The position numbers and the translations under genes are program-made. Under the pieces are notes generated by a model that was not told the DNA's origin, searched no databases, and worked only from the letters and a program-made list of their open reading frames with translations. This document shows, one piece after another, positions 1 to 64,000 of a stretch of 64,000 nt of DNA (within the stretch, counting starts at the first letter, position 1; the number at the start of each line of letters is the position of its first letter). The DNA is from Dehalococcoidia bacterium (GTDB lineage: Bacteria > Chloroflexota > Dehalococcoidia > Lucifugimonadales > JAGWBF01): the NCBI GenBank assembly GCA_021295955.1, contig JAGWBJ010000001.1, positions 124,001 to 188,000 on the forward strand. The letters are read 5' to 3'.

Positions 1-77
1 CGCAACGCGGCGGCGATGACCAGCGCCCCCAGCAGGGGGACGAACACGGTGGCCGTCAGAAGCCCGTTGAACTCCAT
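1..77 (-). CDS. nuoM: NADH-quinone oxidoreductase subunit M, N-terminal fragment
   Basis: Only the first 25 codons are in the window; the gene runs off the left edge. The reading from the ATG at 77 begins MEFNGLLTATVFVPLLGAL, a hydrophobic first membrane helix typical of antiporter-like complex I subunits. It follows nuoL on the same strand after 47 bases, the usual L-M order. Identity rests mainly on this context. Confidence 0.75.
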   Translation of the reverse strand, partial: MEFNGLLTATVFVPLLGALVIAAAL

Positions 78-124
78 TACGCTAGGCGCTCATACGCCGG
101 CCGGTGCCGACCGCGCAACGCTCC

Positions 125-2122
125 TTACCCCCAAATCAGAAATGCTCCTACTATCGCCGCCACTCCTACGGTGGTGACCACGGCGTAACCCTGGACCTGC
201 CCCGCCTGGACCAGGCTGATGGCCCGGCCTATGTTACGCGAGAACCAGCCGGTGAACTCCGCCACGTTGTCCACGATCCACCGGTCGAACCAGTCCAGGG
301 TACCGGCGATGACCCTGTAGAACAGCCGGTACGCGACCTGTCCCTCGAATAGGTGGTCCATGTAGTACCGCTCCGTAAGCAGCCGCTGCGCCGCCTTGAA
401 GGGCCAGCCCAGCCCGTCCAGAGACACCCTGGGCCACACGTACAACAGCGTGGCCACCCCGATGCCCCCGGCCGCGACCAACACCGAGACGGAGGCCAGT
501 GGGAAGCTGAACTTCTCCAACGCCACCGCTGCGCCCCCGGGCCCAACGATGAAGTCGTTGAACCAGTGGGGAGCGACCCCCAGGAACCCCTCCTTGAACC
601 CCAGCGGGTTCACCAGATAGCCGGATACCACGGCGGCCAGGGCCAGGACCAGCATGGGCCCGACCATGGAGGGCGGGGACTCGGCCAGGTGCACGTCGTG
701 GGACCCCGCCGCGGGAGCGCCCTCACCCTGCTCCTGGAACTCCTTCTCCGCGCCGCCCCTGAACTGCCCGTGGAAGGTCATGTAAATCATCCGGAAGGCG
801 TACACGGCCGTCAAGAACACGGCGACTATCAGCAGCCAGAACACCACGGCGTCCACCGTCCCATGACCCCGCCAAGCGTGCAGCAGTATCTCGTCCTTGC
901 TCCAGAAGCCCGACAGCGGGAATATGCCCGCCAGGCTCAGGGCCCCTATCAGGGTCGCTGCGTAGGTCCAGGGCATTACACGCCTCAGACCGCCCATGTA
1001 CCGCATGTCGAAGGTGCCGGCCGCGTGGTTTACGCTCCCGGCTCCCATGAACAGCAAGCACTTGAAGAAGGCGTGGTTGAACAGGTGGAATATGGCCGCG
1101 CCAAAGGCCCCCACGCCCAGGGCCGCCATCATGTACCCGAGCTGGCTCACGGTGGAGTAGGCCATGACCCGCTTGATGTCGTTGGACGCCAACCCCATGG
1201 TGGCCGAGAAGATGGCCGTGAACGCGCCCACGACGGCCACCGCGCTCATCGCGTCCTGGGAGGCCTCGAACACGGGGAAGAACCGGGCCACCAGGAACAC
1301 CCCCGCGGCGACCATCGTCGCGGCGTGTATGAGGGAGCTCACGGGGGTCGGGCCCTCCATGGCGTCGGGAAGCCAGACGTGCAGCGGGAACTGGGCCGAC
1401 TTCCCCGCCGCCCCGGCGAAGATGCCCACCGCCAGCCACGTAACGGCCATGCTGCCCAGGAGGCCCATCCCGATGCCCTCGTGGATGTCGGCGATCTCCA
1501 GAGGGTTCAACCCGGCGTCGTTGAAGGTCGACCCGTTGAAGAACAGGTACAGGATCGCCAGGAGGAAGCCCACGTCCCCGATCCGCGTCACCAGGAACGC
1601 CTTCTTGGCGGCGGCCGCGGCGGAGGGGCGGTTGTACCAGAACCCGATGAGCAGGTAGGAGCACACTCCCACCAGCTCCCAGAAGACGTAGAGCTGCACG
1701 ATGTTGCTGGACAACACCAGGCCCACCATGGACGCGGTGAAGAGGCACATCAGGGCAAAGTAGCGGGGGTACCCCGGGTCGCCCTTCATGTAGCCCATGG
1801 AGTAGACCTGGACCATGAGGCTGACGCCCGTTACCACCACCAGCATCACCGCCGTGAGGTGGTCCACCATCAGGCCTACGCGTATCTCCAGCGCCCCGAC
1901 GGTGAGCCACGGGTGGGAGGCGAACTCCAGGTCCGCCCGCCCCTCGATGGCCGAGTACAGCAGCCACGACGACAGGCCAAGGGACCCGGCGATGGCCAGG
2001 ATGGTGACGTAGGCGCTCTGCCGGGGGTACGCCTTGAGGAAGGGCCGGATGACCAGCGATATCAGAAGAAACGCCGCCAGCGGCAGGAAGAATATGGCCC
2101 AGACGGCCCCTTCGGAGATCAC
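125..2122 (-). CDS. nuoL: NADH-quinone oxidoreductase subunit L (proton-pumping antiporter-like subunit)
   Basis: Membrane-arm proton-pumping subunit of complex I, about 665 residues, the usual NuoL size. The chosen start is GTG at 2122, preceded by AGGGA eight bases upstream, so the protein opens MISEGAVWAIFFLPLAAF with a membrane helix. Open frame continues upstream to an ATG at 2290, but that extension is Pro/Arg-rich, does not resemble NuoL and overlaps the preceding small gene. Proton-channel residues are visible: Glu149 in FWELVGVCSYLL, Lys241 in AGKSAQFPLHVWLP, His248 and His266. The C-terminal lateral-helix region is present, ending in a hydrophobic helix. It lies between the small DUF2007-like gene and nuoM. 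Confidence 0.96.
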   Translation of the reverse strand: MISEGAVWAIFFLPLAAFLLISLVIRPFLKAYPRQSAYVTILAIAGSLGLSSWLLYSAIEGRADLEFASHPWLTVGALEIRVGLMVDHLTAVMLVVVTGVSLMVQVYSMGYMKGDPGYPRYFALMCLFTASMVGLVLSSNIVQLYVFWELVGVCSYLLIGFWYNRPSAAAAAKKAFLVTRIGDVGFLLAILYLFFNGSTFNDAGLNPLEIADIHEGIGMGLLGSMAVTWLAVGIFAGAAGKSAQFPLHVWLPDAMEGPTPVSSLIHAATMVAAGVFLVARFFPVFEASQDAMSAVAVVGAFTAIFSATMGLASNDIKRVMAYSTVSQLGYMMAALGVGAFGAAIFHLFNHAFFKCLLFMGAGSVNHAAGTFDMRYMGGLRRVMPWTYAATLIGALSLAGIFPLSGFWSKDEILLHAWRGHGTVDAVVFWLLIVAVFLTAVYAFRMIYMTFHGQFRGGAEKEFQEQGEGAPAAGSHDVHLAESPPSMVGPMLVLALAAVVSGYLVNPLGFKEGFLGVAPHWFNDFIVGPGGAAVALEKFSFPLASVSVLVAAGGIGVATLLYVWPRVSLDGLGWPFKAAQRLLTERYYMDHLFEGQVAYRLFYRVIAGTLDWFDRWIVDNVAEFTGWFSRNIGRAISLVQAGQVQGYAVVTTVGVAAIVGAFLIWG

Positions 2123-2192
2123 CTGTCCATCCCTGACGACGGGGCCGGCGTGCCCGATGGGCGCCTTCCCGGGGGCCAATGCCCGGAGTCGA

Positions 2193-2387
2193 TCATAGCT
2201 TCCTGAGAATCTCCTCTGCCACGTGCTCCCTGCCCCGGGGCACCATGATACGGAAGGTGGCCCGTTCGCTCCAGTCCAGGATGTCTCCATCGTTTAGTAT
2301 GCGGACGGGCAGGCCTTCGCCCTCGAACACTTCTTTCCACATCTCGGCGGTTATCAGGCTGGTCACCCTTTTGAATTCTGTCCACAT
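2193..2387 (-). CDS. Small DUF2007-like putative signal-transducing protein
   Basis: A 64-residue soluble protein (MWTEFKRVTSLITAEMW...) inside the nuo operon between nuoK and nuoL. The pattern of an N-terminal helix followed by LPVRILNDGD and a C-terminal helix ending EEILRKL resembles the DUF2007 family of small predicted signal transducers, which often carry a core like 'G-I-P-a-x-i-x-n'. The resemblance is by eye, so the family name is tentative. Same strand as its neighbours, 110 bases after nuoK and 70 bases before nuoL. A longer overlapping frame (2119-2385) has a low-complexity product and is a shadow. Its function in relation to complex I is unknown. Confidence 0.65.
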   Translation of the reverse strand: MWTEFKRVTSLITAEMWKEVFEGEGLPVRILNDGDILDWSERATFRIMVPRGREHVAEEILRKL

Positions 2388-2409
2388 CTCTCTGCTACTT
2401 CCGTCGCGC

Positions 2410-2445
2410 CGTCCCCGTTTCTCCGACCCGTCCCCGTTTCTCCGA
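2410..2445. repeat. Two-copy 17-bp direct repeat between nuoK and the DUF2007-like gene
   Basis: The 17-base unit CGTCCCCGTTTCTCCGA occurs at 2410-2426 and again at 2429-2445. It lies in the only sizeable untranslated gap of the nuo operon. No stem that would act as a terminator is evident. Confidence 0.7.
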
Positions 2446-2497
2446 AAGGAGGCGGAGGGTTCCCGCCTACTTCGAGGACGGAGATGGAGTAGGCTCC

Positions 2498-2827
2498 CTA
2501 CCTCCGCATCAAGTTCGCCTGGGTGACGTCCACCGTCTCCCTGTTCCGGTAGAGGGCGATGACGATACCCAGCCCAAGGGCTATCTCCGCGGCGGCCACG
2601 GCTATTATGAACAGGGCGAACACCTGCCCGGTGAGTATACGCCCTAGCTGCGCGTCCACTCCCGCGGGCTCCACGTACTTAGCGAAGGCTACCAGAGCGA
2701 CGTTCACGGCGTTGAACATCAGCTCGACGGACATGAGCACCGTGATGACGTTGCGCCGGGCCATCGCCCCGTAGAGGCCGATGGAGAAGAGCACCGCGGA
2801 AACGATGAGGAGCTGCTCTAGGCCCAT
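2498..2827 (-). CDS. nuoK: NADH-quinone oxidoreductase subunit K
   Basis: Small three-helix membrane subunit of complex I, 109 residues, close to the family norm of about 100. The conserved membrane glutamates are visible in MSVELMFNAVN (about residue 36) and in AAAEIALGLGI (about residue 72). Starts seven bases after nuoJ on the same strand. Part of the proton-translocation chain between NuoA/J/H and the antiporter subunits. Confidence 0.97.
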   Translation of the reverse strand: MGLEQLLIVSAVLFSIGLYGAMARRNVITVLMSVELMFNAVNVALVAFAKYVEPAGVDAQLGRILTGQVFALFIIAVAAAEIALGLGIVIALYRNRETVDVTQANLMRR

Positions 2828-2834
2828 CCCTGCG

Positions 2835-3398
2835 TCACCTCTCCCGCACCAGGACCAGCGCTCCTATCACCGCCGCCAGCAGGAGGACCGACGCGATCTC
2901 GAAGGGCAGCACGAAATCGTTGATGAGCAGCTCCCCCAGGCCGGACCGGTCCGCCGCCGGTCCGATACTCGCCCGGTCGTCGTCGGGTATGCCTCCCACC
3001 GAGTTGGTCTGCACCATCTCGATGCTCTCGGCAAGCTCGGTACGGTCCGACAGCAGGCTCCAGTCCGTGTCCACCGCCACGAACACCAGGGCCGCCAGTA
3101 TCAGGGCGGGGAGCAGCACCGCCGCCGGCTGCAGCCGGTTGGGCAGGTTCCCAAGCTGCACGTCCCTTGTCAGCATGATGGCGAATATGATGAGGATGGC
3201 GATGGCCCCGGCGTAGATCAGCACCTGGACCACCGCCAAGAACTCCGCGTTCATCATGACGTACAGCCCGGCCACGGCCAGAAACACCAACACCAGCATC
3301 AGGGCCGCCCGAAACACGTCCCTCAGCAGGACGACGGCGAGGGCCCCCACGATGGCCGCCACGGACAGTACCCAGAAGATGATGTCCTGAAAGAGCAT
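2835..3398 (-). CDS. nuoJ: NADH-quinone oxidoreductase subunit J
   Basis: Membrane subunit of complex I, 187 residues with five predicted helices. The family segment around AEFLAVVQVLIYAGAIAIL is present, including the region that forms the pi-bulge helix of the proton path. A soluble acidic loop (about residues 115-150) precedes the last helix. It sits between nuoI and nuoK with gaps of only eight and seven bases, so it is operonic. Confidence 0.95.
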   Translation of the reverse strand: MLFQDIIFWVLSVAAIVGALAVVLLRDVFRAALMLVLVFLAVAGLYVMMNAEFLAVVQVLIYAGAIAILIIFAIMLTRDVQLGNLPNRLQPAAVLLPALILAALVFVAVDTDWSLLSDRTELAESIEMVQTNSVGGIPDDDRASIGPAADRSGLGELLINDFVLPFEIASVLLLAAVIGALVLVRER

Positions 3399-3406
3399 TC
3401 TACCGG

Positions 3407-4057
3407 CTACTCTTCCCGGCCGTCTTCGACGGCGCCCGGTGGTCGACTGGAGTCCGGCCCGGCGCCCACGCCTATGCGCCGGGTAAGGGGCTGGGGCCTT
3501 CTGGCGTTCTCCGGGAACTTCCCGCCCGCCTTCTCGTCCTGGTGCCAGGTCCAGCCTTCCCTACCGACCTCCCGCCACGACCTGGGCTGGCCCTCGTGGG
3601 GATTGTACCCGGCCCCCTCGAGCTGAGGGCGGAACCAGGTGCTGGGGCGTTTCTCGGCCTGCCGCAGCTCGTCGATTGGAATCACCAGCTTGCTCCGCTC
3701 GTACCTGCCTCTCTCGAAGCCGCTGCCCATGAAGAGGGCGTCGTAGGGGCACGCCTCGACACAGAGGCCGCAGAACATGCAGCGGCCGATGTCGATGTCG
3801 AACACCTCCAGGTTGTACTTGTCACCTTCCTGGGGAGCGGTGCCGCTGGGCTCCGTTACTATTTTTATAATGCCCAGCGGGCAGTATTTGGCGCAGGAGG
3901 CGCACCCCGTGCACCGCTCCTCGTACCAGGCGAACTCCTCGCCGCGGAACCGGGGGTGCTGCTGCGCCCGCTCCTCGGGGTACTGGATGGTGAAGGGCTT
4001 ACGAAACAGGTTCTTGAAGGTAATCGCCAGGCCCTTGGCAAGACCGAATCCGTACAC
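3407..4057 (-). CDS. nuoI: NADH-quinone oxidoreductase subunit I (2[4Fe-4S] ferredoxin-like)
   Basis: Peripheral-arm electron-transfer subunit carrying clusters N6a and N6b. Two C-x2-C-x2-C-x3-C-P motifs are present: CTGCASCAKYCP near residue 50 and CMFCGLCVEACP near residue 93. The protein is 216 residues, longer than many NuoI, because of a charged Pro/Arg-rich tail after about residue 140 (with FRPQLEGAGYNPHEGQP then ending EDGREE). It follows nuoH by three bases. In a complex lacking NuoEFG, NuoI and its neighbours are the likely docking place for ferredoxin; that role is inferred from other NuoEFG-less complexes. Confidence 0.95.
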   Translation of the reverse strand: MYGFGLAKGLAITFKNLFRKPFTIQYPEERAQQHPRFRGEEFAWYEERCTGCASCAKYCPLGIIKIVTEPSGTAPQEGDKYNLEVFDIDIGRCMFCGLCVEACPYDALFMGSGFERGRYERSKLVIPIDELRQAEKRPSTWFRPQLEGAGYNPHEGQPRSWREVGREGWTWHQDEKAGGKFPENARRPQPLTRRIGVGAGPDSSRPPGAVEDGREE

Positions 4058-4060
4058 TCG

Positions 4061-5353
4061 CTACCCCTCCTCGCGACTTCCGGGGCCCGCTGCGCCGGCC
4101 CTCAGAGGCACTACCTGGGCGGTACGCCGGGGCGGCCTGACCTTCTCCTTGATCACGTTGCCGGCAAAGGAGAGCACCACGACGGCCACCGACATGTTGA
4201 TGGCGACCATGATTCCCAGGTCCGCCCGGGTCAGCTGTCCGCCGTCGCCCCGGAGCCAGTAGACCAGGATGGCGGTGACGAACAGATTGAGCAGGCTCAC
4301 CGGGAACAGGAACTTCCACGCGAAGGCCATGATCTGGTCCACCCGCAGACGGGGGAAGGTGAACCTTATCCACTCGAACAGGAGCACGAAGAACACGACC
4401 TTGCTCAAGAACCACAACGCACCGAGCTGGCCCGACAGGAATGGCCCCGACCAGCCTCCCAGGAACAGGGTCGCCATCACCGCCGAGGCGGCGAGCACTC
4501 CCCCGAACTCGGCGGCCTGGATGAGAGCAAACTTGGTCCCGCTGTACTCGGTGTGGAACCCTGCTACCAGCTCCGACTCGGCCTCGACGATGTCGAAGGG
4601 CGTGCGGTTCAGCTCCGCCGATATGGCCAGCATGAACACGATGATGCCCAGGGGCTGCACCAGGATAAAGGGGATGGTCTGGGCCTCCACCACGTCCACC
4701 AGGCTCATGGAGCCTGCCAGCAACACCACTCCGACCAGGGACAGCACCGCGGGTATCTCATAGCTTATGAGCATGGCCACGCCCCGCATCGCCCCGAACA
4801 AGGCGTAACGGTTGCCCGACGCCCAGCCTGCCATGAACACTCCCAGGCTGCCCACGGAGGTCACCGCCAGGACGTACAGTACGCCCACGTTCAGGTCCGC
4901 AAGGAACGTGTTCCTGGCAAAGGGCACCACCGCCAACCCCAGCAGCACGGGCACCATCATGACTATTGGGACCAGGGTAAAGGCAATCTTGTCCGCCTCC
5001 CGCGGGACCAGGTCCTCCTTGGTGATGAGCTTGACCAGGTCTACGATGGGCTGCAGCAGGCCGAAGGGGCCCCACCGGTTGGGCCCAACCCGGTTGTGGA
5101 CCCTGCCCATCAACCGCCGCTCGCCCCACACGAAGATGGCGGCCCCCAGGAGAACGCCGTTGACCAGGATGAACATGATGGCGAAGCCGGAGATGAAGTA
5201 GTCCAGAGCGCATAGCTGCTCGGGCAGCAGCTTGCCGACGTTGTTGTATATCTGACGGAACAGGACGCTGTCGTAGAGCGCCGAGCCGCTGTCCAGGGCG
5301 CAGCCGTTGGGCAGGCTGAGCGGACTCAAGGCCACGTTGAGGGGAAGGCTCAC
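4061..5353 (-). CDS. nuoH: NADH-quinone oxidoreductase subunit H
   Basis: Membrane subunit forming the quinone-access chamber, 430 residues. Recognised by GERRLMGRVHNRVGPNRWGP (about residues 77-96), the acidic loop segment ELNRTPFDIVEAESELVAGF, and the following GTKFALI. The N-terminal 30 residues are longer than usual but begin at an ATG four bases inside the end of nuoD (ATGA-type overlap), so the start is kept. The C-terminal tail after the last helix is basic and about 35 residues long. Operonic with nuoD and nuoI. Confidence 0.96.
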   Translation of the reverse strand: MSLPLNVALSPLSLPNGCALDSGSALYDSVLFRQIYNNVGKLLPEQLCALDYFISGFAIMFILVNGVLLGAAIFVWGERRLMGRVHNRVGPNRWGPFGLLQPIVDLVKLITKEDLVPREADKIAFTLVPIVMMVPVLLGLAVVPFARNTFLADLNVGVLYVLAVTSVGSLGVFMAGWASGNRYALFGAMRGVAMLISYEIPAVLSLVGVVLLAGSMSLVDVVEAQTIPFILVQPLGIIVFMLAISAELNRTPFDIVEAESELVAGFHTEYSGTKFALIQAAEFGGVLAASAVMATLFLGGWSGPFLSGQLGALWFLSKVVFFVLLFEWIRFTFPRLRVDQIMAFAWKFLFPVSLLNLFVTAILVYWLRGDGGQLTRADLGIMVAINMSVAVVVLSFAGNVIKEKVRPPRRTAQVVPLRAGAAGPGSREEG

Positions 5354-6456
5354 CGGTCAACCTCCCCCATGTTGATGTCGACGCTGCCCAGGCTCACGAT
5401 CATGTCCGCCAGCTTCCATCCCACGAGCAGGTCCTTGGTCACGTGTAGGTTCAGCAGGGACGGGGAGCGTATCTTGCACCGGTAGGGGGAGATACCCCCG
5501 TCGCTGACCAGGTAGAAGCCGAGCTCTCCCTTGGGAGACTCGACCCTGGCGTAGGCCTCGGCGCCGGCCGGGGGCCTCAGCACCAGGGGAAGCTCCGTCT
5601 TGACGGGGCCATCGGGGATCTGGTCCAAACACTGGTCCACGATGCGCAGGCTCTGCCGCATCTCCTGCATGCGGACCCAGAACCGGTCCAGGTTATCGCC
5701 GTTGCTCCCCACCGGGACGTCGAACTCCATCCTGTCGTACACGTCGTAGGGGTCCGCCTTGCGCCAGTCCCACCGCAGGCCGCTGCCCCGCAGCACGGGG
5801 CCGCTGGTGGAGCACTCGATGGCCCGCTCCTGGGAGAGGAGCGCCACGCCCCTGGTCCTCACCAGGAGTATCTCGTTCTCCAACAGGAGCTGCTCCAGCT
5901 CACCGATGTAGGAGGGCAGCTCCCTCAGCAGCTGGCGCAATCGCGGCCAGAAGTCCTCCGGAGCGTCGAAGAACACCCCCCCGGGACGCATGTAGCTGAC
6001 GGTTATGCGCGCCCCGCACAGCATCTCGAACAGCTCCAGGATGCGCTCCCGCTCCCTGAAGCAGTACATCAAGGGCGTCCCGAGGGCCCCCAGGTCCTGG
6101 AGGAAGAACCCGGTGGCCACCAGGTGGCTGGCGACCCTCTGGAGCTCGGCAGCTATGACTCTGAGGTACTTTGCCCGCTCGGGCACCTCGATGCCCATCA
6201 GCTTTTCCACCGCCAGGCAATACGCCTGGTTGTTGGTCATCGAGGCGACGTAGTCCAGACGGTCCGTCAGGGTGACAATCTGGACGTAGTTGCGCTCCTC
6301 GGCCAGCTTCTCGGTGCCCCGGTGCAGGTACCCGAACACGGGCTCCACGTCCACTATGACCTCGCCGTCGAAGGTGACCCTCAGCCTGAACACGCCGTGG
6401 GTGCTTGGGTGCTGGGGTCCGATGTTGACGGTGAGCGGCTCGGTCCTGATGGGCAT
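5350..6456 (-). CDS. nuoD: NADH-quinone oxidoreductase subunit D
   Basis: 49-kDa-type subunit that lines the quinone site with NuoB; homologous to the large subunit of [NiFe] hydrogenases. The start is ATG at 6456, giving MPIRTEPLTVNIGPQHPSTH; the motif GPQHPSTHGVFRL is the family N-terminus. Two bases separate it from the nuoC stop. A longer open frame to 6576 overlaps nuoC and is discarded. Other family landmarks are GYLHRGTEKL, NNQAYCLAVEKL, RPGGV and the C-terminal DINMGEVDR. About 368 residues, overlapping nuoH by four bases. Confidence 0.97.
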   Translation of the reverse strand: MPIRTEPLTVNIGPQHPSTHGVFRLRVTFDGEVIVDVEPVFGYLHRGTEKLAEERNYVQIVTLTDRLDYVASMTNNQAYCLAVEKLMGIEVPERAKYLRVIAAELQRVASHLVATGFFLQDLGALGTPLMYCFRERERILELFEMLCGARITVSYMRPGGVFFDAPEDFWPRLRQLLRELPSYIGELEQLLLENEILLVRTRGVALLSQERAIECSTSGPVLRGSGLRWDWRKADPYDVYDRMEFDVPVGSNGDNLDRFWVRMQEMRQSLRIVDQCLDQIPDGPVKTELPLVLRPPAGAEAYARVESPKGELGFYLVSDGGISPYRCKIRSPSLLNLHVTKDLLVGWKLADMIVSLGSVDINMGEVDR

Positions 6457-6458
6457 CG

Positions 6459-6914
6459 CTAGTACTGCACCACGTCCTCGAAGTCCTTGCGCAGGGGATG
6501 CCCCTGGAAGCCCTCCCACAGCATGATGCGCTTGTGGTTGGGATGGTCGGAGAAGCGGACGCCCATAAGGTCCCACACCTCCCGCTCCTGGAGCTCGGCG
6601 CCGGGCCAGACTCCGACCAGCGAAGGGACGGTGGGCTCGTCCCGGCCGTAGAGACGCGCCTTCACGACGGCGCCGTGGTTCTTCTCCAGGGACGTCAGGT
6701 GGTAGACCATCTCGAAGTGGTCGATGTAGTCCACGGCGGTGACGGCGTTGAGGTAGGTCAGCCGCAGCTCCGGGTCCCCTTTGAGGAAGGTCATCACGTC
6801 GACCAGCCTCTCGGGCTTCACCCAGACGGCCGACTCGCCTTCCTCTTCGACAGCGTCCGGATGCTCCTGCCGGAGACGCTGGACGAGCTCGTCTCCCCCC
6901 AGCACCCTAGTCAT
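6459..6914 (-). CDS. nuoC: NADH-quinone oxidoreductase subunit C
   Basis: 30-kDa-type subunit, 151 residues, unfused to NuoD. Family landmarks are YHLTSLEKNHGAVVKARL and the C-terminal EREVWDLMGVRFSDHPN...LRKDF. The ATG at 6914 shares its first base with the nuoB stop. Part of the connecting module B-C-D-I. Confidence 0.96.
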   Translation of the reverse strand: MTRVLGGDELVQRLRQEHPDAVEEEGESAVWVKPERLVDVMTFLKGDPELRLTYLNAVTAVDYIDHFEMVYHLTSLEKNHGAVVKARLYGRDEPTVPSLVGVWPGAELQEREVWDLMGVRFSDHPNHKRIMLWEGFQGHPLRKDFEDVVQY

Positions 6915-7531
6915 TACTGCCCCGCAACCGGGCCCTTGAGACTGTACTTCTTGATCTTCTCGTGGAGCTGCATGATCCCGTACAGGAGGGCGTCGGGGCG
7001 GGGCGGGCAGCCGGGCACGTACACGTCCACGGGGACGATGTGGTTGACTCCCGGGACCACGCTATAACAGGAGTAGTAGGGGCCGCCGCTGGTGGCGCAC
7101 ACGCCCATGGAGATGACCCACTTGGGCTCCCCCATCTGGTCGTAGATGCGCCGGATGGCGGGCGCCATCTTCCACGTGACGGTCCCGGCGACGATCATCA
7201 GGTCGGCCTGGCGGGGGGTGGCCCGAAACACCTCCATCCCGAAACGGGCTATGTCGAACCGGCCCATGGCGGTGGCCATCATCTCGAAGGCGCAGCACGC
7301 CAAGCCGAAGGCCACCGGCCACAGGGCCCCCTTTCGACCCCAGTTCAGGAGGGCGTCCACCGACGTGACCATCACGTTGCGCTCCAGGTCGTCGGGCACC
7401 TGGATCAGGGGTTCGGGGTAGGGGCCGGTGCGGGCCTGCCGCAGGGTCTCGACGGTGACCCCTTCCTCCCGGTCCAGCGACAGGGTGCGCGTGTAGAGAG
7501 GCCCTTCGCCCGGGTCGATCTGCGCGGCCAT
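6914..7531 (-). CDS. nuoB: NADH-quinone oxidoreductase subunit B
   Basis: Carries the terminal [4Fe-4S] cluster N2. The tandem cysteines (ACCAFE, about residue 78), [10 protein letters not shown] and [14 protein letters not shown] supply the ligands. The start chosen is ATG at 7531 ([10 protein letters not shown]) with GGAGG four bases upstream; an in-frame ATG at 7552 would overlap nuoA. 205 residues, with a 50-residue extension before the conserved core. Separated from nuoA by one base. Confidence 0.96.
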
Positions 7532-7532
7532 G

Positions 7533-7916
7533 CTACCTCCACTCCAGGTCACGCTTGCGCCACGCGTAGGCCCAGGCCACCATGAGTATCAGGATGAAGA
7601 CGACCATCTCCACCAGCGCGAACAGGGGAAGCTGATTGAACTTGGCCGCCCACGGGTAGATGAATATGACCTCCACGTCAAAGACGACGAAGAGGAGAGC
7701 GTACATGTAGTAGCGGAAGTTGAACTGTCCCCAGCGTCCTCCGATGGTCTGCATCCCGCACTCGTACACGTCGAGCTTGACGGGATCGGGTTTCCGGGGA
7801 CGAATGCGGACCCGGGAGGCCAGCCACGAGACCAGCATCATGCTGGAGGGGACGATCACGGCTACGACGGCGAATATGGCTATGAGGCCGTACTGCCGAA
7901 AATAGTCGTCTAGCAT
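7533..7916 (-). CDS. nuoA: NADH-quinone oxidoreductase subunit A
   Basis: Three-helix membrane subunit, 127 residues, first gene of the operon. Landmarks are [14 protein letters not shown], which contains the conserved loop cysteine, and [12 protein letters not shown] with the membrane acidic pair. A good promoter lies 36-64 bases upstream. Confidence 0.97.
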
Positions 7917-7951
7917 ACCTGCTGGCGGTCAACCCCCTAGAATCCGCAGCG

Positions 7952-7980
7952 AATATACCACAGGCATAGGTCCAGCGCAA
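7952..7980 (-). promoter_or_regulatory. Predicted sigma70-type promoter of the nuo operon
   Basis: Read on the minus strand: TTGCGC at 7980-7975, a 17-base spacer, then TATATT at 7957-7952. A TG dinucleotide one base before the -10 makes it an extended -10. Transcription would start near 7945, about 28 bases before the nuoA ATG. Confidence 0.6.
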
Positions 7981-7990
7981 GCAAAAACCC

Positions 7991-9463
7991 CTAGGCCGGC
8001 AGCCCGGTGGAGCCCGCTTTTTGCTCCTCCAGCCTGCCTATCGCGCCCGCGATTCGCCCTAGGCACCGCTCCCGGCCCAGCAACTCCATGGTCTCGAAGA
8101 TGGGAGGGGAGGCCGTTCTGCCCGTTACCGCCACGCGAATAGCGCCGAACAGCTTCCGGCCGGATAGACCCAACTCGGCCCCGGCGGCCCGCAACACGCC
8201 CTCCAGGGACCCGGCGGAGAACTCCTCCACACCTTCCAAGACACCCAGTACCGCTTCAAGGGCGCCGAGGGTCGAGTCCAGGTCCATGCCCTTCTGCACC
8301 AGCTCCGCCGCATCGTAGGCCAGCTCCTCTTCGAAGAAGTAGGATGTCCACTCAGGCGCCTCGGCCAGGGTCTTCAGCCGCTGACGGACCAGGGGCACGA
8401 TGCGCCGGAGGTACGCCCTGTCGCCCTTCCCGGAGCGGCCCAGGTACGGCAGCATCCGTTCCGCCAGGTCGTCGTCCTCCAGGCTTCGGATATAGACCCC
8501 GTTCATCCACTGAAGCCGGTCCAGGTCGAACACCGCCGCGCCCTTGCCGACGCGCTCCAGGGAGAAGCTCTCCACCACGTCGTCCCTGCAGATGACGTCC
8601 GTCTTGTCGTCCAGGGACCACCCCAACAGGACCATGAAGTTCACCATCGCCTCGGGCAGGAACCCCTGGGAGCGGTACTCCAGCACAGAGGTGGACCCGT
8701 GGCGCTTGGACAGCTTGGCCCGGTCGGGGCCGAGGATCATCGGCAGGTGGCCGAAGAGGGGAGGACTGTATCCCAGAGCGTCGTAGAGCTGCAGGTGCCT
8801 GGGGGTGCTGGACAGCCACTCCTCGGCCCGCAGCACGTGGCTGATGCGCATGATGTGGTCGTCCACCACGTTGGCAAGGTGGTACGTGGGAAAGCCGTCG
8901 GACTTGAGGATGATGAAGTCGTCCAGCAGGCCGTTGTCCCAGCCCACACGGCCCCTTATCAGGTCGTCCACCACGGTCTCGCCCTGCAGGGCCATCTTGA
9001 ACCGCACCACCGGCCCGGCTTCGCCGCCCTGTCCGGAAAGGCCCAAGTCGCGGCAGTGGCGGTCATATCCGCCGGGAAGGCCGTCGCGCTGACGCTCCTT
9101 GCGGACCCTGTCGAGCCTCTCCCTCGGGCAGTGACACCAGTAGGCAAGACCCCGGCCCACCAGGTCTTCGGTAATGCCGTGGTAGATGTCCAGCCGCTGG
9201 GACTGGAGGTAAGGGGCATAGGGCCCTCCTGCCTCGGGCCCCTCGTCCCACTCCAGACCCAGCCACCTCAGGGACTCCAGGATGACGCCGAGGGCGTCCT
9301 CCACGTACCTGTTCCGGTCGGTGTCCTCGACGCGAAGCACGAAGGTCCCCCCGTGGCGTCGGGCGAAGAGCCAGTTGAAAAGGGCGGTCCTCAGGTTGCC
9401 CACGTGGGGCTCCCCCGTGGGGCTCGGGGCGAACCTGACCCGGATGTCTCCGTCCGTCGTCAA
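7991..9463 (-). CDS. gltX: Glutamyl-tRNA synthetase
   Basis: Class Ic aminoacyl-tRNA synthetase charging tRNA-Glu, 490 residues, the usual bacterial length. The HIGH signature appears as HVGN in [20 protein letters not shown], and the KMSKS loop as KLSKRHG (about residue 255). [12 protein letters not shown] is also family-typical. The C-terminal anticodon-binding domain is present. It is divergent from glnS with 111 bases between. Having a separate GlnRS next door suggests this enzyme need not misacylate tRNA-Gln. Confidence 0.97.
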
Positions 9464-9531
9464 AGGGGCACCTCCGGGCTACATTGTAACACTTCGATCG
9501 GCCCACTCCGGAGTGCGCGGTTGGCGGCATA

Positions 9532-9540
9532 TGCTAGACT
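9532..9540 (+). promoter_or_regulatory. Predicted extended -10 promoter element for glnS
   Basis: TGCTAGACT matches the extended -10 form TGnTAnAnT. No convincing -35 is present at the right distance, which is normal for extended -10 promoters. Transcription would begin near 9547, upstream of the proposed CTG start and downstream of an in-frame TTG at 9521, which argues against that TTG. Confidence 0.4.
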
Positions 9541-9574
9541 AGAATGCACCAAAAAAGCTACAGGAGCCCGCCCT

Positions 9575-11269
9575 CTGACCGCCACCAGCACCACCGGACC
9601 GGACTTCGTCCGCAGCATCGTCGCCGAAGACGTCAAGCAAGGAAGGAACGGCGGCCGTGTGGTAACCCGTTTTCCGCCGGAACCCAACGGCTACCTCCAC
9701 ATCGGCCACGCCAAGTCCATCTGCCTCAACTTCGGGATTGCCCGGGAGTTCGGCGGCGTCTGCAACCTGCGCTTCGACGACACCAACCCCAGCAGCGAAG
9801 AGGCCGAGTACGTCGACGCCATAAAGGAAGACGTGCGGTGGCTGGGCTTCGACTTCCAGGGGCGGGAGTACTACGCCTCGGACCACTTCGAGCGCCTCTA
9901 CGAGCTTGCCGTCAAGCTGGTCCGGGACGGCAAGGCCTACGTGGACAGCCTCAGCGCCGAGGAGATGAGGGAGTACCGGGGGACGCTGACGGAGCCCGGG
10001 ACGGACAGCCCTTGGCGGGGCAGGTGCGTGGACGAGAACCTCAACCTCTTCCGGCGCATGAGGGAAGGGGAGTTCGCCGAAGGCGCCCACGTCCTACGGG
10101 CCAAGATCGACATGGCGTCACCGAACATCAACCTCAGGGACCCGGTAATGTACCGCATCCTGAAGGCGCCCCACCACAGGACGGGACAGGCCTGGTCCAT
10201 CTATCCGACCTACGACTTCGCCCACGGACAATCGGACTCCCTGGAGGGCGTCACCCACTCCATATGCACCCTGGAGTTCGAGGACCACCGACCCCTGTAC
10301 GAATGGTTCCTGGAGCACCTGGGCATCTTTCCCTCGCGGCAGTACGAGTTCGCCCGGCTAAACCTGACCCACACGGTACTAAGCAAGCGGAAGCTGCTGC
10401 AGGTCGTCACCGACGGCCACGTCTCCGGATGGGACGACCCCCGCATGCCCACCCTTGTGGGGATGCGGAGGCGCGGCTACCCGCCGGAGGCGATACGCGA
10501 CCTGTGCGACCAGGTGGGCATCGCCAGGAGGGAGAACACGGTCGACTTCGCTTTGTTGGAGCACTGCGTACGCGACCGGCTGAACAGGACAGCCCCCCGG
10601 GCTATGGCCGTGCTGGACCCGCTGCGGGTGGTCATAGACAACTACCCGGAGGGTCTGGTGGAGCAGATGGACGCGGTCAACAACCCCGAGGACTCGTCCG
10701 CGGGGACCCGAACGGTCCCCTTCTCACGGGAGCTGTACGTCGAGAGGGACGACTTTCGGGAGGACCCTCCGTCCAAGTTCTACCGGCTGGCCCCGGGCCG
10801 GGAGGTCCGCCTGCGCTACTCCTACATCGTCAAGTGCGTAGACGTGCTGAAGGATCCCGCCACCGGCGAGGTGACGGAGCTGCGGTGCACCTATGACCCG
10901 GACACCAGGAGCGGCTCCCCCGGCGCCAACCGCAGGGTACGGGGGACCGTACACTGGGTCTCCGCTCTCCACTCGGTGGGGGCCGAGGTGCGCCTGTACG
11001 ACCACCTGTTCACCAGGGAAGACCCCGACGACACGGAGGCGGACCTGGACTTCACGTCCAACCTGAACCCCGACTCCCTGCGGGTCCTTCGGGGGTGCAG
11101 GCTGGAGCCAAGCCTCGCCGCTGGAGCCTGCGGCGAGCGGTACCAGTTCGAGCGGCTTGGCTACTTCTGCGTGGACAAGGACTCGACGCCGGGCAACCCG
11201 GTCTTCAACCGCACAGTTACCCTCAGGGACACCTGGGCCCGCATCGAGAGGACCATCCAGGGCCGGTAG
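9575..11269 (+). CDS. glnS: Glutaminyl-tRNA synthetase, probable CTG start
   Basis: Class Ic synthetase that charges tRNA-Gln directly. Landmarks are [18 protein letters not shown] (HIGH site), [17 protein letters not shown] and the KMSKS variant VLSKRKL (about residue 270), followed by the beta-barrel anticodon-binding domain. The conserved N-terminal segment [15 protein letters not shown] is in frame but no ATG, GTG or TTG precedes it at a sensible place. A CTG at 9575 has AGGAG eight bases upstream and gives 564 residues, so CTG is proposed. The next in-frame GTG would remove the conserved N-terminal helix. Bacterial GlnRS is usually taken to be of eukaryotic origin; many bacteria instead use the GatCAB amidotransferase route. 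Confidence 0.93.
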
Positions 11270-11275
11270 GGACCC

Positions 11276-12751
11276 TCACTCCCTGGCCGTAATCACCAAG
11301 TCGTCCTCTCCCTCGGGCAGCACCTGCAGCGACTTGAGGAACTCGATGAGGGCGGCGCGCTCGTCGTGGGACAGGCTGCGGAAGGCGTCCCGGGACTCCC
11401 GCGCCTCGCCGCCGTGGGCCAGCACCGCCTCGGATATGAGGGTGGCCCGACCGTGGTGGAGGAAGGGAGGCTCGCTGGCCATGCCCCACAGCTTGCGCGT
11501 CAGCCACGAGTCGGTGGGCACGCCGTTCTGCTCCAAGGCCTCGTTGTCCAGGGCGTCGCCCATGCGGTGCCTCTTCAGGTCCGTGAAGGCCGGCACCATC
11601 ACGACGCCGTCTTCACCCCTCTTCAGGTGCGGGCCCGGACCTTCGCTGGTCAGGTCGACCCGAAAGGGCCGGGACACGTCGCCGACCTGGAGGTTGCCCG
11701 GAGGGTTCAACGGGTTGGGCTCGGTGAACACCGGGTCGTTCAGGGGCAGCTCGGGAACGTGGCATACGGCACACCCCACGGCGTCGAAGAGCTCCCGGCC
11801 CTGCTCCACGGCCTGCCGTGCGCGGCCGTCCCCGGGCAGGACCTGACCAGGCACCGGGAGAGTAGCCTGGAAGATGACCAGGGCGGTCACGTCGCCCCGG
11901 GTCACCTCGTTGACGACGCCGTCTCCGTCGGCGTCGATGCCGTCGCCGAAGAGCTCCACCGGCTGCATTCCGTGATGGTGGTTCAACGACTCGGTGGTAA
12001 AGGACCGCAGGGAGACGTCCACGCCCTTCTGGTGGAAGGGCTTCACTACCAGGTCCGTGTCCACGCCCTCCACCCGGTCCGTCTCCACCGACCCGTCGGG
12101 CAGCGCCGTAATCCACCCGAAGGGCACCCCCTTGGAGGCCAGGGGCAGGAACACCGACGTCCGCGTATCCGTGGCCAGGGCTATCGCCTCGTCCCGAATG
12201 GCGTGAAGGTCGGCGGTCATCTCCCGGGCCAGCAGCTCGATGAACCCCGAGCCGAACATACCCAGGGTGTTCCTCTCGTTGCCCACGGTCTTCAGCGTCT
12301 GGCTGGAGGAGCCGTCGCCGTCGCCGCCGTCGAAGTTGACCAGGGGCAGCCGCTGGGCGAGGACGAAGGCGTTGGCCACGTTGTCGCCGCCTCCCCCGGC
12401 CCTGGGCATGTTGTGGCACGCGAAGCAGGAGCCCGAGTCCGGACCGGAGATGCGGTTGAAGTTGTCGGGCGCTTCCCTGCGGGGACGGGGGACTCCCAGG
12501 CCGGTGCTCTCGGGACGCCCGGCCCCGTCCAGCGTATTGAAACTGGCCACCATCAACGCCCGCCCCCGTTCGATGAGGTCCTCCAGGTCCAGGCGTCCCT
12601 CGTCGATGTCCGCCTGGTCCGTGTGGACCATCACCACCGGCGCGTCGCCGATGACCGGAGGGCCATCTCCCCCGCAGGAGGCCAGCGCTCCTCCCACTAG
12701 AAGACCGGCGGGCAGGACCAGCGATGCCACCCTAGACCGCAACCGCCTCAA
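11276..12751 (-). CDS. Di-haem cytochrome c peroxidase-like lipoprotein (DUF1111/di-haem oxidoreductase type)
   Basis: 491 residues with a lipoprotein signal peptide ending in the lipobox LASC (Cys about residue 25), so it is anchored outside the cytoplasmic membrane. Two c-type haem motifs are visible: CFACH (about residue 109) and CAVCH (about residue 325). The C-terminal part (FLHHGRATLISEAVLAHGGEA) is typical of the di-haem oxidoreductase/putative peroxidase family. An EF-hand-like segment DGIDADGDGVVNE near residue 265 suggests a calcium site, as known in di-haem peroxidases. It overlaps the pseudouridine synthase gene by 20 bases. The substrate is unknown. Confidence 0.85.
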   Translation of the reverse strand: MRRLRSRVASLVLPAGLLVGGALASCGGDGPPVIGDAPVVMVHTDQADIDEGRLDLEDLIERGRALMVASFNTLDGAGRPESTGLGVPRPRREAPDNFNRISGPDSGSCFACHNMPRAGGGGDNVANAFVLAQRLPLVNFDGGDGDGSSSQTLKTVGNERNTLGMFGSGFIELLAREMTADLHAIRDEAIALATDTRTSVFLPLASKGVPFGWITALPDGSVETDRVEGVDTDLVVKPFHQKGVDVSLRSFTTESLNHHHGMQPVELFGDGIDADGDGVVNEVTRGDVTALVIFQATLPVPGQVLPGDGRARQAVEQGRELFDAVGCAVCHVPELPLNDPVFTEPNPLNPPGNLQVGDVSRPFRVDLTSEGPGPHLKRGEDGVVMVPAFTDLKRHRMGDALDNEALEQNGVPTDSWLTRKLWGMASEPPFLHHGRATLISEAVLAHGGEARESRDAFRSLSHDERAALIEFLKSLQVLPEGEDDLVITARE

Positions 12752-13631
12752 CGGTCCGCTCCAGGTCCTCGGGCAGGTCGGACCTGAACTCCAGGTACTC
12801 TCCCGAGGAGGGGTGGCTCATGCCCAGCAGGTGGGCGTGGAGAAACTGACGCGGGAGGAGCCCGCTGCGCCCGCCGTAGACCGGGTCTCCCAGAAGAGGG
12901 TGCCCGGCATGGGCCAGGTGCACCCGGATCTGGTGGGTCCGGCCCGTCTCCGGGAACGCCTTCAGGAGGGTGTGCGACCCATACCGTCTCACCACCCGGT
13001 AGGTGGTCACGGCGTCGCGTCCGCCCGGCACCACGGCCATGCGCTTGCGGTTGCGCGGGTCCCGGCCGACGGGGGCGTCTATCCGTCCCTCGTCCAACGT
13101 GACGCGCCCCAGCACCATGGCCGTATAACCCTTCTTGACGGCCCGGTCCTTGATCTGCCGGGACAGGGAAGAGTGGGCGGGCCCGCTCTTGGCCACCATC
13201 ATGAGTCCTGAGGTGTCCTTGTCCAGCCTGTGGACGATGCCGGGGCGCAGCTCGCCGCCGATGCCCTTCAGGTCGGGGCACAGGGCCAGCAGGGCGTTCA
13301 CCAGCGTGCCCGAGGGATGACCCGGCGCGGGATGCACCGTGAGCCCCGCGGGCTTGTCGACGACCAGCATCTCCCCGTCCTGGTAGACCACATGCAGGGG
13401 TATCTCCTCGGGGACGACCCCCGTGGGCCTGGGCTCGGGCACGGTGACCGAGACCAGGTCTCCCGGCCGGACCCGGCTGCCCGCTTTTGGAAGCCCCCCG
13501 TTGAGGAGCACGTTCCCCTCGACTACCAGGCGCTTTAGCTGGGACCTGGTCAGCTCCGGCTCCCGCTGAGCCAGGTACACGTCCAACCGCCGCTCGTCAC
13601 TGGCTTCGACCAGGTGCACCCTGACGGTCAC
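12732..13631 (-). CDS. rluD: RluA-family 23S rRNA pseudouridine synthase
   Basis: Isomerises specific uridines of 23S rRNA. An N-terminal S4 domain (about residues 15-75, LDVYLAQREPELTRSQLKRL) precedes the catalytic domain with the motif HRLDKDTSG, whose Asp is the nucleophile. The C-terminal GRTHQIRVHLAHAGHPLLGD is typical. The start is GTG at 13631, which overlaps the lspA stop as GTGA; an upstream ATG lies inside lspA. About 299 residues. Whether it is RluD rather than another RluA-family member cannot be settled by eye. Adjacency to lspA is common in bacteria. Confidence 0.92.
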   Translation of the reverse strand: MTVRVHLVEASDERRLDVYLAQREPELTRSQLKRLVVEGNVLLNGGLPKAGSRVRPGDLVSVTVPEPRPTGVVPEEIPLHVVYQDGEMLVVDKPAGLTVHPAPGHPSGTLVNALLALCPDLKGIGGELRPGIVHRLDKDTSGLMMVAKSGPAHSSLSRQIKDRAVKKGYTAMVLGRVTLDEGRIDAPVGRDPRNRKRMAVVPGGRDAVTTYRVVRRYGSHTLLKAFPETGRTHQIRVHLAHAGHPLLGDPVYGGRSGLLPRQFLHAHLLGMSHPSSGEYLEFRSDLPEDLERTVEAVAV

Positions 13632-14332
13632 GGGCCCGCCCCGCTGCGGTCCACCCGCTCCTCCACCCCGCACCCGAAGCAACGGCGCCCCCGGGGCACC
13701 GCGGCCATCTCCGAGTCGCAGATGGGACACGGTAGCCCGGGCATCAGGCCGTCCACGTAGACCCCGGGCCCCTTAGCCGGGGCGGCGGTCCGGCGGCCCG
13801 ACGGGAACAGGAAGACCCAGCCGATGATGAAGAGGCCGACGACGATGGCGCTGTCGGCCACGTTGAAGATGGGCCACGGTCCGACGTCCATGAAGTCGGT
13901 TACGTGGCCCATCCTGAGCCGGTCCAGGAGGTTCCCCACGGCGCCGCCAAGCTGCATTCCGATGCTGAGCCTCAGGGGCCAGGCCCGGAAGGCCTGGGTG
14001 CCGTAGATCGCCAGGAGCACCCCTATTCCCACGAAGGATGCCAGGACCAGGAACATGGTCTGGTCCGGGAAGAGGCCGAAGGCGCTCCCGGTGTTGAAGG
14101 TGTGGGTTATGCGTACCGGGCCGTCGTAGGGCACCGAGTGCCCCACCAGCAGGCTGTTGCGCACCACGGCCTTGGAGACCTGGTCGGCGGCGAAAACGCT
14201 GCTCAGCGCCACCAGGAGGACGGGATCGGCCAGCCGGACCATCCAGTCCGGAAGAGACGGTCTGTAAAGCTCCTCCTCCGGCTCTTCCTCAAGCTCCTCG
14301 GGGCCGGGGCCCTGGCTCTGAAGCTTCTCCAA
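13628..14332 (-). CDS. lspA: Lipoprotein signal peptidase II with C-terminal zinc-ribbon extension
   Basis: Cleaves signal peptides of prolipoproteins in the membrane. Core: ADQVSKAVVRNSLLVG, the Asn/Gly-rich THTFNTGSAFGLF, and the catalytic aspartates in GNLLDRLRMGHVTDF and FNVADSAIVVG. The TTG start at 14332 lies four bases after the hydrolase stop; the open frame continues upstream but only inside that gene. Two features are unusual: an acidic 30-residue N-terminal tail (EELEEEPEEEL) and, after the last helix, a tail with CPIC then CFGC separated by 12 residues, a likely zinc ribbon. Substrates include the lipobox proteins encoded here. Confidence 0.92.
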   Translation of the reverse strand: MEKLQSQGPGPEELEEEPEEELYRPSLPDWMVRLADPVLLVALSSVFAADQVSKAVVRNSLLVGHSVPYDGPVRITHTFNTGSAFGLFPDQTMFLVLASFVGIGVLLAIYGTQAFRAWPLRLSIGMQLGGAVGNLLDRLRMGHVTDFMDVGPWPIFNVADSAIVVGLFIIGWVFLFPSGRRTAAPAKGPGVYVDGLMPGLPCPICDSEMAAVPRGRRCFGCGVEERVDRSGAGP

Positions 14333-14336
14333 CGCT

Positions 14337-14981
14337 CTATCCGGCCAGGGCGCCCGCGAAGAACTTGGCGGCCAGGTCGCCCGCCTCGGCCTCGTGGCCC
14401 CTCCAGGAGTGGTCGGCCCCCGGGACCAGGCTAACCTGCACGTCTCCTCCCAGCGTTCGGGCCTTGTCGGCAATGGAGTCGTAGGGGGACAGCCTGTCCC
14501 TGTCTCCCGTGACCAGGAGCTTGGGCCGGGCGTCCTTTCCCAGCTTTGGGGCGTCGAAGGCGCTGGGAGGGGGAGAGACCAGCATCAGGGCGCCGGCGCC
14601 CTTGTACCTGGAGAGCCCGCTGAGGACCATGGCCGCGCCGAAGGAGTATCCCGCGAGGCCGACCTTCCGCCGGTTCACGCCCGGCCACTCCCGCAGGAGG
14701 CCCAGGGCCGCCTTCACGTCCTCCTGCTCCTTCTCACCCTTGGTGAACTCTCCCTCACTCTTGCCGATGCCGCGAAAATTGAACCGCAGGGTCACGAACC
14801 CCTCCCCGGCCAGGGACTGGCACAGCCCCAGCACCACGGCGTTGTCCATGTTTCCGCCGAACAGGGGATGGGGATGGCATACGACGACCGCCGGCAGCGA
14901 CCCGGCGACCCCGTGAGGACTCGCCACGACCCCTTCCAGCATCAGGCCCTTGCTCTTGAAGCCTATGGCGCTCTGACGCAT
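14337..14981 (-). CDS. Alpha/beta hydrolase (dienelactone-hydrolase-like)
   Basis: 214-residue alpha/beta hydrolase. HPHPLFGGNMDNAVV near residue 36 forms the oxyanion region, the nucleophile elbow is GYSFG (about residues 116-120), and the acid and base are in GDRDRLSP and ADHSW. The small size and the HPHP motif match a group of uncharacterised serine hydrolases often annotated as dienelactone hydrolase or YfhR-like. First gene of the run leading to lspA. The substrate cannot be inferred. Confidence 0.85.
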   Translation of the reverse strand: MRQSAIGFKSKGLMLEGVVASPHGVAGSLPAVVVCHPHPLFGGNMDNAVVLGLCQSLAGEGFVTLRFNFRGIGKSEGEFTKGEKEQEDVKAALGLLREWPGVNRRKVGLAGYSFGAAMVLSGLSRYKGAGALMLVSPPPSAFDAPKLGKDARPKLLVTGDRDRLSPYDSIADKARTLGGDVQVSLVPGADHSWRGHEAEAGDLAAKFFAGALAG

Positions 14982-15032
14982 CCCTAGTCTCGTTCCATAT
15001 TAGGATTCAATCTGGTGTTTGACAAGCGCTGC

Positions 15033-15041
15033 TGCTAGAAT
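15033..15041 (+). promoter_or_regulatory. Predicted extended -10 promoter element for threonine aldolase
   Basis: TGCTAGAAT, an extended -10, lies 33 bases before the gene. A TTGACA at 15019-15024 is only 11 bases from the -10 hexamer, too close to serve as a normal -35. Confidence 0.4.
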
Positions 15042-15074
15042 AGTCGGGACTCTCTAGGGGACAGGAGGCCGCCA

Positions 15075-16127
15075 ATGAAGGTTATCGACCTGCGAAGCGA
15101 CACCGTGACTACGCCCACCGAGGCGATGAGAAAGGCCATGTACGACGCAGAGGTGGGAGACGACAACGCCCATGAGGACCCCACGGTCAACCACCTGGAA
15201 GACCTGGTCTGCGCGCTGCTGGGCAAGGAGGCGGCGATCCTCACCGCCAGCGGCACCATGAGCAACCTGGTGGCGGCCCTCGCCCACACCAACCGGGGGG
15301 ACGAGGTGATAATGGGCAGCAAGGCCCACATGTTCTGGAACGAGGCCGGGGGCGTATCCACCTTGGGCGGAGTCCAGGTGCAGCTTGTGCCCAACGACAA
15401 GGGCGGCAGGATCGACCCCGCGGACGTCGAGGCGGCCATCAGGCCCGACGACGTACACGCGCCAAGGACCAGCCTCGTCTGTCTGGAGAACACCCACAAC
15501 CAGTGCAACGGGAGCGTCCTCACCAACGAGGACATGAAGGCGGTGGCCGACGTGGCCCACGCCCACGGCCTGCCCGTCCACGTAGACGGCGCCCGCATAT
15601 TCAACGCCGCCGTAGCCCTGGAGATGCCCGCCCACGAGCTGTGCAAGGACGTGGACGACGTGGGCTTCTGCCTGTCCAAGGGACTGAGCGCGCCCGTGGG
15701 CTCCATGCTGTGCGGCTCCGCCGACTTCATCGAGGAGGCCCGCAGGTGGCGTAAGATCGTGGGCGGCAGCATGCGGCAGGCCGGCGTGATCGCCGCGGCC
15801 GGGGTGGTGGCCGTGGAGACCATGATAGACCGGATGGTGGAGGACCACGCCCACGCCCGTCGGCTGGCCGAGGGGCTCTCCCACATCCCCGGGATCAACG
15901 TAGACCCCGACGACTTCCAGACCAATATCGTCTTCGTGGGAGTCGACCCCAACACGGGCAGCACCGAGGAGTTTACCGACAGGATGAAGGAGGAGGGGGT
16001 GCTGACGGCCTACCGCGGAGGCGGCCGGTTCCGGCTGGTCACCCACCGGGAGGTCGGCGCGGAAGACATAGACACGGCCGTGGACCGCATCGCCAAGGTC
16101 GCCTCGGAGATGCGAAACGCCCGCTGA
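15075..16127 (+). CDS. ltaE: Low-specificity L-threonine aldolase
   Basis: PLP enzyme cleaving threonine or allo-threonine to glycine and acetaldehyde, 350 residues. The N-terminal IDLRSDTVTTPTEAM and the block ENTHNQCNGSVL...VDGARIFNAA are family hallmarks; the PLP lysine is in LSKGLSAPVGS (about residue 201). The start ATG has AGGAGG upstream. Cytosolic fold-type I enzyme. Followed on the same strand by the Rieske gene after 59 bases. Confidence 0.94.
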   Translation: MKVIDLRSDTVTTPTEAMRKAMYDAEVGDDNAHEDPTVNHLEDLVCALLGKEAAILTASGTMSNLVAALAHTNRGDEVIMGSKAHMFWNEAGGVSTLGGVQVQLVPNDKGGRIDPADVEAAIRPDDVHAPRTSLVCLENTHNQCNGSVLTNEDMKAVADVAHAHGLPVHVDGARIFNAAVALEMPAHELCKDVDDVGFCLSKGLSAPVGSMLCGSADFIEEARRWRKIVGGSMRQAGVIAAAGVVAVETMIDRMVEDHAHARRLAEGLSHIPGINVDPDDFQTNIVFVGVDPNTGSTEEFTDRMKEEGVLTAYRGGGRFRLVTHREVGAEDIDTAVDRIAKVASEMRNAR

Positions 16128-16186
16128 ACCGACGGGCGAAGCCCGGACCGGCGCTCCCTACACACTCGCCCATCCAGGAGAAGAAG

Positions 16187-16510
16187 ATGCCCGACGACTT
16201 TGTCAAGGTAGCCCAGACAGACGATCTGAAGCCAGGCCAGATGAAGGCGGTGGACGTCGGGGACGACAGGGTCCTGATCGTGAACCTCAACGGCAGCTAC
16301 CACGCCATGGACGACACCTGCAGCCACGCCTTCGCGGCCCTTTCCGAGGGGGACATCGTCGGCGGAGAGATCGAGTGCCCCCTTCATGGGGCCACCTTCG
16401 ACATCGCCACCGGGGAGGCCCTGTCGCCGCCGGCTAGCCAGCCCCTGACCCTTTACCAGGTCCGGGTGGAGGACGGCGATATCCTGGTGGGCCCCCCGGA
16501 CACGGGATAG
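16187..16510 (+). CDS. Rieske [2Fe-2S] ferredoxin-like protein
   Basis: 107-residue single-domain Rieske protein. Ligands are Cys45-x-His47 in DTCSHAFAALSEG and Cys-x2-His in ECPLHGATFD. No signal peptide or membrane anchor, so a cytosolic electron carrier similar to the ferredoxin components of ring-hydroxylating dioxygenases. No oxygenase lies nearby, so its partner is unknown. AGGAGAAG lies just before the ATG. Confidence 0.93.
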   Translation: MPDDFVKVAQTDDLKPGQMKAVDVGDDRVLIVNLNGSYHAMDDTCSHAFAALSEGDIVGGEIECPLHGATFDIATGEALSPPASQPLTLYQVRVEDGDILVGPPDTG

Positions 16511-16526
16511 GGCCCGCCAGGGCCGG

Positions 16527-17252
16527 CTACCTTCCCCGCTCGTCTCCCCACAGCAGGATGTGCAGGCGAGTGGTGAACCGGAACCCCCGTTCCACACACA
16601 GCTCGCTCAGCCACCCGCTCCGGCCCTGGAGTTCCCCCTTCGACGTCCCCTCGGGCATCAGGAGCACCCTGTTCCGACGGATGCCGTAGGCGCAAACCAG
16701 CGACTCCACCTCGTCCACGTCCTGACGGTCCACAACGACGAACTTGAAGAAGGCGGTGGGCAGCCCTGCGAATGCCGCCATGGCGGGGGCCACGTCCCGC
16801 CTGCGGGGGGAGTTTCCCGAGCTGCCCAGCTTGGGAGACACGTTCCACTGATCGACGGACCGGACCAGCGGCTCAAGGGGCGCGAGGGTGCCGTTGGTCT
16901 CCACCTCGAAGGAGAACCCGCGCCCCTTCAGTGAGTCCACCAGAGGGGCCAGAGCCTTCTGCTGGACCAACGGCTCCCCTCCGGTGACGACCAGGCGCCG
17001 GCAGCCATGTCCCTGCACCGCATCCATGACGTCTTCACGGCTGAGCTCGACCACCTCCTGCCGGTAGTCGTGGTTTCGCCAGTCCCAGGTGTACTTGGTG
17101 TCGCACCAGGTGCATATCAGGTTGCACAGGGCCAGCCGCAGGAACACCGACGGCGTTCCCAGGGAAGGGCCCTCCCCCTGCAGGGAGTAGAATATCTCCG
17201 GGTCCCCTCCAGGCCGTCGGCTCACCTTCAGGGTTCCAGCCGGAGAGCCCAT
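16527..17252 (-). CDS. queE: 7-carboxy-7-deazaguanine synthase
   Basis: Radical-SAM enzyme converting 6-carboxytetrahydropterin to 7-carboxy-7-deazaguanine in queuosine biosynthesis, 241 residues. EIFYSLQGEGPSLGTPSVF is the family N-terminus and the cluster motif is CNLICTWC (Cys43, Cys47, Cys50). VVTGGEPLVQQ follows. It starts two bases after the queC stop, last gene of the queF-D-C-E operon. Confidence 0.95.
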   Translation of the reverse strand: MGSPAGTLKVSRRPGGDPEIFYSLQGEGPSLGTPSVFLRLALCNLICTWCDTKYTWDWRNHDYRQEVVELSREDVMDAVQGHGCRRLVVTGGEPLVQQKALAPLVDSLKGRGFSFEVETNGTLAPLEPLVRSVDQWNVSPKLGSSGNSPRRRDVAPAMAAFAGLPTAFFKFVVVDRQDVDEVESLVCAYGIRRNRVLLMPEGTSKGELQGRSGWLSELCVERGFRFTTRLHILLWGDERGR

Positions 17253-17253
17253 C

Positions 17254-18012
17254 CTAGCCCATTCCCGGACGCGCCGGCAGGGGGTCAGGGTAGCCGGCCT
17301 GAGCGAATCCCCGGGCCCTCAGGACGCAGCTATCGCAGCGGCCGCAGGGCTCCGAGCCGTCCAGATAGCAGCTCCAGGTCCTGTCCAGGGGCGCCTTCAG
17401 GTCCATGCCCATCTTGACGATACCGGCCTTGGACAGGCGGATGATGGGCGTCTCGATCTCCATGGGCACGCCGTACTGGGTCCACAGCTTGCTGCCGTAC
17501 ATCAGCGTCTCCCGGACCTTCTCGTAGAACTCGGGCCTGCAGTCGGGATAGCCCGAGTAATCGATGGCGTTGGGGGCGATGTAGATGCGTGCGTCGATGT
17601 CGTCCGTCGGTATTCCTTCGCCCTCGATGGCGTCCAGGGCCATGCTCTCCAGGTACGCCGCGGCGAGGGTCAGGAAGAGGGTGTTGCGAAGGGGCACGTA
17701 GGTGTTGGGGATATCCCGGTCCTCCCCCGCCTCCCTAGAAGCTCCCGCCAAGCGGTCTGCGGGCACACGAAACCGTTGGGGGTTGGTCAGGGACGAGTAC
17801 CACGCCAGCCTGGCGTAGCCGGTTATGTCCACCACCTCGTGCCGGAGGCCCAGGGCCTCGGCCACCTGGGCGGCGCTGCGCACCTCGCGCCCGTGAGTCT
17901 GGCCGTACCGGAAGGTGAGGGCCACCAGCCGGTCTGCCTTGCTCCTGGCGTAGGCGGACACGGTGGTGGAGTCCAGCCCGCCTGATAGCAGGGTTACAGC
18001 CAGCCTCATCAT
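17254..18012 (-). CDS. queC: 7-cyano-7-deazaguanine synthase
   Basis: ATP-dependent enzyme forming preQ0, 252 residues. The PP-loop SGGLDS is at residues 10-15; the zinc-binding cysteines are in SCYLDGSEPCGRCDSC near the C-terminus. VPLRNTLFLTLAAAYLE is also typical. Sits between queD and queE. Confidence 0.96.
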   Translation of the reverse strand: MMRLAVTLLSGGLDSTTVSAYARSKADRLVALTFRYGQTHGREVRSAAQVAEALGLRHEVVDITGYARLAWYSSLTNPQRFRVPADRLAGASREAGEDRDIPNTYVPLRNTLFLTLAAAYLESMALDAIEGEGIPTDDIDARIYIAPNAIDYSGYPDCRPEFYEKVRETLMYGSKLWTQYGVPMEIETPIIRLSKAGIVKMGMDLKAPLDRTWSCYLDGSEPCGRCDSCVLRARGFAQAGYPDPLPARPGMG

Positions 18013-18028
18013 GCTGCCTCGCAGCGGC

Positions 18029-18454
18029 TCAGACGGCGCCGTATTCGGCGTACTGGCTCGGAGACTCCCACACGCGAACCATCGACGGCGCGACGCCGCA
18101 GAGCTCTTCGGCGGTCCGGTACAGCTCCCGGGCCATCACCTCGGCCGAGGGGTTGGCGTCGGGGAACACGAAGACGCGGCTGCCCTCAACCCCGCGGAGG
18201 GCGGCCAGCATCTCCTCGTCGCGGCCGCTCACCAGGAAGGCGTGGTCCCAGTGCTCGTCGATCCAGCCGCCCACCTTGTCCTTGACGTCGGTGAAGTCCA
18301 CGACGAAACCGATGCTATTGAGCGCCTCGGAAGCCATCCATATCTCGGCGCGGTAGGTATGCCCGTGGGGGTGGACGCACTTGCCCTGGTGCCCCAGGAG
18401 CCTGTGTCCGCTGGCGAAGGACAGCTCGATACGCACCTGGTAGCGGTCTCCCAC
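18029..18454 (-). CDS. queD: 6-carboxytetrahydropterin synthase
   Basis: Makes 6-carboxytetrahydropterin from dihydroneopterin triphosphate, 141 residues. Zinc and catalytic residues are visible in FASGHRLLGHQGKCVHPHGH (His17, Cys26, His30, His32), and the later segment DHAFLV supplies a further catalytic His/Asp. Three bases separate it from queF. Confidence 0.95.
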   Translation of the reverse strand: MGDRYQVRIELSFASGHRLLGHQGKCVHPHGHTYRAEIWMASEALNSIGFVVDFTDVKDKVGGWIDEHWDHAFLVSGRDEEMLAALRGVEGSRVFVFPDANPSAEVMARELYRTAEELCGVAPSMVRVWESPSQYAEYGAV

Positions 18455-18457
18455 GGC

Positions 18458-18898
18458 TCAACCCCCAAGGGCCCGGTCGCGGCGGCCGTGCTCCACCGAC
18501 ACCGAGGTGTGTATGCCTCCCCGGACCTTGTAGTCCAGGGTCACCTTCATCCACCGGGGGCCGGATAGCTTAACCAGGTCTTGGAGGATGCGGGCCGCCG
18601 CGTGCTCCTGGACGATGCCCACGTCGCGGTAGGACAGCAGGTAATACTTCAGGGACTTGAGCTCTATGCACCGGCGGTCCGGCACGTAGGCGACCGTCAG
18701 GGCGCCGTAGTCGGGCAGCCCGGTCCAGGGGCACAGGGCCGTGAACTCGTCGGTGTCTATGGCGATCTCCTGGGGTTGCTCCGGGTACTCGTAGTCGAAG
18801 GTCAGGAGGCACTGCGGCTCCAGGGAGTCCTCGTCCTTGGCCGGCAGCCGCCGGTCCAAGGCCAGGTACTGCTCTCCCAGGGAAACGGTGGTCGCCAT
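18458..18898 (-). CDS. queF: NADPH-dependent 7-cyano-7-deazaguanine reductase (short QueF)
   Basis: Reduces preQ0 to preQ1, 146 residues, the short single-domain form. The catalytic cysteine is Cys56 in FTALCPWTGLPDYG and the QueF motif is ELKSLKYYLLSYRDVGI. It leads the que operon and has its own promoter about 60 bases upstream. The leader was checked for a preQ1 riboswitch and none was recognised. The operon contains no GTP cyclohydrolase gene. Confidence 0.95.
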   Translation of the reverse strand: MATTVSLGEQYLALDRRLPAKDEDSLEPQCLLTFDYEYPEQPQEIAIDTDEFTALCPWTGLPDYGALTVAYVPDRRCIELKSLKYYLLSYRDVGIVQEHAAARILQDLVKLSGPRWMKVTLDYKVRGGIHTSVSVEHGRRDRALGG

Positions 18899-18958
18899 GC
18901 CTTCACCAACCTCGCCGCGGGCGCATGCCCCGGCATCGTCGTGTCCATACTCGTTGGT

Positions 18959-18988
18959 ATCTTATTGGAAGACCGACTGGCGTGTCAA
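18959..18988 (-). promoter_or_regulatory. Predicted sigma70-type promoter of the que operon
   Basis: On the minus strand: consensus TTGACA at 18988-18983, 18-base spacer, TAAGAT at 18964-18959. Transcription would start near 18952, giving a 53-base leader for queF. It lies back to back with the promoter of the selenoprotein operon, 42 bases away. Confidence 0.65.
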
Positions 18989-19030
18989 AACAACACGCGA
19001 CAAGACGAGCGCCGACACCGCCAGCCCATC

Positions 19031-19059
19031 TTGTAACCACTGCCCGTGTGGAGTAGACT
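19031..19059 (+). promoter_or_regulatory. Predicted promoter of the selenoprotein redox operon
   Basis: TTGTAA at 19031-19036, exactly 17 bases, then TAGACT at 19054-19059. Transcription would start near 19066, only a few bases before the first ATG candidates (19073, 19085, 19091), so the leader would be very short or absent. Confidence 0.5.
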
Positions 19060-19072
19060 GGTAGGCAGTCGC

Positions 19073-19483
19073 ATGATAGACGACATGCCCATGGAAGCGT
19101 CCAAATCCCCATCCAGCGGCGCTGGGACAGTTGGGTACCCGGATGGGCCGGCGAACTTGGCCCAGGTGCACGACCTGTTCAAGGGCGCGCTGGCCGGTGA
19201 GCCGCGGCTCAAGATGCTGCGCGGCTTCAAGCTGGACTTCTCCGGCAACTCCGACTTCCACAAGGTGTACTTCTCGGCCCGGTGCGACTGCGGTACGGCA
19301 GCCCTGCTCAGCGTGGAGGTGGACCGTGCCAAGAGCCTGCTCCAGGTCGAAGAGGCCCTCCCGGAGTTGACGGACCACCTTAAGGGGAAGGTCGGCCAGT
19401 TCCAGGCCATGTCCTGCGAGATGCACTCGATGATGAGGACCGGCAATAGGGAGGCCAAGCCCGGGATGGGAGCCGGCGGATGA
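19073..19483 (+). CDS. Unknown protein, first gene of the selenoprotein redox operon
   Basis: About 136 residues, soluble, not recognised. After a Ser/Pro-rich N-terminus the conserved-looking part runs from NLAQVHDLFKGALAG through a beta-rich stretch to ARCDCGTAALLSVEVD and ends near MSCEMHSMMR. It has three cysteines: a Cys-x-Cys pair and a single Cys about 45 residues later, close to a His-Met-rich segment, so a metal or redox role is possible. Its stop overlaps the next ATG as ATGA, so it is translationally coupled to the FTR-like gene. The start is uncertain among ATGs at 19073, 19085 and 19091; an ATG at 19046 lies upstream of the predicted transcription start. Function unknown. Confidence 0.75.
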   Translation: MIDDMPMEASKSPSSGAGTVGYPDGPANLAQVHDLFKGALAGEPRLKMLRGFKLDFSGNSDFHKVYFSARCDCGTAALLSVEVDRAKSLLQVEEALPELTDHLKGKVGQFQAMSCEMHSMMRTGNREAKPGMGAGG

Positions 19484-19914
19484 CGCGAAAGAAGCTGAGC
19501 TACGAGAAGGCCCTGGAAGGCACCGTAAAGTTCTCCGAGAGGTACGTAGAGCGGGGCGAGTACGAGTTCTTCCCGGAAGCCGAGGTGGTCAAGGTCGTCC
19601 AGGAGGGCCTGGCCAAAAACCAGGTGGACCACGGCTACCGGTACTGCCCTTGAATGCCCCTGAGCGGCGATCCCGTGGAGGATCGCAAGAAGATCTGCCC
19701 CTGCGACAGGCACCACGAGGACATACAGAGGGACGGCTTCTGCATTTGAATGTTCTTTGTCAGCGAGGAGTTCCTTCGCAAGTACGAAGAGGGTGAAGAG
19801 GCAGTCCAGACCATCGACGAGGCGGTCAAGCCCGGCGAGGGCCTGTTCGACCAGGAGTACGAGTCCAAGGCCGACCGTAAGGGCCGGCAAAGATCACAAG
19901 AGGGAGAAGCCTGA
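19480..19914 (+). CDS. Ferredoxin:thioredoxin reductase-like catalytic subunit, selenoprotein with two in-frame TGA (Sec) codons
   Basis: Reading TGA at 19651-19653 and 19747-19749 as selenocysteine gives one 144-residue protein. Its core is HGYRYCPU (Cys56, Sec58), ICPCDRHH (Cys73, Cys75) and DGFCIU (Cys88, Sec90), the FTR catalytic pattern CPC...CPC...CHC. In spinach FTR the first Cys of motif 1, both of motif 2 and the first of motif 3 bind the [4Fe-4S] cluster, while the second Cys of motifs 1 and 3 form the active disulfide. Here all four ligands remain Cys and both disulfide positions are Sec. A lysine-rich helix precedes the core and an acidic tail follows it. The ATG overlaps the upstream stop; the terminal TGA at 19912 overlaps the glutaredoxin ATG. 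With ordinary decoding the gene would fall into pieces of 57, 31 and 54 residues. Confidence 0.88.
19667..19686 (+). promoter_or_regulatory. Predicted bacterial SECIS hairpin for the first FTR Sec codon
   Basis: Perfect 7-bp stem GCGATCC/GGATCGC closing the loop CGTGGA. The G at loop position two is 21 bases after the TGA at 19651-19653. Known bacterial SECIS elements have a G among the first two loop bases, about 16-37 bases after the UGA, so this fits. Confidence 0.75.
19771..19793 (+). promoter_or_regulatory. Weaker SECIS candidate for the second FTR Sec codon
   Basis: Stem CTTCG/CGAAG (19774-19778 with 19785-19789) around the loop CAAGTA, extendable by three pairs if A19790 is bulged. 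The loop begins 30 bases after the TGA at 19747-19749. Its G is not among the first two loop bases, so it departs from the consensus and an alternative fold may be used. Confidence 0.4.
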
Positions 19915-20153
19915 TGGACGACATCATCGTCTACACATCCGACGGTTGAGGCCCCTGCCATATGGTGAAAGTGTACCTTTCACGCAAGGGAATACCGTTC
20001 ATCGAGAAGAACATCTCGCAGGACGAAGAGGCGCGCAACAACCTCCTGGCCATGGGGCACCGGAGCACGCCCGTGACCACCATGAAGGACCAGAAGGTGG
20101 TGGGATACAGCCCGCCCAAGCTGGACGCGGCGCTCCAGGCGGCCGGGTTCTGA
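19914..20153 (+). CDS. Glutaredoxin-like selenoprotein with a UGPC active site
   Basis: A 79-residue glutaredoxin/NrdH-type thioredoxin-fold protein. It begins MDDIIVYTSDG, then an in-frame TGA at 19947-19949 (Sec12), then GPCHMVKVYL. The redox motif C-x-x-C is therefore U-G-P-C, with Sec at the nucleophilic first position. The cis-proline segment STPVTTM and the C-terminal VVGYSPPKLDAAL complete the fold. If TGA were a stop, only an 11-residue peptide would be made and the downstream ATG at 19962 would give a protein lacking the active site. The start overlaps the FTR stop (TGATG). Likely a substrate or partner of the diselenide FTR; that partnership is inferred from the operon. Confidence 0.9.
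19965..19983 (+). promoter_or_regulatory. Predicted bacterial SECIS hairpin for the glutaredoxin Sec codon
   Basis: Perfect 7-bp stem GTGAAAG/CTTTCAC closing the loop TGTAC. The G is the second loop base and lies 24 bases from the TGA at 19947-19949, inside the known spacing range for bacterial SECIS elements. Confidence 0.78.
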
Positions 20154-20288
20154 CGGCCCGCCAGCCCTTTCCCCTCATTACGCCGCGCCTTCCATGAACG
20201 CCCAGCCTCGAGCCGTCCTGTCCGGCAAGGTCCGCCCTGACCGCAACGCATGGCCTTGCCTCCCCATGCCCGACGGGAGCGTGGGCCG

Positions 20289-21323
20289 TTGAAGGATGTC
20301 CTGGTCACCGGCGGCGCCGGCTTCCTGGGCATGGAACTGGTGCGAAGCCTGGCGGCGTCGGGCCTCAGGCCAAGGGTCCTGGACCTCAACGACCCCAACG
20401 ACCCTCGCGTCGACGACAGCATCGATTTCACTCGAGGGGACGTCCGAGACGCGTCCACGGTGTCCGAGATGACCCGCGGCGTGGACACCGTGTTCCATCT
20501 CGCCGCTGCCGTGCTGCCCACCCGGGGCAAGGCCAACTACACCTCCATCAACACCGGGGGGACGCGCAACGTCCTTCGGGCCTGCATGGACCACGGCGTC
20601 CAGCACGTGGTGCACATCTCGACCAGCGCCATCTACGGCATCCCCAAGGCGCTGCCCGTCACAGAGGAGACCGAGCTGCGGCCCATGGGCTACTACGGCA
20701 ACGCCAAGCACGAGGGCGAGCTGGAGGTGCATAAGGCCCGGGAGCAGGGCTTGAAGGTGAGCATCCTGCGACCCCGCACCATCATAGGCACCGAGCGGCT
20801 GGGCATCTTCCACATCCTGTTCGACTGGATCAAGGCCGGCAAGCGCATTCCCATCATCGGCTCCGGCGACAACCTGTTCCAGTTCATCAGTGCCAGGGAC
20901 GTCGTCTCGGCGTCCATCCTGGCCGCCGAAAAGCAGGTCGACGACGACTTCAACATCGGCGCAGAAGAGTTCTCCACGGTCCGGGACGACCTGGAGTCCC
21001 TGGTGCGCCACGCCGGATCGGGCTCCAGGGTCGTGTCCATCCCCGCGCTTATGGCCAAGGCGCCCCTGCAGGTGCTGGACCTGATGAGACTCTCCCCCCT
21101 GATGGACTGGCAGTACAAGGTGGCCGACAAGCCCTTCTACTTCGACATCGGCAAGGCCAAACGGGAGCTCGGCTGGCAGCCCCAGGACAGCAACGCCGGC
21201 ATGTTCATCGACTCGTACGACTGGTACGTACGAGAGTATACTGACACCGCCTCGGCATACGGGTCCACCCACAGGCAGGCGGTCCGCCAGCGGGCCCTCA
21301 GGCTCCTGAGAAAGGTCTTCTGA
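20289..21323 (+). CDS. NAD-dependent epimerase/dehydratase (extended SDR)
   Basis: 344-residue nucleotide-sugar SDR. NAD-binding GGAGFLG is near residue 9, FHLAAAV follows, the catalytic Ser-Tyr-Lys appear as STSAIYG and YYGNAK, and RPRTIIG is typical of the family. The TTG start at 20289 gives MKDVLVTGGAGFLG and has GGGAG nine bases upstream; an ATG at 20250 is in frame but lacks a ribosome site. A divergent C-terminal basic tail ends LRLLRKVF. It is followed after seven bases by a sugar transferase, so it probably acts in envelope glycan synthesis. The exact sugar substrate is unknown. Confidence 0.87.
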   Translation: MKDVLVTGGAGFLGMELVRSLAASGLRPRVLDLNDPNDPRVDDSIDFTRGDVRDASTVSEMTRGVDTVFHLAAAVLPTRGKANYTSINTGGTRNVLRACMDHGVQHVVHISTSAIYGIPKALPVTEETELRPMGYYGNAKHEGELEVHKAREQGLKVSILRPRTIIGTERLGIFHILFDWIKAGKRIPIIGSGDNLFQFISARDVVSASILAAEKQVDDDFNIGAEEFSTVRDDLESLVRHAGSGSRVVSIPALMAKAPLQVLDLMRLSPLMDWQYKVADKPFYFDIGKAKRELGWQPQDSNAGMFIDSYDWYVREYTDTASAYGSTHRQAVRQRALRLLRKVF

Positions 21324-21330
21324 GCAGCCG

Positions 21331-22032
21331 ATGAAGGAGAGCCGTCCCGAGCTGCCCCGCTGGGTCTACGGCAAGCGCGGGCCCTCCCTCGAGACCCCGG
21401 CCATCACGGAAAAGGAAGCCGCGGGCTACCTCCTGAAGCGCCCATGCGACGCCCTTCTGGCCCTGATGGGCCTCATGATCGCGGCGCCCCTGTGGATACT
21501 CTTCTCCCTGGCCATCAAGCTGGAGGACCGTGGTCCGGTCTACTTCACCCAGGAGCGATGGGGCAGGAACAGGGGCAGGATACGCGTGTACAAGTTCCGG
21601 AGCATGGTGCCCGACGCCATGGAGCGTTTCGGCAACGTCCAGGCCCAGGAGCACGACCCCAGGGTCACGAGGGTGGGACGTCTGCTCAGGGCCACCAGCC
21701 TGGACGAGATGCCCCAGCTCCTGAACATCCTCAAGGGCGACATGAGCTGGGTGGGCCCCAGGGCGTTGCCCATCGACGAGGTACAGGTGCGGGAGGAGGG
21801 GGACCTGGCCGACGAGGCGATACCCGGCTTCGAGGCCCGTTCCCGGCTGCGCCCTGGCCTCACCGGCATCGCCCAGATATTCGCCCCCAGGGACGTGCCC
21901 AGGGAGCGGAAGTACGGGTTCGACGCCGTCTACGCCGGGAGCCAGGGCCCGTGGATGGACGTCCGGCTGATACTGCTGTCCCTCTGGATCACCGTGCGTG
22001 CCCGCTGGGAGGCCCGGGGGAGCAAGGTCTAG
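21331..22032 (+). CDS. Polyprenyl-phosphate sugar-1-phosphate transferase
   Basis: 233 residues with one N-terminal membrane helix (about residues 40-60, CDALLALMGLMIAAPLWILF). The bacterial sugar transferase core is clear: GPVYFTQERWGRNRGRI, YKFRSM, LRATSLDEMPQLLNILKGDM and SWVGPRALP. It starts lipid-linked oligosaccharide synthesis by moving a sugar phosphate onto a polyprenyl phosphate at the membrane. Partner of the SDR gene just upstream. Confidence 0.94.
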   Translation: MKESRPELPRWVYGKRGPSLETPAITEKEAAGYLLKRPCDALLALMGLMIAAPLWILFSLAIKLEDRGPVYFTQERWGRNRGRIRVYKFRSMVPDAMERFGNVQAQEHDPRVTRVGRLLRATSLDEMPQLLNILKGDMSWVGPRALPIDEVQVREEGDLADEAIPGFEARSRLRPGLTGIAQIFAPRDVPRERKYGFDAVYAGSQGPWMDVRLILLSLWITVRARWEARGSKV

Positions 22033-22056
22033 AGTCCTAGAGTCGGGGCCCTTGGC

Positions 22057-22086
22057 TTGTTCGCCAGCTTCGGCGCGTGTTATGCT
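22057..22086 (+). promoter_or_regulatory. Predicted promoter of tRNA-Arg
   Basis: TTGTTC at 22057-22062, 18-base spacer, TATGCT at 22081-22086, with TG one base before the -10. Transcription would start near 22093, six bases before the mature tRNA 5' end. Confidence 0.45.
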
Positions 22087-22098
22087 AGTCGTCGGTCC

Positions 22099-22173
22099 GC
22101 CCCCGTAGCTCAGAGGATAGAGCACTGGCCTCCGGAGTCAGGTGCGGGAGTTCGAGTCTCCCCGGGGGTACCA
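22099..22173 (+). tRNA. tRNA-Arg (anticodon CCG)
   Basis: Full cloverleaf: acceptor GCCCCCG pairs with CGGGGGT (G-U closing pair), D arm GCTC...GAGC, anticodon stem CTGGC/GTCAG around loop CTCCGGA (anticodon CCG, codon CGG), four-base variable loop, and T stem GGGAG/CTCCC around TTCGAGT. The CCA end is encoded at 22171-22173. It marks the left edge of an accessory region with broken genes. Confidence 0.95.
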
Positions 22174-22472
22174 TGACGTACCGAATTCATAACTCGTCCG
22201 TTTAGGGCGACCTCTGCGGTGTCCGCTCCCCCCATTGGGCTCACAGTGGGACCGTCCTCCGTGACCGCCTGCTGGAGCTGCTCAGCCATCTCCGGGGCAT
22301 GGAGAGGGAAACGAACGTCCCTGCCGCCGTCAAGGAGTGCGTACAGCCGGCAGTCCCAAAGAAGTAGAATGGCGTGACGGACATTGCGGACTCTCCGATG
22401 GCTTCTGTGCGGTTTCTGCCAGGACGGCCATTAGGAACAGGACACCCAGAAGAGAGTGAGGGGGATGGACAC
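22174..22472. other. Gene-free stretch after tRNA-Arg
   Basis: About 300 bases without a convincing gene. A short open frame on the plus strand (about 22262-22367, including RDRLLELLSHLRGMERETN) could be the C-terminal remnant of a lost gene but is not recognised. A position immediately 3' of a tRNA is a usual integration site. Confidence 0.4.
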
Positions 22473-23225
22473 ATGACCGGACAGAAGGCGCTGCGCATGG
22501 TCATGGTGGCCGTGTTCGGCGTGCTGGTCGTCGTGTCGCTGGCGTGCGGCGGCGGATCGGAGACCGTGCGTCTTGCCACTGAGGGCCAGTACCACCCATT
22601 CAACTTCATCAACGACGACGGCGAGATCGATGGCCTGGAGCGAGAGGTTGGCGACGAGCTGTGCCGCCGCGCCGAGTTGGACTGCGAGTGGGTGCTCAAC
22701 GAGTGGTCGGACATGATACCGGACCTGGTGGGTGGCGAGTTCGACGTCATCATCACGGGGATGAGCATCACCGACGAGCGCGACGAGACCATCGACTTCA
22801 CCGAGCCGTACTACCCGCCCACTCCCTCGGTCTACCTGGCCCTGGCGGGCGCAGGAGACGAGGCCGTTCAGGGGCGGCTCGGAGCCTACGCCGACACCAT
22901 CTACTCGGACTTCTTCACCGAACAGGGCATCCCGTACACCGAGTTCGGCAGCGAGGACGACCGCATTGAGGCGCTGCTCAATGGCGAAATCGACGCGAGC
23001 CTGGTGGACCACGCCTACGCCGTGGAGAAGCTTGCGGAGTACGAGGGGAGGCTGGCCGTGGTCGGACCCTCGGTGCTGCTGGACCGCGGCATCGGCATGG
23101 GTGTGCGCGAGGACAGCGGAGACCTGCGGGACAAGCTGAACGAGGCCATCGCGTCGATGAAGGCAGACGGTTCCCTGAACGAGCTCATTCGCAAGTGGGT
23201 TGGCGAGGACGCCAAGACCTTCTAG
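22473..23225 (+). CDS. Amino-acid ABC transporter-type solute-binding lipoprotein
   Basis: 250 residues with a lipoprotein signal (MTGQKALRMVMVAVFG... ending in lipobox SLAC), then a periplasmic-binding-protein family 3 domain: VRLATEGQYHPFNFINDDG, GLEREVGDELCRRAEL, WSDMIPDLVGGEFDVIITGMS, TDERDETIDFTEPYY. It probably binds a polar amino acid outside the membrane. The start is ATG at 22473, which follows a G-rich ribosome site (GTGAGGGGGA). No permease or ATPase gene is adjacent, so it is an orphan binding protein or receptor. Confidence 0.88.
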   Translation: MTGQKALRMVMVAVFGVLVVVSLACGGGSETVRLATEGQYHPFNFINDDGEIDGLEREVGDELCRRAELDCEWVLNEWSDMIPDLVGGEFDVIITGMSITDERDETIDFTEPYYPPTPSVYLALAGAGDEAVQGRLGAYADTIYSDFFTEQGIPYTEFGSEDDRIEALLNGEIDASLVDHAYAVEKLAEYEGRLAVVGPSVLLDRGIGMGVREDSGDLRDKLNEAIASMKADGSLNELIRKWVGEDAKTF

Positions 23226-23369
23226 TGGGTCCCGGCCACCGCTTCCCACGAAGTTGAGCCGGGGACACATCAATGCGGCGCATCTTCCTTTCATTGACCG
23301 GAGGGCTATCTTTCATACTGCCGTCCAGATATGTTCCAAACTGCCGCACCTCAAAGTTACGATTGGCCG

Positions 23370-23847
23370 ATGGCTGAGAATGGGCTCTACACCCGCTTCT
23401 CGGAGCGGCGTCTGACCGAAGCCCTGGAGGACTCGCCGGTCACGCTCATCCACGGACCTCGCCGGCTTGACGACGCTTGCCCTGATGGTCTGTGCGCCAG
23501 AGCAGCTGACTTCTGGGGGCAGTCCTTCCAGCGTTCTCCCCACCGGCTCTCCGAGCTATACGTACCTCACCTTCGACGACGCGGTTACGAGGGAGAGCGC
23601 CGAGACGGATCCGATGGGTTTCGTCGCCGACCTTCTCGAGCGGGTCATCTTGGACGAGGTGCAGCGGGTTCCCAGCCTCTTTGCGGCGCTGAAGGCGGCG
23701 GTGGACAGGAGGCGCGTGCCTGGCCGCTTCCTACTGAGGGGTTCGAGCAACGTGCTCCTCACCCCGGCGCTGTCGGACTTTAGAGGCCTCAGAAAACTAA
23801 GGGGGGGCATCCTTCGTGGTGCCGCACTGGAGTTAGAGACCATCTGA
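23370..23847 (+). pseudogene. Broken AAA-type ATPase (DUF4143/ATPase_14 family) with lost Walker A
   Basis: The first frame (from ATG 23370) reads MAENGLYTRFSERRLTEAL then LIHGPRR, the normal lead-in to GPRRxGKTTL. At about 23462 the frame shifts and the P-loop Gly-Lys is gone; the next frame resumes at TTLALMVCAPEQ and continues through LTFDD, the Walker B-like RVILDEVQR and FLLRGSSNVLL. The protein then ends in a non-homologous tail at 23847, with the DUF4143 half missing. The missing P-loop and frameshift point to a pseudogene. Confidence 0.75.
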
Positions 23848-23892
23848 CCTTGTCGTGGTGCCGCACTGCAGTTAGAGACCATCTGACCTTGT
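23815..23892. repeat. 39-bp tandem repeat, two copies
   Basis: Units at 23815-23853 and 23854-23892 (core GTGGTGCCGCACTG, then AGTTAGAGACCATCTGACC) differ at one internal base. The first copy includes the end of the broken ATPase frame, so the repeat may mark the breakpoint of a past rearrangement. Confidence 0.8.
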
Positions 23893-23946
23893 CCTGTTCC
23901 CCCACTACCCTAGCGACCCCGTCCTGAAGACCAAGACCATCCCCCC

Positions 23947-23978
23947 TTGACATTCCTCCGGTACTCTTTTTCTATATT
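23947..23978 (+). promoter_or_regulatory. Possible promoter upstream of the small membrane protein
   Basis: TTGACA at 23947-23952 and TATATT at 23973-23978, but the spacer is 20 bases, longer than optimal. Transcription would begin about 27 bases before the ATG at 24012. Confidence 0.3.
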
Positions 23979-24011
23979 GGGGGTTATTCATCGATGAGCG
24001 ACGGAGGTGCT

Positions 24012-24446
24012 ATGGCAGGGCTGAAGAGACCGGCGGGGGCTTACATGGCCGCGGTAGGGGCCGCGGTGGCAGCCTACTTCATCATCAACCCGTTCCTGGT
24101 TGAGTCCTTCGACGTGATAACCGTCTGGAACGTCCTGAACGTACTGATGGTTATCGGGCTGGGGCTGGCGCTGACCTTCAATTTCCTCCGCAAGCGGGAG
24201 CTGGGGAAACGGGACCCCGAGGGGGCCATCACCCGCCCGTATCTGGAGGTCCACGTAGCCTTCTACCTGACCGCGGCCGTCACGATCCTGTTCCTGCACA
24301 ACTGGTTTTCCCTGCTGGCCCTGGGCGAGGACAGCCTGGACGGGAACCACCAGGCCTGGGTCATATGGGCTGCCGTGGACACGATGCTGCCGCTGGTCCT
24401 GGGCGTCACCGGCTGCCGCCTTTGGTGCGAAGCGTCCCGGTCCTGA
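24012..24446 (+). CDS. Small membrane protein of unknown function
   Basis: 144 residues with four predicted membrane helices (from about residues 10, 36, 80 and 115). The ATG at 24012 has GGAGG at ideal spacing; an ATG at 23994 lacks one. No motif is recognised apart from a short basic loop RKRELGKRDPEGA after helix two. It stands alone between a pseudogene region and the convergent acyl-CoA synthetase gene. Confidence 0.7.
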   Translation: MAGLKRPAGAYMAAVGAAVAAYFIINPFLVESFDVITVWNVLNVLMVIGLGLALTFNFLRKRELGKRDPEGAITRPYLEVHVAFYLTAAVTILFLHNWFSLLALGEDSLDGNHQAWVIWAAVDTMLPLVLGVTGCRLWCEASRS

Positions 24447-24524
24447 CGCCTCCGGTCCCGTCCCACTGGCGCCGTCCGTCAGGCTCCGGGCCGGCGCCTT
24501 AGGGGCGACTACGCCGAGACTTCG

Positions 24525-27032
24525 TCACAGGGACTTGACGGTGTCCTCGATGGTCGACGTTGCCTCCTGGTAGTCCGTTCCCGGAGGGAAGCTCAACGGC
24601 TCCCCCAGGCGGACCTCGACCCTCCCGCGCCGGAGGAGGGGGAACCGTGCGGGAAATCCCAGCCTGTGGATGTGCAGGCGCAGGGGGACCACCGGAATCT
24701 GGCCCTCCACGGCCACCAGGCCGGTGCCGTTCATGAAGGGCTTGATGGGCCCTCCCACGGTGAGCTCTCCCTCGGGATATATCAGGACCGACCAGCCGTC
24801 GTCCATGATCCTCCCCATGTTCTCCAGGCTGGGCCTCACCGAGCCCTCCCTGGCCAGGGGGAAGGCGTTTCCCAGCAGGGGGTTCACGATCCACCAGACG
24901 GGGTTCTTCCACAGGTCGGCGGCCCCGGCCACCGCCATGCGCCGCCGCCACCTGAGGGGCACCGACTTGATAATCAGCGGGTTGTCCAGGCCCAGGTTGT
25001 GGTTCGACGCGAACAGCACCGGACCCGTGATGCCTTCCAGGTTCTCCCGGCCCACCACCCTCAGCCCGTAGGAAAGCGCCACCAGCGGGAAGACCACCGA
25101 CCGCTGGAGGAAGCCCCGAAGCATGCGGCACCACCACCGCATGCCCCAGGCCGGAAAGGTCATCATCGGCGGGTTCCTCGACCCCTCCTCGACCAGGGCC
25201 GTCAGGCTCCGGACGGTCATCTCCGGATTTAGCTGGCCCTCATCCACGTAGACGCCCAGCTCCGTCTCTATCGCCGACAGCAGCTCGACTCGGCCCAGGG
25301 AGTCCAGGTCCAGGTCGCCCCCCAGGGTCGCGTCGTCCCGCACCTCCTGTACGGCCCGTTTGCTCACCTCGCCGACGATCTGGAGCAGGGTGCGCGACCC
25401 GGCCGCGGAGCCCCCTCCCGGCCGCGATTCGGCTGGGGAGTCCGGCTGCATCCTCCCGAGAATCGTATCGATCACCACCCCCTTCTTCACCTTGAGGGTG
25501 TGGGTGCGGGGAAAGTCCTCGCCGGCCCAAATGGTGAAGCCCCGTATCCTCTGCTGCTCCGCGAGCTGGCCATTGGTCCAGGAGACGACCTCCTGGGCCG
25601 CGTCGGCGTCGTCCAGGATCAGGGCCGCGTGCACCTCAACCGAGGGACCCCTCGTCAGCCCCACGACGGCCGAGTCCGTGACCTTCGGGTGCTTAGCCAG
25701 CACCGCCTGGATGTCCTCCGGAAACACGTTCTGGCCGCTGGGGAGGACTATCATGTCCTTCTTCCTGCCCTGAATGTGCAGGAACCCCTGGTCGTCGAAG
25801 AAACCCAGGTCCCCGGTCATGTACCAACCATCGACGAAGGCCGCGGCGGTCTCGTCGGGCGCGCGCCAGTAACCCGGGCTCACGCTGTCGCCGCGCACCA
25901 GGATCTCGCCGTCGCCGCTGATCTTCACCTCCACGTTGGGCAGGGGGCGGCCGGTGGAGTCGAGCCGGCGCTCCTTCTGGCTGTGGTTGCTGACGACGGG
26001 GGACGCCTCGGTGGTCCCGTACCCCTGCACGATCTTGACCCCGAGCAGCTCCCACTTGCGCCCCAGCTCCGGGTCCAGGGCCGCCCCCCCAGACACGATG
26101 AAGTCGAGCTTCCCGCCGAACTGCTTGTGGACCCGTCGGAACAGGAGGCGTCTCAGGGGTAAGGGCATGGAACCGGCTATCCTGAGAAGCCGGTCCCACA
26201 GGGCTTCCCTCCCCTGCCTTTTGACCTCCCGCTCGATCCCGTTCATCAGCAGCTCCAGCCCCTGGGGGACCAGGAGCATGATGGTTATCTTGCGCTCGCG
26301 CATGGTCCGGGCCAGAACGGTCGGCTGGCGGCTGGTGGGATAGGTAACGCTGGCCCCTTGGTACAACATGATGAACAGGCCGCCCATCTGCTCGTACATG
26401 TGGCTGAGGGGAAGTATCGACAGGAGGCGGCTGGAGGGGTGACAGGAGATGTACTGGGACACGCCCTCTATGTTGGCCGTCAGGTTTCGGTGGGTGAGCA
26501 TGACCCCCTTGGGGTCGCCCGTGGTGCCCGAGGTGAACATTATCTCGACAAGGTCGTCCGGCTCCACCTCCACCTGCTCCGGCTGGGGCAGGTCCCGGAT
26601 CGCGCTCTCCAGCTCCTCGAAAGCTATCTCGGGCACCCCCAGGTCCACGTCGTCCTTGGGGGTGAGCCGGGACGTGAACGCCAGCTTAGGGTCTATCCTG
26701 GATACGACCCTGGACACGTAGTCGGGGGCGCTGCGAAGGTCCAGGGGGACCAGTACGACCCCCGCCCTGATGCAACCGAAAAAGATGAGCACCCAGTGAG
26801 GGGAGTTGGGCCCCCAGAGGACGGCCTGGTCCCCCTTCTTCAGCCCCCGGCGCTGGAGGAGGGTTGCGACCTGGCCTGACTCGTGCCACAGACGCGAGTA
26901 GCTCCAGCGCTGGTAGCGGAAGGCCGGCTTGAACAGCAGGGCATCACGAGGCCCGTGCCTCTCTACCGCTCTCCGGAGAAACTCCACTACGGTGTCACCC
27001 ACGGGAGCCCCGGACGTGCGCGGACTGTTCAT
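24525..27032 (-). CDS. Three-domain fusion: long-chain acyl-CoA/acyl-ACP synthetase, acyl carrier domain, 1-acylglycerol-3-phosphate acyltransferase
   Basis: 835 residues. Residues about 20-545 are an AMP-forming adenylation domain: MFTSGTTGDPKGVMLTHRN, GYGTTEASPVVS, YMTGDLGFFDDQG and GRKKDMI. Residues about 560-640 are a carrier domain with the phosphopantetheine serine in GDLDLDSLGRVELL. The rest is a PlsC-type acyltransferase with the NHx4D motif in FASNHNLGLDNPLI and YPEGELTVGG. It probably activates a fatty acid, holds it on its own carrier arm and transfers it to lysophosphatidate or a similar acceptor at the membrane. The start is ATG 27032 after GGGAGGTGGGAC. Open frame continues upstream to 27701 through the minisatellite but is not coding-like. 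Confidence 0.88.
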   Translation of the reverse strand: MNSPRTSGAPVGDTVVEFLRRAVERHGPRDALLFKPAFRYQRWSYSRLWHESGQVATLLQRRGLKKGDQAVLWGPNSPHWVLIFFGCIRAGVVLVPLDLRSAPDYVSRVVSRIDPKLAFTSRLTPKDDVDLGVPEIAFEELESAIRDLPQPEQVEVEPDDLVEIMFTSGTTGDPKGVMLTHRNLTANIEGVSQYISCHPSSRLLSILPLSHMYEQMGGLFIMLYQGASVTYPTSRQPTVLARTMRERKITIMLLVPQGLELLMNGIEREVKRQGREALWDRLLRIAGSMPLPLRRLLFRRVHKQFGGKLDFIVSGGAALDPELGRKWELLGVKIVQGYGTTEASPVVSNHSQKERRLDSTGRPLPNVEVKISGDGEILVRGDSVSPGYWRAPDETAAAFVDGWYMTGDLGFFDDQGFLHIQGRKKDMIVLPSGQNVFPEDIQAVLAKHPKVTDSAVVGLTRGPSVEVHAALILDDADAAQEVVSWTNGQLAEQQRIRGFTIWAGEDFPRTHTLKVKKGVVIDTILGRMQPDSPAESRPGGGSAAGSRTLLQIVGEVSKRAVQEVRDDATLGGDLDLDSLGRVELLSAIETELGVYVDEGQLNPEMTVRSLTALVEEGSRNPPMMTFPAWGMRWWCRMLRGFLQRSVVFPLVALSYGLRVVGRENLEGITGPVLFASNHNLGLDNPLIIKSVPLRWRRRMAVAGAADLWKNPVWWIVNPLLGNAFPLAREGSVRPSLENMGRIMDDGWSVLIYPEGELTVGGPIKPFMNGTGLVAVEGQIPVVPLRLHIHRLGFPARFPLLRRGRVEVRLGEPLSFPPGTDYQEATSTIEDTVKSL

Positions 27033-27592
27033 GTCCCACCTCCCGGCCGCCGCGGGCGGAGCCTCCCGCCCTCCCGTAGCCGCCGTACCAGCGTTTGGGC
27101 ATCGTGCGGCTTTGGGGGGGATGATGACATTCCCAACGGACTGGCATGCCGGCTTGAATACCGCCTGGCGGGCAGGAGTTGACGGCAGCAGCCAGCGTTT
27201 CTCAGCGTGCAATCGACATTGTAGAGTCCAGCGGCTGCTTGGACAAGCACGCTGGCGGAGCGCCAACGTGCCGGATTCACTACCTTCCGGAAGCCGTGGC
27301 CCGGAAGCCGTAGCCACGGGTGCGTGCGACAGGGCCGGAAGCCCTGGCCCGGAAGCCGTGGCCACGGGTGCATGCGACAGGGCCGGAAGCCGTGGCCCGG
27401 AAGCCGTAGCCACGGGTGCGTGCGACAGGGCCGGAAGCCGTGGCCAGGACGGACCGCATCCGTGCGGTCCAAGTTCAACGATTCGGGTTCGATTGCCCTT
27501 CTCAGACAGCCCGCGTCGGGAGTAGACTGAGTTGCCAGGTCTACGACGTAGGCTTGGCGAAAATGGACAACCAACGCGAAAAGGGAGGCTCG
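27033..27592. other. 560-bp gene-free region with a minisatellite
   Basis: Lies between divergent genes. It holds the 48-bp tandem repeat at 27287-27445 and no convincing gene or clear promoter. Open frames across it exist only because the repeat is GC-rich and stop-free on both strands. Confidence 0.6.
27287..27445. repeat. 48-bp minisatellite, three full copies and a partial fourth
   Basis: Units at 27287-27334, 27335-27382, 27383-27430 and a partial copy 27431-27445. Each has two GGAAGCC half-repeats followed by CACGGGTGCGTGCGACAGGG or a one-base variant. Copies differ at a few bases. There is no spacer diversity, so it is not CRISPR. Confidence 0.9.
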
Positions 27593-28417
27593 ATGCCCGA
27601 CCAGACACCGTCGTCCAGCTACACCATGGGCTACAGCGAAGAGTTCCGGCAGCTCCTCGACCGACGCAGTGCCGAGACCCACGCCAGGCACCTGTTCCCA
27701 CACCTCAAGCCGGGCCTGCGGGTGCTGGACTTTGGCTGCGGACCGGGGACCATCACCGTGGGCCTGGCCAGGGCCGTGGAGCCCGGGGAGGTGCACGGCA
27801 TCGACGTGGAGGAGTCGCAGATTGGACTGGCCCGGGCCGCCGCCCAGGCGGGTGGACACCACAACGCGACGTTCCACGTGGGCAGCGTGACCGACCTGCC
27901 CTTCGAAGACGGTTCCTTCGACGTCGCCCACTGCCACGCCGTTCTCATGCACGTTCCGGACACCCAGACGACGCTGGCCGAGGTGAAGCGGGTCCTGAAA
28001 CCCGGCGGCATCGTGGCCAGCCGGGAGATCTTCGTCTCATCCTCGTTCCTGGAGCCCAGCATCGACGACACCGACGCCGCGTGGGCCACCTTCTCCAACC
28101 TTCTCGCCGCCAATGGCGGCCATCCTGAGATGGGGAAGGAGCTGAAGCACATACTCCTGGAAGCAGGGTTCTCGGACATACGGGCCGGCGGGTCCTTCGA
28201 TTTCTTCAGCGCCCCCGAAGACGTCGCCTTCCTTCACGCCTTCATTGTCGATTGGTTCCTCTCCCCGACGGTGATTGGGGCGGCCACGAAGTACGGGCTG
28301 GCGACACAGGAGCAGTTCGAACGGTGGCGCCAGGGCCTCGACGAGTGGAAGGGCCTCCCCGGGGCCTGCGGAGCCTTCGCCTTCGGCGAGGCCATCGCCC
28401 GTAAGCCCCAGTCCTGA
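27593..28417 (+). CDS. SAM-dependent class I methyltransferase
   Basis: 274 residues. Motif I is VLDFGCGPGTITVGLA (about residue 45), the acidic post-I residue is in HGIDVEESQIGLA, and motifs DLPFEDGSFDVAHCH and LKPGGIVASREI follow: a UbiE/MenG-like methyltransferase_11 fold. The ATG at 27593 has GGGAGG five bases upstream; another ATG is at 27563. Substrate unknown. Monocistronic, convergent with the TRAP remnant. Confidence 0.88.
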   Translation: MPDQTPSSSYTMGYSEEFRQLLDRRSAETHARHLFPHLKPGLRVLDFGCGPGTITVGLARAVEPGEVHGIDVEESQIGLARAAAQAGGHHNATFHVGSVTDLPFEDGSFDVAHCHAVLMHVPDTQTTLAEVKRVLKPGGIVASREIFVSSSFLEPSIDDTDAAWATFSNLLAANGGHPEMGKELKHILLEAGFSDIRAGGSFDFFSAPEDVAFLHAFIVDWFLSPTVIGAATKYGLATQEQFERWRQGLDEWKGLPGACGAFAFGEAIARKPQS

Positions 28418-28430
28418 CCCCATACGGGCC

Positions 28431-29270
28431 TTATCTCAAGCCGTAGATGAGGTCCGGCAGCCAGAGGGCGATCTGAGGCACGGCCAGCACCAGCACCGTG
28501 GTGGCGGCCATGCAGGCCATGAACGGCAGCACGCCTATCCACACGTCCTTGATGGTGGTCTCCCGCACAGGCTCGTTGGCCCTCTCCGCCTGCTCCCGGT
28601 CCACGTCCCGGCGCACGCCGTGCAGCACGTACAGGTTGATGCCCTCGGGCGGGCTGATGAGGGCTGCCTCCACCAGGAGCACCACGATGACGCCGAACCA
28701 GACCAGGTCGACCCCTGCCTGCTGCAACGCGGGCAGCAGGACGGGCACGGTGGTGACCATCATGGCGAAGCTCTCCATGAAGGTGCCCAAGACCAGGTAG
28801 AACAGGACCAGGGCCAGGACGAGCTGCCAATCGGTCAGGGCCAGGCCCGAGATGAGCTCGGCGGCCTGCTGGGATATGCCCAACCGGGCGAAGGCGAAGC
28901 TCAGGGTGAGGGCGGCCAGCAGGATTAGGAAGATCATCCCTGTGGTGCGCACCGTAGAGATGACCGAGTCCATGACGATGCGCACGTTTCGCCTGACCAC
29001 GGCCTCGACCATCTGTCTCGAGGGCATCCGGGCCTCGCGCAGGGTCGTCCGGGTGCTACTGGTAAACAGGAGGATGAGGCCGGTGCGCCTGAGGACGCCT
29101 CCCAGCAAGGGCGTCAGTACCTCGTTGGAGTTCAGCAGGACCGTCAGGACGAAGGCGCCGGACACCCCGAAGGCGGCGGCCTCGCTGAGTGTGGCGAGTC
29201 CCGAGTAGATGACCCCCAGGACCAGGGCAACCAGGGCCACTATGGGCAGGATCTGGAGGGTGCCCGATAC
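28431..29270 (-). pseudogene. TRAP transporter large membrane subunit (DctM), C-terminal half only
   Basis: About 280 residues starting abruptly at GTLQILPIVALVALVLGVIY, which corresponds to the middle of DctM (the ...GGIYSGxxTPTEAAA region). Later helices and LISPPEGINLYVLHGV, a typical DctM segment, are intact. The N-terminal half and the small subunit DctQ are missing; the frame abuts the DctP remnant. A truncated transporter of this kind could not work. Confidence 0.7.
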
Positions 29271-29272
29271 GC

Positions 29273-29835
29273 CTCAACCAGCCGGGGATGACGTACTCAG
29301 GCGGCACCACACCTTGAATGTATCGGACTATGTCTTCGGAGAATGGCACCGGCTGTATGCCCAGGGTCTGGTTGATCTGAACCGCAATGAGGTTCTGGAA
29401 GGGGGCCAGGCGGAGGGCTTCCAGCTCGGCCTTGGCGCCTTCCTCGGTGATTATCTGCTGCAGGTCAGCGGGTATCTCGTCCCACACGTCCTTGTTGATC
29501 ACGTTGTTGGTGTACCCGAACCCGATCACCGGACCGGACATGTAGTCCGCCACCTCGAACAGGCGGTCGGGAATGGCCAGAACGGCGGCGGTGGCCGCGG
29601 CGTCGACGAAACCCCGTTCCAGCCTGGTGTATATCTCGGCGGGGCCCAGGAACACGGGCTCGCCCCCCATGCCCCTGATGAAGTCCGACATGGAGGCCGC
29701 GGGGGAGCGTATCTTGAGACCCTGGAAGTCCTCCACCGTCTGCAGCGGACGGTTGCCAAAGAACCACTGGTCGGAGCCGGCGAACCCGGAGACCCTGGAG
29801 CAGGTCAGCAGGGGCACGCTGGACATGGTGAACAT
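29273..29835 (-). pseudogene. TRAP transporter solute-binding protein (DctP), internal and C-terminal fragment
   Basis: About 187 residues matching the second half of a DctP-type periplasmic binding protein: FFGNRPLQTVEDFQGLKIRSP with the conserved Arg for carboxylate binding, then GGEPVFLGPAEIYTRLERGFVDAA. No signal peptide or first lobe is present. The C-terminus runs straight into the truncated dctM, so a deletion probably removed dctQ and half of dctM. Confidence 0.7.
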
Positions 29836-29871
29836 CTACCGGGCCATAGGGGGCGGGCACGTGGATTCTCA

Positions 29872-29900
29872 TTGACATTGATGGGGCCGGATGCTATATT
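29872..29900 (+). promoter_or_regulatory. Strong predicted promoter of the 2-oxoacid:ferredoxin oxidoreductase operon
   Basis: Consensus TTGACA at 29872-29877, exactly 17 bases, TATATT at 29895-29900, preceded by TGC (extended -10). The transcript would have a leader of about 205 bases before the GTG at 30114. The leader is G-rich with several possible stems, but no known riboswitch was recognised. Confidence 0.7.
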
Positions 29901-30113
29901 GATTCGACGTACACTCCCTATCCGGAGAACCGCGTAATCCTGGCAGCCCATTGGGGGGAGGGTACGGCCACAAAAGTGTCATCTCATACGCTGAAGGTGA
30001 AGGGGACAGTCTCCCCGGGCGTTGGCGGGGGAGCACCATCGCAATCCCTCCACCTGGGCTTCGGCCCTGCCCCCGGGACGGAACACCAATCCCCGGACCG
30101 AGGACGGTAGAAA

Positions 30114-31871
30114 GTGCGGACCAACGAGGCGGGGCCGGGCTCCGAGGCGACCACCGGGTCGTCCCCCATCCAGAAGAAGCAGGACTTCGTGGTCCGGTTC
30201 GCTGGAGAGGGCGGCCAGGGAGTCGTCACCGCAGCCGAGATGCTGGCCAGCGCCGCCGCCGCGGTGGGCTACCACGTCCAGACCTTCTCCACCTTTCCCT
30301 CCCAGATCATGGGGGGCCCCACGTGGACCCAAACACGCATCTCCATTGACCCCGTCCTGAGCGCCGGAGACGCCCTGGACGTGCTGGTGGCGTTGAACCC
30401 CGAAGCCTACCTCAACCACAAGGACGAGGTCCGCAGCGACGGGGTCGTACTGCACGACTCGGGTTTCGAAGCGCACCATAACAGCGGGGACATAGGCATA
30501 CCCTTCGACCAGCTAGCCAGGGAAGCGGGCGAGGCCCGGTCGGCCAACATGGTGATAATCGGGGCTCTGGCGCACCTGGTCAACATGCCCCTGGATTACT
30601 TCGAGGAGTTCGTGCGGCAGCGCTTCAAGGGGCGCGACGCCATCATCAAGGCCAACGTCGCCGCCCTGAGCCTCGGCAAGGAGCACGCCGCCTCCAGCGA
30701 GATACAGATCGGCGCGCTGGACGACCCAGTCAAGCCCGACCACGAGCAGCTCATGATCAAGGGCAACGAGGCCGTCGCCCTGGGCGCCCTGGCGGCGGGG
30801 CTGGATTTCTACGTGGGCTACCCGATCTCCCCCGCCACCACCATCCTGGTCTTCATGGAGCGCAACCTGGTGGGACCCGGCAAGTTCGCCTACCAGGTGA
30901 GCTCGGAAATAGAGTCCATAAGCGCCATCCTGGGAGCCGGGTTCTCCGGAAAGAAAGCCATGACCGCCACGGCGGGTCCCGGGTTCTCGCTGATGAGCGA
31001 GGGCCTGGGCCTGGGGTGGATGGCGGAGATACCGTGCGTGGTGGTGGACGTCCAGAGGGGCGGCCCTGCCACGGGCCTGCCCACCAAGACCGAGCAGTCG
31101 GACCTCCTGGCGTGCATGCACCCGGCCCACGGGGACGTGGCCATGCCGGTGATCGCCCCCGGAAGCGTGGAGGAGTGCTTCTACGCCGCCGCCATGGCCT
31201 TCAACTGGTCGGAACGCTACCAAGGCCCCGTCATCCTGATGAGCGAGATGTCCATGGCCGAGCGGGCCCAGAACATCCCCAAGCCCGATCTGAGCAAGCT
31301 CCACGTGGAGGAGCGGCAGGTCTACCAGGGCGGCAACGGATACCTCCGGTACGACGGCTACGAGCTGTCCCCGATGCCCATACCCGGCACCCCGGGCGCC
31401 TACGTAGCCAACGGCAGCGAGCACGACGCCATGGGGGACACCACCCACCTGCCCAGCCGCCACATCCAGATGACCCAGCGGCGTTTCGGCAAGCTGAAGC
31501 TGCTGGAGAACGAGACGTACGAGCAGGAGAACGCCTCCGAGCCCGTAGCGGTCATGACTTGGGGGGGCTCCAAGGGGCCGACCTGGGAGGCCTACAGGGT
31601 CCTCACCGAGCAGGGAGAACCCCTTGCCTGGTACTACACCATGTACCTCCAGCCCCTTCCGGCGGCGCTGGTCGAGGAACTCCGAAAGAAGGATCTGGTC
31701 ATAGTCCCCGAGCTCAACTACCAGGGCCAGTTCTCCGGCGTGCTGAGGTCGCTGGGTATCCGGGCGGAGTCCATCACCCAGTACACGGGACTGCCCTTCA
31801 AGGTGAGCGACCTGGTGGAGAAGATTCGGGACAAGGCGGGGACCCTGAGGAAAGGGATGGTTGAGGCGTGA
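30114..31871 (+). CDS. korA: 2-oxoacid:ferredoxin oxidoreductase, fused gamma-alpha subunit
   Basis: 585 residues, GTG start. Residues about 20-195 are the gamma domain (VVRFAGEGGQGVVTAAEM...FPSQIMGGPTWTQTRIS). Residues about 215-585 are the alpha pyrimidine-binding and transketolase-like domains (MIKGNEAVALGALAAG, GYPISPATTI, TAGPGFSLMSEGLGL, DVQRGGPATGLPTKTEQSDL). This is the KorA/VorA-type arrangement, oxidising a 2-oxoacid such as 2-oxoglutarate to the acyl-CoA with ferredoxin as acceptor. The beta subunit follows with a GTGA overlap. No separate ferredoxin (delta) gene is adjacent. Substrate preference is unproven. Confidence 0.92.
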   Translation: MRTNEAGPGSEATTGSSPIQKKQDFVVRFAGEGGQGVVTAAEMLASAAAAVGYHVQTFSTFPSQIMGGPTWTQTRISIDPVLSAGDALDVLVALNPEAYLNHKDEVRSDGVVLHDSGFEAHHNSGDIGIPFDQLAREAGEARSANMVIIGALAHLVNMPLDYFEEFVRQRFKGRDAIIKANVAALSLGKEHAASSEIQIGALDDPVKPDHEQLMIKGNEAVALGALAAGLDFYVGYPISPATTILVFMERNLVGPGKFAYQVSSEIESISAILGAGFSGKKAMTATAGPGFSLMSEGLGLGWMAEIPCVVVDVQRGGPATGLPTKTEQSDLLACMHPAHGDVAMPVIAPGSVEECFYAAAMAFNWSERYQGPVILMSEMSMAERAQNIPKPDLSKLHVEERQVYQGGNGYLRYDGYELSPMPIPGTPGAYVANGSEHDAMGDTTHLPSRHIQMTQRRFGKLKLLENETYEQENASEPVAVMTWGGSKGPTWEAYRVLTEQGEPLAWYYTMYLQPLPAALVEELRKKDLVIVPELNYQGQFSGVLRSLGIRAESITQYTGLPFKVSDLVEKIRDKAGTLRKGMVEA

Positions 31872-32734
31872 CCACCAAGAATCCCGAGTACGACTTCAAG
31901 TGGTGTCCGGGGTGCGGGGACTTCGGGGTCCGCCGCGCGCTGGAGTTCGCGATGGCCGAGCGGATAGAAGGCACCGACCGGCTTATGGAGAGCAACGTGG
32001 TAGTGGCCGGGATCGGCTGCTCGGGCAACCTGGTCCACCTGCTGGAGGGTCCGCAACCCTACGGGTTCCACGGCATCCACGGCCGGTCCCTGCCCATCGC
32101 CATGGGAGTCAAGATGGGCCAGCCGGACCTGAACGTGGTGGTCGTCGCCGGGGACGGGGACTTCCTCAGCATCGGCGGAGAGCACATCGCCCCCCAGGCC
32201 GGCCGCAACCTGAACATCACGGCCGTGGTCATGGACAACGGCGTTTACGGGCTGACCAAGGGCCAGAGCTCCCCGACCACCGAGCTGGGAGAGCTGACCA
32301 GCTCGACTCCCTACGGCAAGATCGAGGACGCCCTGAACCCGCTGGAGCTGTACCTAACCCTGGGCGTGTCCTTCATCGCCTCGGGGTTCTCGTCCCAACC
32401 TCGGGTCCTGGGAAAGCTCATCGGCGAGGGGATGGACCACCAGGGCTTTGCCGTGGTGCACGTCCAGTCGCCATGCACGACCTACAACGACACCTACGAG
32501 ATAATCAAGGGCAACCGCCAGAAGGGTATCGAGGGCACCATGTGGACGATACCGGAGGACCACGATTCCTCGGACCGGGCCATGGCTTACGCCCGCATCC
32601 AGGACGGCGGCCTGCCCATCGGTGTCATCTACAAGGACACCAGCCGCCCCACTCTGCAACAGAGGCTTCACGAGAGCCAGAAGAAGGCGCCGGTGCGGAC
32701 CACCCAGGAGATCATCGACTCCTTCCAGTTCTGA
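31868..32734 (+). CDS. korB: 2-oxoacid:ferredoxin oxidoreductase, beta subunit
   Basis: 288 residues carrying thiamine pyrophosphate and one [4Fe-4S] cluster. WCPGCGDFGVRRALE and the later GIGCSG give three of the cluster cysteines; the TPP motif is VAGDGDFLSIGGEH with VVMDNGVYGLTKGQ. The GTG start overlaps the korA stop. Together with KorA it feeds low-potential electrons to ferredoxin. Confidence 0.94.
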   Translation: MTTKNPEYDFKWCPGCGDFGVRRALEFAMAERIEGTDRLMESNVVVAGIGCSGNLVHLLEGPQPYGFHGIHGRSLPIAMGVKMGQPDLNVVVVAGDGDFLSIGGEHIAPQAGRNLNITAVVMDNGVYGLTKGQSSPTTELGELTSSTPYGKIEDALNPLELYLTLGVSFIASGFSSQPRVLGKLIGEGMDHQGFAVVHVQSPCTTYNDTYEIIKGNRQKGIEGTMWTIPEDHDSSDRAMAYARIQDGGLPIGVIYKDTSRPTLQQRLHESQKKAPVRTTQEIIDSFQF

Positions 32735-32792
32735 GCTCCCGGCCGTCCCCGCCACCCGACCCGGCGCCCCCCCGGACCGTTCCGCAGACCCG

Positions 32793-33635
32793 TTAGCCGG
32801 ACACGCCCAGGAAACCCCGGGTCGCCTGTATGAACTCCTGGGGCTTGTCGACGGTTACTATGTGGCCGGCGCCGGCCACATCCACCGAGCTGAACCGCTT
32901 ACCCACCTGCTCCATGCGCCGGACCGTCTCGTCGGACACCAGCCCGCTCTCCAGCCCCCTCACCTCCAGCAAGGGGCACTCGATGGCCTCGAAGGACCTC
33001 CAGTACCTGGCCACATGGGAGGGGTCCGTCATGTCGGGCAGCATCTTGTTGAACAGGGCGGGGTCCGCCTTCCAGACCCACCGGCCGTCCTCGCGCTGGC
33101 GGGTCTTGTCCTCGGTGTCCCGGCGGATGCGTGTATCGGTGGCCCAGGGGTCGTCCTGCCGGGCCCACTCCACAGCGGCCTCCAGGCTGGGAAACTCCAT
33201 GGGGACCGGCGGGCGCTTGGCCCGCTGGTCCATGTACTCCGGGCTGGGCTCGGGAGCGATGTCCACGATGACGATGCGCTCCACCCTGTCCTGGTGGTCC
33301 GGAGTGTACAGCATAGAGTGCCATCCGCCCATGGAGAGCCCGACCAGCACGAACCGGCCCAGGTCCAGGGCATCGGCGAATGCCGCCAGGTCCTCGACGA
33401 ACCTGTCCCTGTCGTATCCCGTGGCCGCCCACTCGCTCTCGCCGTGACCCCTCTGGTCCACGGTGAAGACGTGGTAGTCAGACCGCACGGCCTCGGCAAA
33501 CTCGTCCCAGATGCGGGCCTGGCCCGTGTGCCCGTGCAGGCACACCAAGGGCATCTTTCCCTGGGAGCCCCAGTCCAGATAACGGAGCCGCACTCCGTTG
33601 ACCGTTACGTGCTTCTCCTGCGGGTCCATTGCCAT
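32793..33635 (-). CDS. Alpha/beta fold hydrolase
   Basis: 280 residues. LVCLHGHTGQARIWDEF gives the oxyanion segment, VDQRGHGES is typical, the nucleophile is Ser in GLSMGGWHS (about residue 98), and the catalytic His is in GAGHIVTVDKPQEF. Resembles C-C bond hydrolases and haloperoxidase-like esterases. Last gene of a minus-strand catabolic run; the substrate is unknown. Confidence 0.88.
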   Translation of the reverse strand: MAMDPQEKHVTVNGVRLRYLDWGSQGKMPLVCLHGHTGQARIWDEFAEAVRSDYHVFTVDQRGHGESEWAATGYDRDRFVEDLAAFADALDLGRFVLVGLSMGGWHSMLYTPDHQDRVERIVIVDIAPEPSPEYMDQRAKRPPVPMEFPSLEAAVEWARQDDPWATDTRIRRDTEDKTRQREDGRWVWKADPALFNKMLPDMTDPSHVARYWRSFEAIECPLLEVRGLESGLVSDETVRRMEQVGKRFSSVDVAGAGHIVTVDKPQEFIQATRGFLGVSG

Positions 33636-33692
33636 GTCACACCTCCCAGGATGCTGTATCTTGGACCTAGAGACGCCACCGGACCCCAGGCA

Positions 33693-34229
33693 CTATTCCT
33701 GTACCACCCCGGTGCCCGGCGGCAGGTCCCAGTCCGGGTCCTGAAGGCCTCGGATGTAGTCCACCTGGCCGTGGTGGTTATTCTTGTGGGTTATCTGATG
33801 GCGCAGCAGCGCCGCCACGGTGCGCTGGGGCTGGTCGTCAGAGGGGGCCGCGTCCAGGTCCTCCAGGGTCAGGCTCTCCAGGAAGCGAATGGTGCTCCGG
33901 TGCACGTCGTTCAGGTAGCCCATCAGGATGTCGGGCGTCGGAATCGGCATGCTCAGGAGCCCCATCTTGTCGCCCGGAGGGGGAGACTCCACGGAGTTGC
34001 CGAACTGCAGGTGCCAGTGTCTCGTCACCCAGAGCTCGCCCCGACTGCTCAACAACGCGCCCACGGTCCGGTCTTCGGCCCGGGCTACGTGCCACAGGAT
34101 GAAGCCTATGTTGTTGGCGTGGGGCGCCGGCCTCCAGGAGACCTGCTCGTAGGTGAGGCCTCGGCACGTCTCGGTCAGCCTCTGGTGCACCTGGTTAAGG
34201 CTGTGGCGAATGAAGGTGACGGCGTCCAT
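33693..34229 (-). CDS. DinB-like metal-dependent protein
   Basis: 178 residues, four-helix-bundle DinB/DUF664-type. Likely metal-binding histidines are in ILWHVARAEDRTV (about residue 46) and the C-terminal THKNNHHGQVDYIRGL, a hallmark of the family, which includes thiol-dependent transferases. The ATG overlaps the alcohol dehydrogenase stop (ATGA), so the two are translationally coupled. A thiol-cofactor-linked role is possible given the neighbour, but unproven. Confidence 0.85.
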   Translation of the reverse strand: MDAVTFIRHSLNQVHQRLTETCRGLTYEQVSWRPAPHANNIGFILWHVARAEDRTVGALLSSRGELWVTRHWHLQFGNSVESPPPGDKMGLLSMPIPTPDILMGYLNDVHRSTIRFLESLTLEDLDAAPSDDQPQRTVAALLRHQITHKNNHHGQVDYIRGLQDPDWDLPPGTGVVQE

Positions 34230-35311
34230 CAGAAGACGACCACCGACCTGAGGACCTCCCCCTGCTCCATCTTGTGAAACGACGCCTCGACATCGTCCAG
34301 GGAGATGGTCTCGGACACGAACCGGTCCAGGTCCAGCCGCCCCTGAAGGTACAAGTCGATGAGCATGGGGAAGTCGCGGCTGGGCAGGCAGTCCCCGTAC
34401 CAGGAGGACTTGAGGGTCCCGCCTCGTCCGAACACCTCGAGCAAGGGGATCTCGATCTTCATGTCAGGGCTGGGAACCCCCACCAGCACCACCGTTCCCG
34501 CCAGGTCCCGGGCATAGAAGGCCTGCTCGTAGGTCTTGGGCGTGCCGACGGCCTCTATGGCGACGTTCACGCCGTTGCCTCCCGTGATCTCCCTGATGCC
34601 CTCCACCGGGTCGGTCTGGGCCCCGTTTATGGTATGGGTAGCGCCGAACTCCCTGGCCCACTCCAGCTTCCGGTCGTCGATGTCCACGGCGATTATCGTA
34701 TGGGCCCCAGCCAGGCGGGCGCCCGCTATGGCGGCATCGCCGACGCCGCCGCAGCCGATGACCGCCACCGAGTCTCCGCGGCTCACCCCACCGGTGTTCA
34801 GGGCCGCCCCCAGACCGGCCATGACGCCGCACCCCACCAGGCCCGCCGCTTCGGGCCGGGCGGCGGGGTCCACCTTGACGGCCTGGCCCGAGTCCACCAG
34901 GGTCAGCTCGGCGAAGGCCCCGATCCCCAGGGCCGGGCTCAGGGGCGTGCTGTCCTGGAGGGTCATGGGCTGCTTGGCGTTCCTGCTGGCGAAGCAGTAC
35001 CACGGACGCCCCCGCAGGCAAGACCGGCAGCCTCCGCAGGGGGCCCGCCAGGCGATAATCACGAAGTCGCCGGGGGCCAGGCCGTCGGCGTCCGAGCCGA
35101 CCCTTTCCACCACCCCGGCCGCCTCGTGGCCCAACAGGAAGGGAAAGTCATCGTTGATGGCCCCCTCCCGATAGTGCAGGTCGGTATGGCATACGCCGCA
35201 CGCCTGGACCCGCACCAGCGCCTCCCCCGGGCCGGGATCGGGCACCATGACCGGCTCAATGGTCACCGGCGCGCCCTTCCGCCTGGCTATCACTCCTCGG
35301 ACTTCGTTCAT
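34229..35311 (-). CDS. Zinc-dependent alcohol dehydrogenase, class III-like
   Basis: 360 residues of the medium-chain zinc dehydrogenase family. The catalytic zinc site is in [14 protein letters not shown] and [11 protein letters not shown]; the structural zinc cysteines are in [15 protein letters not shown]. The NAD-binding glycine motif is [15 protein letters not shown] followed by [12 protein letters not shown]. It resembles S-(hydroxymethyl)glutathione or mycothiol-dependent dehydrogenases. The ATG at 35311 is used; an AGGAGG lies 11 bases upstream. Paired with the DinB-like gene. Confidence 0.9.
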
Positions 35312-35389
35312 GGCTATGGGTACCTCCTGATTCGTTTTGGACGGGACAGGCGACCCGGGCAACGTACCGCCGTGCAGGCCGGGGAGCCG

Positions 35390-36757
35390 CTACCCGGCGC
35401 ACGGCGCCAGCAGCCCCACCAGGCCACCGATGTCTTGCTCTTCCTCCAGGGACCACAACCGCCGGAGAATCTCGTCGACCTGGGCCTCCGGGACCCGGCC
35501 GGCGGTCAGCCGCCTGAACTTCTCCTCCACCTGGACGTCGCTCATGGGACTCTTGCAGTGGCCCAACGGGTAGTCTACCTGTCTGGTCAACAGCTCGCCA
35601 GCCTCCGTCTCCACGCCCACCCTAACCGACAGGGCCCGGGGATAGGCCCTGCTGAACTCCGGGTCCCTTCGCACGGTCACCCGCTTCAGGAGCGCCAGCC
35701 GCTCCGGGTCCCTGATCCGCTCCATGTCGAAGGTGCTCCGGTCCACCTCCCCATCCACGAAGGCCGACACGACGATGTACGGGAGACTATGGTCGGCGGT
35801 CTCCCGGGTCCGGGGGTCCCACTTGTCCCGGGTATCGGCGCTCAGGTCCGCGCCAACGTCCGCTATCTCTATGGTCATCGACCGGAAGCCGAGCCCGTCC
35901 TTCACGTCCTCCCTCAGCTGAAGGGCGGCCTGGATGCCGGCCTGGGTGTTGTACTGGACGGGCCAGAGCTTTATGTGGGTGCTGCCGATCATGAACGGGC
36001 GTCCCTCTCCAGCGAACTCCGGCAGCTCCAGCGGGCCCGTGACCTGGTTCAGAAAGCCCTTCTCCCCGGTAAAGGCCTCGGCGGGCCCCTTCAGGCCCCG
36101 GGCCGCCAGCAGCGCCGCCATCAGTCCGTTGCGGGCCGCGTTGGCGGGGGCGCAGGCCTTCCACATGGAGACCTCGCCCACCCTGGTCTGGCGCAACGCC
36201 ACGTTGGAGGTGGCCGCCAGCGACGCCGCCTCGGCAAGTTCGGACACGCCCAACCCCAGCACCTTCCCGGCGGCCAGGGCGCTGGAGACGGCCCCGTACA
36301 CCACGTGGTCCCATCCCCGCTCACGGACGCCCGCGGCGTCGCAGAACCGGCACATCACCTCGTAGGCCAGGACCGCGCCCGCGATCACGTCACGGCCGCC
36401 CGCGCCCGAGTGCTCGGCGGCGGCCAGGACGGCGGACAGGTTGTCGCTGGGATGGCACGCCTCCGCCGAGAGGTAGGTGTCCATGTAGTCCTGGGAGTGG
36501 ACCATGGTCCCGTTGGCAAAGGCGGCCATGTCGGGCGCGGCTTTGTGCCGGGTGCCGAACACGGTGGCGCCTCGGGGGGCGCCCGTCTCCAGGGCCAGGG
36601 ACCGGGCTATCCGGCAGGGCTCCTCGTCGTACCCGCCCATGGCGATGCCCAGGGAGTCCATGACCCTCCGCTTGGACTCGTGGACCACGTCCCCCGGCAG
36701 CTCGCCGACGTCCAGCGAGAAGGCGTACTCGGCCAGGTATCGGGATATCCTGTCCAA
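35390..36757 (-). CDS. MmgE/PrpD family protein
   Basis: 455 residues. The opening RYLAEYAFSLDVGELPGDVV and RVMDSLGIAMGG, then ANGTMVHSQDYMDTYLSAEACHPSDN and AYEVMCRFCDAAGVRERGWDHV, are typical of the 2-methylcitrate dehydratase/cis-aconitate decarboxylase superfamily. Many members are not methylcitrate dehydratases, and no prpB or prpC is nearby, so a dehydratase or decarboxylase for another organic acid is likely. Confidence 0.88.
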   Translation of the reverse strand: MDRISRYLAEYAFSLDVGELPGDVVHESKRRVMDSLGIAMGGYDEEPCRIARSLALETGAPRGATVFGTRHKAAPDMAAFANGTMVHSQDYMDTYLSAEACHPSDNLSAVLAAAEHSGAGGRDVIAGAVLAYEVMCRFCDAAGVRERGWDHVVYGAVSSALAAGKVLGLGVSELAEAASLAATSNVALRQTRVGEVSMWKACAPANAARNGLMAALLAARGLKGPAEAFTGEKGFLNQVTGPLELPEFAGEGRPFMIGSTHIKLWPVQYNTQAGIQAALQLREDVKDGLGFRSMTIEIADVGADLSADTRDKWDPRTRETADHSLPYIVVSAFVDGEVDRSTFDMERIRDPERLALLKRVTVRRDPEFSRAYPRALSVRVGVETEAGELLTRQVDYPLGHCKSPMSDVQVEEKFRRLTAGRVPEAQVDEILRRLWSLEEEQDIGGLVGLLAPCAG

Positions 36758-36850
36758 AAGACCTCCTCCAGCGGTGATGGCCGCCCGCCGTTCCCCAGCG
36801 AAGCCCGGGACCGGCCCGCGCCGGAGTGACGAGGCGGCGCCTCTACGATA

Positions 36851-38269
36851 CTAGGAGACCGGAGGCAGCTTGTCCGCCCAAGGCCGGGCCTCCTCGAAGG
36901 CCGCCGATGCCCTCAGCACCGTCGCCTCGTCCCACAGGCGCCCAACTATGTGGAGGCCGATGGGCAGGCCGCCGGAGGAGAAGCCGCAGGGAACGCTGGC
37001 GGCGGGCTGCCCCGTCAGGTTGAACACCACGTTGAAGGGATTGAACCCCCAGTCCCGCTCTACGGCACGTCCGCCGATCTCCGTAGGGTGCTGGCCGATC
37101 TCGAAGGCCGGGACCGCCATGGTGGGGGTCATCAGCAGATCGTACGTCTCCAGCAGGGTCGCCATCTGGAACCTCAGCAGCTCCAGCTCCCGCAGGGCCA
37201 CGGCGTACTCGACTCCCGTTACCTGCTTCCCCTTCTCCAGCCTGCTCCTGGCGTAGTCCGTCAGGTCGCCGGGCCTCTCTTCCAGGTGGTCGCCGTAGGA
37301 GGCGTAGGCATTGGCCGACACGATGGCACTCATCCTGCCGAAGGGCTGCACCATGGAAACGCCCGGCTCGTCCACCGATGCGCCCAGCTCCTCGAACACC
37401 CGGGCGGCCTCGGCGGTGAGCCTGCCCACCTCGGGGTCCACGGTGGCGTAGCCCAGGTCGGGGCTCCAGGCGATGCGCAGACCATTCACTCCCAAGTCCA
37501 GTCCGTCCAGGAAATCGGGAGGGGACTGGCGGAGCATGTTCGCGTCCCGGTCGTGGGGCCCGGCCATGGCCTGCAACAGCATGGCCGTGTCCCGGACAGT
37601 GCGGGCCATGGGCCCGGGCTGGGCCACCGGGTTGGGAGCGGGCCTGGCGACGCCGCCGAACCGGGGCACCCTGCCCAGGGTGGGCTTGATGCCGTAGACG
37701 CCGGTGAAGCTGCCGGGGATGCGGATGGAGCCGCCCGCGTCGCTGGCCGTGGCCAGGGGGCACAGGCCGGCGGCCAGGGCGGCGGTGGCCCCGCCGCTGG
37801 AGCCCCCCGGAGTACGGGCCGTGTCCCAGGGATTGCGGCAGGCGTCGCCCAGGCGGTTCTCCGTCGTGCCCCGCATGCCGAACTCGGGGGTGTTGGTCTT
37901 TCCCAATATGATGGCCCCCGACACCCGCACCCGCTCGACGGTGCCCGAGTCGCTGTCCGGCACGTGGTCCTGGAAGATGAGGGAACCGAAGGTGGTCCTG
38001 ACTCCCGCCGTCGCCTCCAGGTCCTTGACAGAGATGGGTATCCCGTGCAGGGAGCCCAGCCTCCCGCCCTCGACCACGGCCTGCTCCGCGGCACGGGCGG
38101 CGGCCATCGCCTCGTCCCCTGTTACTGTCAGGAAGGCGTTGAGCTTGGGGTCCAGCTCCTCTATGCGCCTCAGGTACAGCTCGGCGAGCTCGACGGGGGA
38201 GACCGCCTTCCTTGTCACCATCTCCGAGAGCTCGTGGGCCGGGGTGAAAGCCAGGTCTCTGTCCGACAT
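36851..38269 (-). CDS. Amidase (amidase-signature family)
   Basis: 472 residues with a Ser-cisSer-Lys triad: Lys in HGIPISVKDLEA (about residue 79) and the serines in TPGGSSGGATAALAAGL (about residues 150-160). GGSIRIPGSFTGVYGIKPT is the family signature continuation. It hydrolyses an amide or ester bond of unknown substrate. Same strand and cluster as a second amidase (39436-40824), with an enolase-superfamily gene between them. It is not GatA in context, since glnS is present and no gatB or gatC is seen. Confidence 0.92.
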   Translation of the reverse strand: MSDRDLAFTPAHELSEMVTRKAVSPVELAELYLRRIEELDPKLNAFLTVTGDEAMAAARAAEQAVVEGGRLGSLHGIPISVKDLEATAGVRTTFGSLIFQDHVPDSDSGTVERVRVSGAIILGKTNTPEFGMRGTTENRLGDACRNPWDTARTPGGSSGGATAALAAGLCPLATASDAGGSIRIPGSFTGVYGIKPTLGRVPRFGGVARPAPNPVAQPGPMARTVRDTAMLLQAMAGPHDRDANMLRQSPPDFLDGLDLGVNGLRIAWSPDLGYATVDPEVGRLTAEAARVFEELGASVDEPGVSMVQPFGRMSAIVSANAYASYGDHLEERPGDLTDYARSRLEKGKQVTGVEYAVALRELELLRFQMATLLETYDLLMTPTMAVPAFEIGQHPTEIGGRAVERDWGFNPFNVVFNLTGQPAASVPCGFSSGGLPIGLHIVGRLWDEATVLRASAAFEEARPWADKLPPVS

Positions 38270-38309
38270 AGTGGCCTCCTGGAGGTTAGAATGAGGTTGG
38301 AATGGGGGA

Positions 38310-39401
38310 CTACCGGTCCCTGTACTCCCTCAGGGCGTCCCCGTTGGGGTCCAGGCCCAGGCCCGGCTCCTCTGTAAGCGTGACCCAGCCGCGCTTCGGC
38401 CCTGGCGGGTCCCTGTAGATGGTCTCTCCCACCTGCCACATCAGGTAGTGAAACTCCACCCGCCAGCCGTTGGACATCGCCGCCTGCAGGTGGGCGTTGT
38501 GGTGGGGCCAGCCGCCCCCGTTGGCGATGGGCAGGTTGAAGGCCTGGGCCATGTGGGCTACCTTCACACCCTCGGTGTAGCCGCCGACGTAGCAGACGTT
38601 GGGCTGGACGATGTCCACCGCGCCGTTCACTATCAGGTCCCGGTGCCGGAACCTGTGGCCCTCGTTCTGACCGGCGGATATGGGTATCGACGTGCGGCGG
38701 CGCAGCTCGGCCAGCAACCGGGCGTCGTTCTGGTACACCGGCTCCTCGAACCAGGTGATCCTGTAGGGCTCGATGAGCTTGCACAGCTCCAGGGCCCGGT
38801 TGAAGGAGAACCCGTAGTTGGCGTCGACCATGAGCTCCACGTTCTCGCCCAGGATGTCCCTTACTGCCCCCACCCTTGCCGCGTCCTCCATGGGCCGCTC
38901 GCCGCCGTCGATGGCCACCACCATCTTCAGCCTGTTCTCCCCCTGGTCCGCGAAGTACTCGGCCATCTCCAGGAGCTGTGGCAGGTTGAACTCCAGCAGT
39001 CCAAAGGTGATATAGCACGGGACCGGGTTCCGGGCGCCCCCCAGCAGGCGCCAGACGGGCTCACCGTAGTGTTTGCCCTTGATGTCCCAAAGAGCGATGT
39101 CCAGGGCGCTGACCGCCGAACTCCACACCCCAGTCTGGGACCGCGGATTGAACCTGGAGTACAGCTCCTGCCACAGCCGCTCCGTCTCCGTCGGGTCCCT
39201 GCCGACCAGGTAGGGACCCGCCTCACGATTGATGAACTCCGCGACGCCGAACCGCTGGGCGTGTCCCGTCAGGCCATAGCCGGTGACGCCCGAGTCCGTT
39301 TCGACGGTCACGAAGACCACCGGCCGGATAATCTCGTGCGCCAGCATAGGCACTTCCACCGGGACGCTGTGGGTCGTGGCCTCAACCCGGCTGATCCTCA
39401 A
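38310..39401 (-). CDS. Mandelate racemase/muconate lactonizing enzyme family protein
   Basis: 363 residues of the enolase superfamily. The TTG start at 39401 gives MRISRVEATTHSVPVEVPML; the longer frame overlaps the amidase. The barrel metal ligands can be followed: Asp in MVDANYGFSFNRAL (about residue 196), Glu in ITWFEEPVYQNDARL, and Glu in ISAGQNEGHRFRHRDL. The C-terminal His-containing GGGWPHHNAHLQAAMSNG resembles sugar-acid dehydratases. It abstracts the alpha-proton of a carboxylate; the substrate is unknown. Confidence 0.9.
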   Translation of the reverse strand: MRISRVEATTHSVPVEVPMLAHEIIRPVVFVTVETDSGVTGYGLTGHAQRFGVAEFINREAGPYLVGRDPTETERLWQELYSRFNPRSQTGVWSSAVSALDIALWDIKGKHYGEPVWRLLGGARNPVPCYITFGLLEFNLPQLLEMAEYFADQGENRLKMVVAIDGGERPMEDAARVGAVRDILGENVELMVDANYGFSFNRALELCKLIEPYRITWFEEPVYQNDARLLAELRRRTSIPISAGQNEGHRFRHRDLIVNGAVDIVQPNVCYVGGYTEGVKVAHMAQAFNLPIANGGGWPHHNAHLQAAMSNGWRVEFHYLMWQVGETIYRDPPGPKRGWVTLTEEPGLGLDPNGDALREYRDR

Positions 39402-39435
39402 GGGTCCCTCGCCGGCCGGCCCGGTCCTGCACGGC

Positions 39436-40824
39436 TCATGCGAAGGGAGGCCTCTTGGTGTGCCAGTCGGTGTGCCGCTCGTAGGCGTGGGCCGCCCTGA
39501 TGATGGTCCCATCGGCCCCAGGCCTGCCACCCAGCTGGAGGGAGATGGGCATGCCCCGGGAGCTCAGGCCGCAGGGCAATGAGATGGCGGGACAGCTAGC
39601 CAGGTTGAACAGCGCAGTCTGGGCCGAGGGAAGACGGTCGGTGACGACCGGGTCGTCGTCCATGTGCGCGGCCGGTCTGCCGGTGGTGGGCAGGGCCAGA
39701 ACGTCGTACCTCTCGAAGGCCTCCAGCACCTGGCCTCGGAGCAGGGCCCTGAGCTTCTGGGTCTTGTAGTAGGCCTGGGCCGGAATGATGCTTCCCAGGA
39801 GAAGCCCCGCCCGGTTGCCCCGTCCGAACTCGTGGAGGCGCTCCCTGGCCCATTGCCTGTAGTTTATGGCGGGCTCGATGGCCATGGCCCCCCAGGCGGG
39901 AGAGTTGGCGTATGCCGCGTGGGGAATGGACACCTCCTCCACCACGGCGCCCAGCTCCCCAAGCACCGAGGTCGCCTTGAGAACGGCGTCCCCGACCTCG
40001 GGCTCCACGACGTCGGCCTCGATCTGCTCCTTTACGATGCCTATTCGGAGGTCCTTTACGTCACCGTTCAGCGACTGCCTGAAGTCGGGCGTCGGGGCGG
40101 TCCAGGTGTATGGGTCCCTGGGGTCGTGTCCGGCGATGGCGCCCAGGGTTATCACCGCGTCTTCCACCGTCCTGGATATCGGCCCCGCGGTATCCATGGA
40201 CCAGGCCCCCGGCATCAGACCGTATCGGCTGACCAGGCCCCAGGTGGGTCTCAGCCCCACAACTCCGCAAAAGGCGGCGGGAATGCGTATCGAGCCTCCC
40301 GTGTCCTCGCCTATGGACGTGGAGCACAGGTACGCGGCGGTGGCCACGCCCGAGCCGCTGCTGGAGCGCCCCGGGTAGGCGTCCAGGTCCCAGGGGTTGC
40401 GGGGCTGGCTGTAGCGGTGGGGGCCGCCGATGGCAAGCTCGGTCATGTTGGTCTTGCCCAGGATGACGGCCCCGGCCTCCTTGAGGTTGGCCGCCACCGT
40501 GGAGTCCTGCTCTGGGAAGAAGTCGGCCAGGACCCTGGAGCCTCCCGTGGTCCGGACGCCCTTGGTCCAAAGCTGGTCCTTCACCGCCACCGGAATGCCG
40601 TGCATGGGCCCCAGGTATCCGCCGCGAAGGATGGCTTCCTCGGCAGCCCCAGCCGCCGCCAGCGCCTCCTTGCGGCTGACCGTCAGGTAGGCGTTGAACT
40701 TGAAGTCCAGCGCGTCGATGCGGGCCAGGTATGCTTCCGCAACCTCGACCGGAGAGACCTCCTTGCTCTCTATCAGCCTGGACAGCTCTCCCGTGGACAG
40801 GAAGGGTATATCCGCCGCGTTCAT
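39436..40824 (-). CDS. Amidase (amidase-signature family), second copy
   Basis: 462 residues, paralogous to the amidase at 36851. The triad lysine is in HGIPVAVKDQLW and the serine block is PGRSSSGSGVATAAY, followed by GGSIRIPAAFCGVVGLRPT. Starts with its own promoter and appears to lead the minus-strand catabolic run. Sequence differences from the first copy suggest different substrates. Confidence 0.92.
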   Translation of the reverse strand: MNAADIPFLSTGELSRLIESKEVSPVEVAEAYLARIDALDFKFNAYLTVSRKEALAAAGAAEEAILRGGYLGPMHGIPVAVKDQLWTKGVRTTGGSRVLADFFPEQDSTVAANLKEAGAVILGKTNMTELAIGGPHRYSQPRNPWDLDAYPGRSSSGSGVATAAYLCSTSIGEDTGGSIRIPAAFCGVVGLRPTWGLVSRYGLMPGAWSMDTAGPISRTVEDAVITLGAIAGHDPRDPYTWTAPTPDFRQSLNGDVKDLRIGIVKEQIEADVVEPEVGDAVLKATSVLGELGAVVEEVSIPHAAYANSPAWGAMAIEPAINYRQWARERLHEFGRGNRAGLLLGSIIPAQAYYKTQKLRALLRGQVLEAFERYDVLALPTTGRPAAHMDDDPVVTDRLPSAQTALFNLASCPAISLPCGLSSRGMPISLQLGGRPGADGTIIRAAHAYERHTDWHTKRPPFA

Positions 40825-40854
40825 GGCACTCCTCTACCGCTCCCAGCTAGCAGC

Positions 40855-40883
40855 AGAATACCCCAGCGCAACGGGTAAATCAA
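40855..40883 (-). promoter_or_regulatory. Predicted promoter of the minus-strand catabolic run
   Basis: On the minus strand: TTGATT at 40883-40878, exactly 17 bases, TATTCT at 40860-40855. Transcription would start near 40848, about 24 bases before the amidase ATG at 40824. Confidence 0.5.
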
Positions 40884-40916
40884 CCTGGCGCCGGCCGCTC
40901 GCGGGACACCGCCAAG

Positions 40917-40945
40917 TTGCCACCCGTGGGCTTCTCTGATACCCT
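40917..40945 (+). promoter_or_regulatory. Predicted promoter of lutABC
   Basis: TTGCCA at 40917-40922, 17 bases, TACCCT at 40940-40945 with TG one base upstream of the -10. The -10 is weak. Divergent from the catabolic promoter 34 bases away. Confidence 0.4.
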
Positions 40946-40997
40946 GAACCGGCGGTCCGAGATGGTCCCGCGGGCCCAGGTCTAATACGGAGGCAAG

Positions 40998-41756
40998 TTG
41001 GCCGCTGCCCAGGGCAAGAGAGCGTCCCTGTTCGTCACCTGTCTCGTCGACCAGCTTTTCCCGTCGGTGGGCGTGAGCACGGTACGGCTGTTGAGAGACC
41101 TGGGAGTCGAGGTGGACTTCCCATCCAGCCAGACCTGCTGCGGCCAGCCCTTGTACAACGCCGGGTTCGCCCGGAGGGCCCGACACCTGGCCACCCGCGT
41201 GTTGGACGCCTTCCAGCCCGAGGAGAGCTCCGACCCCAACCACTACGTCGTGGCGCCCTCGGGCTCCTGCACGTCGATGATCCGCGTCTTCTACGGGCGC
41301 CTGTTCCAGGACCAGCCGGCGCTGCACCGGAGGGCCCTGGCCCTGGCAGACCGCGTCTACGAGCTGTCCCAGTTTCTGGTGGACATCCTGCAGGTCTCCG
41401 ACGTGGGTTCGCCTTTCCGGGGAAAGGTGGCATACCACCCGTCATGCCACCTGCTGAGGGAGCTGGGGGTCGTCGAGCAGCCCCAGTCGCTGATCGACGG
41501 GGTGAAGGGGGCCCGGCGGGCCGAGATGGAACGGTCGGAGACCTGCTGCGGCTTCGGAGGCACCTTCTCGGTCAAGTATCCCCACATCTCCGGCGCCATG
41601 CTGGACGACAAGGTCGACGACGTGGTGAAGTCCGGGGCCGACGCCCTGGTAGCCTGCGACATAAGCTGCCTCATGCACATCGGGGGCGGTCTGAGCCGGC
41701 GGGGCGAGTCGGTCAGGCCCATGCACCTGGCCCAGCTCCTCCGTCCGGAAGACTAG
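40998..41756 (+). CDS. lutA: Lactate utilization protein A (CCG-domain Fe-S subunit)
   Basis: 252 residues, TTG start after GGAGG. Two cysteine-rich CCG domains: QTCCGQPLYNAGF and later ETCCGFGGTFSVKYP, which bind a [4Fe-4S] or related centre. Member of the LutA/LldE/GlcF-like family. First of lutA-lutB-lutC, an alternative FAD-independent L-lactate oxidation complex in known bacteria. Cytosolic. Confidence 0.92.
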   Translation: MAAAQGKRASLFVTCLVDQLFPSVGVSTVRLLRDLGVEVDFPSSQTCCGQPLYNAGFARRARHLATRVLDAFQPEESSDPNHYVVAPSGSCTSMIRVFYGRLFQDQPALHRRALALADRVYELSQFLVDILQVSDVGSPFRGKVAYHPSCHLLRELGVVEQPQSLIDGVKGARRAEMERSETCCGFGGTFSVKYPHISGAMLDDKVDDVVKSGADALVACDISCLMHIGGGLSRRGESVRPMHLAQLLRPED

Positions 41757-41773
41757 GCCGAGGGAGAACGCTT

Positions 41774-43216
41774 TTGGCGGAGATCAAGACAGACCAGTTC
41801 CCCCAGGCCTCTCTTCGGGCTATCGCCGACCCCGGGCTTCAGGCCGCCCTGGAGAGGGCCGGCGGCGGTTTCAACACGGCGCGCCTGGAGGCCATCGACG
41901 AGATGGGGTCCGCCCGCTGGGAGGAGATGCGGGAGCAGGCCCGGGAGATCAAACGCCACACCCTCGACAATCTGGACTACTACCTGGACCTGCTCACCGA
42001 CCGCATCACCCGCAACGGCGGCAGCGTTCACTTCGCCCGGGACGCCAAGGAGGCCAACTCCGTGGTGACGGAGCTGGCGCTCTCCCGCGGCGTCAAGCTG
42101 GCCACCAAGAGCAAGTCCATGGTCTCGGAGGAGATCGGCCTGAACGACGCCCTGGCGGAGGTGGGAGTCGAGGCGGTGGAGACGGACCTGGGCGAGTACA
42201 TAATCCAGCTCGCCGAGGAAACGCCCTTTCACATCGTCGCGCCGGCCATGCACAAGACCCGCCGGCAGGTCTCGGACCTGTTCAGCGACAAGATCGGCAC
42301 TCCCAGCATGGAAGCGATAGAGGACATGACCGAGGCCGCCCGCAACGCCCTGAGATCCAGGTTTCTCCAGGCGGACATGGGCATCACCGGCGCCAACTTC
42401 CTGGTGGCGGAAACGGGCACCTTGGTCATCGTCACCAACGAGGGCAACGGCCGGTTCTGCACCTCGGCCCCCCCGGTCCACGTGGCCATCACCGGCATGG
42501 AGAAGGTGATTCCGACCCTGGAGGACCTGGCCCTCTTCCTGCGGCTCCTTCCCCGGTCCGCCACGGGCCAGCGGCTCACCAGCTACGTCAGCATGGTGTC
42601 GGGACCGAGACGCCCGGAAGACCCCGACGGGCCCGAAGAGTTCCACCTCGTGGTGGTGGACAACGGCCGGTCCCGGCTATTGGCAGACCCCGAGCTCCGC
42701 GAGGCCCTCTACTGCATCCGGTGCGGAGCGTGCCTCAACATCTGCCCCGTGTACCGCAAGGTGGGCGGCCACGCCTACGGCTGGGTCTATCCGGGGCCCA
42801 TCGGGGCGGTGGTCTCTCCCGTCCTCGTCGGCCTCCCCCAGGCCCGCGACCTGCCCAACGCCTCGAGCCTGTGCGGCGCATGCCGGGACGTGTGCCCGAT
42901 CAAGATCAACATTCCCCATATGCTGCTGGCCCTGCGCAACCGGTTGGCCGAGTCCGAATCGCCGGAGGAGCGCCACACGAACCTATTCGAGAGGCTCTCC
43001 GCCTGGGGGTACGGGGCCCTGATGAGCAGCCCCAGGCTCCTGTCGGCGGTCCGAGGCCTCGGCCGCGTCCTTCAGACGCCGCTGGTAAAGGCAGGGATGA
43101 TCCGCAAGGCGCCCTTCCCTCCCCTGTCCAAGTGGACCCGCCAACGGGACCTGCCGCCGCTGGCGCCCAAGGCCTTCCGCAAGATATGGGAGGAAGACCT
43201 CTCCCGGGGCCCGTGA
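41774..43216 (+). CDS. lutB: Lactate utilization protein B (Fe-S ferredoxin-like subunit)
   Basis: 480 residues from the TTG at 41774, which has GGGAG upstream. The N-terminal LUD domain includes HFARDAKEANSVVTELA, KSKSMVSEEIGLN and GITGANFLVAETGTLVI. The C-terminal part carries two cluster motifs: CIRCGACLNICPVY and CGACRDVCPIKI. Electron-transfer subunit of the Lut complex. A longer upstream frame overlaps lutA and is discarded. Confidence 0.94.
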   Translation: MAEIKTDQFPQASLRAIADPGLQAALERAGGGFNTARLEAIDEMGSARWEEMREQAREIKRHTLDNLDYYLDLLTDRITRNGGSVHFARDAKEANSVVTELALSRGVKLATKSKSMVSEEIGLNDALAEVGVEAVETDLGEYIIQLAEETPFHIVAPAMHKTRRQVSDLFSDKIGTPSMEAIEDMTEAARNALRSRFLQADMGITGANFLVAETGTLVIVTNEGNGRFCTSAPPVHVAITGMEKVIPTLEDLALFLRLLPRSATGQRLTSYVSMVSGPRRPEDPDGPEEFHLVVVDNGRSRLLADPELREALYCIRCGACLNICPVYRKVGGHAYGWVYPGPIGAVVSPVLVGLPQARDLPNASSLCGACRDVCPIKINIPHMLLALRNRLAESESPEERHTNLFERLSAWGYGALMSSPRLLSAVRGLGRVLQTPLVKAGMIRKAPFPPLSKWTRQRDLPPLAPKAFRKIWEEDLSRGP

Positions 43217-43279
43217 GCCCCGTTCGTGTGAAGGACCTTCACACCCTGCGCATTATCCGGAGGACGAAAGCCGGGACCA

Positions 43280-44005
43280 TTGGAAAGAGACGAGTTCATA
43301 CGGGGCGTCAGCAGGGCCCTGGGCCGGGAACGGGTCCGCCCTCCCGAGGACGGGCCACGTCCTGGCATGCGGCCCGACGAGGTCTCGGCACGGGCAGCCG
43401 GCATATGGGCGAGACTGGCCGGCTGCACGGACGGCCTAACGGATAGGCTGTCCCAGGTGGCCGGAGCGCGGGGATGGCAGGTACGACGGGTCGAGGGCTC
43501 CGAGGGCGCCGTCGATTGCATCCGAGAGTTGGCCCTGTCATCGGGGGCTTCCCACGTGGTCCGCACCGATCAGGAGGTCTTCGCCACGGTGGCCGTCGAC
43601 GGCGTCCTGGACGGCATGGGCGTCGGCGTCACCGTCATGACTCGAGGGTCTCGGCTCTCCGCCGACGAGCAGCGTGCCATTGCGGCCGAGGCTGGAATGG
43701 GGATCACGGGCGCGGACTACGCAATCGCCGAGACGGGCTCGGTGGTCCTGCTGGCTCGCCCCGATACCAGCCGGCTCGTGTCCCTGGCGCCGCCCGTCCA
43801 CGTGGCCATCGTGTTCCCCGGCCAGCTCATCGAGACCCTGGACGACCTTCTGGTCCTGCGGAGGGCCGCCTACTACGAGGGCGGAATGGACATGGACCGG
43901 TACTTGAACCTGATCACGGGCCCCAGCAGGACGGCCGACATCGAGCAGAAGCTGGTCGTCGGGGTCCACGGACCCAAGGAAGCCCACCTGGTCCTGGTGG
44001 AGTGA
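43280..44005 (+). CDS. lutC: Lactate utilization protein C (LUD domain)
   Basis: 241 residues, TTG start. LUD/YkgG-type domain: ITGADYAIAETGSVVLLA, LVSLAPPVHVAIVFPGQLIETLDDLL and ITGPSRTADIEQKLVVGVHGP. The N-terminus (MERDEFIRGVSRALGR) is typical of LutC. Third component of the lactate oxidation complex. The MNT gene follows after 10 bases. Confidence 0.92.
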   Translation: MERDEFIRGVSRALGRERVRPPEDGPRPGMRPDEVSARAAGIWARLAGCTDGLTDRLSQVAGARGWQVRRVEGSEGAVDCIRELALSSGASHVVRTDQEVFATVAVDGVLDGMGVGVTVMTRGSRLSADEQRAIAAEAGMGITGADYAIAETGSVVLLARPDTSRLVSLAPPVHVAIVFPGQLIETLDDLLVLRRAAYYEGGMDMDRYLNLITGPSRTADIEQKLVVGVHGPKEAHLVLVE

Positions 44006-44015
44006 GAGGAGGAGC

Positions 44016-44357
44016 ATGCCCGTCAGGATAGGGTTCAGCAGGTTCCGGCGACAGTCGCTGGACGTCGAGCTGGAGCGGATCACCCAGATGCTGCCCCAGC
44101 TCGGGGTGGACAAGGCGTTCCTCATCGGAGAGCTGGCGACGGACGACGTGGGCCCTCAGACTACCCTGGACATAGTCATGGTCCTGGACCTGCCGGGCAA
44201 CTTCACCCGCCGCAGCGACTTCTTCACCAGCCATCTGGGGCCGATGGTGGGCTCCAACTTCCTGGTATACACTCCCGAGGAGTTCGAGACCCTGAGGGAG
44301 ACCAACGCCTTCCTCCGGTCCGCCCTGCAGAAAGGACGGTTGATCCATGAGTCGTGA
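44016..44357 (+). CDS. MNT-type nucleotidyltransferase-like protein with degenerate active site
   Basis: 113 residues. The fold pattern matches minimal nucleotidyltransferases, but the usual GSxxxG...SDID block is altered to [16 protein letters not shown]: the Ser of GS and the first Asp are absent. The segment [13 protein letters not shown] matches the C-terminal part of this family. It overlaps the HEPN gene by 11 bases, the classic MNT/HEPN pairing. With the catalytic residues changed it may act only as a binding partner. Confidence 0.75.
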
Positions 44358-44754
44358 TCCCAAGTCGGAGGGCGCTCGCTGGATGCGGCAGGCGGAGCAA
44401 GACCTGGAGGACGCGCGGTTTCTTCAGGAGGGCAACCGACACAACCTGGCCTGCTTCATGGGGCACCAGGCCGGCGAGAAGGCGGTCAAAGCGTACCTGT
44501 ACCACCAGGGGGCCGAAGACGTGTGGGGCCACTCTCTGGCCGACCTTTGCGAGGACGCCAAGCTGCTGAACATGATGTTCGACGTCATCAAGTCCATGGC
44601 CATCCTGCTGGACAAGTACCACGACCTGACCAGGTATCCCCACCTGCTGCCCGGAGGCATCCCCTCCGAGGCTTACGACGCCGAGGACGGCGAGCGGGCC
44701 GTCTACCTGGCCCAGGAGGTGATCTCCTTCGTCAAGGTCCAGATGGTAGAGTAG
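44347..44754 (+). CDS. HEPN-domain protein
   Basis: 135 residues, helical. [35 protein letters not shown] and [10 protein letters not shown] are HEPN-domain hallmarks, and the C-terminal [16 protein letters not shown]...LAQEVISFV is the usual ending. No clear R-x4-6-H RNase motif is visible. Paired with the MNT-like gene upstream; in other systems such pairs are toxin-antitoxin modules or nucleotide-linked regulators. Confidence 0.85.
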
Positions 44755-44769
44755 GGCGCCGCTCCGGAC

Positions 44770-45969
44770 CTAAGCGGCGCCCCCGGTGCGGAGACCTGAC
44801 CCCGCCAGCAGAAGACGCATGGTGCGCTCCGTGGCCTCGGCGAGGAGGTCCCGGGAGCGGGTCAGGCTCTCCTCGAAGCTCATGGGCCGGTTCAGGATGG
44901 GCACCACGGCGTCGATGCCGTGCCGGTACAGCTCCTCATACCCCCTGCCCAGGCTGCCGGCGACCAGCACCACCGTCTCGACTCCCGAGGCCTTGGCCAC
45001 CCTGGCCACTCCGACCGGGGCCTTGTCGTAGGCGGTGGAGCCGTCGGCCCTCCCCTCTCCGGTGATGACCAGGTCCGCTCCCTTCATGAACCCGCTCAGG
45101 CCCAACACCCTGCAGACCAGGTCCACCCCCGACTCCACCCGGGCGTTGGCGAAGGCGATTAGGCCAGCCCCAAGGCCTCCCGCGGCCCCCGCCCTTGGCA
45201 CGCCTTTCACGTCGATGCCCAGGCTTCGCTCCACCACCCGGCTGAACCTCTCCAACGCGGCGTCCAGCGAGTCCACCGTTCGGCGTGAGGCGCCCTTCTG
45301 CGGCCCGTACACCGCCGAGGCCCCGGTGGGCCCGCACAGGGGGTTCACCACGTCCGTTGCCGCCGTGATGGTCACCCCCATGAGCCCCATTCGGAGGCCC
45401 GACATGTCGATCCGTGAGAGCCTGACCAGAGAGGCGCCGCCGAAGGGCAGGTCCCGGCCGTTGGAGTCCAGGAACCTCACGCCCAGGGCCTGGGCCATGC
45501 CCACGCCGCCGTCGTTGGTGGCGCTTCCCCCCAGGCCCACGATGATCTTGTCGTATCCCCTGTCGATGGCCTCTCCTATCAGCTCACCCGTCCCGTAGGT
45601 CGTCGTGAGCCTGGGGTCGCGGCGCCTGGGAGGGACCAGGGCCAGGCCCGAGGCCCGGGCCATCTCGATGACGGCGGTCTTCGGTCCATTCCGGGCCGGA
45701 CAGGGTGCCGGCGACTCCAGACCCTGCCCCATAGCCCCCCACTGGGCGTCGATAGGCTCGCCCAGGGGGCCGGTGACCCTCGCGGTGAACATCCGGCCGC
45801 CGGTGCAGGTCACCAGCGCGTCCAAGGTGCCGTCCCCGCCGTCGGCCACGGGTACCTTGACCGTCTCCGCGCCGGGAAGGGCAGCCAGGACACCGCGTTC
45901 GATGGCGGCGGCGGCTTCCAGTCCGGAGAGGCCGCCCTTGAACGCCTGGGGCGCTATCACGACCTTCAC
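44770..45969 (-). CDS. glxK: Glycerate kinase (GlxK family)
   Basis: 399 residues from GTG 45969: MKVVIAPQAFKGGLSGLEAA is the family N-terminus. VPVADGGDGTLDAL, GLGGSATNDGGVGMAQALG, AGAAGGLGAGLIAF and ITGEGRADGSTAYDKAPVGVA are all diagnostic of the GckA/GlxK-type 2-glycerate kinase. It phosphorylates D-glycerate to 2-phosphoglycerate. An insertion near residue 100 (ESPAPCPARNGPK) is unusual. The start lies only a few bases after a perfect TATAAT, so the mRNA may be leaderless. Divergent from the M20 pair. Confidence 0.93.
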   Translation of the reverse strand: MKVVIAPQAFKGGLSGLEAAAAIERGVLAALPGAETVKVPVADGGDGTLDALVTCTGGRMFTARVTGPLGEPIDAQWGAMGQGLESPAPCPARNGPKTAVIEMARASGLALVPPRRRDPRLTTTYGTGELIGEAIDRGYDKIIVGLGGSATNDGGVGMAQALGVRFLDSNGRDLPFGGASLVRLSRIDMSGLRMGLMGVTITAATDVVNPLCGPTGASAVYGPQKGASRRTVDSLDAALERFSRVVERSLGIDVKGVPRAGAAGGLGAGLIAFANARVESGVDLVCRVLGLSGFMKGADLVITGEGRADGSTAYDKAPVGVARVAKASGVETVVLVAGSLGRGYEELYRHGIDAVVPILNRPMSFEESLTRSRDLLAEATERTMRLLLAGSGLRTGGAA

Positions 45970-45979
45970 AACGGAGCGT

Positions 45980-45985
45980 ATTATA
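45980..45985 (-). promoter_or_regulatory. -10 element of the glycerate kinase promoter
   Basis: Perfect TATAAT on the minus strand. Transcription would start near 45973, about four bases before the GTG at 45969, implying a nearly leaderless mRNA. No clear -35. Confidence 0.5.
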
Positions 45986-46005
45986 CACCCGAGGGCCGGG
46001 TGTAT
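45983..46005. promoter_or_regulatory. Perfect palindrome between divergent promoters, operator candidate
   Basis: Inverted repeat ATACACCCG / CGGGTGTAT, nine perfect base pairs around AGGGC. It overlaps the glycerate kinase -10 and lies 20 bases before the -10 of the M20 genes, a good position for one regulator controlling both units. Confidence 0.6.
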
Positions 46006-46022
46006 TCTTTTGACCGGGCCTC

Positions 46023-46031
46023 TGCTAAAAT
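46023..46031 (+). promoter_or_regulatory. Extended -10 element of the M20 amidohydrolase pair
   Basis: TGCTAAAAT, an extended -10, 53 bases before the ATG at 46084. A TTGACC at 46010-46015 is too close to act as a -35. Confidence 0.4.
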
Positions 46032-46083
46032 GCGGCCAGCGTCCGAGGCAAGCGCCGCGCGGCCGCAGTCCCGGGAGGTGGAG

Positions 46084-47421
46084 ATGCCCTCCGTCGAAGA
46101 GATCAAGGCCAACGCGTTCAGGGAGATCGATTCCAGGGCCGGCGAGATCATCGGGGTCTCCAAGAGCATCCTGGACAACCCGGAACCGGGCTTCCGCGAG
46201 GTAAAGACCTCGGCCCTGGTGGCAGCCACCCTGAAGGAGATGGGGGTCCCCATCAGGGAGAACATCGCCCTCACCGGCATCAAGGGTGAGCTGCGGGGAG
46301 GGGGAAACGGCCCGTCGGTGGCGGTCATGGGCGAGCTGGACTCGTTGATCGTCAAGGAGCATCCTCACGCCGACAGCGGCACCGGCGCGGCCCACGCCTG
46401 CGGCCACCACGCCCAGATCGGCATGATGCTGGGGGCCGCAATGGGCCTGCTGGCCTCGGACGTGCTGCCTTCCCTGAGCGGCCGCGTGGTGCTCATCGCA
46501 GTGCCCGCGGAAGAGTACATAGAGATCGAGTACCGCGACGAGCTGAGGCGGCAGGGCAAGATCGAGTTCCTCGGCGGAAAGCCCGAGTTCATACGGCTCG
46601 GACAACTTGACGACGTGGACATCGCCATGATGTGCCACACCACCAGCAACCCGGAAGAGGGCCAGCTCTGCATCAGCGGCACCAACAACGGCATCGTCGC
46701 CAAGAGAATACAGTTCCTGGGCCGCGGCTCCCACGCCGGCGGCGCCCCTCACCTGGGAATCAACGCGCTCAACGCGGCTTCCCTGGCCCTGATGGCCATC
46801 CACGCCAACCGGGAGACATTCCGCGACGAGGACACCATCCGGGTTCACCCCATCATCACCAAGGGCGGCGAGGCCGTCAGCGCCGTGCCCGCCGACGTCC
46901 GGATGGAGACCTTCGTCCGCGGGAAGACCCTGGACGCCGTATTGGAGGCGAACCGTAAGGTGGACCGGGCCCTGAAGGCCGGGGCCATGGCCATCGGCGG
47001 AAAGGTGAACATCCAGACGATACCCGGCTACCTGCCCCTGCGCCAGAACGGGGCGCTGGCCGACGTGTTTCGCGCCAACGCGGTATCCATCGTGGGAGAG
47101 GACAACGTGGGGCGGGTGGAGCACCGCACCGGCTCCACCGACATGGGAGACGTGAGCCACCTGATGCCCGTCATCCACCCCTACGTGGGAGGGGCGACCG
47201 GCCTGGGGCACGGCGCCGACTACGTGGTCCAGGACTACGGCATCGCGGTCGTGGCCGCCGCCAAGGCCCTGGCCTCCACCGTGGTCGACCTCCTGGCCGA
47301 CGGCGCCGCCCTTGGCGGAAAGATCGCCTCGCAGCACAACGCGGCCATGAGCACAAAGGAGTACCTCAACTTCATGCGGGGCCTGGCCAAGGAACAGCTC
47401 TTCGACTACACGGAGGCCTAG
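46084..47421 (+). CDS. M20-family amidohydrolase/peptidase, copy 1
   Basis: 445 residues from ATG 46084, which has GGGAGGTGG upstream. Metal-binding residues are visible in GTGAAHACGHHAQIG (His and Asp/Glu ligands) and in VPAEEYIEIE. The dimerisation-domain segment GRGSHAGGAPHLGINAL is typical of the M20D carboxypeptidase/aminoacylase subfamily, which includes AbgB-like enzymes. Cytosolic amide hydrolase with two metal ions. Tandem with a close paralogue. Confidence 0.9.
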   Translation: MPSVEEIKANAFREIDSRAGEIIGVSKSILDNPEPGFREVKTSALVAATLKEMGVPIRENIALTGIKGELRGGGNGPSVAVMGELDSLIVKEHPHADSGTGAAHACGHHAQIGMMLGAAMGLLASDVLPSLSGRVVLIAVPAEEYIEIEYRDELRRQGKIEFLGGKPEFIRLGQLDDVDIAMMCHTTSNPEEGQLCISGTNNGIVAKRIQFLGRGSHAGGAPHLGINALNAASLALMAIHANRETFRDEDTIRVHPIITKGGEAVSAVPADVRMETFVRGKTLDAVLEANRKVDRALKAGAMAIGGKVNIQTIPGYLPLRQNGALADVFRANAVSIVGEDNVGRVEHRTGSTDMGDVSHLMPVIHPYVGGATGLGHGADYVVQDYGIAVVAAAKALASTVVDLLADGAALGGKIASQHNAAMSTKEYLNFMRGLAKEQLFDYTEA

Positions 47422-47449
47422 CCGCCCGGCGAAAGCCCGGCCTGAGACG

Positions 47450-48799
47450 ATGACCGACATAGGGGAGCTAAAGCGCAAGGCCTGCGCCGCCATCGATGCC
47501 CGAAAGCCCGAGATCGTACGGGTGGCCAAGCACATCCTCGAGAACCCGGAGACCGGATTCAACGAGAGGCGCACCGGCGCCGTGGTCACCCACGAGTTCC
47601 AGAAGATGGGCATCCCCTACCGGGGCAAGCTGGCCAGGACCGGCATCAAGGGCCGAATAGAAGGCGGCGCCGGACCGGGCCCCACCGTGGGCATCCTGGG
47701 TGAGCTGGACTCGCTCCTCGCCTTCGAGCACCCCTTCGCCGACCCGGACACCGGGGCGGCCCACGCCTGCGGCCACCACGCCCAGATCGGCATGATGCTG
47801 GGGGCCGCCATGGGCCTGCTCTCCCCCGACGTGCTGGGCGAGCTTTCCGGCGCCATAGTTCCCTTCGCCGTCCCCGCCGAGGAGTTCGTCGAGGTGGAGC
47901 GCCGGCTGGCCCTCAGAGAGAACGGCGACATCGAGTTCCTGGGCGGCAAGCAGGAGCTCATCCGCCTGGGGGAGTTCGACGACATCGACATGGCCATGAT
48001 GTGCCACACGGCCAGCGACATGGGCGCGCGGCGCTTCTCCATCGGGGGCACCAGCAACGGACACATGGTGAAGTTCGTAGAGTACACGGGCAGGGGCGCC
48101 CACGCCGGTTCCGCCCCCCACCTGGGAATCAACGCGCTGAACGCCGCCAACATCGCCATGGCGGCCATCCACGCCAACCGGGAGACCTTCCGCGAGCAGG
48201 AGACGGCGCGGGTCCACGGCATGGTCAACCGGGGCGGCGACGTGGTCAACGCCGTACCTGCCGACGTCCGGCTGGAGTGGAGAGTACGCTCGTCCACCCC
48301 CGAAGCCCTGGTGAGGAACAACGCCCGGGTGGACCGCTGCTTCAAGGCCGGGGCCCTGGCCGTGGGGGCCAAGGTCCGCATCACCACGATACCGGGCTAC
48401 TTCCCCCTACGCCACGACCCGACCCTGCGGGACCTCTTCAGGTCCAACGCCCAGGAGGTGGTGGGCCGGGACAGGGTCCTGGTCATATCCACGTCCCGGA
48501 ACCGCGGAGGCTCCACCGACATGGGGGACCTGAGCCAGATAATGCCCATATGCCATCCCTGGACAGCGGGGGCTGCCGGCCCGGGACACAGCAAGGACTA
48601 CCTCATCCGAGACTACGACCAGGCGGTGATCAACCCGGCGAAGATCATGGCCATGGTGGTCATAGACCTGCTGGCCGAGGACGCCCTGGGCGCCAGGAAG
48701 GTGCTCTCCGAGTCCCGCCCGAGCATGACCAAGGACCAGTACATATCCTTCCAGAGGCAAAGGGCCGCGGTGGTGGACTTCGACGGCGGGGTGGAGTAG
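47450..48799 (+). CDS. M20-family amidohydrolase/peptidase, copy 2
   Basis: 449 residues, clearly paralogous to the gene 28 bases upstream: shared blocks include GTGAAHACGHHAQIG after GELDSL and GRGAHAGSAPHLGINAL. Differences in the loop after VPAEEFVEVE and in the C-terminal part suggest a different substrate. Same operon as copy 1. Confidence 0.9.
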   Translation: MTDIGELKRKACAAIDARKPEIVRVAKHILENPETGFNERRTGAVVTHEFQKMGIPYRGKLARTGIKGRIEGGAGPGPTVGILGELDSLLAFEHPFADPDTGAAHACGHHAQIGMMLGAAMGLLSPDVLGELSGAIVPFAVPAEEFVEVERRLALRENGDIEFLGGKQELIRLGEFDDIDMAMMCHTASDMGARRFSIGGTSNGHMVKFVEYTGRGAHAGSAPHLGINALNAANIAMAAIHANRETFREQETARVHGMVNRGGDVVNAVPADVRLEWRVRSSTPEALVRNNARVDRCFKAGALAVGAKVRITTIPGYFPLRHDPTLRDLFRSNAQEVVGRDRVLVISTSRNRGGSTDMGDLSQIMPICHPWTAGAAGPGHSKDYLIRDYDQAVINPAKIMAMVVIDLLAEDALGARKVLSESRPSMTKDQYISFQRQRAAVVDFDGGVE

Positions 48800-48806
48800 A
48801 CGGGGG

Positions 48807-49421
48807 TCACATCCCCATCAGGGTCATGGCGGCCCCGCTGACCAGGGGGACCGCCACGTTGTCGTCGACGCCTAGGGGCAGCAGCTCGACCAGCGCGGCG
48901 ATGGCCGCGCCGGCCACCAGGGCGACACCGAAGGACACGACTCCCCCCGCGGCCAGGACGCCGGCGATGGCCAGGGCCGCTCCGAAGAAGGCCAGACTCC
49001 CCAGGGGTGACTTCCCGAAGACCCTCGGGCCGGAGACCCGGGCTCCCACCAGCGCCGCCGCCGGGTCGCCGACCGCCAGGAAGAATACGGCGGCCACCGC
49101 CACCGGCTTGTCGAACACCAGGAAAGCCACCAGCGCGGAGAGCGCAATATAGGTGGCCCCGGTGAGCCTCCGCTCCTCGGACTCCTTGAGGAGGAACCTG
49201 AAGCGGGACACCAGGTACCGGTTCAGACCTGGGGCCCACAGCCTCAGCCCCTCCACCGCCAGCGCGGCGCCGGACAGCACCGACAGCAGCACCACCATCA
49301 AGGCGCCCGACCCGTAGATACCCACCAGGGGTATGCTACTGCAGGCCCCGGCATGAAAAAACCGCCTCCACACTGGAGGCGGCGGCTCGCCCGGCCCGGG
49401 CCTTAGAGAAGGCCCCGGCAT
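48807..49421 (-). CDS. Polyprenol/phytol kinase-like membrane protein
   Basis: About 204 residues with six predicted helices. GDPAAALVGARVSGPRVFGKSPLG, with an Asp in a glycine/alanine-rich helix and a following basic segment, resembles the SEC59/phytol-kinase family of CTP-dependent lipid kinases. The N-terminal RRFFHAGACSSIPL also fits. The start is uncertain: ATG 49421 or GTG 49373. The N-terminal coding sequence contains a terminator-like hairpin. Function assignment is tentative. Confidence 0.65.
   Translation of the reverse strand: MPGPSLRPGPGEPPPPVWRRFFHAGACSSIPLVGIYGSGALMVVLLSVLSGAALAVEGLRLWAPGLNRYLVSRFRFLLKESEERRLTGATYIALSALVAFLVFDKPVAVAAVFFLAVGDPAAALVGARVSGPRVFGKSPLGSLAFFGAALAIAGVLAAGGVVSFGVALVAGAAIAALVELLPLGVDDNVAVPLVSGAAMTLMGM
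49356..49382 (-). terminator. Predicted intrinsic terminator on the minus strand
   Basis: Nine-pair stem CCGCCTCCA/TGGAGGCGG with a 3-base loop, followed on the minus strand by six T. It would end the lipoprotein transcript (49437-50054). It falls inside the start of the downstream kinase-like frame. Confidence 0.7.
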
Positions 49422-49436
49422 CTCCGGCAGCGGACC

Positions 49437-50054
49437 CTAGTTGGATACATACACCACGTCCCCGGCGCCCCAGCGCAGCTCCTTGAGCTTCGTGCCCTGG
49501 GGGGCCTCGAACACCATCCATCCCGTGACCGAGTGGCCTTGGGGCAGGCCGTTGACACCCCCAACGCTGATGGGGCCCGCCAGGAAGGGTACGAAACGGT
49601 CCTCGGAGGGATGGCCCTCTTCCTCTATCCGTACGTGCGTCCCCATCAGCGAGTCTAGATCGTACATGTCCAGGGGAGCGTACCTCTCTTCTCGCCCGAA
49701 CCCCCGCAGCTCTGCCGCCTCGTCGTCCACCGTCAGCAGGAGCCTGGTCGCCTCGTCGTTGTGGACCTGGATCCGGGCGGCTATCAGCTCGTTTCCGTTA
49801 GCCTGGGGTGTCACAACGTAGTGAACACCGTCGGTGCCCAGGAACCTTATCTCCTGCACCCTTTGCACCAGCTCGATGGTGACGATGAGGGAGTCTCCCT
49901 TGGCCCCCCGGCCAATGGGGAGCGAGCCCGAGTCGGTGCAGGCCATCAGCAACAGCGGGAGTAGCAGCGCCGGCAGCACCAAAAGCGGGGAGCGCGGGAG
50001 AACCCCTCGCACCCGGTCCTGAATCCAATAACCCTTCGACGGCACCGCTGACAA
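49437..50054 (-). CDS. Lipoprotein of unknown function
   Basis: 205 residues with a lipoprotein signal: a basic start, a hydrophobic run LLVLPALLLPLLL and the lipobox LMAC (Cys39). The mature part is beta-rich with a final WMVFEAPQGTKLKELRW segment, similar to DUF4352-type extracytoplasmic immunoglobulin-like domains. Outward-facing, membrane-anchored. The ligand is unknown. An intrinsic terminator follows. Confidence 0.75.
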   Translation of the reverse strand: MSAVPSKGYWIQDRVRGVLPRSPLLVLPALLLPLLLMACTDSGSLPIGRGAKGDSLIVTIELVQRVQEIRFLGTDGVHYVVTPQANGNELIAARIQVHNDEATRLLLTVDDEAAELRGFGREERYAPLDMYDLDSLMGTHVRIEEEGHPSEDRFVPFLAGPISVGGVNGLPQGHSVTGWMVFEAPQGTKLKELRWGAGDVVYVSN

Positions 50055-50065
50055 CTTGCCTCGCC

Positions 50066-51262
50066 CTAAGAGCCGGCCGGGCTCAGAGAGGGCATCTCTC
50101 TCAGTCGTGACACCAGGTCTTCCAGGACGGTGAGGACGTAGTCGACCTCCTCGACGGTATTCTCCCTGCCCAGGGTCAGCCTCAGGCTTCCCCGGGACAG
50201 GTCCGCAGACTGTCCCAGGGCCAGCAGCACGTGGGACGGCTCCAGGGTGCCCGAGCTGCAGGCGCTGCCGCTGGAGGCCGCGATGCCCGACATGTCCAGC
50301 CCCAGAAGCACCGGCTCCCCCTCCACGTGATCGAAGGAGAAGTTGACGTTGTTGGGCAGCCGCAAGGTGGGGTGGCCGTTGAGGTGGACCCCCGGAATGC
50401 GCTCCTGAATCCCCCGTATGAGCCTGTCCCTCAAGGCGGCGCAGTGGGCGCTGGTCCGCTCCCGTTCCCTATCGGCCAGGTCCAGGGCCACGGCGGCGCC
50501 CACGATGCCCGGGATGTTCTCCGTACCGGACCGGCGCTCCCTCTCCTGACCGCCCCCAAGCTGCTGGGGCAGGAACGGAGTGCCGCGTCGGATGCACAGG
50601 ATGCCCGTACCCTTGGGCCCGTTGAACTTGTGGGCCGACAGGCTCAGCATGTCCACACCCATGTCCCGCAGGTTCAGAGGCAGGAACCCGGCGGCCTGCA
50701 CCGCGTCGGTGTGCACCACCACCGTGCGCTCCATAGTCCGGGCCCGGTCCTTGACCCCCCTGGCGATCTCCTGGATGGGCTGGATGGTGCCAATCTCGTT
50801 GTTGGCATACATCACGCTGACCAGGATGGTGCGGTCCGTGATGGCCTGGACCACGTCGCCGGGGTCCACCATACCGAACCTGTCCACCGGCAGGTAGGTG
50901 ACGTCGAACCCCATGTTCTCCAGGTACTGACAGGTGTGCAGGACCGCGTGATGCTCGACGCTGGAAGTCACTATGTGGTTGCCCGTGGGCTGCAACGCGG
51001 CGACCGTTCCGTTTATGGCGGCGTTGTCCGACTCGGTGCCGCCGCTGGTGAACACAACCTCGCTGAGCCTGCAGCCAAGGATCCGGGCCACGGTCTCCCG
51101 GGACTCGTCCAGGGCCCGTTTGGCCTCCTGGCCCAACGTGTGGATACTGGAGGCGTTTCCGAACCGGCCGGTAAACCACACCATCATGGCGTCGAGCACA
51201 CGGGGGTCCACGGGAGTGGTGCCCGCGTGGTCCATGTAGATTATGTCTTTGCCCGCCGCCAT
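50066..51262 (-). CDS. Cysteine desulfurase (NifS/IscS family)
   Basis: 398 residues, PLP enzyme taking sulfur from cysteine. [15 protein letters not shown] is the N-terminus; [20 protein letters not shown], the PLP lysine in [12 protein letters not shown] and the catalytic cysteine in [16 protein letters not shown] are diagnostic. The ATG at 51262 is used; the longer frame upstream overlaps the agmatinase region. It supplies sulfur for Fe-S clusters and tRNA thiolation; related NifS proteins can also release selenium from selenocysteine. No iscU or mnmA is adjacent here. Confidence 0.92.
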
Positions 51263-51284
51263 TATCCTGGTCCCATCTCCATGG

Positions 51285-52271
51285 TCATACGCCCGGAGCA
51301 CCCGGACGCCGGTTGATATTGTAGCACAGGGTCGCATAGGCGATAAGCTTGTAAACGAGCTTAGCCGCCACGTAAGCCGACGCGGGCGGTCCAAGCTCGG
51401 GGCTCAGCTCGGTCACATCGAACCCTACGATGCGCCTGGCCTGGCCCACGGCCTGCAGGAGCGCCGTGACCTGGCCCCAGTCCATGCCCCCGGGCTCGGG
51501 CGTACCGACGGCGGGTACCACCGCCGGGTCGAACACGTCCAGGTCCACGGTTATGTAAACGTCCCCGGGCAGACGGTCCACGATACCGCTCACGATGTCA
51601 GGCCCCGACCCGCCGCTGCTCCACATCCCCTGGGGAGGCCAATAGGTCGTGGCGACCCCGCCTTCTTTGGAGAAGCTCATCTCGGGCTGACTCAGACTTC
51701 GCACTCCCACCTGGACCACCGGGCACAGATCGGCAATACGCCTGGCCACCGAAGCGTGACCCCACCTGGTGCCCATGTACTCGTCGCGGAGGTCCGCGTG
51801 GGCATCCAGATACAGCACCGTCAGTCCCTGGTCGGAGTACGGGTCGGGGTACCGGCGCGCAAGGGCCTCCACGTGGCCCAGAGTCAGCGAATGCTCTCCC
51901 CCCACCAACCCCACCAGCTTCCCCATGTCCAGAAACTGGGTGGCGGCGCCCCGGACCCGGTCCAGCATGGGGCGCGGGCCGTCCATGTGGGGCTCCAGGA
52001 AGGGCGCGGTGTGTATCCCCACCGCCGACACATCCGCATCCAGCTCGGGATCGTAGTCCTCCAGATGGTAGGACGCCTCGATGATGGCCCTGGGGCCGTG
52101 CCGGGCCCCAGCCCTGAAGGACGTGGTGCTATCGTAGGGGACGGGCAGGACGACCACGCGGGCGCCGTCCAGCGCGGCGGCCTCCCCGTCCAGGCCCAGA
52201 AAGGAGAACGGGGTCCACACGGGAGTCGGGTCGCCAACATCCGGCGGACCGGCGGACATGTCGCGTCTCAC
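51285..52271 (-). CDS. speB: Agmatinase/ureohydrolase family protein
   Basis: 328 residues, GTG start. The binuclear manganese ligands are in [26 protein letters not shown] and [12 protein letters not shown], the arginase/agmatinase signature set. [18 protein letters not shown] is the agmatinase N-terminal motif. It hydrolyses agmatine to putrescine and urea if it is a true SpeB. It stands next to speD, so polyamine synthesis is likely. Confidence 0.88.
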
Positions 52272-52288
52272 GGGAGGCGCTCCAGGCC

Positions 52289-52678
52289 CTAGTCGGCGGC
52301 CCTGGCCGAGGCCTCGACGCCGCGTTCCAGGTGCTCCAGCCCCCGGTCGAGCAGCCAGGTCCTCACCTCCGACAGGCCAAAGAGCTCTCTTACGTCCCCT
52401 ATGACCCTGTCGCTGTCGAAGGACTTGCAGGAGAACACGTCGATATTGACGTATCCCCTGTTCGGAAAGGTGTGAAAGCTAATGTGGCTCTCGGCGATGA
52501 CCACAAACCCGGACACGCCGTGGTCCTCCACCTTGGGCCCCTGGTACGTGAGGACCTGCGGCTCACACAGCTTGGTCATGTTCAGGGTCGGAGGGTACTC
52601 GTCGAGGAACCGCTTCAACCCTTGGGCGTCCCACAGCTTGGCGGGGACGCCGCCATATCCGTCTATGAGCAGGTGCAT
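52289..52678 (-). CDS. speD: S-adenosylmethionine decarboxylase proenzyme
   Basis: 129 residues, the small prokaryotic form. The self-cleavage site is Glu-Ser in IAESHISFHTFPNRGYVNIDVF; cleavage makes the pyruvoyl cofactor. It provides decarboxylated SAM for spermidine synthesis. Upstream of and co-directional with speB, but no spermidine synthase gene is in the window. Confidence 0.93.
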   Translation of the reverse strand: MHLLIDGYGGVPAKLWDAQGLKRFLDEYPPTLNMTKLCEPQVLTYQGPKVEDHGVSGFVVIAESHISFHTFPNRGYVNIDVFSCKSFDSDRVIGDVRELFGLSEVRTWLLDRGLEHLERGVEASARAAD

Positions 52679-52794
52679 ACTTGTCTATTCCTGGTACAGC
52701 TTGACCCGGCAACTCCCGACACGGCGGCGACGGTTTCCCCACTGGACGATACCGCGCGGCCAACGATTGCGGTGCAATTCGGCCTCCGCACATC

Positions 52795-52823
52795 TTGGCA
52801 AAATGGGCATCATGCAATATCAT
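52795..52823 (+). promoter_or_regulatory. Predicted promoter of the Gld-type ABC operon
   Basis: TTGGCA at 52795-52800, exactly 17 bases, TATCAT at 52818-52823. Transcription would start near 52830, about 105 bases before the ATG at 52936. Confidence 0.5.
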
Positions 52824-52935
52824 CCACAAAGGACCGTCGAACGTGCTTGAGGTTCGCAGGCCGGTTAACAAGTATACGGCTTTTGGGTCCGTTCGGCTAC
52901 AGTAAAGTCACGCCGAGAGGAATTGGAACAGATAC

Positions 52936-53895
52936 ATGGCCGGAATGATCGAGGTCAACGAGCTCAGCAAGTGGTACGGGAACTACCCGGCGGTGGAAGA
53001 CGTGAGCTTCGAGGTGAAGAGGGGCGAGATAGTCGGGTTCCTGGGCCCCAACGGGGCGGGGAAGACCACCACCATGCGCGTGATCACGGGGTTCATGCCT
53101 CCCACCAGCGGCACCGCCAAGGTGGCCGGACACGACGTGGTCAGGGAATCCAGAGAGGCCAGGAAGTACATCGGGTACTAGCCGGAGACGGTCCCCCTGT
53201 ACACCGACATGACCGTGCAGTCGTACCTGGGCTTTATGGGCACGCTGCGCGGCATGAATCCGAAGCGCATCAAGACCCGTACCGATGAGGTGATAGATAT
53301 CTGCCGCCTGGGGGACTACCGAAAGAGCCTCATCGGCAAGCTGTCCAAGGGGTTTCGGCAGAGGGTCGGCATCGCCCAGGCGACCATCCACGAGCCCCAG
53401 GTGCTGGTGCTCGACGAGCCCACCATCGGCATCGACCCCATCCAGGTCGTCGAGACGCGAAACCTGATAAAGGACGTCGGCCGGGAGCACACCATAATCC
53501 TCAGCACCCACATACTCCCCGAGGTCAGCATGGTGTGCGGTAGGGTTCTCATCATCCACGAGGGCCAGATCATCGCCGAGGACAGCCCCCGCAACCTGGC
53601 CGACCGCCTGCAGGGCGTGGAGAGGGTCCAGGCGGAGATACGAGGGCCTGAAGAGCAGGTGACCAGGGCCCTGAACGACATCCGGGGAGTCGTGAGCGTG
53701 TCGCTCATGGCCGACGGCGACCGTAACGTCTACACCGTCGAGGCCAAGCGTGGCCTGGACTTGAGGAGCACCATCTCCAGGATGGTGGTCAGCAACGGCT
53801 GGGCGCTGCTGACCATCCAGCTTGTCGGGATGAGCCTGGAGGAGATATTCCTCCAGTTGACCACCAGCGAAGAGACCCCGGCCGAGAGCCGCTGA
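52936..53895 (+). pseudogene. ABC transporter ATP-binding protein (GldA/CcmA-like), interrupted by an in-frame TAG
   Basis: Walker A is [12 protein letters not shown], the signature is LSKGFRQRVGIAQ, and Walker B is VLVLDEPTIGID. The frame is open from ATG 52936 to 53895 except for one TAG at 53179-53181, within the Q-loop region where related ATPases usually have GYLPE (here GY-stop-PETVPLYTDM). A downstream ATG at 53209 would make a piece lacking Walker A. The C-terminal part and all downstream genes are intact, so either a recent nonsense mutation, an assembly error or suppression is possible. Otherwise 319 residues. Confidence 0.8.
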
Positions 53896-54653
53896 TGAGG
53901 GCCCCGGCAGCCGTAAGAGACATCCAGTCCCTCTTGAGCATGAGGGGCGCCGCCGCCATAGCGATAAAGGAGGTCCAGACCTACTTCACCAGCCCAATGG
54001 GCTACATCGTGGCCATGGTCTACCTGGCCGCCAGCGGTTTCTGGTTTGGGCTCAGCATCAGCGGGTTCTTCCCCGAGGCCAGTCCCGAGGGATACATACG
54101 CAACACCCCCTTCCTGCTAATCCTGCTGGCCCCGGCCATGACGATGCGGCTCCTGGCCGAGGAGCAGAAGCTCGGGACCATCGAGCTGCTGCTGACCTCC
54201 CCCGTCCGCGACTGGGAGGTGGTGCTCGGCAAGTTCGCCGCAAGCCTGGTGTTCTTCGTGGCGACCATGAGCCTGACCCTGTACTACGTGGTGCTACTGT
54301 ACGCCTTCGGAGACCCCGACTCCGGCCCGGTCTGGAGCGGCTACCTGGGGCTGATCCTGTACGGGTCCACGGCCCTCTCCATCGGGCTGCTGGCCTCTTC
54401 CCTGACCAACAACCAGATAGTGTCCCTGGTGGTGGGCCTCGGCATACTGCTGGTCCTCACCCTGATCGAGCAGGCCTCCAGGCTACTGGACGGAGTGTGG
54501 TCTACCCTCCTCTCCCAGATAGGCCTGACCACCCACCTGGAAGACTTCTACCGGGGCGTGATCGACACCACCCACATCGTGTACTACATCACCTTTACGA
54601 TGGTCTTCTTGTTCCTTACGGTACGGTCGCTGGAGACCCGCCGATGGAGATAA
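53895..54653 (+). CDS. ABC transporter permease (GldF-like)
   Basis: 252 residues with six predicted helices. AIKEVQTYFTSPMGYIVAMVYL is the typical start of GldF/ABC-2 permeases, and RLLAEEQKLGTIELLLTSPVRDWEVVLGKF is the conserved cytoplasmic loop. The ATG overlaps the ATPase stop. Forms the exporter channel with the ATPase upstream; substrates of such systems outside gliding bacteria are unknown. Confidence 0.88.
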   Translation: MRAPAAVRDIQSLLSMRGAAAIAIKEVQTYFTSPMGYIVAMVYLAASGFWFGLSISGFFPEASPEGYIRNTPFLLILLAPAMTMRLLAEEQKLGTIELLLTSPVRDWEVVLGKFAASLVFFVATMSLTLYYVVLLYAFGDPDSGPVWSGYLGLILYGSTALSIGLLASSLTNNQIVSLVVGLGILLVLTLIEQASRLLDGVWSTLLSQIGLTTHLEDFYRGVIDTTHIVYYITFTMVFLFLTVRSLETRRWR

Positions 54654-54678
54654 CAGCCATCCGGACCGGAGGCAGAGG

Positions 54679-56733
54679 TTGAGCCAGGACCCCAGGGACA
54701 ACGGCGGGGCGGAGGACAACGACGTCCAGCCCGAAAACGGGCAGCCCGAAAATGGGCAGCCTGGAAACGGGCAGCCTGAAAACGGGCAGCCCGAAAATGG
54801 GCAGCCCGAAAATGGGCAGCCCGAAAACGGGCAACCTGAAAACGGGCAGCCGCAGGACCCAGGCAGCTCCCCTACCCTGGGTCCCGGCCTTCGCCGGGAC
54901 GACGGGCCGGGTGGGCCCGAAGAACCGGTAGACGAGGAGCTTTCCGGGACCCTGTTCGGGAGTGTCCAAGGGGTCGCGGCGACCCTGGGCGGCCTCAGCA
55001 CGACCTTCGCCGCCGTCGGCGTGTTCGCCATAGTCGTTGGCGTAGTGCTGCTGATATTCCTGGCCGACCTGCGGCTCTACGGGTACATCGTCCTGATCGC
55101 CGGAGGCGCAGCGTTACTGCTGGCGATGCTCATCTCCTTCCAGACGGTCGTGCAGGCCATCACCAGCAGCCGGGGGAGATACGGAACCAACACGGCCCTG
55201 ATGATACTGGCCTTCGTCGGCATCGCCGCCATCGTCAACTTCCTGGCTTTCGAGAACTCCGCCAGGGTCGACGTGACGGCCTCCAAGCAGTTCAGCCTGG
55301 CGCCCAGGACTCTGAGCCTCCTGGAGAGCCTGGACAAGGACGTGGGGGCCAAGGCCTTCTTCGTGCCCGGTCGCAACATCCAGGAGGAGCTGGCCCTGCA
55401 GGCCCTCATAGCCCAGACGGAGGACTTCCTGCGGGAGTTCGAGGCGCGCTCGGGCAGGTTCGAGTACGAGTTCATAGACCCTGTGGTGGAGCCCCTCACG
55501 GCCAACGAGTATGGGGCCACCACCTTCCCGCTGCTGGTCCTGGAGGAGCTGGAATCGGGGAGGCGCCACCAGCTCACGCCCACCTTCGCCCTGGAGCAGG
55601 ACCTGGTGACGGCCCTTCTCATCGTCACGGGACAGGAGCAGAAGCAGGTCTACTTCCTGTCCGGCCACGGGGAGTCCGACCCCTCCAACGAGCAGCCGGA
55701 CACCGAGGGGTTCGGGCTGGCCAGGCGGGGCATCGAGAGCGAGAACTACGCGGTCTCCACCCTGAACCTGAGCTTTGCCGATGACAGGCAGGTGTTGCAG
55801 CAGGTCGCCGGGGCCGGTCAGGGGACCGGTGAAGGCGGGGATGAGAGTCAATCGTCCCCCGTCGGCATGCTGGTGGTCGCAGCGCCCAAGACCAACCTTC
55901 CCGATGAGGAGGCACAGCTCCTGCACCAATACCTGAAAGCCGGCGGCAGCATGATGTTCCTGGGGGACCCGGACACTCCTCCCAGTTTCAGGGAATTCCT
56001 GGCGAGCTGGGGCGTGGTCATGGGCGACGGGCACCTCGTGGACCGGCAGCGCAACGCGGGCCAGAACGAGATCACGGTCCTGGCCCGGGACCAGTACATA
56101 AGCCTCCTCCCCGACCCCGACCTGGACCGCATCCTGTCCGTGGGACAGCTTACCAGCCGCCTGGACACCACCTACTACCCGGGCGTGACCTCCGTGAGTC
56201 CCGCAGAGGAGGGGGCACTGTTCTTTCCCGACATCCTCACGGAACTGGAGGAGGAGCCCGAGGAGGACGAGGAGGACGAGAGGACTCCCACCGTCTTCGG
56301 GACGGCGTTGGGGTTCACCTCCAGCGACAGCTGGCTGATCAAGGACCCCACCCGAAACGAGCCCGACGAGAGCGCCGGCGACGTGCAGGGCATATACTAT
56401 CCCGGGGTGGTGGCCAGGGCGGTGGGACGGGTGGACGAGCCGCCGCCGGAGAACGTCGTCACCCTCAGAACGGCGTCTCTGGTGGTGATCGGCGACTCGG
56501 ACTTCGCCAGCAACCGGCATTTCTTCGCCTTCGACAACAGCGACATGTTCCTCAACTCCGTCAACTGGCTGGTGGGGGACACCCCGCTGGCCAGCATCCG
56601 GCCCAAGCCGACGGCCTTCCGGCCCCTGGTCCTCACCAGGAACGAGTTCAACTTCATGAGGTACTCCAGCTGGCTGCTGCTGCCCATTCTCATGGCGGTC
56701 TCCGGGGTCTTCGTGTGGTATCGGAGACGGTAG
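54679..56733 (+). CDS. GldG-like ABC transporter auxiliary protein with N-terminal PENGQ repeats
   Basis: 684 residues, TTG start. Residues 18-57 are eight tandem pentapeptides (PENGQ, one PGNGQ), followed by a soluble linker and two or three membrane helices (about residues 105-190). The long extracytoplasmic domain (RVDVTASKQFSLAPRTLSLL, VYFLSGHGESDP, GGSMMFLGDPDT) is the ABC-type auxiliary domain of GldG. A final helix is SWLLLPILMAVSGVFVW. Partner of the permease and ATPase genes upstream and of the DUF4340 gene downstream. Confidence 0.85.
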   Translation: MSQDPRDNGGAEDNDVQPENGQPENGQPGNGQPENGQPENGQPENGQPENGQPENGQPQDPGSSPTLGPGLRRDDGPGGPEEPVDEELSGTLFGSVQGVAATLGGLSTTFAAVGVFAIVVGVVLLIFLADLRLYGYIVLIAGGAALLLAMLISFQTVVQAITSSRGRYGTNTALMILAFVGIAAIVNFLAFENSARVDVTASKQFSLAPRTLSLLESLDKDVGAKAFFVPGRNIQEELALQALIAQTEDFLREFEARSGRFEYEFIDPVVEPLTANEYGATTFPLLVLEELESGRRHQLTPTFALEQDLVTALLIVTGQEQKQVYFLSGHGESDPSNEQPDTEGFGLARRGIESENYAVSTLNLSFADDRQVLQQVAGAGQGTGEGGDESQSSPVGMLVVAAPKTNLPDEEAQLLHQYLKAGGSMMFLGDPDTPPSFREFLASWGVVMGDGHLVDRQRNAGQNEITVLARDQYISLLPDPDLDRILSVGQLTSRLDTTYYPGVTSVSPAEEGALFFPDILTELEEEPEEDEEDERTPTVFGTALGFTSSDSWLIKDPTRNEPDESAGDVQGIYYPGVVARAVGRVDEPPPENVVTLRTASLVVIGDSDFASNRHFFAFDNSDMFLNSVNWLVGDTPLASIRPKPTAFRPLVLTRNEFNFMRYSSWLLLPILMAVSGVFVWYRRR
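54730..54849 (+). repeat. 15-bp coding repeat (PENGQ), eight copies
   Basis: In-frame 15-base units encode PENGQ eight times (third unit PGNGQ), varying only at third positions and one Glu-to-Gly change. The near-identity at the DNA level suggests slippage-driven length variation. Confidence 0.9.
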
Positions 56734-56763
56734 CAGCGGATACCTGGTCATCGGGTTGATTCC

Positions 56764-57726
56764 ATGAACGTAAGACTCTCCATACTTCTGGTCGTGGTCC
56801 TGATACTCATCGGAGGCTCCGTGGGGATCACCTACGGCCTCCGGGACAAGGAGCCCAAGGAGCAGGACCCCTGGCTGTTCAAGCTGGACTTCCAGGACAT
56901 CCAGGCCATACGCATCGCCCACGCGGGAGAGGAGATCGCCTTCGCCAGCGACGACGGGGAGAAGTGGGTCATAAAGGACGGCGAGGACACGCCGGTCTTC
57001 CGTGAGAAATGGAGCGGAATCCCCTTCCTCCTCAGCGGCCCCCGGTGCGACAGGGCCGTTTCCGAGACCATCGAAGACCCTTCCATCTACGGCCTGGACG
57101 ACCCCCGGACCACGGTGGAGCTCACCATCAAGGGCGGCCAGCTCCTGGTCTTCCACCTGGGCGATCCGACGCCCGACGGCCAGGCTTGGTACGCGCGCCT
57201 GGAGAACGACACCCGCCTGTGCTCGCTGGCCGCCGTCTGGGGCCAGGTGGTCTCCGATCTGGTGCTGGACCCCCCCGTTCCCCCCGACCTGGGAGACCTG
57301 GGCGTTACGGCCGAGGACATCGTCCGGATCGGCATCGACCACGGCCCGGACCGGATGGAGTACCGTCTCCTGAACGACCAGTGGGTCATCCTGGACGGCA
57401 AGAACACCCCCGTGTTCGAGGACTCCTGGCCCGGGCCGGAGCTGCTGCTGGAGGGGCTCGAGGGGACCCAAATCCTCGCCACCTACGTGGACGACCCCGG
57501 GGTATACGGCTTCCTGGAGCCGACGACACGGGTGCAAATGCTTAACAAGGAAGACGACGTCATCGAGTACCTCCTGGGGGAGCCGGTCCCCAACGAAGAC
57601 GCCATTTACGCCTACCTGCTCGGGTCGGAGAGCCTCTACTCCGTGCCCGCCGACTGGGCCTCCTCACTGGCCGAGCTGGTTACGTCGCCGCCGTTTCCCC
57701 CCGGTGCCGCCCCGGCCGGCTCCTAG
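56764..57726 (+). CDS. DUF4340 domain protein
   Basis: 320 residues with one N-terminal helix (about residues 5-26) and a large extracytoplasmic part. Two similar repeats, EKWVIKDGEDTPVFREKW and DQWVILDGKNTPVFEDSW, each followed by a YGLDDPRTTVEL-like or YGFLEPTTRVQML block, match DUF4340, a family commonly encoded next to GldG-like genes. Membrane-anchored accessory to the ABC exporter. Confidence 0.85.
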   Translation: MNVRLSILLVVVLILIGGSVGITYGLRDKEPKEQDPWLFKLDFQDIQAIRIAHAGEEIAFASDDGEKWVIKDGEDTPVFREKWSGIPFLLSGPRCDRAVSETIEDPSIYGLDDPRTTVELTIKGGQLLVFHLGDPTPDGQAWYARLENDTRLCSLAAVWGQVVSDLVLDPPVPPDLGDLGVTAEDIVRIGIDHGPDRMEYRLLNDQWVILDGKNTPVFEDSWPGPELLLEGLEGTQILATYVDDPGVYGFLEPTTRVQMLNKEDDVIEYLLGEPVPNEDAIYAYLLGSESLYSVPADWASSLAELVTSPPFPPGAAPAGS

Positions 57727-57743
57727 GACCGCCGTTCCCCGCG

Positions 57744-57772
57744 TTGAACTGGCGCGCCCGGCGCGCTATACT
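57744..57772 (+). promoter_or_regulatory. Predicted sigma70-type promoter of cinA
   Basis: TTGAAC at 57744-57749, exactly 17 bases, TATACT at 57767-57772. Transcription would start near 57779, about 55 bases before the cinA ATG. Confidence 0.65.
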
Positions 57773-57833
57773 GCGATGCGTGCCGCCGCCCGGCCGTGAC
57801 CGCCGCGGCGTAAGCTTGACGGGGACCCGATAG

Positions 57834-59072
57834 ATGAAAGCCGAGATTGTCTCCATCGGCACCGAGCTGCTGATGGGAGAGATAACAGACACCAACGCAT
57901 CCTTCATCGCCTCCCGCCTGCCCCCGCTGGGGATCGAGCTCCAGCTCGTGTCCCAGGTGGGAGACGACCTTGACGTACTGGTCGAGACATTCAAGCGGGG
58001 GCTCTTACGGTCCGACATCATCTTCACCACCGGCGGCCTCGGCCCCACCCAGGACGACCTAACCCGGGAGGCGGTGGCCAAGACCTTCGGGGAGGAGATG
58101 ACCGTCCAGGCAGACCTGCTGGAGCACCTGGAAGAGGGGTTCCGGCGCAGGGGCATGCCCATGCCCCCGACCAACGTAAAGCAGGCGACGCTGATCCCCT
58201 CCGCCGTCTCCCTCCCCAACGCCCGGGGCACCGCGCCCGGGTGGTGGGCCACCGGCGACGACGGGACCATCATATGCATGCCCGGCCCCCCGAGGGAGCT
58301 TCGCGGCATCTGGGAGGAGGAGGTCCTGCCCAGACTCCGGAAAGAGACGCGGGGCGAGGTCATCGTCAGCCGGAACATCAAGACCTCGGGGGTCTCCGAG
58401 GGCGGCCTGGACGAGATGGTGGCCGAGTACCTGGGGCAGGACAACCCATACCTGGGGTTGTACTCCAAGTCCGACGGCATCCACCTGCGCATCATCGCCA
58501 GGGCGTCCACCGAAGACGAGGCCTGGAGCCTGATCGCTCCCGTGGAGGAGGGCCTGACCTCCATCGTCGGACCGTACATCTGGGGCTACGACGACGAGAC
58601 CCCCGAGCGGTCCGCGGGCCTTCTGCTTGCGGAGAAGAAGCTTACCCTGGCCACGATGGAATCGTGTACCGGGGGTCTGCTGGCCAGCAACATCACCGAG
58701 GAGCCCCTGAGCGACGGCTACTACAACGGGGGCATGGTGCTGCACTCCAGCGACCGCTCCGCGTGGCTCGAGGTCGGAATCCCCCGGGAGGTCGTCGAGG
58801 GCTACGGAGTCTACAGCGAACAGGCCGCCCAGGCGATGGCCCAGGCAGCCAGGACCAGGATGAGGGCGGACATCGGGCTGGGACTGACGGGGCTGGCGGG
58901 CATGGACTCCATAGACGAGAACACCCCTGCCGGAGCCATCCACATCGCCATCGCCTGGGAGGACGGGGTCAGCTACTTCCCCAGCCGGCTGCCCCCCCGG
59001 CGCCAGGTGGTCAAGCGCCGCGCCGCCTCCACCGCCCTCATCGAGCTGCGGCGCTTCCTCAGCACGCTGTAG
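57834..59072 (+). CDS. cinA: CinA-family protein (nicotinamide mononucleotide deamidase/damage-related)
   Basis: 412 residues. N-terminal MoCF-like domain: EIVSIGTELLMGEITDTNAS, FTTGGLGPTQDDLTREAVA and MPGPPRELRGIWEEEVLP. C-terminal domain: TLATMESCTGGLLASNITE, the PncC nicotinamide-nucleotide amidase motif with the catalytic Ser region. Full-length CinA architecture. It recycles or detoxifies pyridine nucleotides. Monocistronic with its own promoter. Confidence 0.94.
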   Translation: MKAEIVSIGTELLMGEITDTNASFIASRLPPLGIELQLVSQVGDDLDVLVETFKRGLLRSDIIFTTGGLGPTQDDLTREAVAKTFGEEMTVQADLLEHLEEGFRRRGMPMPPTNVKQATLIPSAVSLPNARGTAPGWWATGDDGTIICMPGPPRELRGIWEEEVLPRLRKETRGEVIVSRNIKTSGVSEGGLDEMVAEYLGQDNPYLGLYSKSDGIHLRIIARASTEDEAWSLIAPVEEGLTSIVGPYIWGYDDETPERSAGLLLAEKKLTLATMESCTGGLLASNITEEPLSDGYYNGGMVLHSSDRSAWLEVGIPREVVEGYGVYSEQAAQAMAQAARTRMRADIGLGLTGLAGMDSIDENTPAGAIHIAIAWEDGVSYFPSRLPPRRQVVKRRAASTALIELRRFLSTL

Positions 59073-59111
59073 CTCCGCCTTGGTCCGGCTGCTCCCCAGC
59101 GCCCGCGGACG

Positions 59112-59780
59112 CTAGTACTTGGAGACGTTGATCTCCTCCATCTTGCCGGTTACCAGGTAGACCACCCTCTCTGCGATATTGGTTGCCCGGTCGGCGATGC
59201 GCTCCACGTCGTGGGCCACCCACAGCAGATACGTAGCCCGCTGGATGACCTGGGGGTCCTCGATCATGAAGAGGAGCAGCTCCCGGTAGACCTGGTCGTA
59301 CAGGGCATCGACGTCGTCGTCCTGACTGCAGACCTGGAGCGCCGTGACCGTGTCCCGGTTTACCAGGGCGTCCAGGCTGCGGTGCAGCATGGTGGTCGCC
59401 TTCTCGGCCATGCGGGGTATGTCGATCAGCGGCTTCAGGGTCGGCTCGTTGCCCATGAGCAGGCTGATCCTGGCGATCCCTTCGGCATAGTCGCCCATGC
59501 GCTCCAGCTCTACGATCACGTGCAGTATCGTCACCACCGCGCGCAGGTCGCCCGCCATGGGCTGCTGGGTGGCGATTATGTCTATGCACTTCTCCTCGAT
59601 CTCGAAGCGCTTGCTGTCGATATAGTCGTCCTCGCGGACGACCTGCTCCGAGGCCGCCAGGTCCCTCCTGGAGAGGGCGTCCAGGGCCCTGGCTATGGAC
59701 TTCTCCACCATGCCGCCCAGCACCACCACGTCGTCCTCGAGCATCTTGAGCTGCAGGTCCAGTCCCGCTCTCACTCGCAT
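59112..59780 (-). CDS. phoU: Phosphate transport regulator PhoU
   Basis: 222 residues, two PhoU helical repeats (about residues 15-110 and 120-215). Metal-binding segments are ELERMGDYAEGIARI and HDVERIADRATNIAERVVY, both typical. It modulates the Pst transporter and the PhoR/PhoB system in known bacteria. Just downstream of pstB on the same strand. Confidence 0.94.
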   Translation of the reverse strand: MRVRAGLDLQLKMLEDDVVVLGGMVEKSIARALDALSRRDLAASEQVVREDDYIDSKRFEIEEKCIDIIATQQPMAGDLRAVVTILHVIVELERMGDYAEGIARISLLMGNEPTLKPLIDIPRMAEKATTMLHRSLDALVNRDTVTALQVCSQDDDVDALYDQVYRELLLFMIEDPQVIQRATYLLWVAHDVERIADRATNIAERVVYLVTGKMEEINVSKY

Positions 59781-59816
59781 TACGGCCCCCTTCCGCCGCT
59801 GGGCGGCGTCCTCGAA

Positions 59817-60662
<846 letters not shown>

Positions 60663-60782
60663 CTCGCCCTATCTGCCTGTGGCTCCCACTGTAGCCACTA
60701 ATCATAGCAGTCCTCGGGCCCCCGTACTAGCCCACGGACTGGGCAGACCGGGACCCACAGGTGAGGATACGATGCGGTGGGG

Positions 60783-60788
60783 TATAAT
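60783..60788 (+). promoter_or_regulatory. Consensus -10 element upstream of the LLM oxidoreductase
   Basis: Perfect TATAAT with transcription expected near 60795. No good -35 is seen at 17 bases. The transcript would include the five-copy 15-bp repeat before the ATG at 60912. Confidence 0.4.
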
Positions 60789-60824
60789 ATGGTGCCCCGG
60801 TATCTCCCTGGAACCCGAGATCCC

Positions 60825-60899
60825 CCCGAGATCTCATAGCCCGAGACCTCATAGCCCGAGACCTCATAGCCCGAGACCTCATAGCCCGAGACCTCATAG
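60825..60899. repeat. 15-bp tandem repeat, five copies, in the 5' leader of the LLM gene
   Basis: Units CCCGAGACCTCATAG at 60825-60839, 60840-60854, 60855-60869, 60870-60884 and 60885-60899; the first copy has one base change. The array ends 12 bases before the ATG, right against the ribosome site, so copy number could alter translation. Confidence 0.9.
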
Positions 60900-60911
60900 A
60901 AGGTGGGAGCC

Positions 60912-61865
60912 ATGACACAGCCAGACAACCTTAGCTTCGGCACGGCCATCCCCGATGACTTCGGCGCCATCGCCCAGTTCGCCGCAGAGGCCGAGGGACT
61001 GGGATTCGACCGGCTGAGCATGGGCGAGCACATCATGGACGGGGACCCGCCCAGGGCCACGGTGCTGGGCATCACGGCGATGGCCGCGGCCGCGGGCGCC
61101 ACCCGCAGCATCCGGCTTCTCACCGGCATCGTCCTGATACCCCTGTACCCGCCGGTCCTGCTTGCCAAGCTGGTGGCCAGCCTGGACGTCATCAGCGGCG
61201 GGCGGCTGGACTTCGGCATCGGTATCGGGGGGCAACGCAACACCCGGGTGGAGTTCGACGCCGTCGGGGTGCCGGTGGAGGAGCGGGGCCGCCGGGCCAA
61301 CGAGATGCTGGAGCTGCTGCCCCGCCTCTGGACCGAGGACAGGGTGTCCTTCGACGGCCGGTACTACCGGTGTGAGGGCGTGACCCTGCGCCCACGCCCC
61401 GTCCAGGAGCCGTATCCGCCGGTATGGGTCGCGGGCAGAGAGGACGCGGCCATGGACCGTGCCGTCCGGCAGGGGGATGGATGGTACCCGTACCTGTACA
61501 CGGTGCGGCGCCTGCGGGCCAGCGTCGACAAGATATCGGAACGGGCCGCCGAGGCGCTGCGGGACATGAGCGGCTTCCACTGGGGACTCCTGCAGCCCAC
61601 CTGCATCGCCGACACCAAGGAGGAGGCGCTGGCCATGGCCGCCGCCTCCATCGGACGGAGGTACGCCACTCCCACGCGGAGCGCCGAGGACATAGCCCAG
61701 GCCCTGTGCATCACGGGGACCTCACAGGACTGCATCAGAGAGGTGGAAAAGCGCATAGAGGCCGGCGCCCGGGACATCGTGTTCTCGTGGATCGCCCCGG
61801 AGCCCAGGGACGCGTGGAGCCAGATGAAACGGGCCGCGGAGGAGGTAGTCCCCCACTTCCGCTAG
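60912..61865 (+). CDS. LLM-class flavin-dependent oxidoreductase (possibly F420-dependent)
   Basis: 317 residues, bacterial luciferase-like TIM barrel. FAAEAEGLGFDRLSMGEHI, RLLTGIVLIPLYPPVLLAKLVASLD, SGGRLDFGIGIGGQRNT and PPVWVAGREDAAMDRAV are typical of the F420- or FMN-dependent monooxygenase superfamily. The ATG at 60912 has GGTGGGAG upstream; a GTG lies nine bases earlier. It oxidises an unknown substrate. Such genes are abundant in SAR202-type genomes (established observation), which fits the assumed host. Confidence 0.85.
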   Translation: MTQPDNLSFGTAIPDDFGAIAQFAAEAEGLGFDRLSMGEHIMDGDPPRATVLGITAMAAAAGATRSIRLLTGIVLIPLYPPVLLAKLVASLDVISGGRLDFGIGIGGQRNTRVEFDAVGVPVEERGRRANEMLELLPRLWTEDRVSFDGRYYRCEGVTLRPRPVQEPYPPVWVAGREDAAMDRAVRQGDGWYPYLYTVRRLRASVDKISERAAEALRDMSGFHWGLLQPTCIADTKEEALAMAAASIGRRYATPTRSAEDIAQALCITGTSQDCIREVEKRIEAGARDIVFSWIAPEPRDAWSQMKRAAEEVVPHFR

Positions 61866-61881
61866 GGCATGAATCGCGGGC

Positions 61882-62652
61882 CTAGCGTCCCCGGCGGCTG
61901 ATGAACTCCTTGAAGGCGTCCTCGACGCCCACGTGGCTAACGCGGGTGTTCATGTAGTCGATCTCCCGCTCCCACATCTCCTGCCAAGGCAGGCCGACGT
62001 CCTCGACCAGGAGCTGCTTCACGCCCTGAACGGAGTCCGGGTGGTTCTCGGCGATGGTGGCGGCGATCTCCATCGCCTTCTCCATCACCCGGCCCGGCTC
62101 CACCAGGTGGTTCAGCAGCCCGATGCGGTAGGCTTCATCGGCCTCCACTACCCTGCCGGTGAACAGCAGCTCTTTGGCCACTGGCCAGCCAACCTGTTGG
62201 GGCAGCGTCCAGGTGCAGTTGAGCCGGCCATAGGCCGCGGCCAGAAAGCGGAAGCGGGACCGCCCGCACCCCACGCGTATGTCCAGGGACGACGCCAGGA
62301 CGCTGCCGCCCCCGTAGGAGAGGCCGTTAAGGGCGCCGATGGTGGGCTTGCGGCACGCGGCCAGGTGCCAGGCATACTGGGAGCGGACCGCCCTGCGCCG
62401 CTGGTCCTCCTCGGGGGACAGCTCCTCGGCGTCGCGCCTCTGCTCGTGAATATCGCCCCCGGCACTGAAGGCCCGGTCCCCCGAGCCCGTGAGGACCACG
62501 GCCCTTACGTCCTCGTCCTCCTCGGCGTCGGTAACCGCCGCATCCAGCTCGGTGACGAGCTGGAAGTTCATGGCGTTGAGCACGTCAGGCCGGTTCAGGG
62601 TCAGTACCGCCACCCCCGCCTCTTTCTTTACGATGATGGTCTTCAGCTCCAT
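61882..62652 (-). CDS. Enoyl-CoA hydratase/isomerase family protein
   Basis: 256 residues. Crotonase fold: VAVLTLNRPDVLNAMNF, the oxyanion-hole AFSAGGDI, and KPTIGALNGLSYGGGSVLASSLD. The second catalytic Glu of true hydratases is not obvious (the region reads GRLNCTWTLPQQVGW), so it may be an isomerase or another crotonase. The ATG at 62652 follows GGGGGTGCC. Confidence 0.87.
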   Translation of the reverse strand: MELKTIIVKKEAGVAVLTLNRPDVLNAMNFQLVTELDAAVTDAEEDEDVRAVVLTGSGDRAFSAGGDIHEQRRDAEELSPEEDQRRRAVRSQYAWHLAACRKPTIGALNGLSYGGGSVLASSLDIRVGCGRSRFRFLAAAYGRLNCTWTLPQQVGWPVAKELLFTGRVVEADEAYRIGLLNHLVEPGRVMEKAMEIAATIAENHPDSVQGVKQLLVEDVGLPWQEMWEREIDYMNTRVSHVGVEDAFKEFISRRGR

Positions 62653-62747
62653 GGCACCCCCAACGGTTGATCGTATAAGGATGGCATCCGCCGTTTGCTC
62701 GACGGAACCTCCGGACGTTCGTACGGGCCCGGGCGGGCCGGGAGCCC

Positions 62748-63806
62748 CTAGGGCATCCGGCTGGTATCGATCTCCCGGATCACGGAACGGGAGCCCACAC
62801 CCTTCCCCCACCGGGGTATCAGGGACGACCAGGGCCCGCCGTCGCCGCCGCCGGCCAAGAGTACGACCGACTCGGGGGACAGGCAGGCCGGCAAGACGTC
62901 ATCCTCGTGCCCGGGCGCCGGGGCCTCGGCCTTGCTGGCCGCAGCCCACTCCGCCGCCGTGCGGCGGGCCTTCTCGAAGATGAACTCCCGGGCCCGGGCC
63001 TTGTCCCACCCCGCCCGCTTTATGATGCCCCCGTGCTCCTGGCCGACCACCAAGGGTATCTCGCCGTGCCCCCTGCCGATCCCCACCAGCGTGTCCGCCG
63101 CGGCGGAGAGTATCTTCTCCGGCGTGCCGGCGCCCACCAGGTCGATCTGGCAGGGCGCCAGTGACGCCATCACGGTCACGGTGCTGGCCTCCCGGTCGAA
63201 CCCCCGCTCCACGTGAAACGGCTCCCAGGGGCTGTTCTCCTCGTCTTCGGCAATGCAGTAGCTGTATTTCCCCGGGTGGCCCAGGGTCGAGCGGTCCAGT
63301 ACCCCCGGGTGGTTCTCCAGCACGTTGATGAGGATGAGTCGGATGGCCCTGCCCACGGTGGCGTTGGCCCGGCGGTCGGGCCCCGGGCCGAACAGGTTGT
63401 GCCCGCTGGCGAACCCCAGCCGGTGACGCACCGGCCCGTTGATCAGCAGCAACGGGGCGGACCCGCCGGTGCTGGCGGAGCTCCCGTGAAGGTTGAACTC
63501 AGGCTGGACCATGCACTCCAGCGCCGCCATGATCACCGGCACGTACTCGGGCCTGCATCCGGCCATCACCGCGCCTATGGCCGCCTTCTCCGCGCTGATC
63601 ACCCGGCCCCGCACCGGCTCCACGCCTATCACGTCCGAGGGCTGCCGGCCGGCCGCCTCCAGGAACCGGAGCACCTTCTCCTCGGTGGGAGGGACCACGG
63701 GCAAGCCGTCGGTCCAGCCCTGCTGGTAGCAGTACTCCACGGCGTCGTCGAAGGTCCCCGTGACCTCCATCCCCTTGGACGTTAGGGTATCGGGCGCAAG
63801 GCTCAT
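62748..63806 (-). CDS. Uncharacterised protein with GWTDGLPVVPPT motif
   Basis: 352 residues, soluble, not assigned to a function. Distinctive parts: YCYQQGWTDGLPVVPPTEEKVLRFL (about residues 25-50), AVMAGCRPEYVPVIMAALEC, and GPVRHRLGFASGHNLFGPGPDRRANATVGRA. Four cysteines lie in the first half. A weak recollection links this motif to genes near UGSC-type selenoproteins, but this is not verified here. It has its own promoter upstream. Confidence 0.75.
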   Translation of the reverse strand: MSLAPDTLTSKGMEVTGTFDDAVEYCYQQGWTDGLPVVPPTEEKVLRFLEAAGRQPSDVIGVEPVRGRVISAEKAAIGAVMAGCRPEYVPVIMAALECMVQPEFNLHGSSASTGGSAPLLLINGPVRHRLGFASGHNLFGPGPDRRANATVGRAIRLILINVLENHPGVLDRSTLGHPGKYSYCIAEDEENSPWEPFHVERGFDREASTVTVMASLAPCQIDLVGAGTPEKILSAAADTLVGIGRGHGEIPLVVGQEHGGIIKRAGWDKARAREFIFEKARRTAAEWAAASKAEAPAPGHEDDVLPACLSPESVVLLAGGGDGGPWSSLIPRWGKGVGSRSVIREIDTSRMP

Positions 63807-63941
63807 GGTTCACTCACTCCGCCGTCAAAGAAGTCCGCCGCGTAACACCGGCCGCTTCCGACTGAGACCCTTTGCTCGTATCCTCCGGCGTAACGCTATG
63901 GGTCACGCATGGAGGGGGAGCCCGGAGGCCGTTGCCTGGCA

Positions 63942-63971
63942 ATTATGTTGCCCGGCGTTGGTTGGTGTCAA
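63942..63971 (-). promoter_or_regulatory. Predicted promoter of the uncharacterised GWTDGLP gene
   Basis: On the minus strand: consensus TTGACA at 63971-63966, 18-base spacer, CATAAT at 63947-63942. Transcription would start near 63935, giving a leader of about 128 bases; no gene is seen in 63807-64000. Confidence 0.6.
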
Positions 63972-64000
63972 GGTGACGCTCCCGGCCCTTCCTTGACGGC

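What the first reader, a model, noticed from the sequence alone, without database searches (positions are those of the whole stretch)
19480..19914. Ferredoxin:thioredoxin reductase-like selenoprotein with a predicted active-site diselenide
Seen: two in-frame TGA codons (codons 58 and 90) occupy the second Cys positions of FTR motifs 1 and 3 (CPU...CPC...CIU), while Cys56, Cys73, Cys75 and Cys88 remain. Known: in plant FTR those two positions form the redox disulfide and the other four cysteines bind the [4Fe-4S] cluster. Inferred: both redox thiols are replaced by Sec, so the enzyme would cycle through a cluster-linked diselenide. I know of no described FTR of this kind.
Basis: partly seen in the sequence, partly recalled or inferred. 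Interest (0 to 1): 0.96.

Follow-up and report, generated by a model that had tools for sequence, protein, structure and literature searches.

The report
Double-selenium reductase paired with selenium glutaredoxin
A bacterium that its relatives place in the Dehalococcoidia (a group that includes the ocean's SAR202 bacteria) encodes a small iron-sulfur enzyme whose two reactive sulfur sites are both replaced by selenium, a kind first reported in 2008, and here it sits directly beside a selenium-containing glutaredoxin that is probably its partner.

Summary
In detail: window 19480-19914 is an FTR-beta-like gene with in-frame TGA at codons 58 and 90, at the two redox-cysteine positions. The TGAs look like real Sec codons. 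All 59 homologues compared have TGA at both sites while their terminal stops vary; the sequence beyond the TGAs is under strong purifying selection; each TGA is followed by a conserved hairpin; and the genome has selA, selB, selC and selD.

The novelty claim is wrong. Zhang and Gladyshev (2008) reported an FTR with Sec at exactly these two positions, and NCBIfam has a model for it (NF041072, "FtrB family double-selenoprotein"), which this protein matches well above cut-off.

Not found described in the papers I could search: (i) the gene overlaps a downstream gene for a Sec glutaredoxin (UGPC), present in 44 of 59 loci and Sec in all 44; (ii) all 58 named loci found are Chloroflexota; (iii) 57 of 57 single-Sec FTR relatives examined carry Sec only at the motif-3 (cluster-proximal) site, and Sec at motif 1 appears once on the tree.

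Best reading: a ferredoxin disulfide reductase that uses a selenium pair to reduce a Sec glutaredoxin, as the Grx/FDR fusion 7PWE suggests. The chemistry is untested.

The parts
19091..19483 (+). Upstream small protein (start uncertain: ATG at 19073, 19085 or 19091), conserved C-x-C-G...C-x-x-H; its stop overlaps the FTR start (ATGA)
   Evidence: Homologous ORF upstream of FTR in 30 of 59 loci by a CxCG pattern; C64, C66, C108, H111 invariant in 24 aligned, numbered from window 19094; the window protein has no Pfam or NCBIfam match and the profile no PDB match; AlphaFold model pLDDT 85.7 without clear PDB neighbour
19480..19914 (+). FTR-catalytic-chain-like double selenoprotein (FtrB double-U)
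   Evidence: PF02943 84.1 bits, NF041072 225.7 bits
19651..19653 (+). TGA codon 58, Sec, motif-1 second position (plant FTR Cys57 equivalent; numbering recalled)
   Evidence: TGA in 59 of 59; profile alignment to 1DJ7/4TPU
19667..19686 (+). bSECIS-like hairpin for codon 58: 7-bp stem, 6-nt loop CGTGGA, beginning 16 nt after the T of the TGA
   Evidence: 96.6% of pair cells formed in 59 sequences versus 59.6% in codon redraws, 0 of 200 redraws reach it
19747..19749 (+). TGA codon 90, Sec, motif-3 second position (plant FTR Cys87 equivalent; numbering recalled)
   Evidence: TGA in 59 of 59
19763..19779 (+). bSECIS-like hairpin for codon 90: 7-bp stem (6 of 7 pairs in the window), loop GTT
   Evidence: 99.0% of pair cells formed in 59 sequences versus 61.8% in redraws, 0 of 200
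19914..20153 (+). Glutaredoxin (NrdH-like) selenoprotein, UGPC; start overlaps the FTR stop (TGATG)
   Evidence: PF00462 48.5 bits with C for Sec; Sec-Grx with this motif in 44 of 59 loci, TGA in 44 of 44; without read-through only a 63-aa ORF from 19962 is open
19947..19949 (+). TGA codon 12 of the glutaredoxin, Sec of UGPC
19965..19983 (+). bSECIS-like hairpin of the glutaredoxin: 7-bp stem, loop TGTAC
   Evidence: 99.3% of pair cells formed in 43 sequences versus 57.4% in redraws, 0 of 200

Best explanation
The gene encodes a stand-alone ferredoxin-dependent disulfide reductase of the FTR catalytic-chain family. Cys56, Cys73, Cys75 and Cys88 would hold a [4Fe-4S] cluster and Sec58/Sec90 would be the redox pair. 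Reduced ferredoxin would pass electrons through the cluster. Sec90 would interact with the cluster while Sec58 attacks the oxidised partner, and the two would close a diselenide after turnover. The most likely partner is the glutaredoxin with a Sec-x-x-Cys site encoded immediately downstream. Its final targets (ribonucleotide reductase, arsenate reductase or others) are unknown. SHOWN: family, Sec codons, Sec machinery genes, hairpins, overlapping genes and their conservation. INFERRED: cluster ligation, diselenide, order of attack, glutaredoxin as substrate, ferredoxin as donor.
For: Family match and PDB profile matches to 4TPU (M. acetivorans ferredoxin-dependent disulfide reductase), 7PWE and plant/cyanobacterial FTR chains, aligning the CPC/CPC/CxC motifs. 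7PWE is titled a glutaredoxin/ferredoxin disulfide reductase fusion protein from Desulfotalea psychrophila (that the fusion is natural is my reading). TGA in 59 of 59 at both sites, purifying selection beyond them, variable terminal stops. Hairpins after all three TGAs. tRNA-Sec(TCA), SelB 364.5 bits, SelA 530.5 bits, SelD 379.6 bits with one TGA. Sec-Grx near the FTR in 44 of 59 loci. Of 80 genomes searched (26 double-Sec, 20 single-Sec, 14 Cys-FTR, 20 of the same order without a match), the Sec-Grx at over 110 bits occurs in 11, all double-Sec genomes and all next to that FTR; 0 of the 54 others.
Against: 15 of 59 double-Sec loci have no such glutaredoxin in the fetched DNA, and 15 of 26 double-Sec genomes lack it at over 110 bits (4 of these 15 have weaker matches, best 46-63 bits), so the enzyme must have another partner there. 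Weaker relatives of the glutaredoxin (best 38-90 bits, several with TGA) occur in 19 of the 54 genomes without the double-Sec FTR, so Sec glutaredoxins as such are not tied to it. No FTR variable chain in the own genome. A thioredoxin reductase homologue over its cut-off is present there, so the enzyme is not the only disulfide-reducing route. The structure model was poor (mean pLDDT 61.6; best Foldseek E 4.3e-3), so geometry around the Sec pair was not tested. The codon-58 hairpin is complete in only 45 of 59, and a stricter null gave only modest energy z-scores.
Confidence: 0.72

Rival explanations
1. Same enzyme, but the physiological substrate is thioredoxin (classical FTR role), and the adjacent Sec-glutaredoxin is only co-regulated.
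For: 15 of 26 double-Sec genomes lack the Sec-Grx at over 110 bits; plant and cyanobacterial FTRs reduce thioredoxins (established knowledge; PDB complexes with thioredoxins).
Against: Gene overlap in the window; Sec-Grx near the FTR in 44 of 59 loci and, at over 110 bits, in none of the 54 genomes without this FTR among 80 searched; Grx/FDR fusion 7PWE; no FTR variable chain in the own genome.
Confidence: 0.2
2. The TGAs are read by another route (Trp or other recoding) or are pseudogene or sequencing damage.
For: The gene comes from a draft assembly (87.68% complete, 7.04% contamination).
Against: 59 of 59 TGA at both sites, including two records not titled MAG (L135, L140), with TGA also the terminal stop of 13 of 59; sel genes; hairpins; the positions align with cysteines.
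Confidence: 0.02
3. The cluster or the two Sec residues serve another chemistry (for example metal or oxyanion reduction, or arsenate detoxification) rather than thiol-disulfide exchange.
For: In two related loci (L080, L088) the module is followed by MIP channel and arsenate-reductase-like genes; the L088 pair was scanned (MIP over cut-off, arsenate reductase 85.2 bits, under its cut-off of 215), the L080 pair judged by place and opening residues only.
Against: That pair was not seen in the other 18 of 20 loci listed; the FTR motifs are intact.
Confidence: 0.06

Closest known systems
FtrB family double-selenoprotein, NCBIfam NF041072; GOS read JCVI_READ_1093012271142 in Zhang and Gladyshev 2008 (PMC2398784)
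   Same: FTR catalytic chain with Sec at both redox-active positions; this protein scores 225.7 bits against a cut-off of 160. That the GOS read falls in NF041072 was not tested; the 2026 review files the family under that model.
   Different: The passages that I read do not mention a Sec-glutaredoxin neighbour, the upstream protein or the host of the FTR.
Ferredoxin-dependent disulfide reductase of Methanosarcina (PDB 4TPU)
   Same: Same catalytic family and motifs. M. barkeri FDR is recalled to feed an NrdH-type glutaredoxin (Wei 2015; title seen in a reference list; paper not held).
   Different: Cys, not Sec; 4TPU is labelled Rubredoxin in the PDB and the Methanosarcina type carries a rubredoxin domain (recalled), absent here.
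Glutaredoxin/ferredoxin disulfide reductase fusion of Desulfotalea psychrophila (PDB 7PWE)
   Same: Couples a glutaredoxin to an FTR-like domain.
   Different: One fused chain with Cys in the aligned motifs there; two overlapping genes with three Sec here.
Plant/cyanobacterial FTR (1DJ7, 2PU9)
   Same: CPC/CPC/CxC motifs with the two second-position cysteines as redox pair (recalled; PMC2398784 says the same of its GOS read).
   Different: Heterodimer with variable chain, Cys, reduces thioredoxins (recalled); no variable chain in the own genome.

Membership tests
NF041072 FtrB double-selenoprotein | Profile score over curated cut-off 160 | tested here: met
   225.7 bits
NF041072 FtrB double-selenoprotein | Sec codons at both CxU redox positions | tested here: met
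NF041072 FtrB double-selenoprotein | Host with Sec machinery selA, selB, selC, selD | tested here: met
Canonical FTR (plant/cyanobacterial) | Catalytic-chain family and motifs | tested here: met
   PF02943 84.1 bits; 1DJ7 match
Canonical FTR (plant/cyanobacterial) | Variable (alpha) chain PF02941 | tested here: not met
   0 of 1 genome, which is 87.68% complete; the control rang in Synechococcus elongatus
Canonical FTR (plant/cyanobacterial) | Reduces thioredoxin with ferredoxin electrons | not testable with these tools
   needs enzyme
Ferredoxin disulfide reductase with glutaredoxin partner | Glutaredoxin fused or adjacent | tested here: met
   overlapping gene in the window; near the FTR in 44 of 59 loci
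Ferredoxin disulfide reductase, Methanosarcina type | C-terminal rubredoxin domain | tested here: not met
   only FeThRed_B found in the window protein
Bacterial selenoprotein gene | Hairpin shortly after each UGA | tested here: met
   but no Rfam family matched
Bacterial selenoprotein gene | Sec in the protein | not testable with these tools
   needs mass spectrometry or 75Se

The most novel reading that the evidence does not exclude
An all-selenium, ferredoxin-driven redox relay: a double-Sec FTR passes electrons from a [4Fe-4S] cluster, with the motif-3 selenolate bound to or next to the cluster, through a diselenide to a dedicated Sec-glutaredoxin. The motif-3, cluster-proximal position is the one where selenium is first and repeatedly favoured: 57 of 57 single-Sec relatives examined have it there and not at motif 1.
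Probability: 0.45. Interest if true: 0.7.

Novelty: new member of a known kind. Interest (0 to 1): 0.42.

Why it matters
The double-Sec enzyme itself was reported in 2008, so its existence is not news. What it gains here is a phylogenetic home (Chloroflexota, Dehalococcoidia/SAR202), a probable dedicated partner that is also a selenoprotein, a third unknown gene, and a likely evolutionary order (Sec at the cluster-proximal site in every Sec-FTR seen, at the partner-facing site in one clade). That makes the question of why selenium is used beside an iron-sulfur cluster directly testable by single Cys-for-Sec swaps in one small laboratory-expressed system.

Tried and rejected
Tried: single-protein scans of genome contigs and viral contigs with the Cys-for-Sec translation found nothing confirmed; patterns spelling Cys cannot match TGA. 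A second genome scan with an alignment carrying X at the Sec positions gave 58 loci. Rfam search of 19000-20400 gave no match. AlphaFold of the FTR was low-confidence, so no distances are claimed; its Foldseek matches were nevertheless FTR/FDR entries in ranks 1-12 of 15, none at E <= 0.001. The upstream protein gave a confident model but no usable PDB neighbour (best E 0.14); four Pfam families matched one of 24 members each, E 0.02 or weaker. Literature searches for SAR202 plus selenoprotein (0 papers), double-selenoprotein (0), Desulfotalea plus disulfide reductase plus glutaredoxin (0), Cys57 plus Cys87 (0) and Methanosarcina FDR terms (0) gave nothing. Looking for a Sec-MsrA as target of the Sec-Grx: no MsrA match in the own genome, and none of the 12 matches in 12 of 26 genomes holds a TGA. 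PADLOC gave nothing for the FTR and upstream protein.

Rows dropped: my first motif pattern missed L146 and L147; they were inspected and included from then on. The glutaredoxin hairpin count used 43 of 44 (the one on the opposite strand left out). The codon comparison upstream of codon 58 used 58 of 59. In the single-Sec hairpin look, 48 of 49 CHU rows gave a weaker stem (85.7% paired) and 8 of 8 CYU rows none convincing (66.1%), both without a null: the single-Sec FTRs lack the hairpin support that the double-Sec ones have.

Full report
OBSERVATION. Window 19480-19914 reads as a 144-residue protein with TGA at codons 58 (19651-19653) and 90 (19747-19749) in CPU...CPC...CIU. With C for Sec it matches PF02943 at 84.1 bits and NCBIfam NF041072, "FtrB family double-selenoprotein", at 225.7 bits against a cut-off of 160.

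SEC CODONS ARE REAL. An alignment with X at the Sec positions, searched with patterns that do not fix those two residues (ICPC[DE]RHH and DGFCIxMF), gave 58 loci. With the window, codon 58 is TGA in 59 of 59 and codon 90 in 59 of 59, while the terminal stop is TAG 28, TAA 18, TGA 13. Third-position differences far exceed first and second positions between and after the TGAs (0.453 versus 0.081/0.044; 0.271 versus 0.059/0.066). Two of the 58 records, L135 and L140, are not titled MAG. In a sample of 393 genomes of the class, 26 have a match over the NF041072 cut-off and all 26 show exactly two TGAs. These 26 overlap in part with the 58 named loci (for example L109 and G298 share a contig length), so the two sets are not independent.

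SEC MACHINERY. In the own genome: tRNA-Sec with anticodon TCA, SelB 364.5 bits, SelA 530.5 bits, SelD 379.6 bits, itself with one TGA. SelB is over its cut-off in 22 of 26 double-Sec genomes, 18 of 20 single-Sec genomes and 9 of 19 Cys-FTR genomes (my sorting). SelA is over its cut-off in 23 of 26 double-Sec genomes. The four double-Sec genomes without SelB over cut-off are 63-87% complete.

HAIRPINS. After each of the three TGAs of the module lies a 7-bp stem beginning 16-18 nt after the T of the TGA: codon 58, 96.6% of pair cells formed (59 sequences; all seven pairs in 45); codon 90, 99.0% (55 of 59 complete); glutaredoxin, 99.3% (43 sequences; 41 complete). Redrawing synonymous codons from the rest of the same genes gives 59.6%, 61.8% and 57.4%, and 0 of 200 redraws reach the observed value at each site, even with the best stem chosen anew in each redraw. 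An earlier, harder null that drew codons from these very sites gave mean energy z-scores of only -0.84, -1.09 and -0.77. Loops mostly hold GU (for codon 58, 7 of 59 have TGATGA without it), as in known bacterial SECIS loops (recalled). Rfam had no match.

THE MODULE. The FTR start overlaps the stop of an upstream small protein (ATGA) and its stop overlaps the start of a downstream glutaredoxin (TGATG). The glutaredoxin (PF00462 48.5 bits; PDB matches are glutaredoxins, NrdH and two entries named thioredoxin) has UGPC and scores under the cut-off of every NCBIfam model it hit. Allowing C or U, 44 of 59 loci have it and all 44 are TGA; 43 lie on the same strand and L109 has it divergent upstream. 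A glutaredoxin profile found none in the other 15 loci, some of which have little DNA downstream.

I then searched 80 genomes: 26 double-Sec, 20 single-Sec, 14 Cys-FTR, and 20 of the same order without an FTR match. The Sec-Grx at over 110 bits occurs in 11, all double-Sec and all beside the FTR; none of the other 54 has it; 15 double-Sec genomes lack it at that level. Within the window's order this is 10 of 10 against 0 of 20. Weaker relatives (best 38-90 bits, several with TGA) occur in 19 of the 54 and in 4 of the 15, so Sec glutaredoxins as such are wider than this pairing.

The upstream protein occurs in 30 of 59 loci by pattern and has invariant C64, C66, C108 and H111 in 24 aligned. The window protein has no Pfam or NCBIfam match, its profile no PDB sequence match, and its confident fold no clear PDB neighbour. 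A metal site is a guess from the residues.

DISTRIBUTION. All 58 titles name Chloroflexota, Chloroflexi, Dehalococcoidia or SAR202; more divergent members could escape the two patterns. A sample of 400 genomes of the phylum had only the window's own genome at E <= 1e-30.

SINGLE-SEC RELATIVES. One search printed 57 relatives with one TGA (its list was cut). All 57 were fetched and all have Sec at the motif-3 second position, none at motif 1: CHU 49, CYU 8. All 20 Cys relatives fetched have Cys at both positions. In a tree of 103 rows the double-Sec group is one clade (SH-aLRT 97), motif-1 Sec needs one change and motif-3 Sec four; the tree has few columns and long branches, so the number four is soft. 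Three single-Sec proteins scanned score 43.3-55.5 bits with NF041072, under its cut-off, and hit no other FTR model. Their hairpin support is weak.

HOW IT PROBABLY WORKS. By homology (PDB 4TPU, 7PWE, 1DJ7), ferredoxin reduces a 4Fe-4S cluster held by Cys56, 73, 75 and 88. Sec90 would sit at the cluster and Sec58 would attack the partner (mechanism of plant FTR recalled). 7PWE, titled a glutaredoxin/ferredoxin disulfide reductase fusion protein, makes the glutaredoxin the best partner candidate. No FTR variable chain was found in the genome, so it is probably not the plant-type heterodimer. A thioredoxin reductase homologue is present, so this is an additional route.

NOVELTY. Zhang and Gladyshev 2008 (PMC2398784; passages read) report two FTR selenoproteins, one with two Sec "exactly corresponding to the two redox-active Cys residues". 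A 2022 review (PMC9312934; passages) and a 2026 review (PMC13188914; passages, outline and section 9) list the family, the latter with 2 Sec. Section 9 of the 2026 review names several selenoprotein operons but not FTR-Grx. My searches (listings only beyond the papers named) showed no paper on an FTR-Grx selenoprotein pair, and the library lacks most subscription journals. Sec-glutaredoxins as such are known.

VERDICT. True observation, sound mapping to the redox positions, but a known kind. The partner gene and the single-Sec pattern are the useful additions.

Noticed in passing
L040-L059 and L162-L198 (single-TGA FTRs): Two other FTR groups, one with a rubredoxin-like C-terminus (CYU; by eye and weak rubrerythrin-model matches) and one without (CHU), carry a single Sec at motif 3 in 57 of 57; the three scanned hit no FTR model over cut-off.
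   Followed up: partly
window 19091-19483: Uncharacterised small protein with CxCG...CxxH, conserved upstream of the FTR in 30 of 59 loci; no family found.
   Followed up: partly
window 16527-18898, - strand: Queuosine precursor genes in a row: QueE-like and QueD-like (under model cut-offs), QueC and QueF (over cut-off).
   Followed up: partly
L088 5809-6899; L080 at the matching place: The FTR-Grx pair is followed by a MIP channel (over cut-off) and an arsenate-reductase-like gene (under cut-off) (for L088; L080 by eye), which hints at one possible target of the glutaredoxin in that lineage.
   Followed up: partly
L079 (G113:C8): A Cys FTR-like domain seems fused to a YedF/TusA-like sulfurtransferase domain (TIGR03527 22.2 bits, below cut-off 110).
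   Followed up: no
L091, L096, L097, L098: Double-Sec FTRs without the Sec-Grx lie near genes that look like cytochrome c, Rieske and cytochrome b genes (by eye).
   Followed up: no
L103 (own genome, C6:52470-53390): The genome's SelD is itself a selenoprotein candidate with one in-frame TGA.
   Followed up: no
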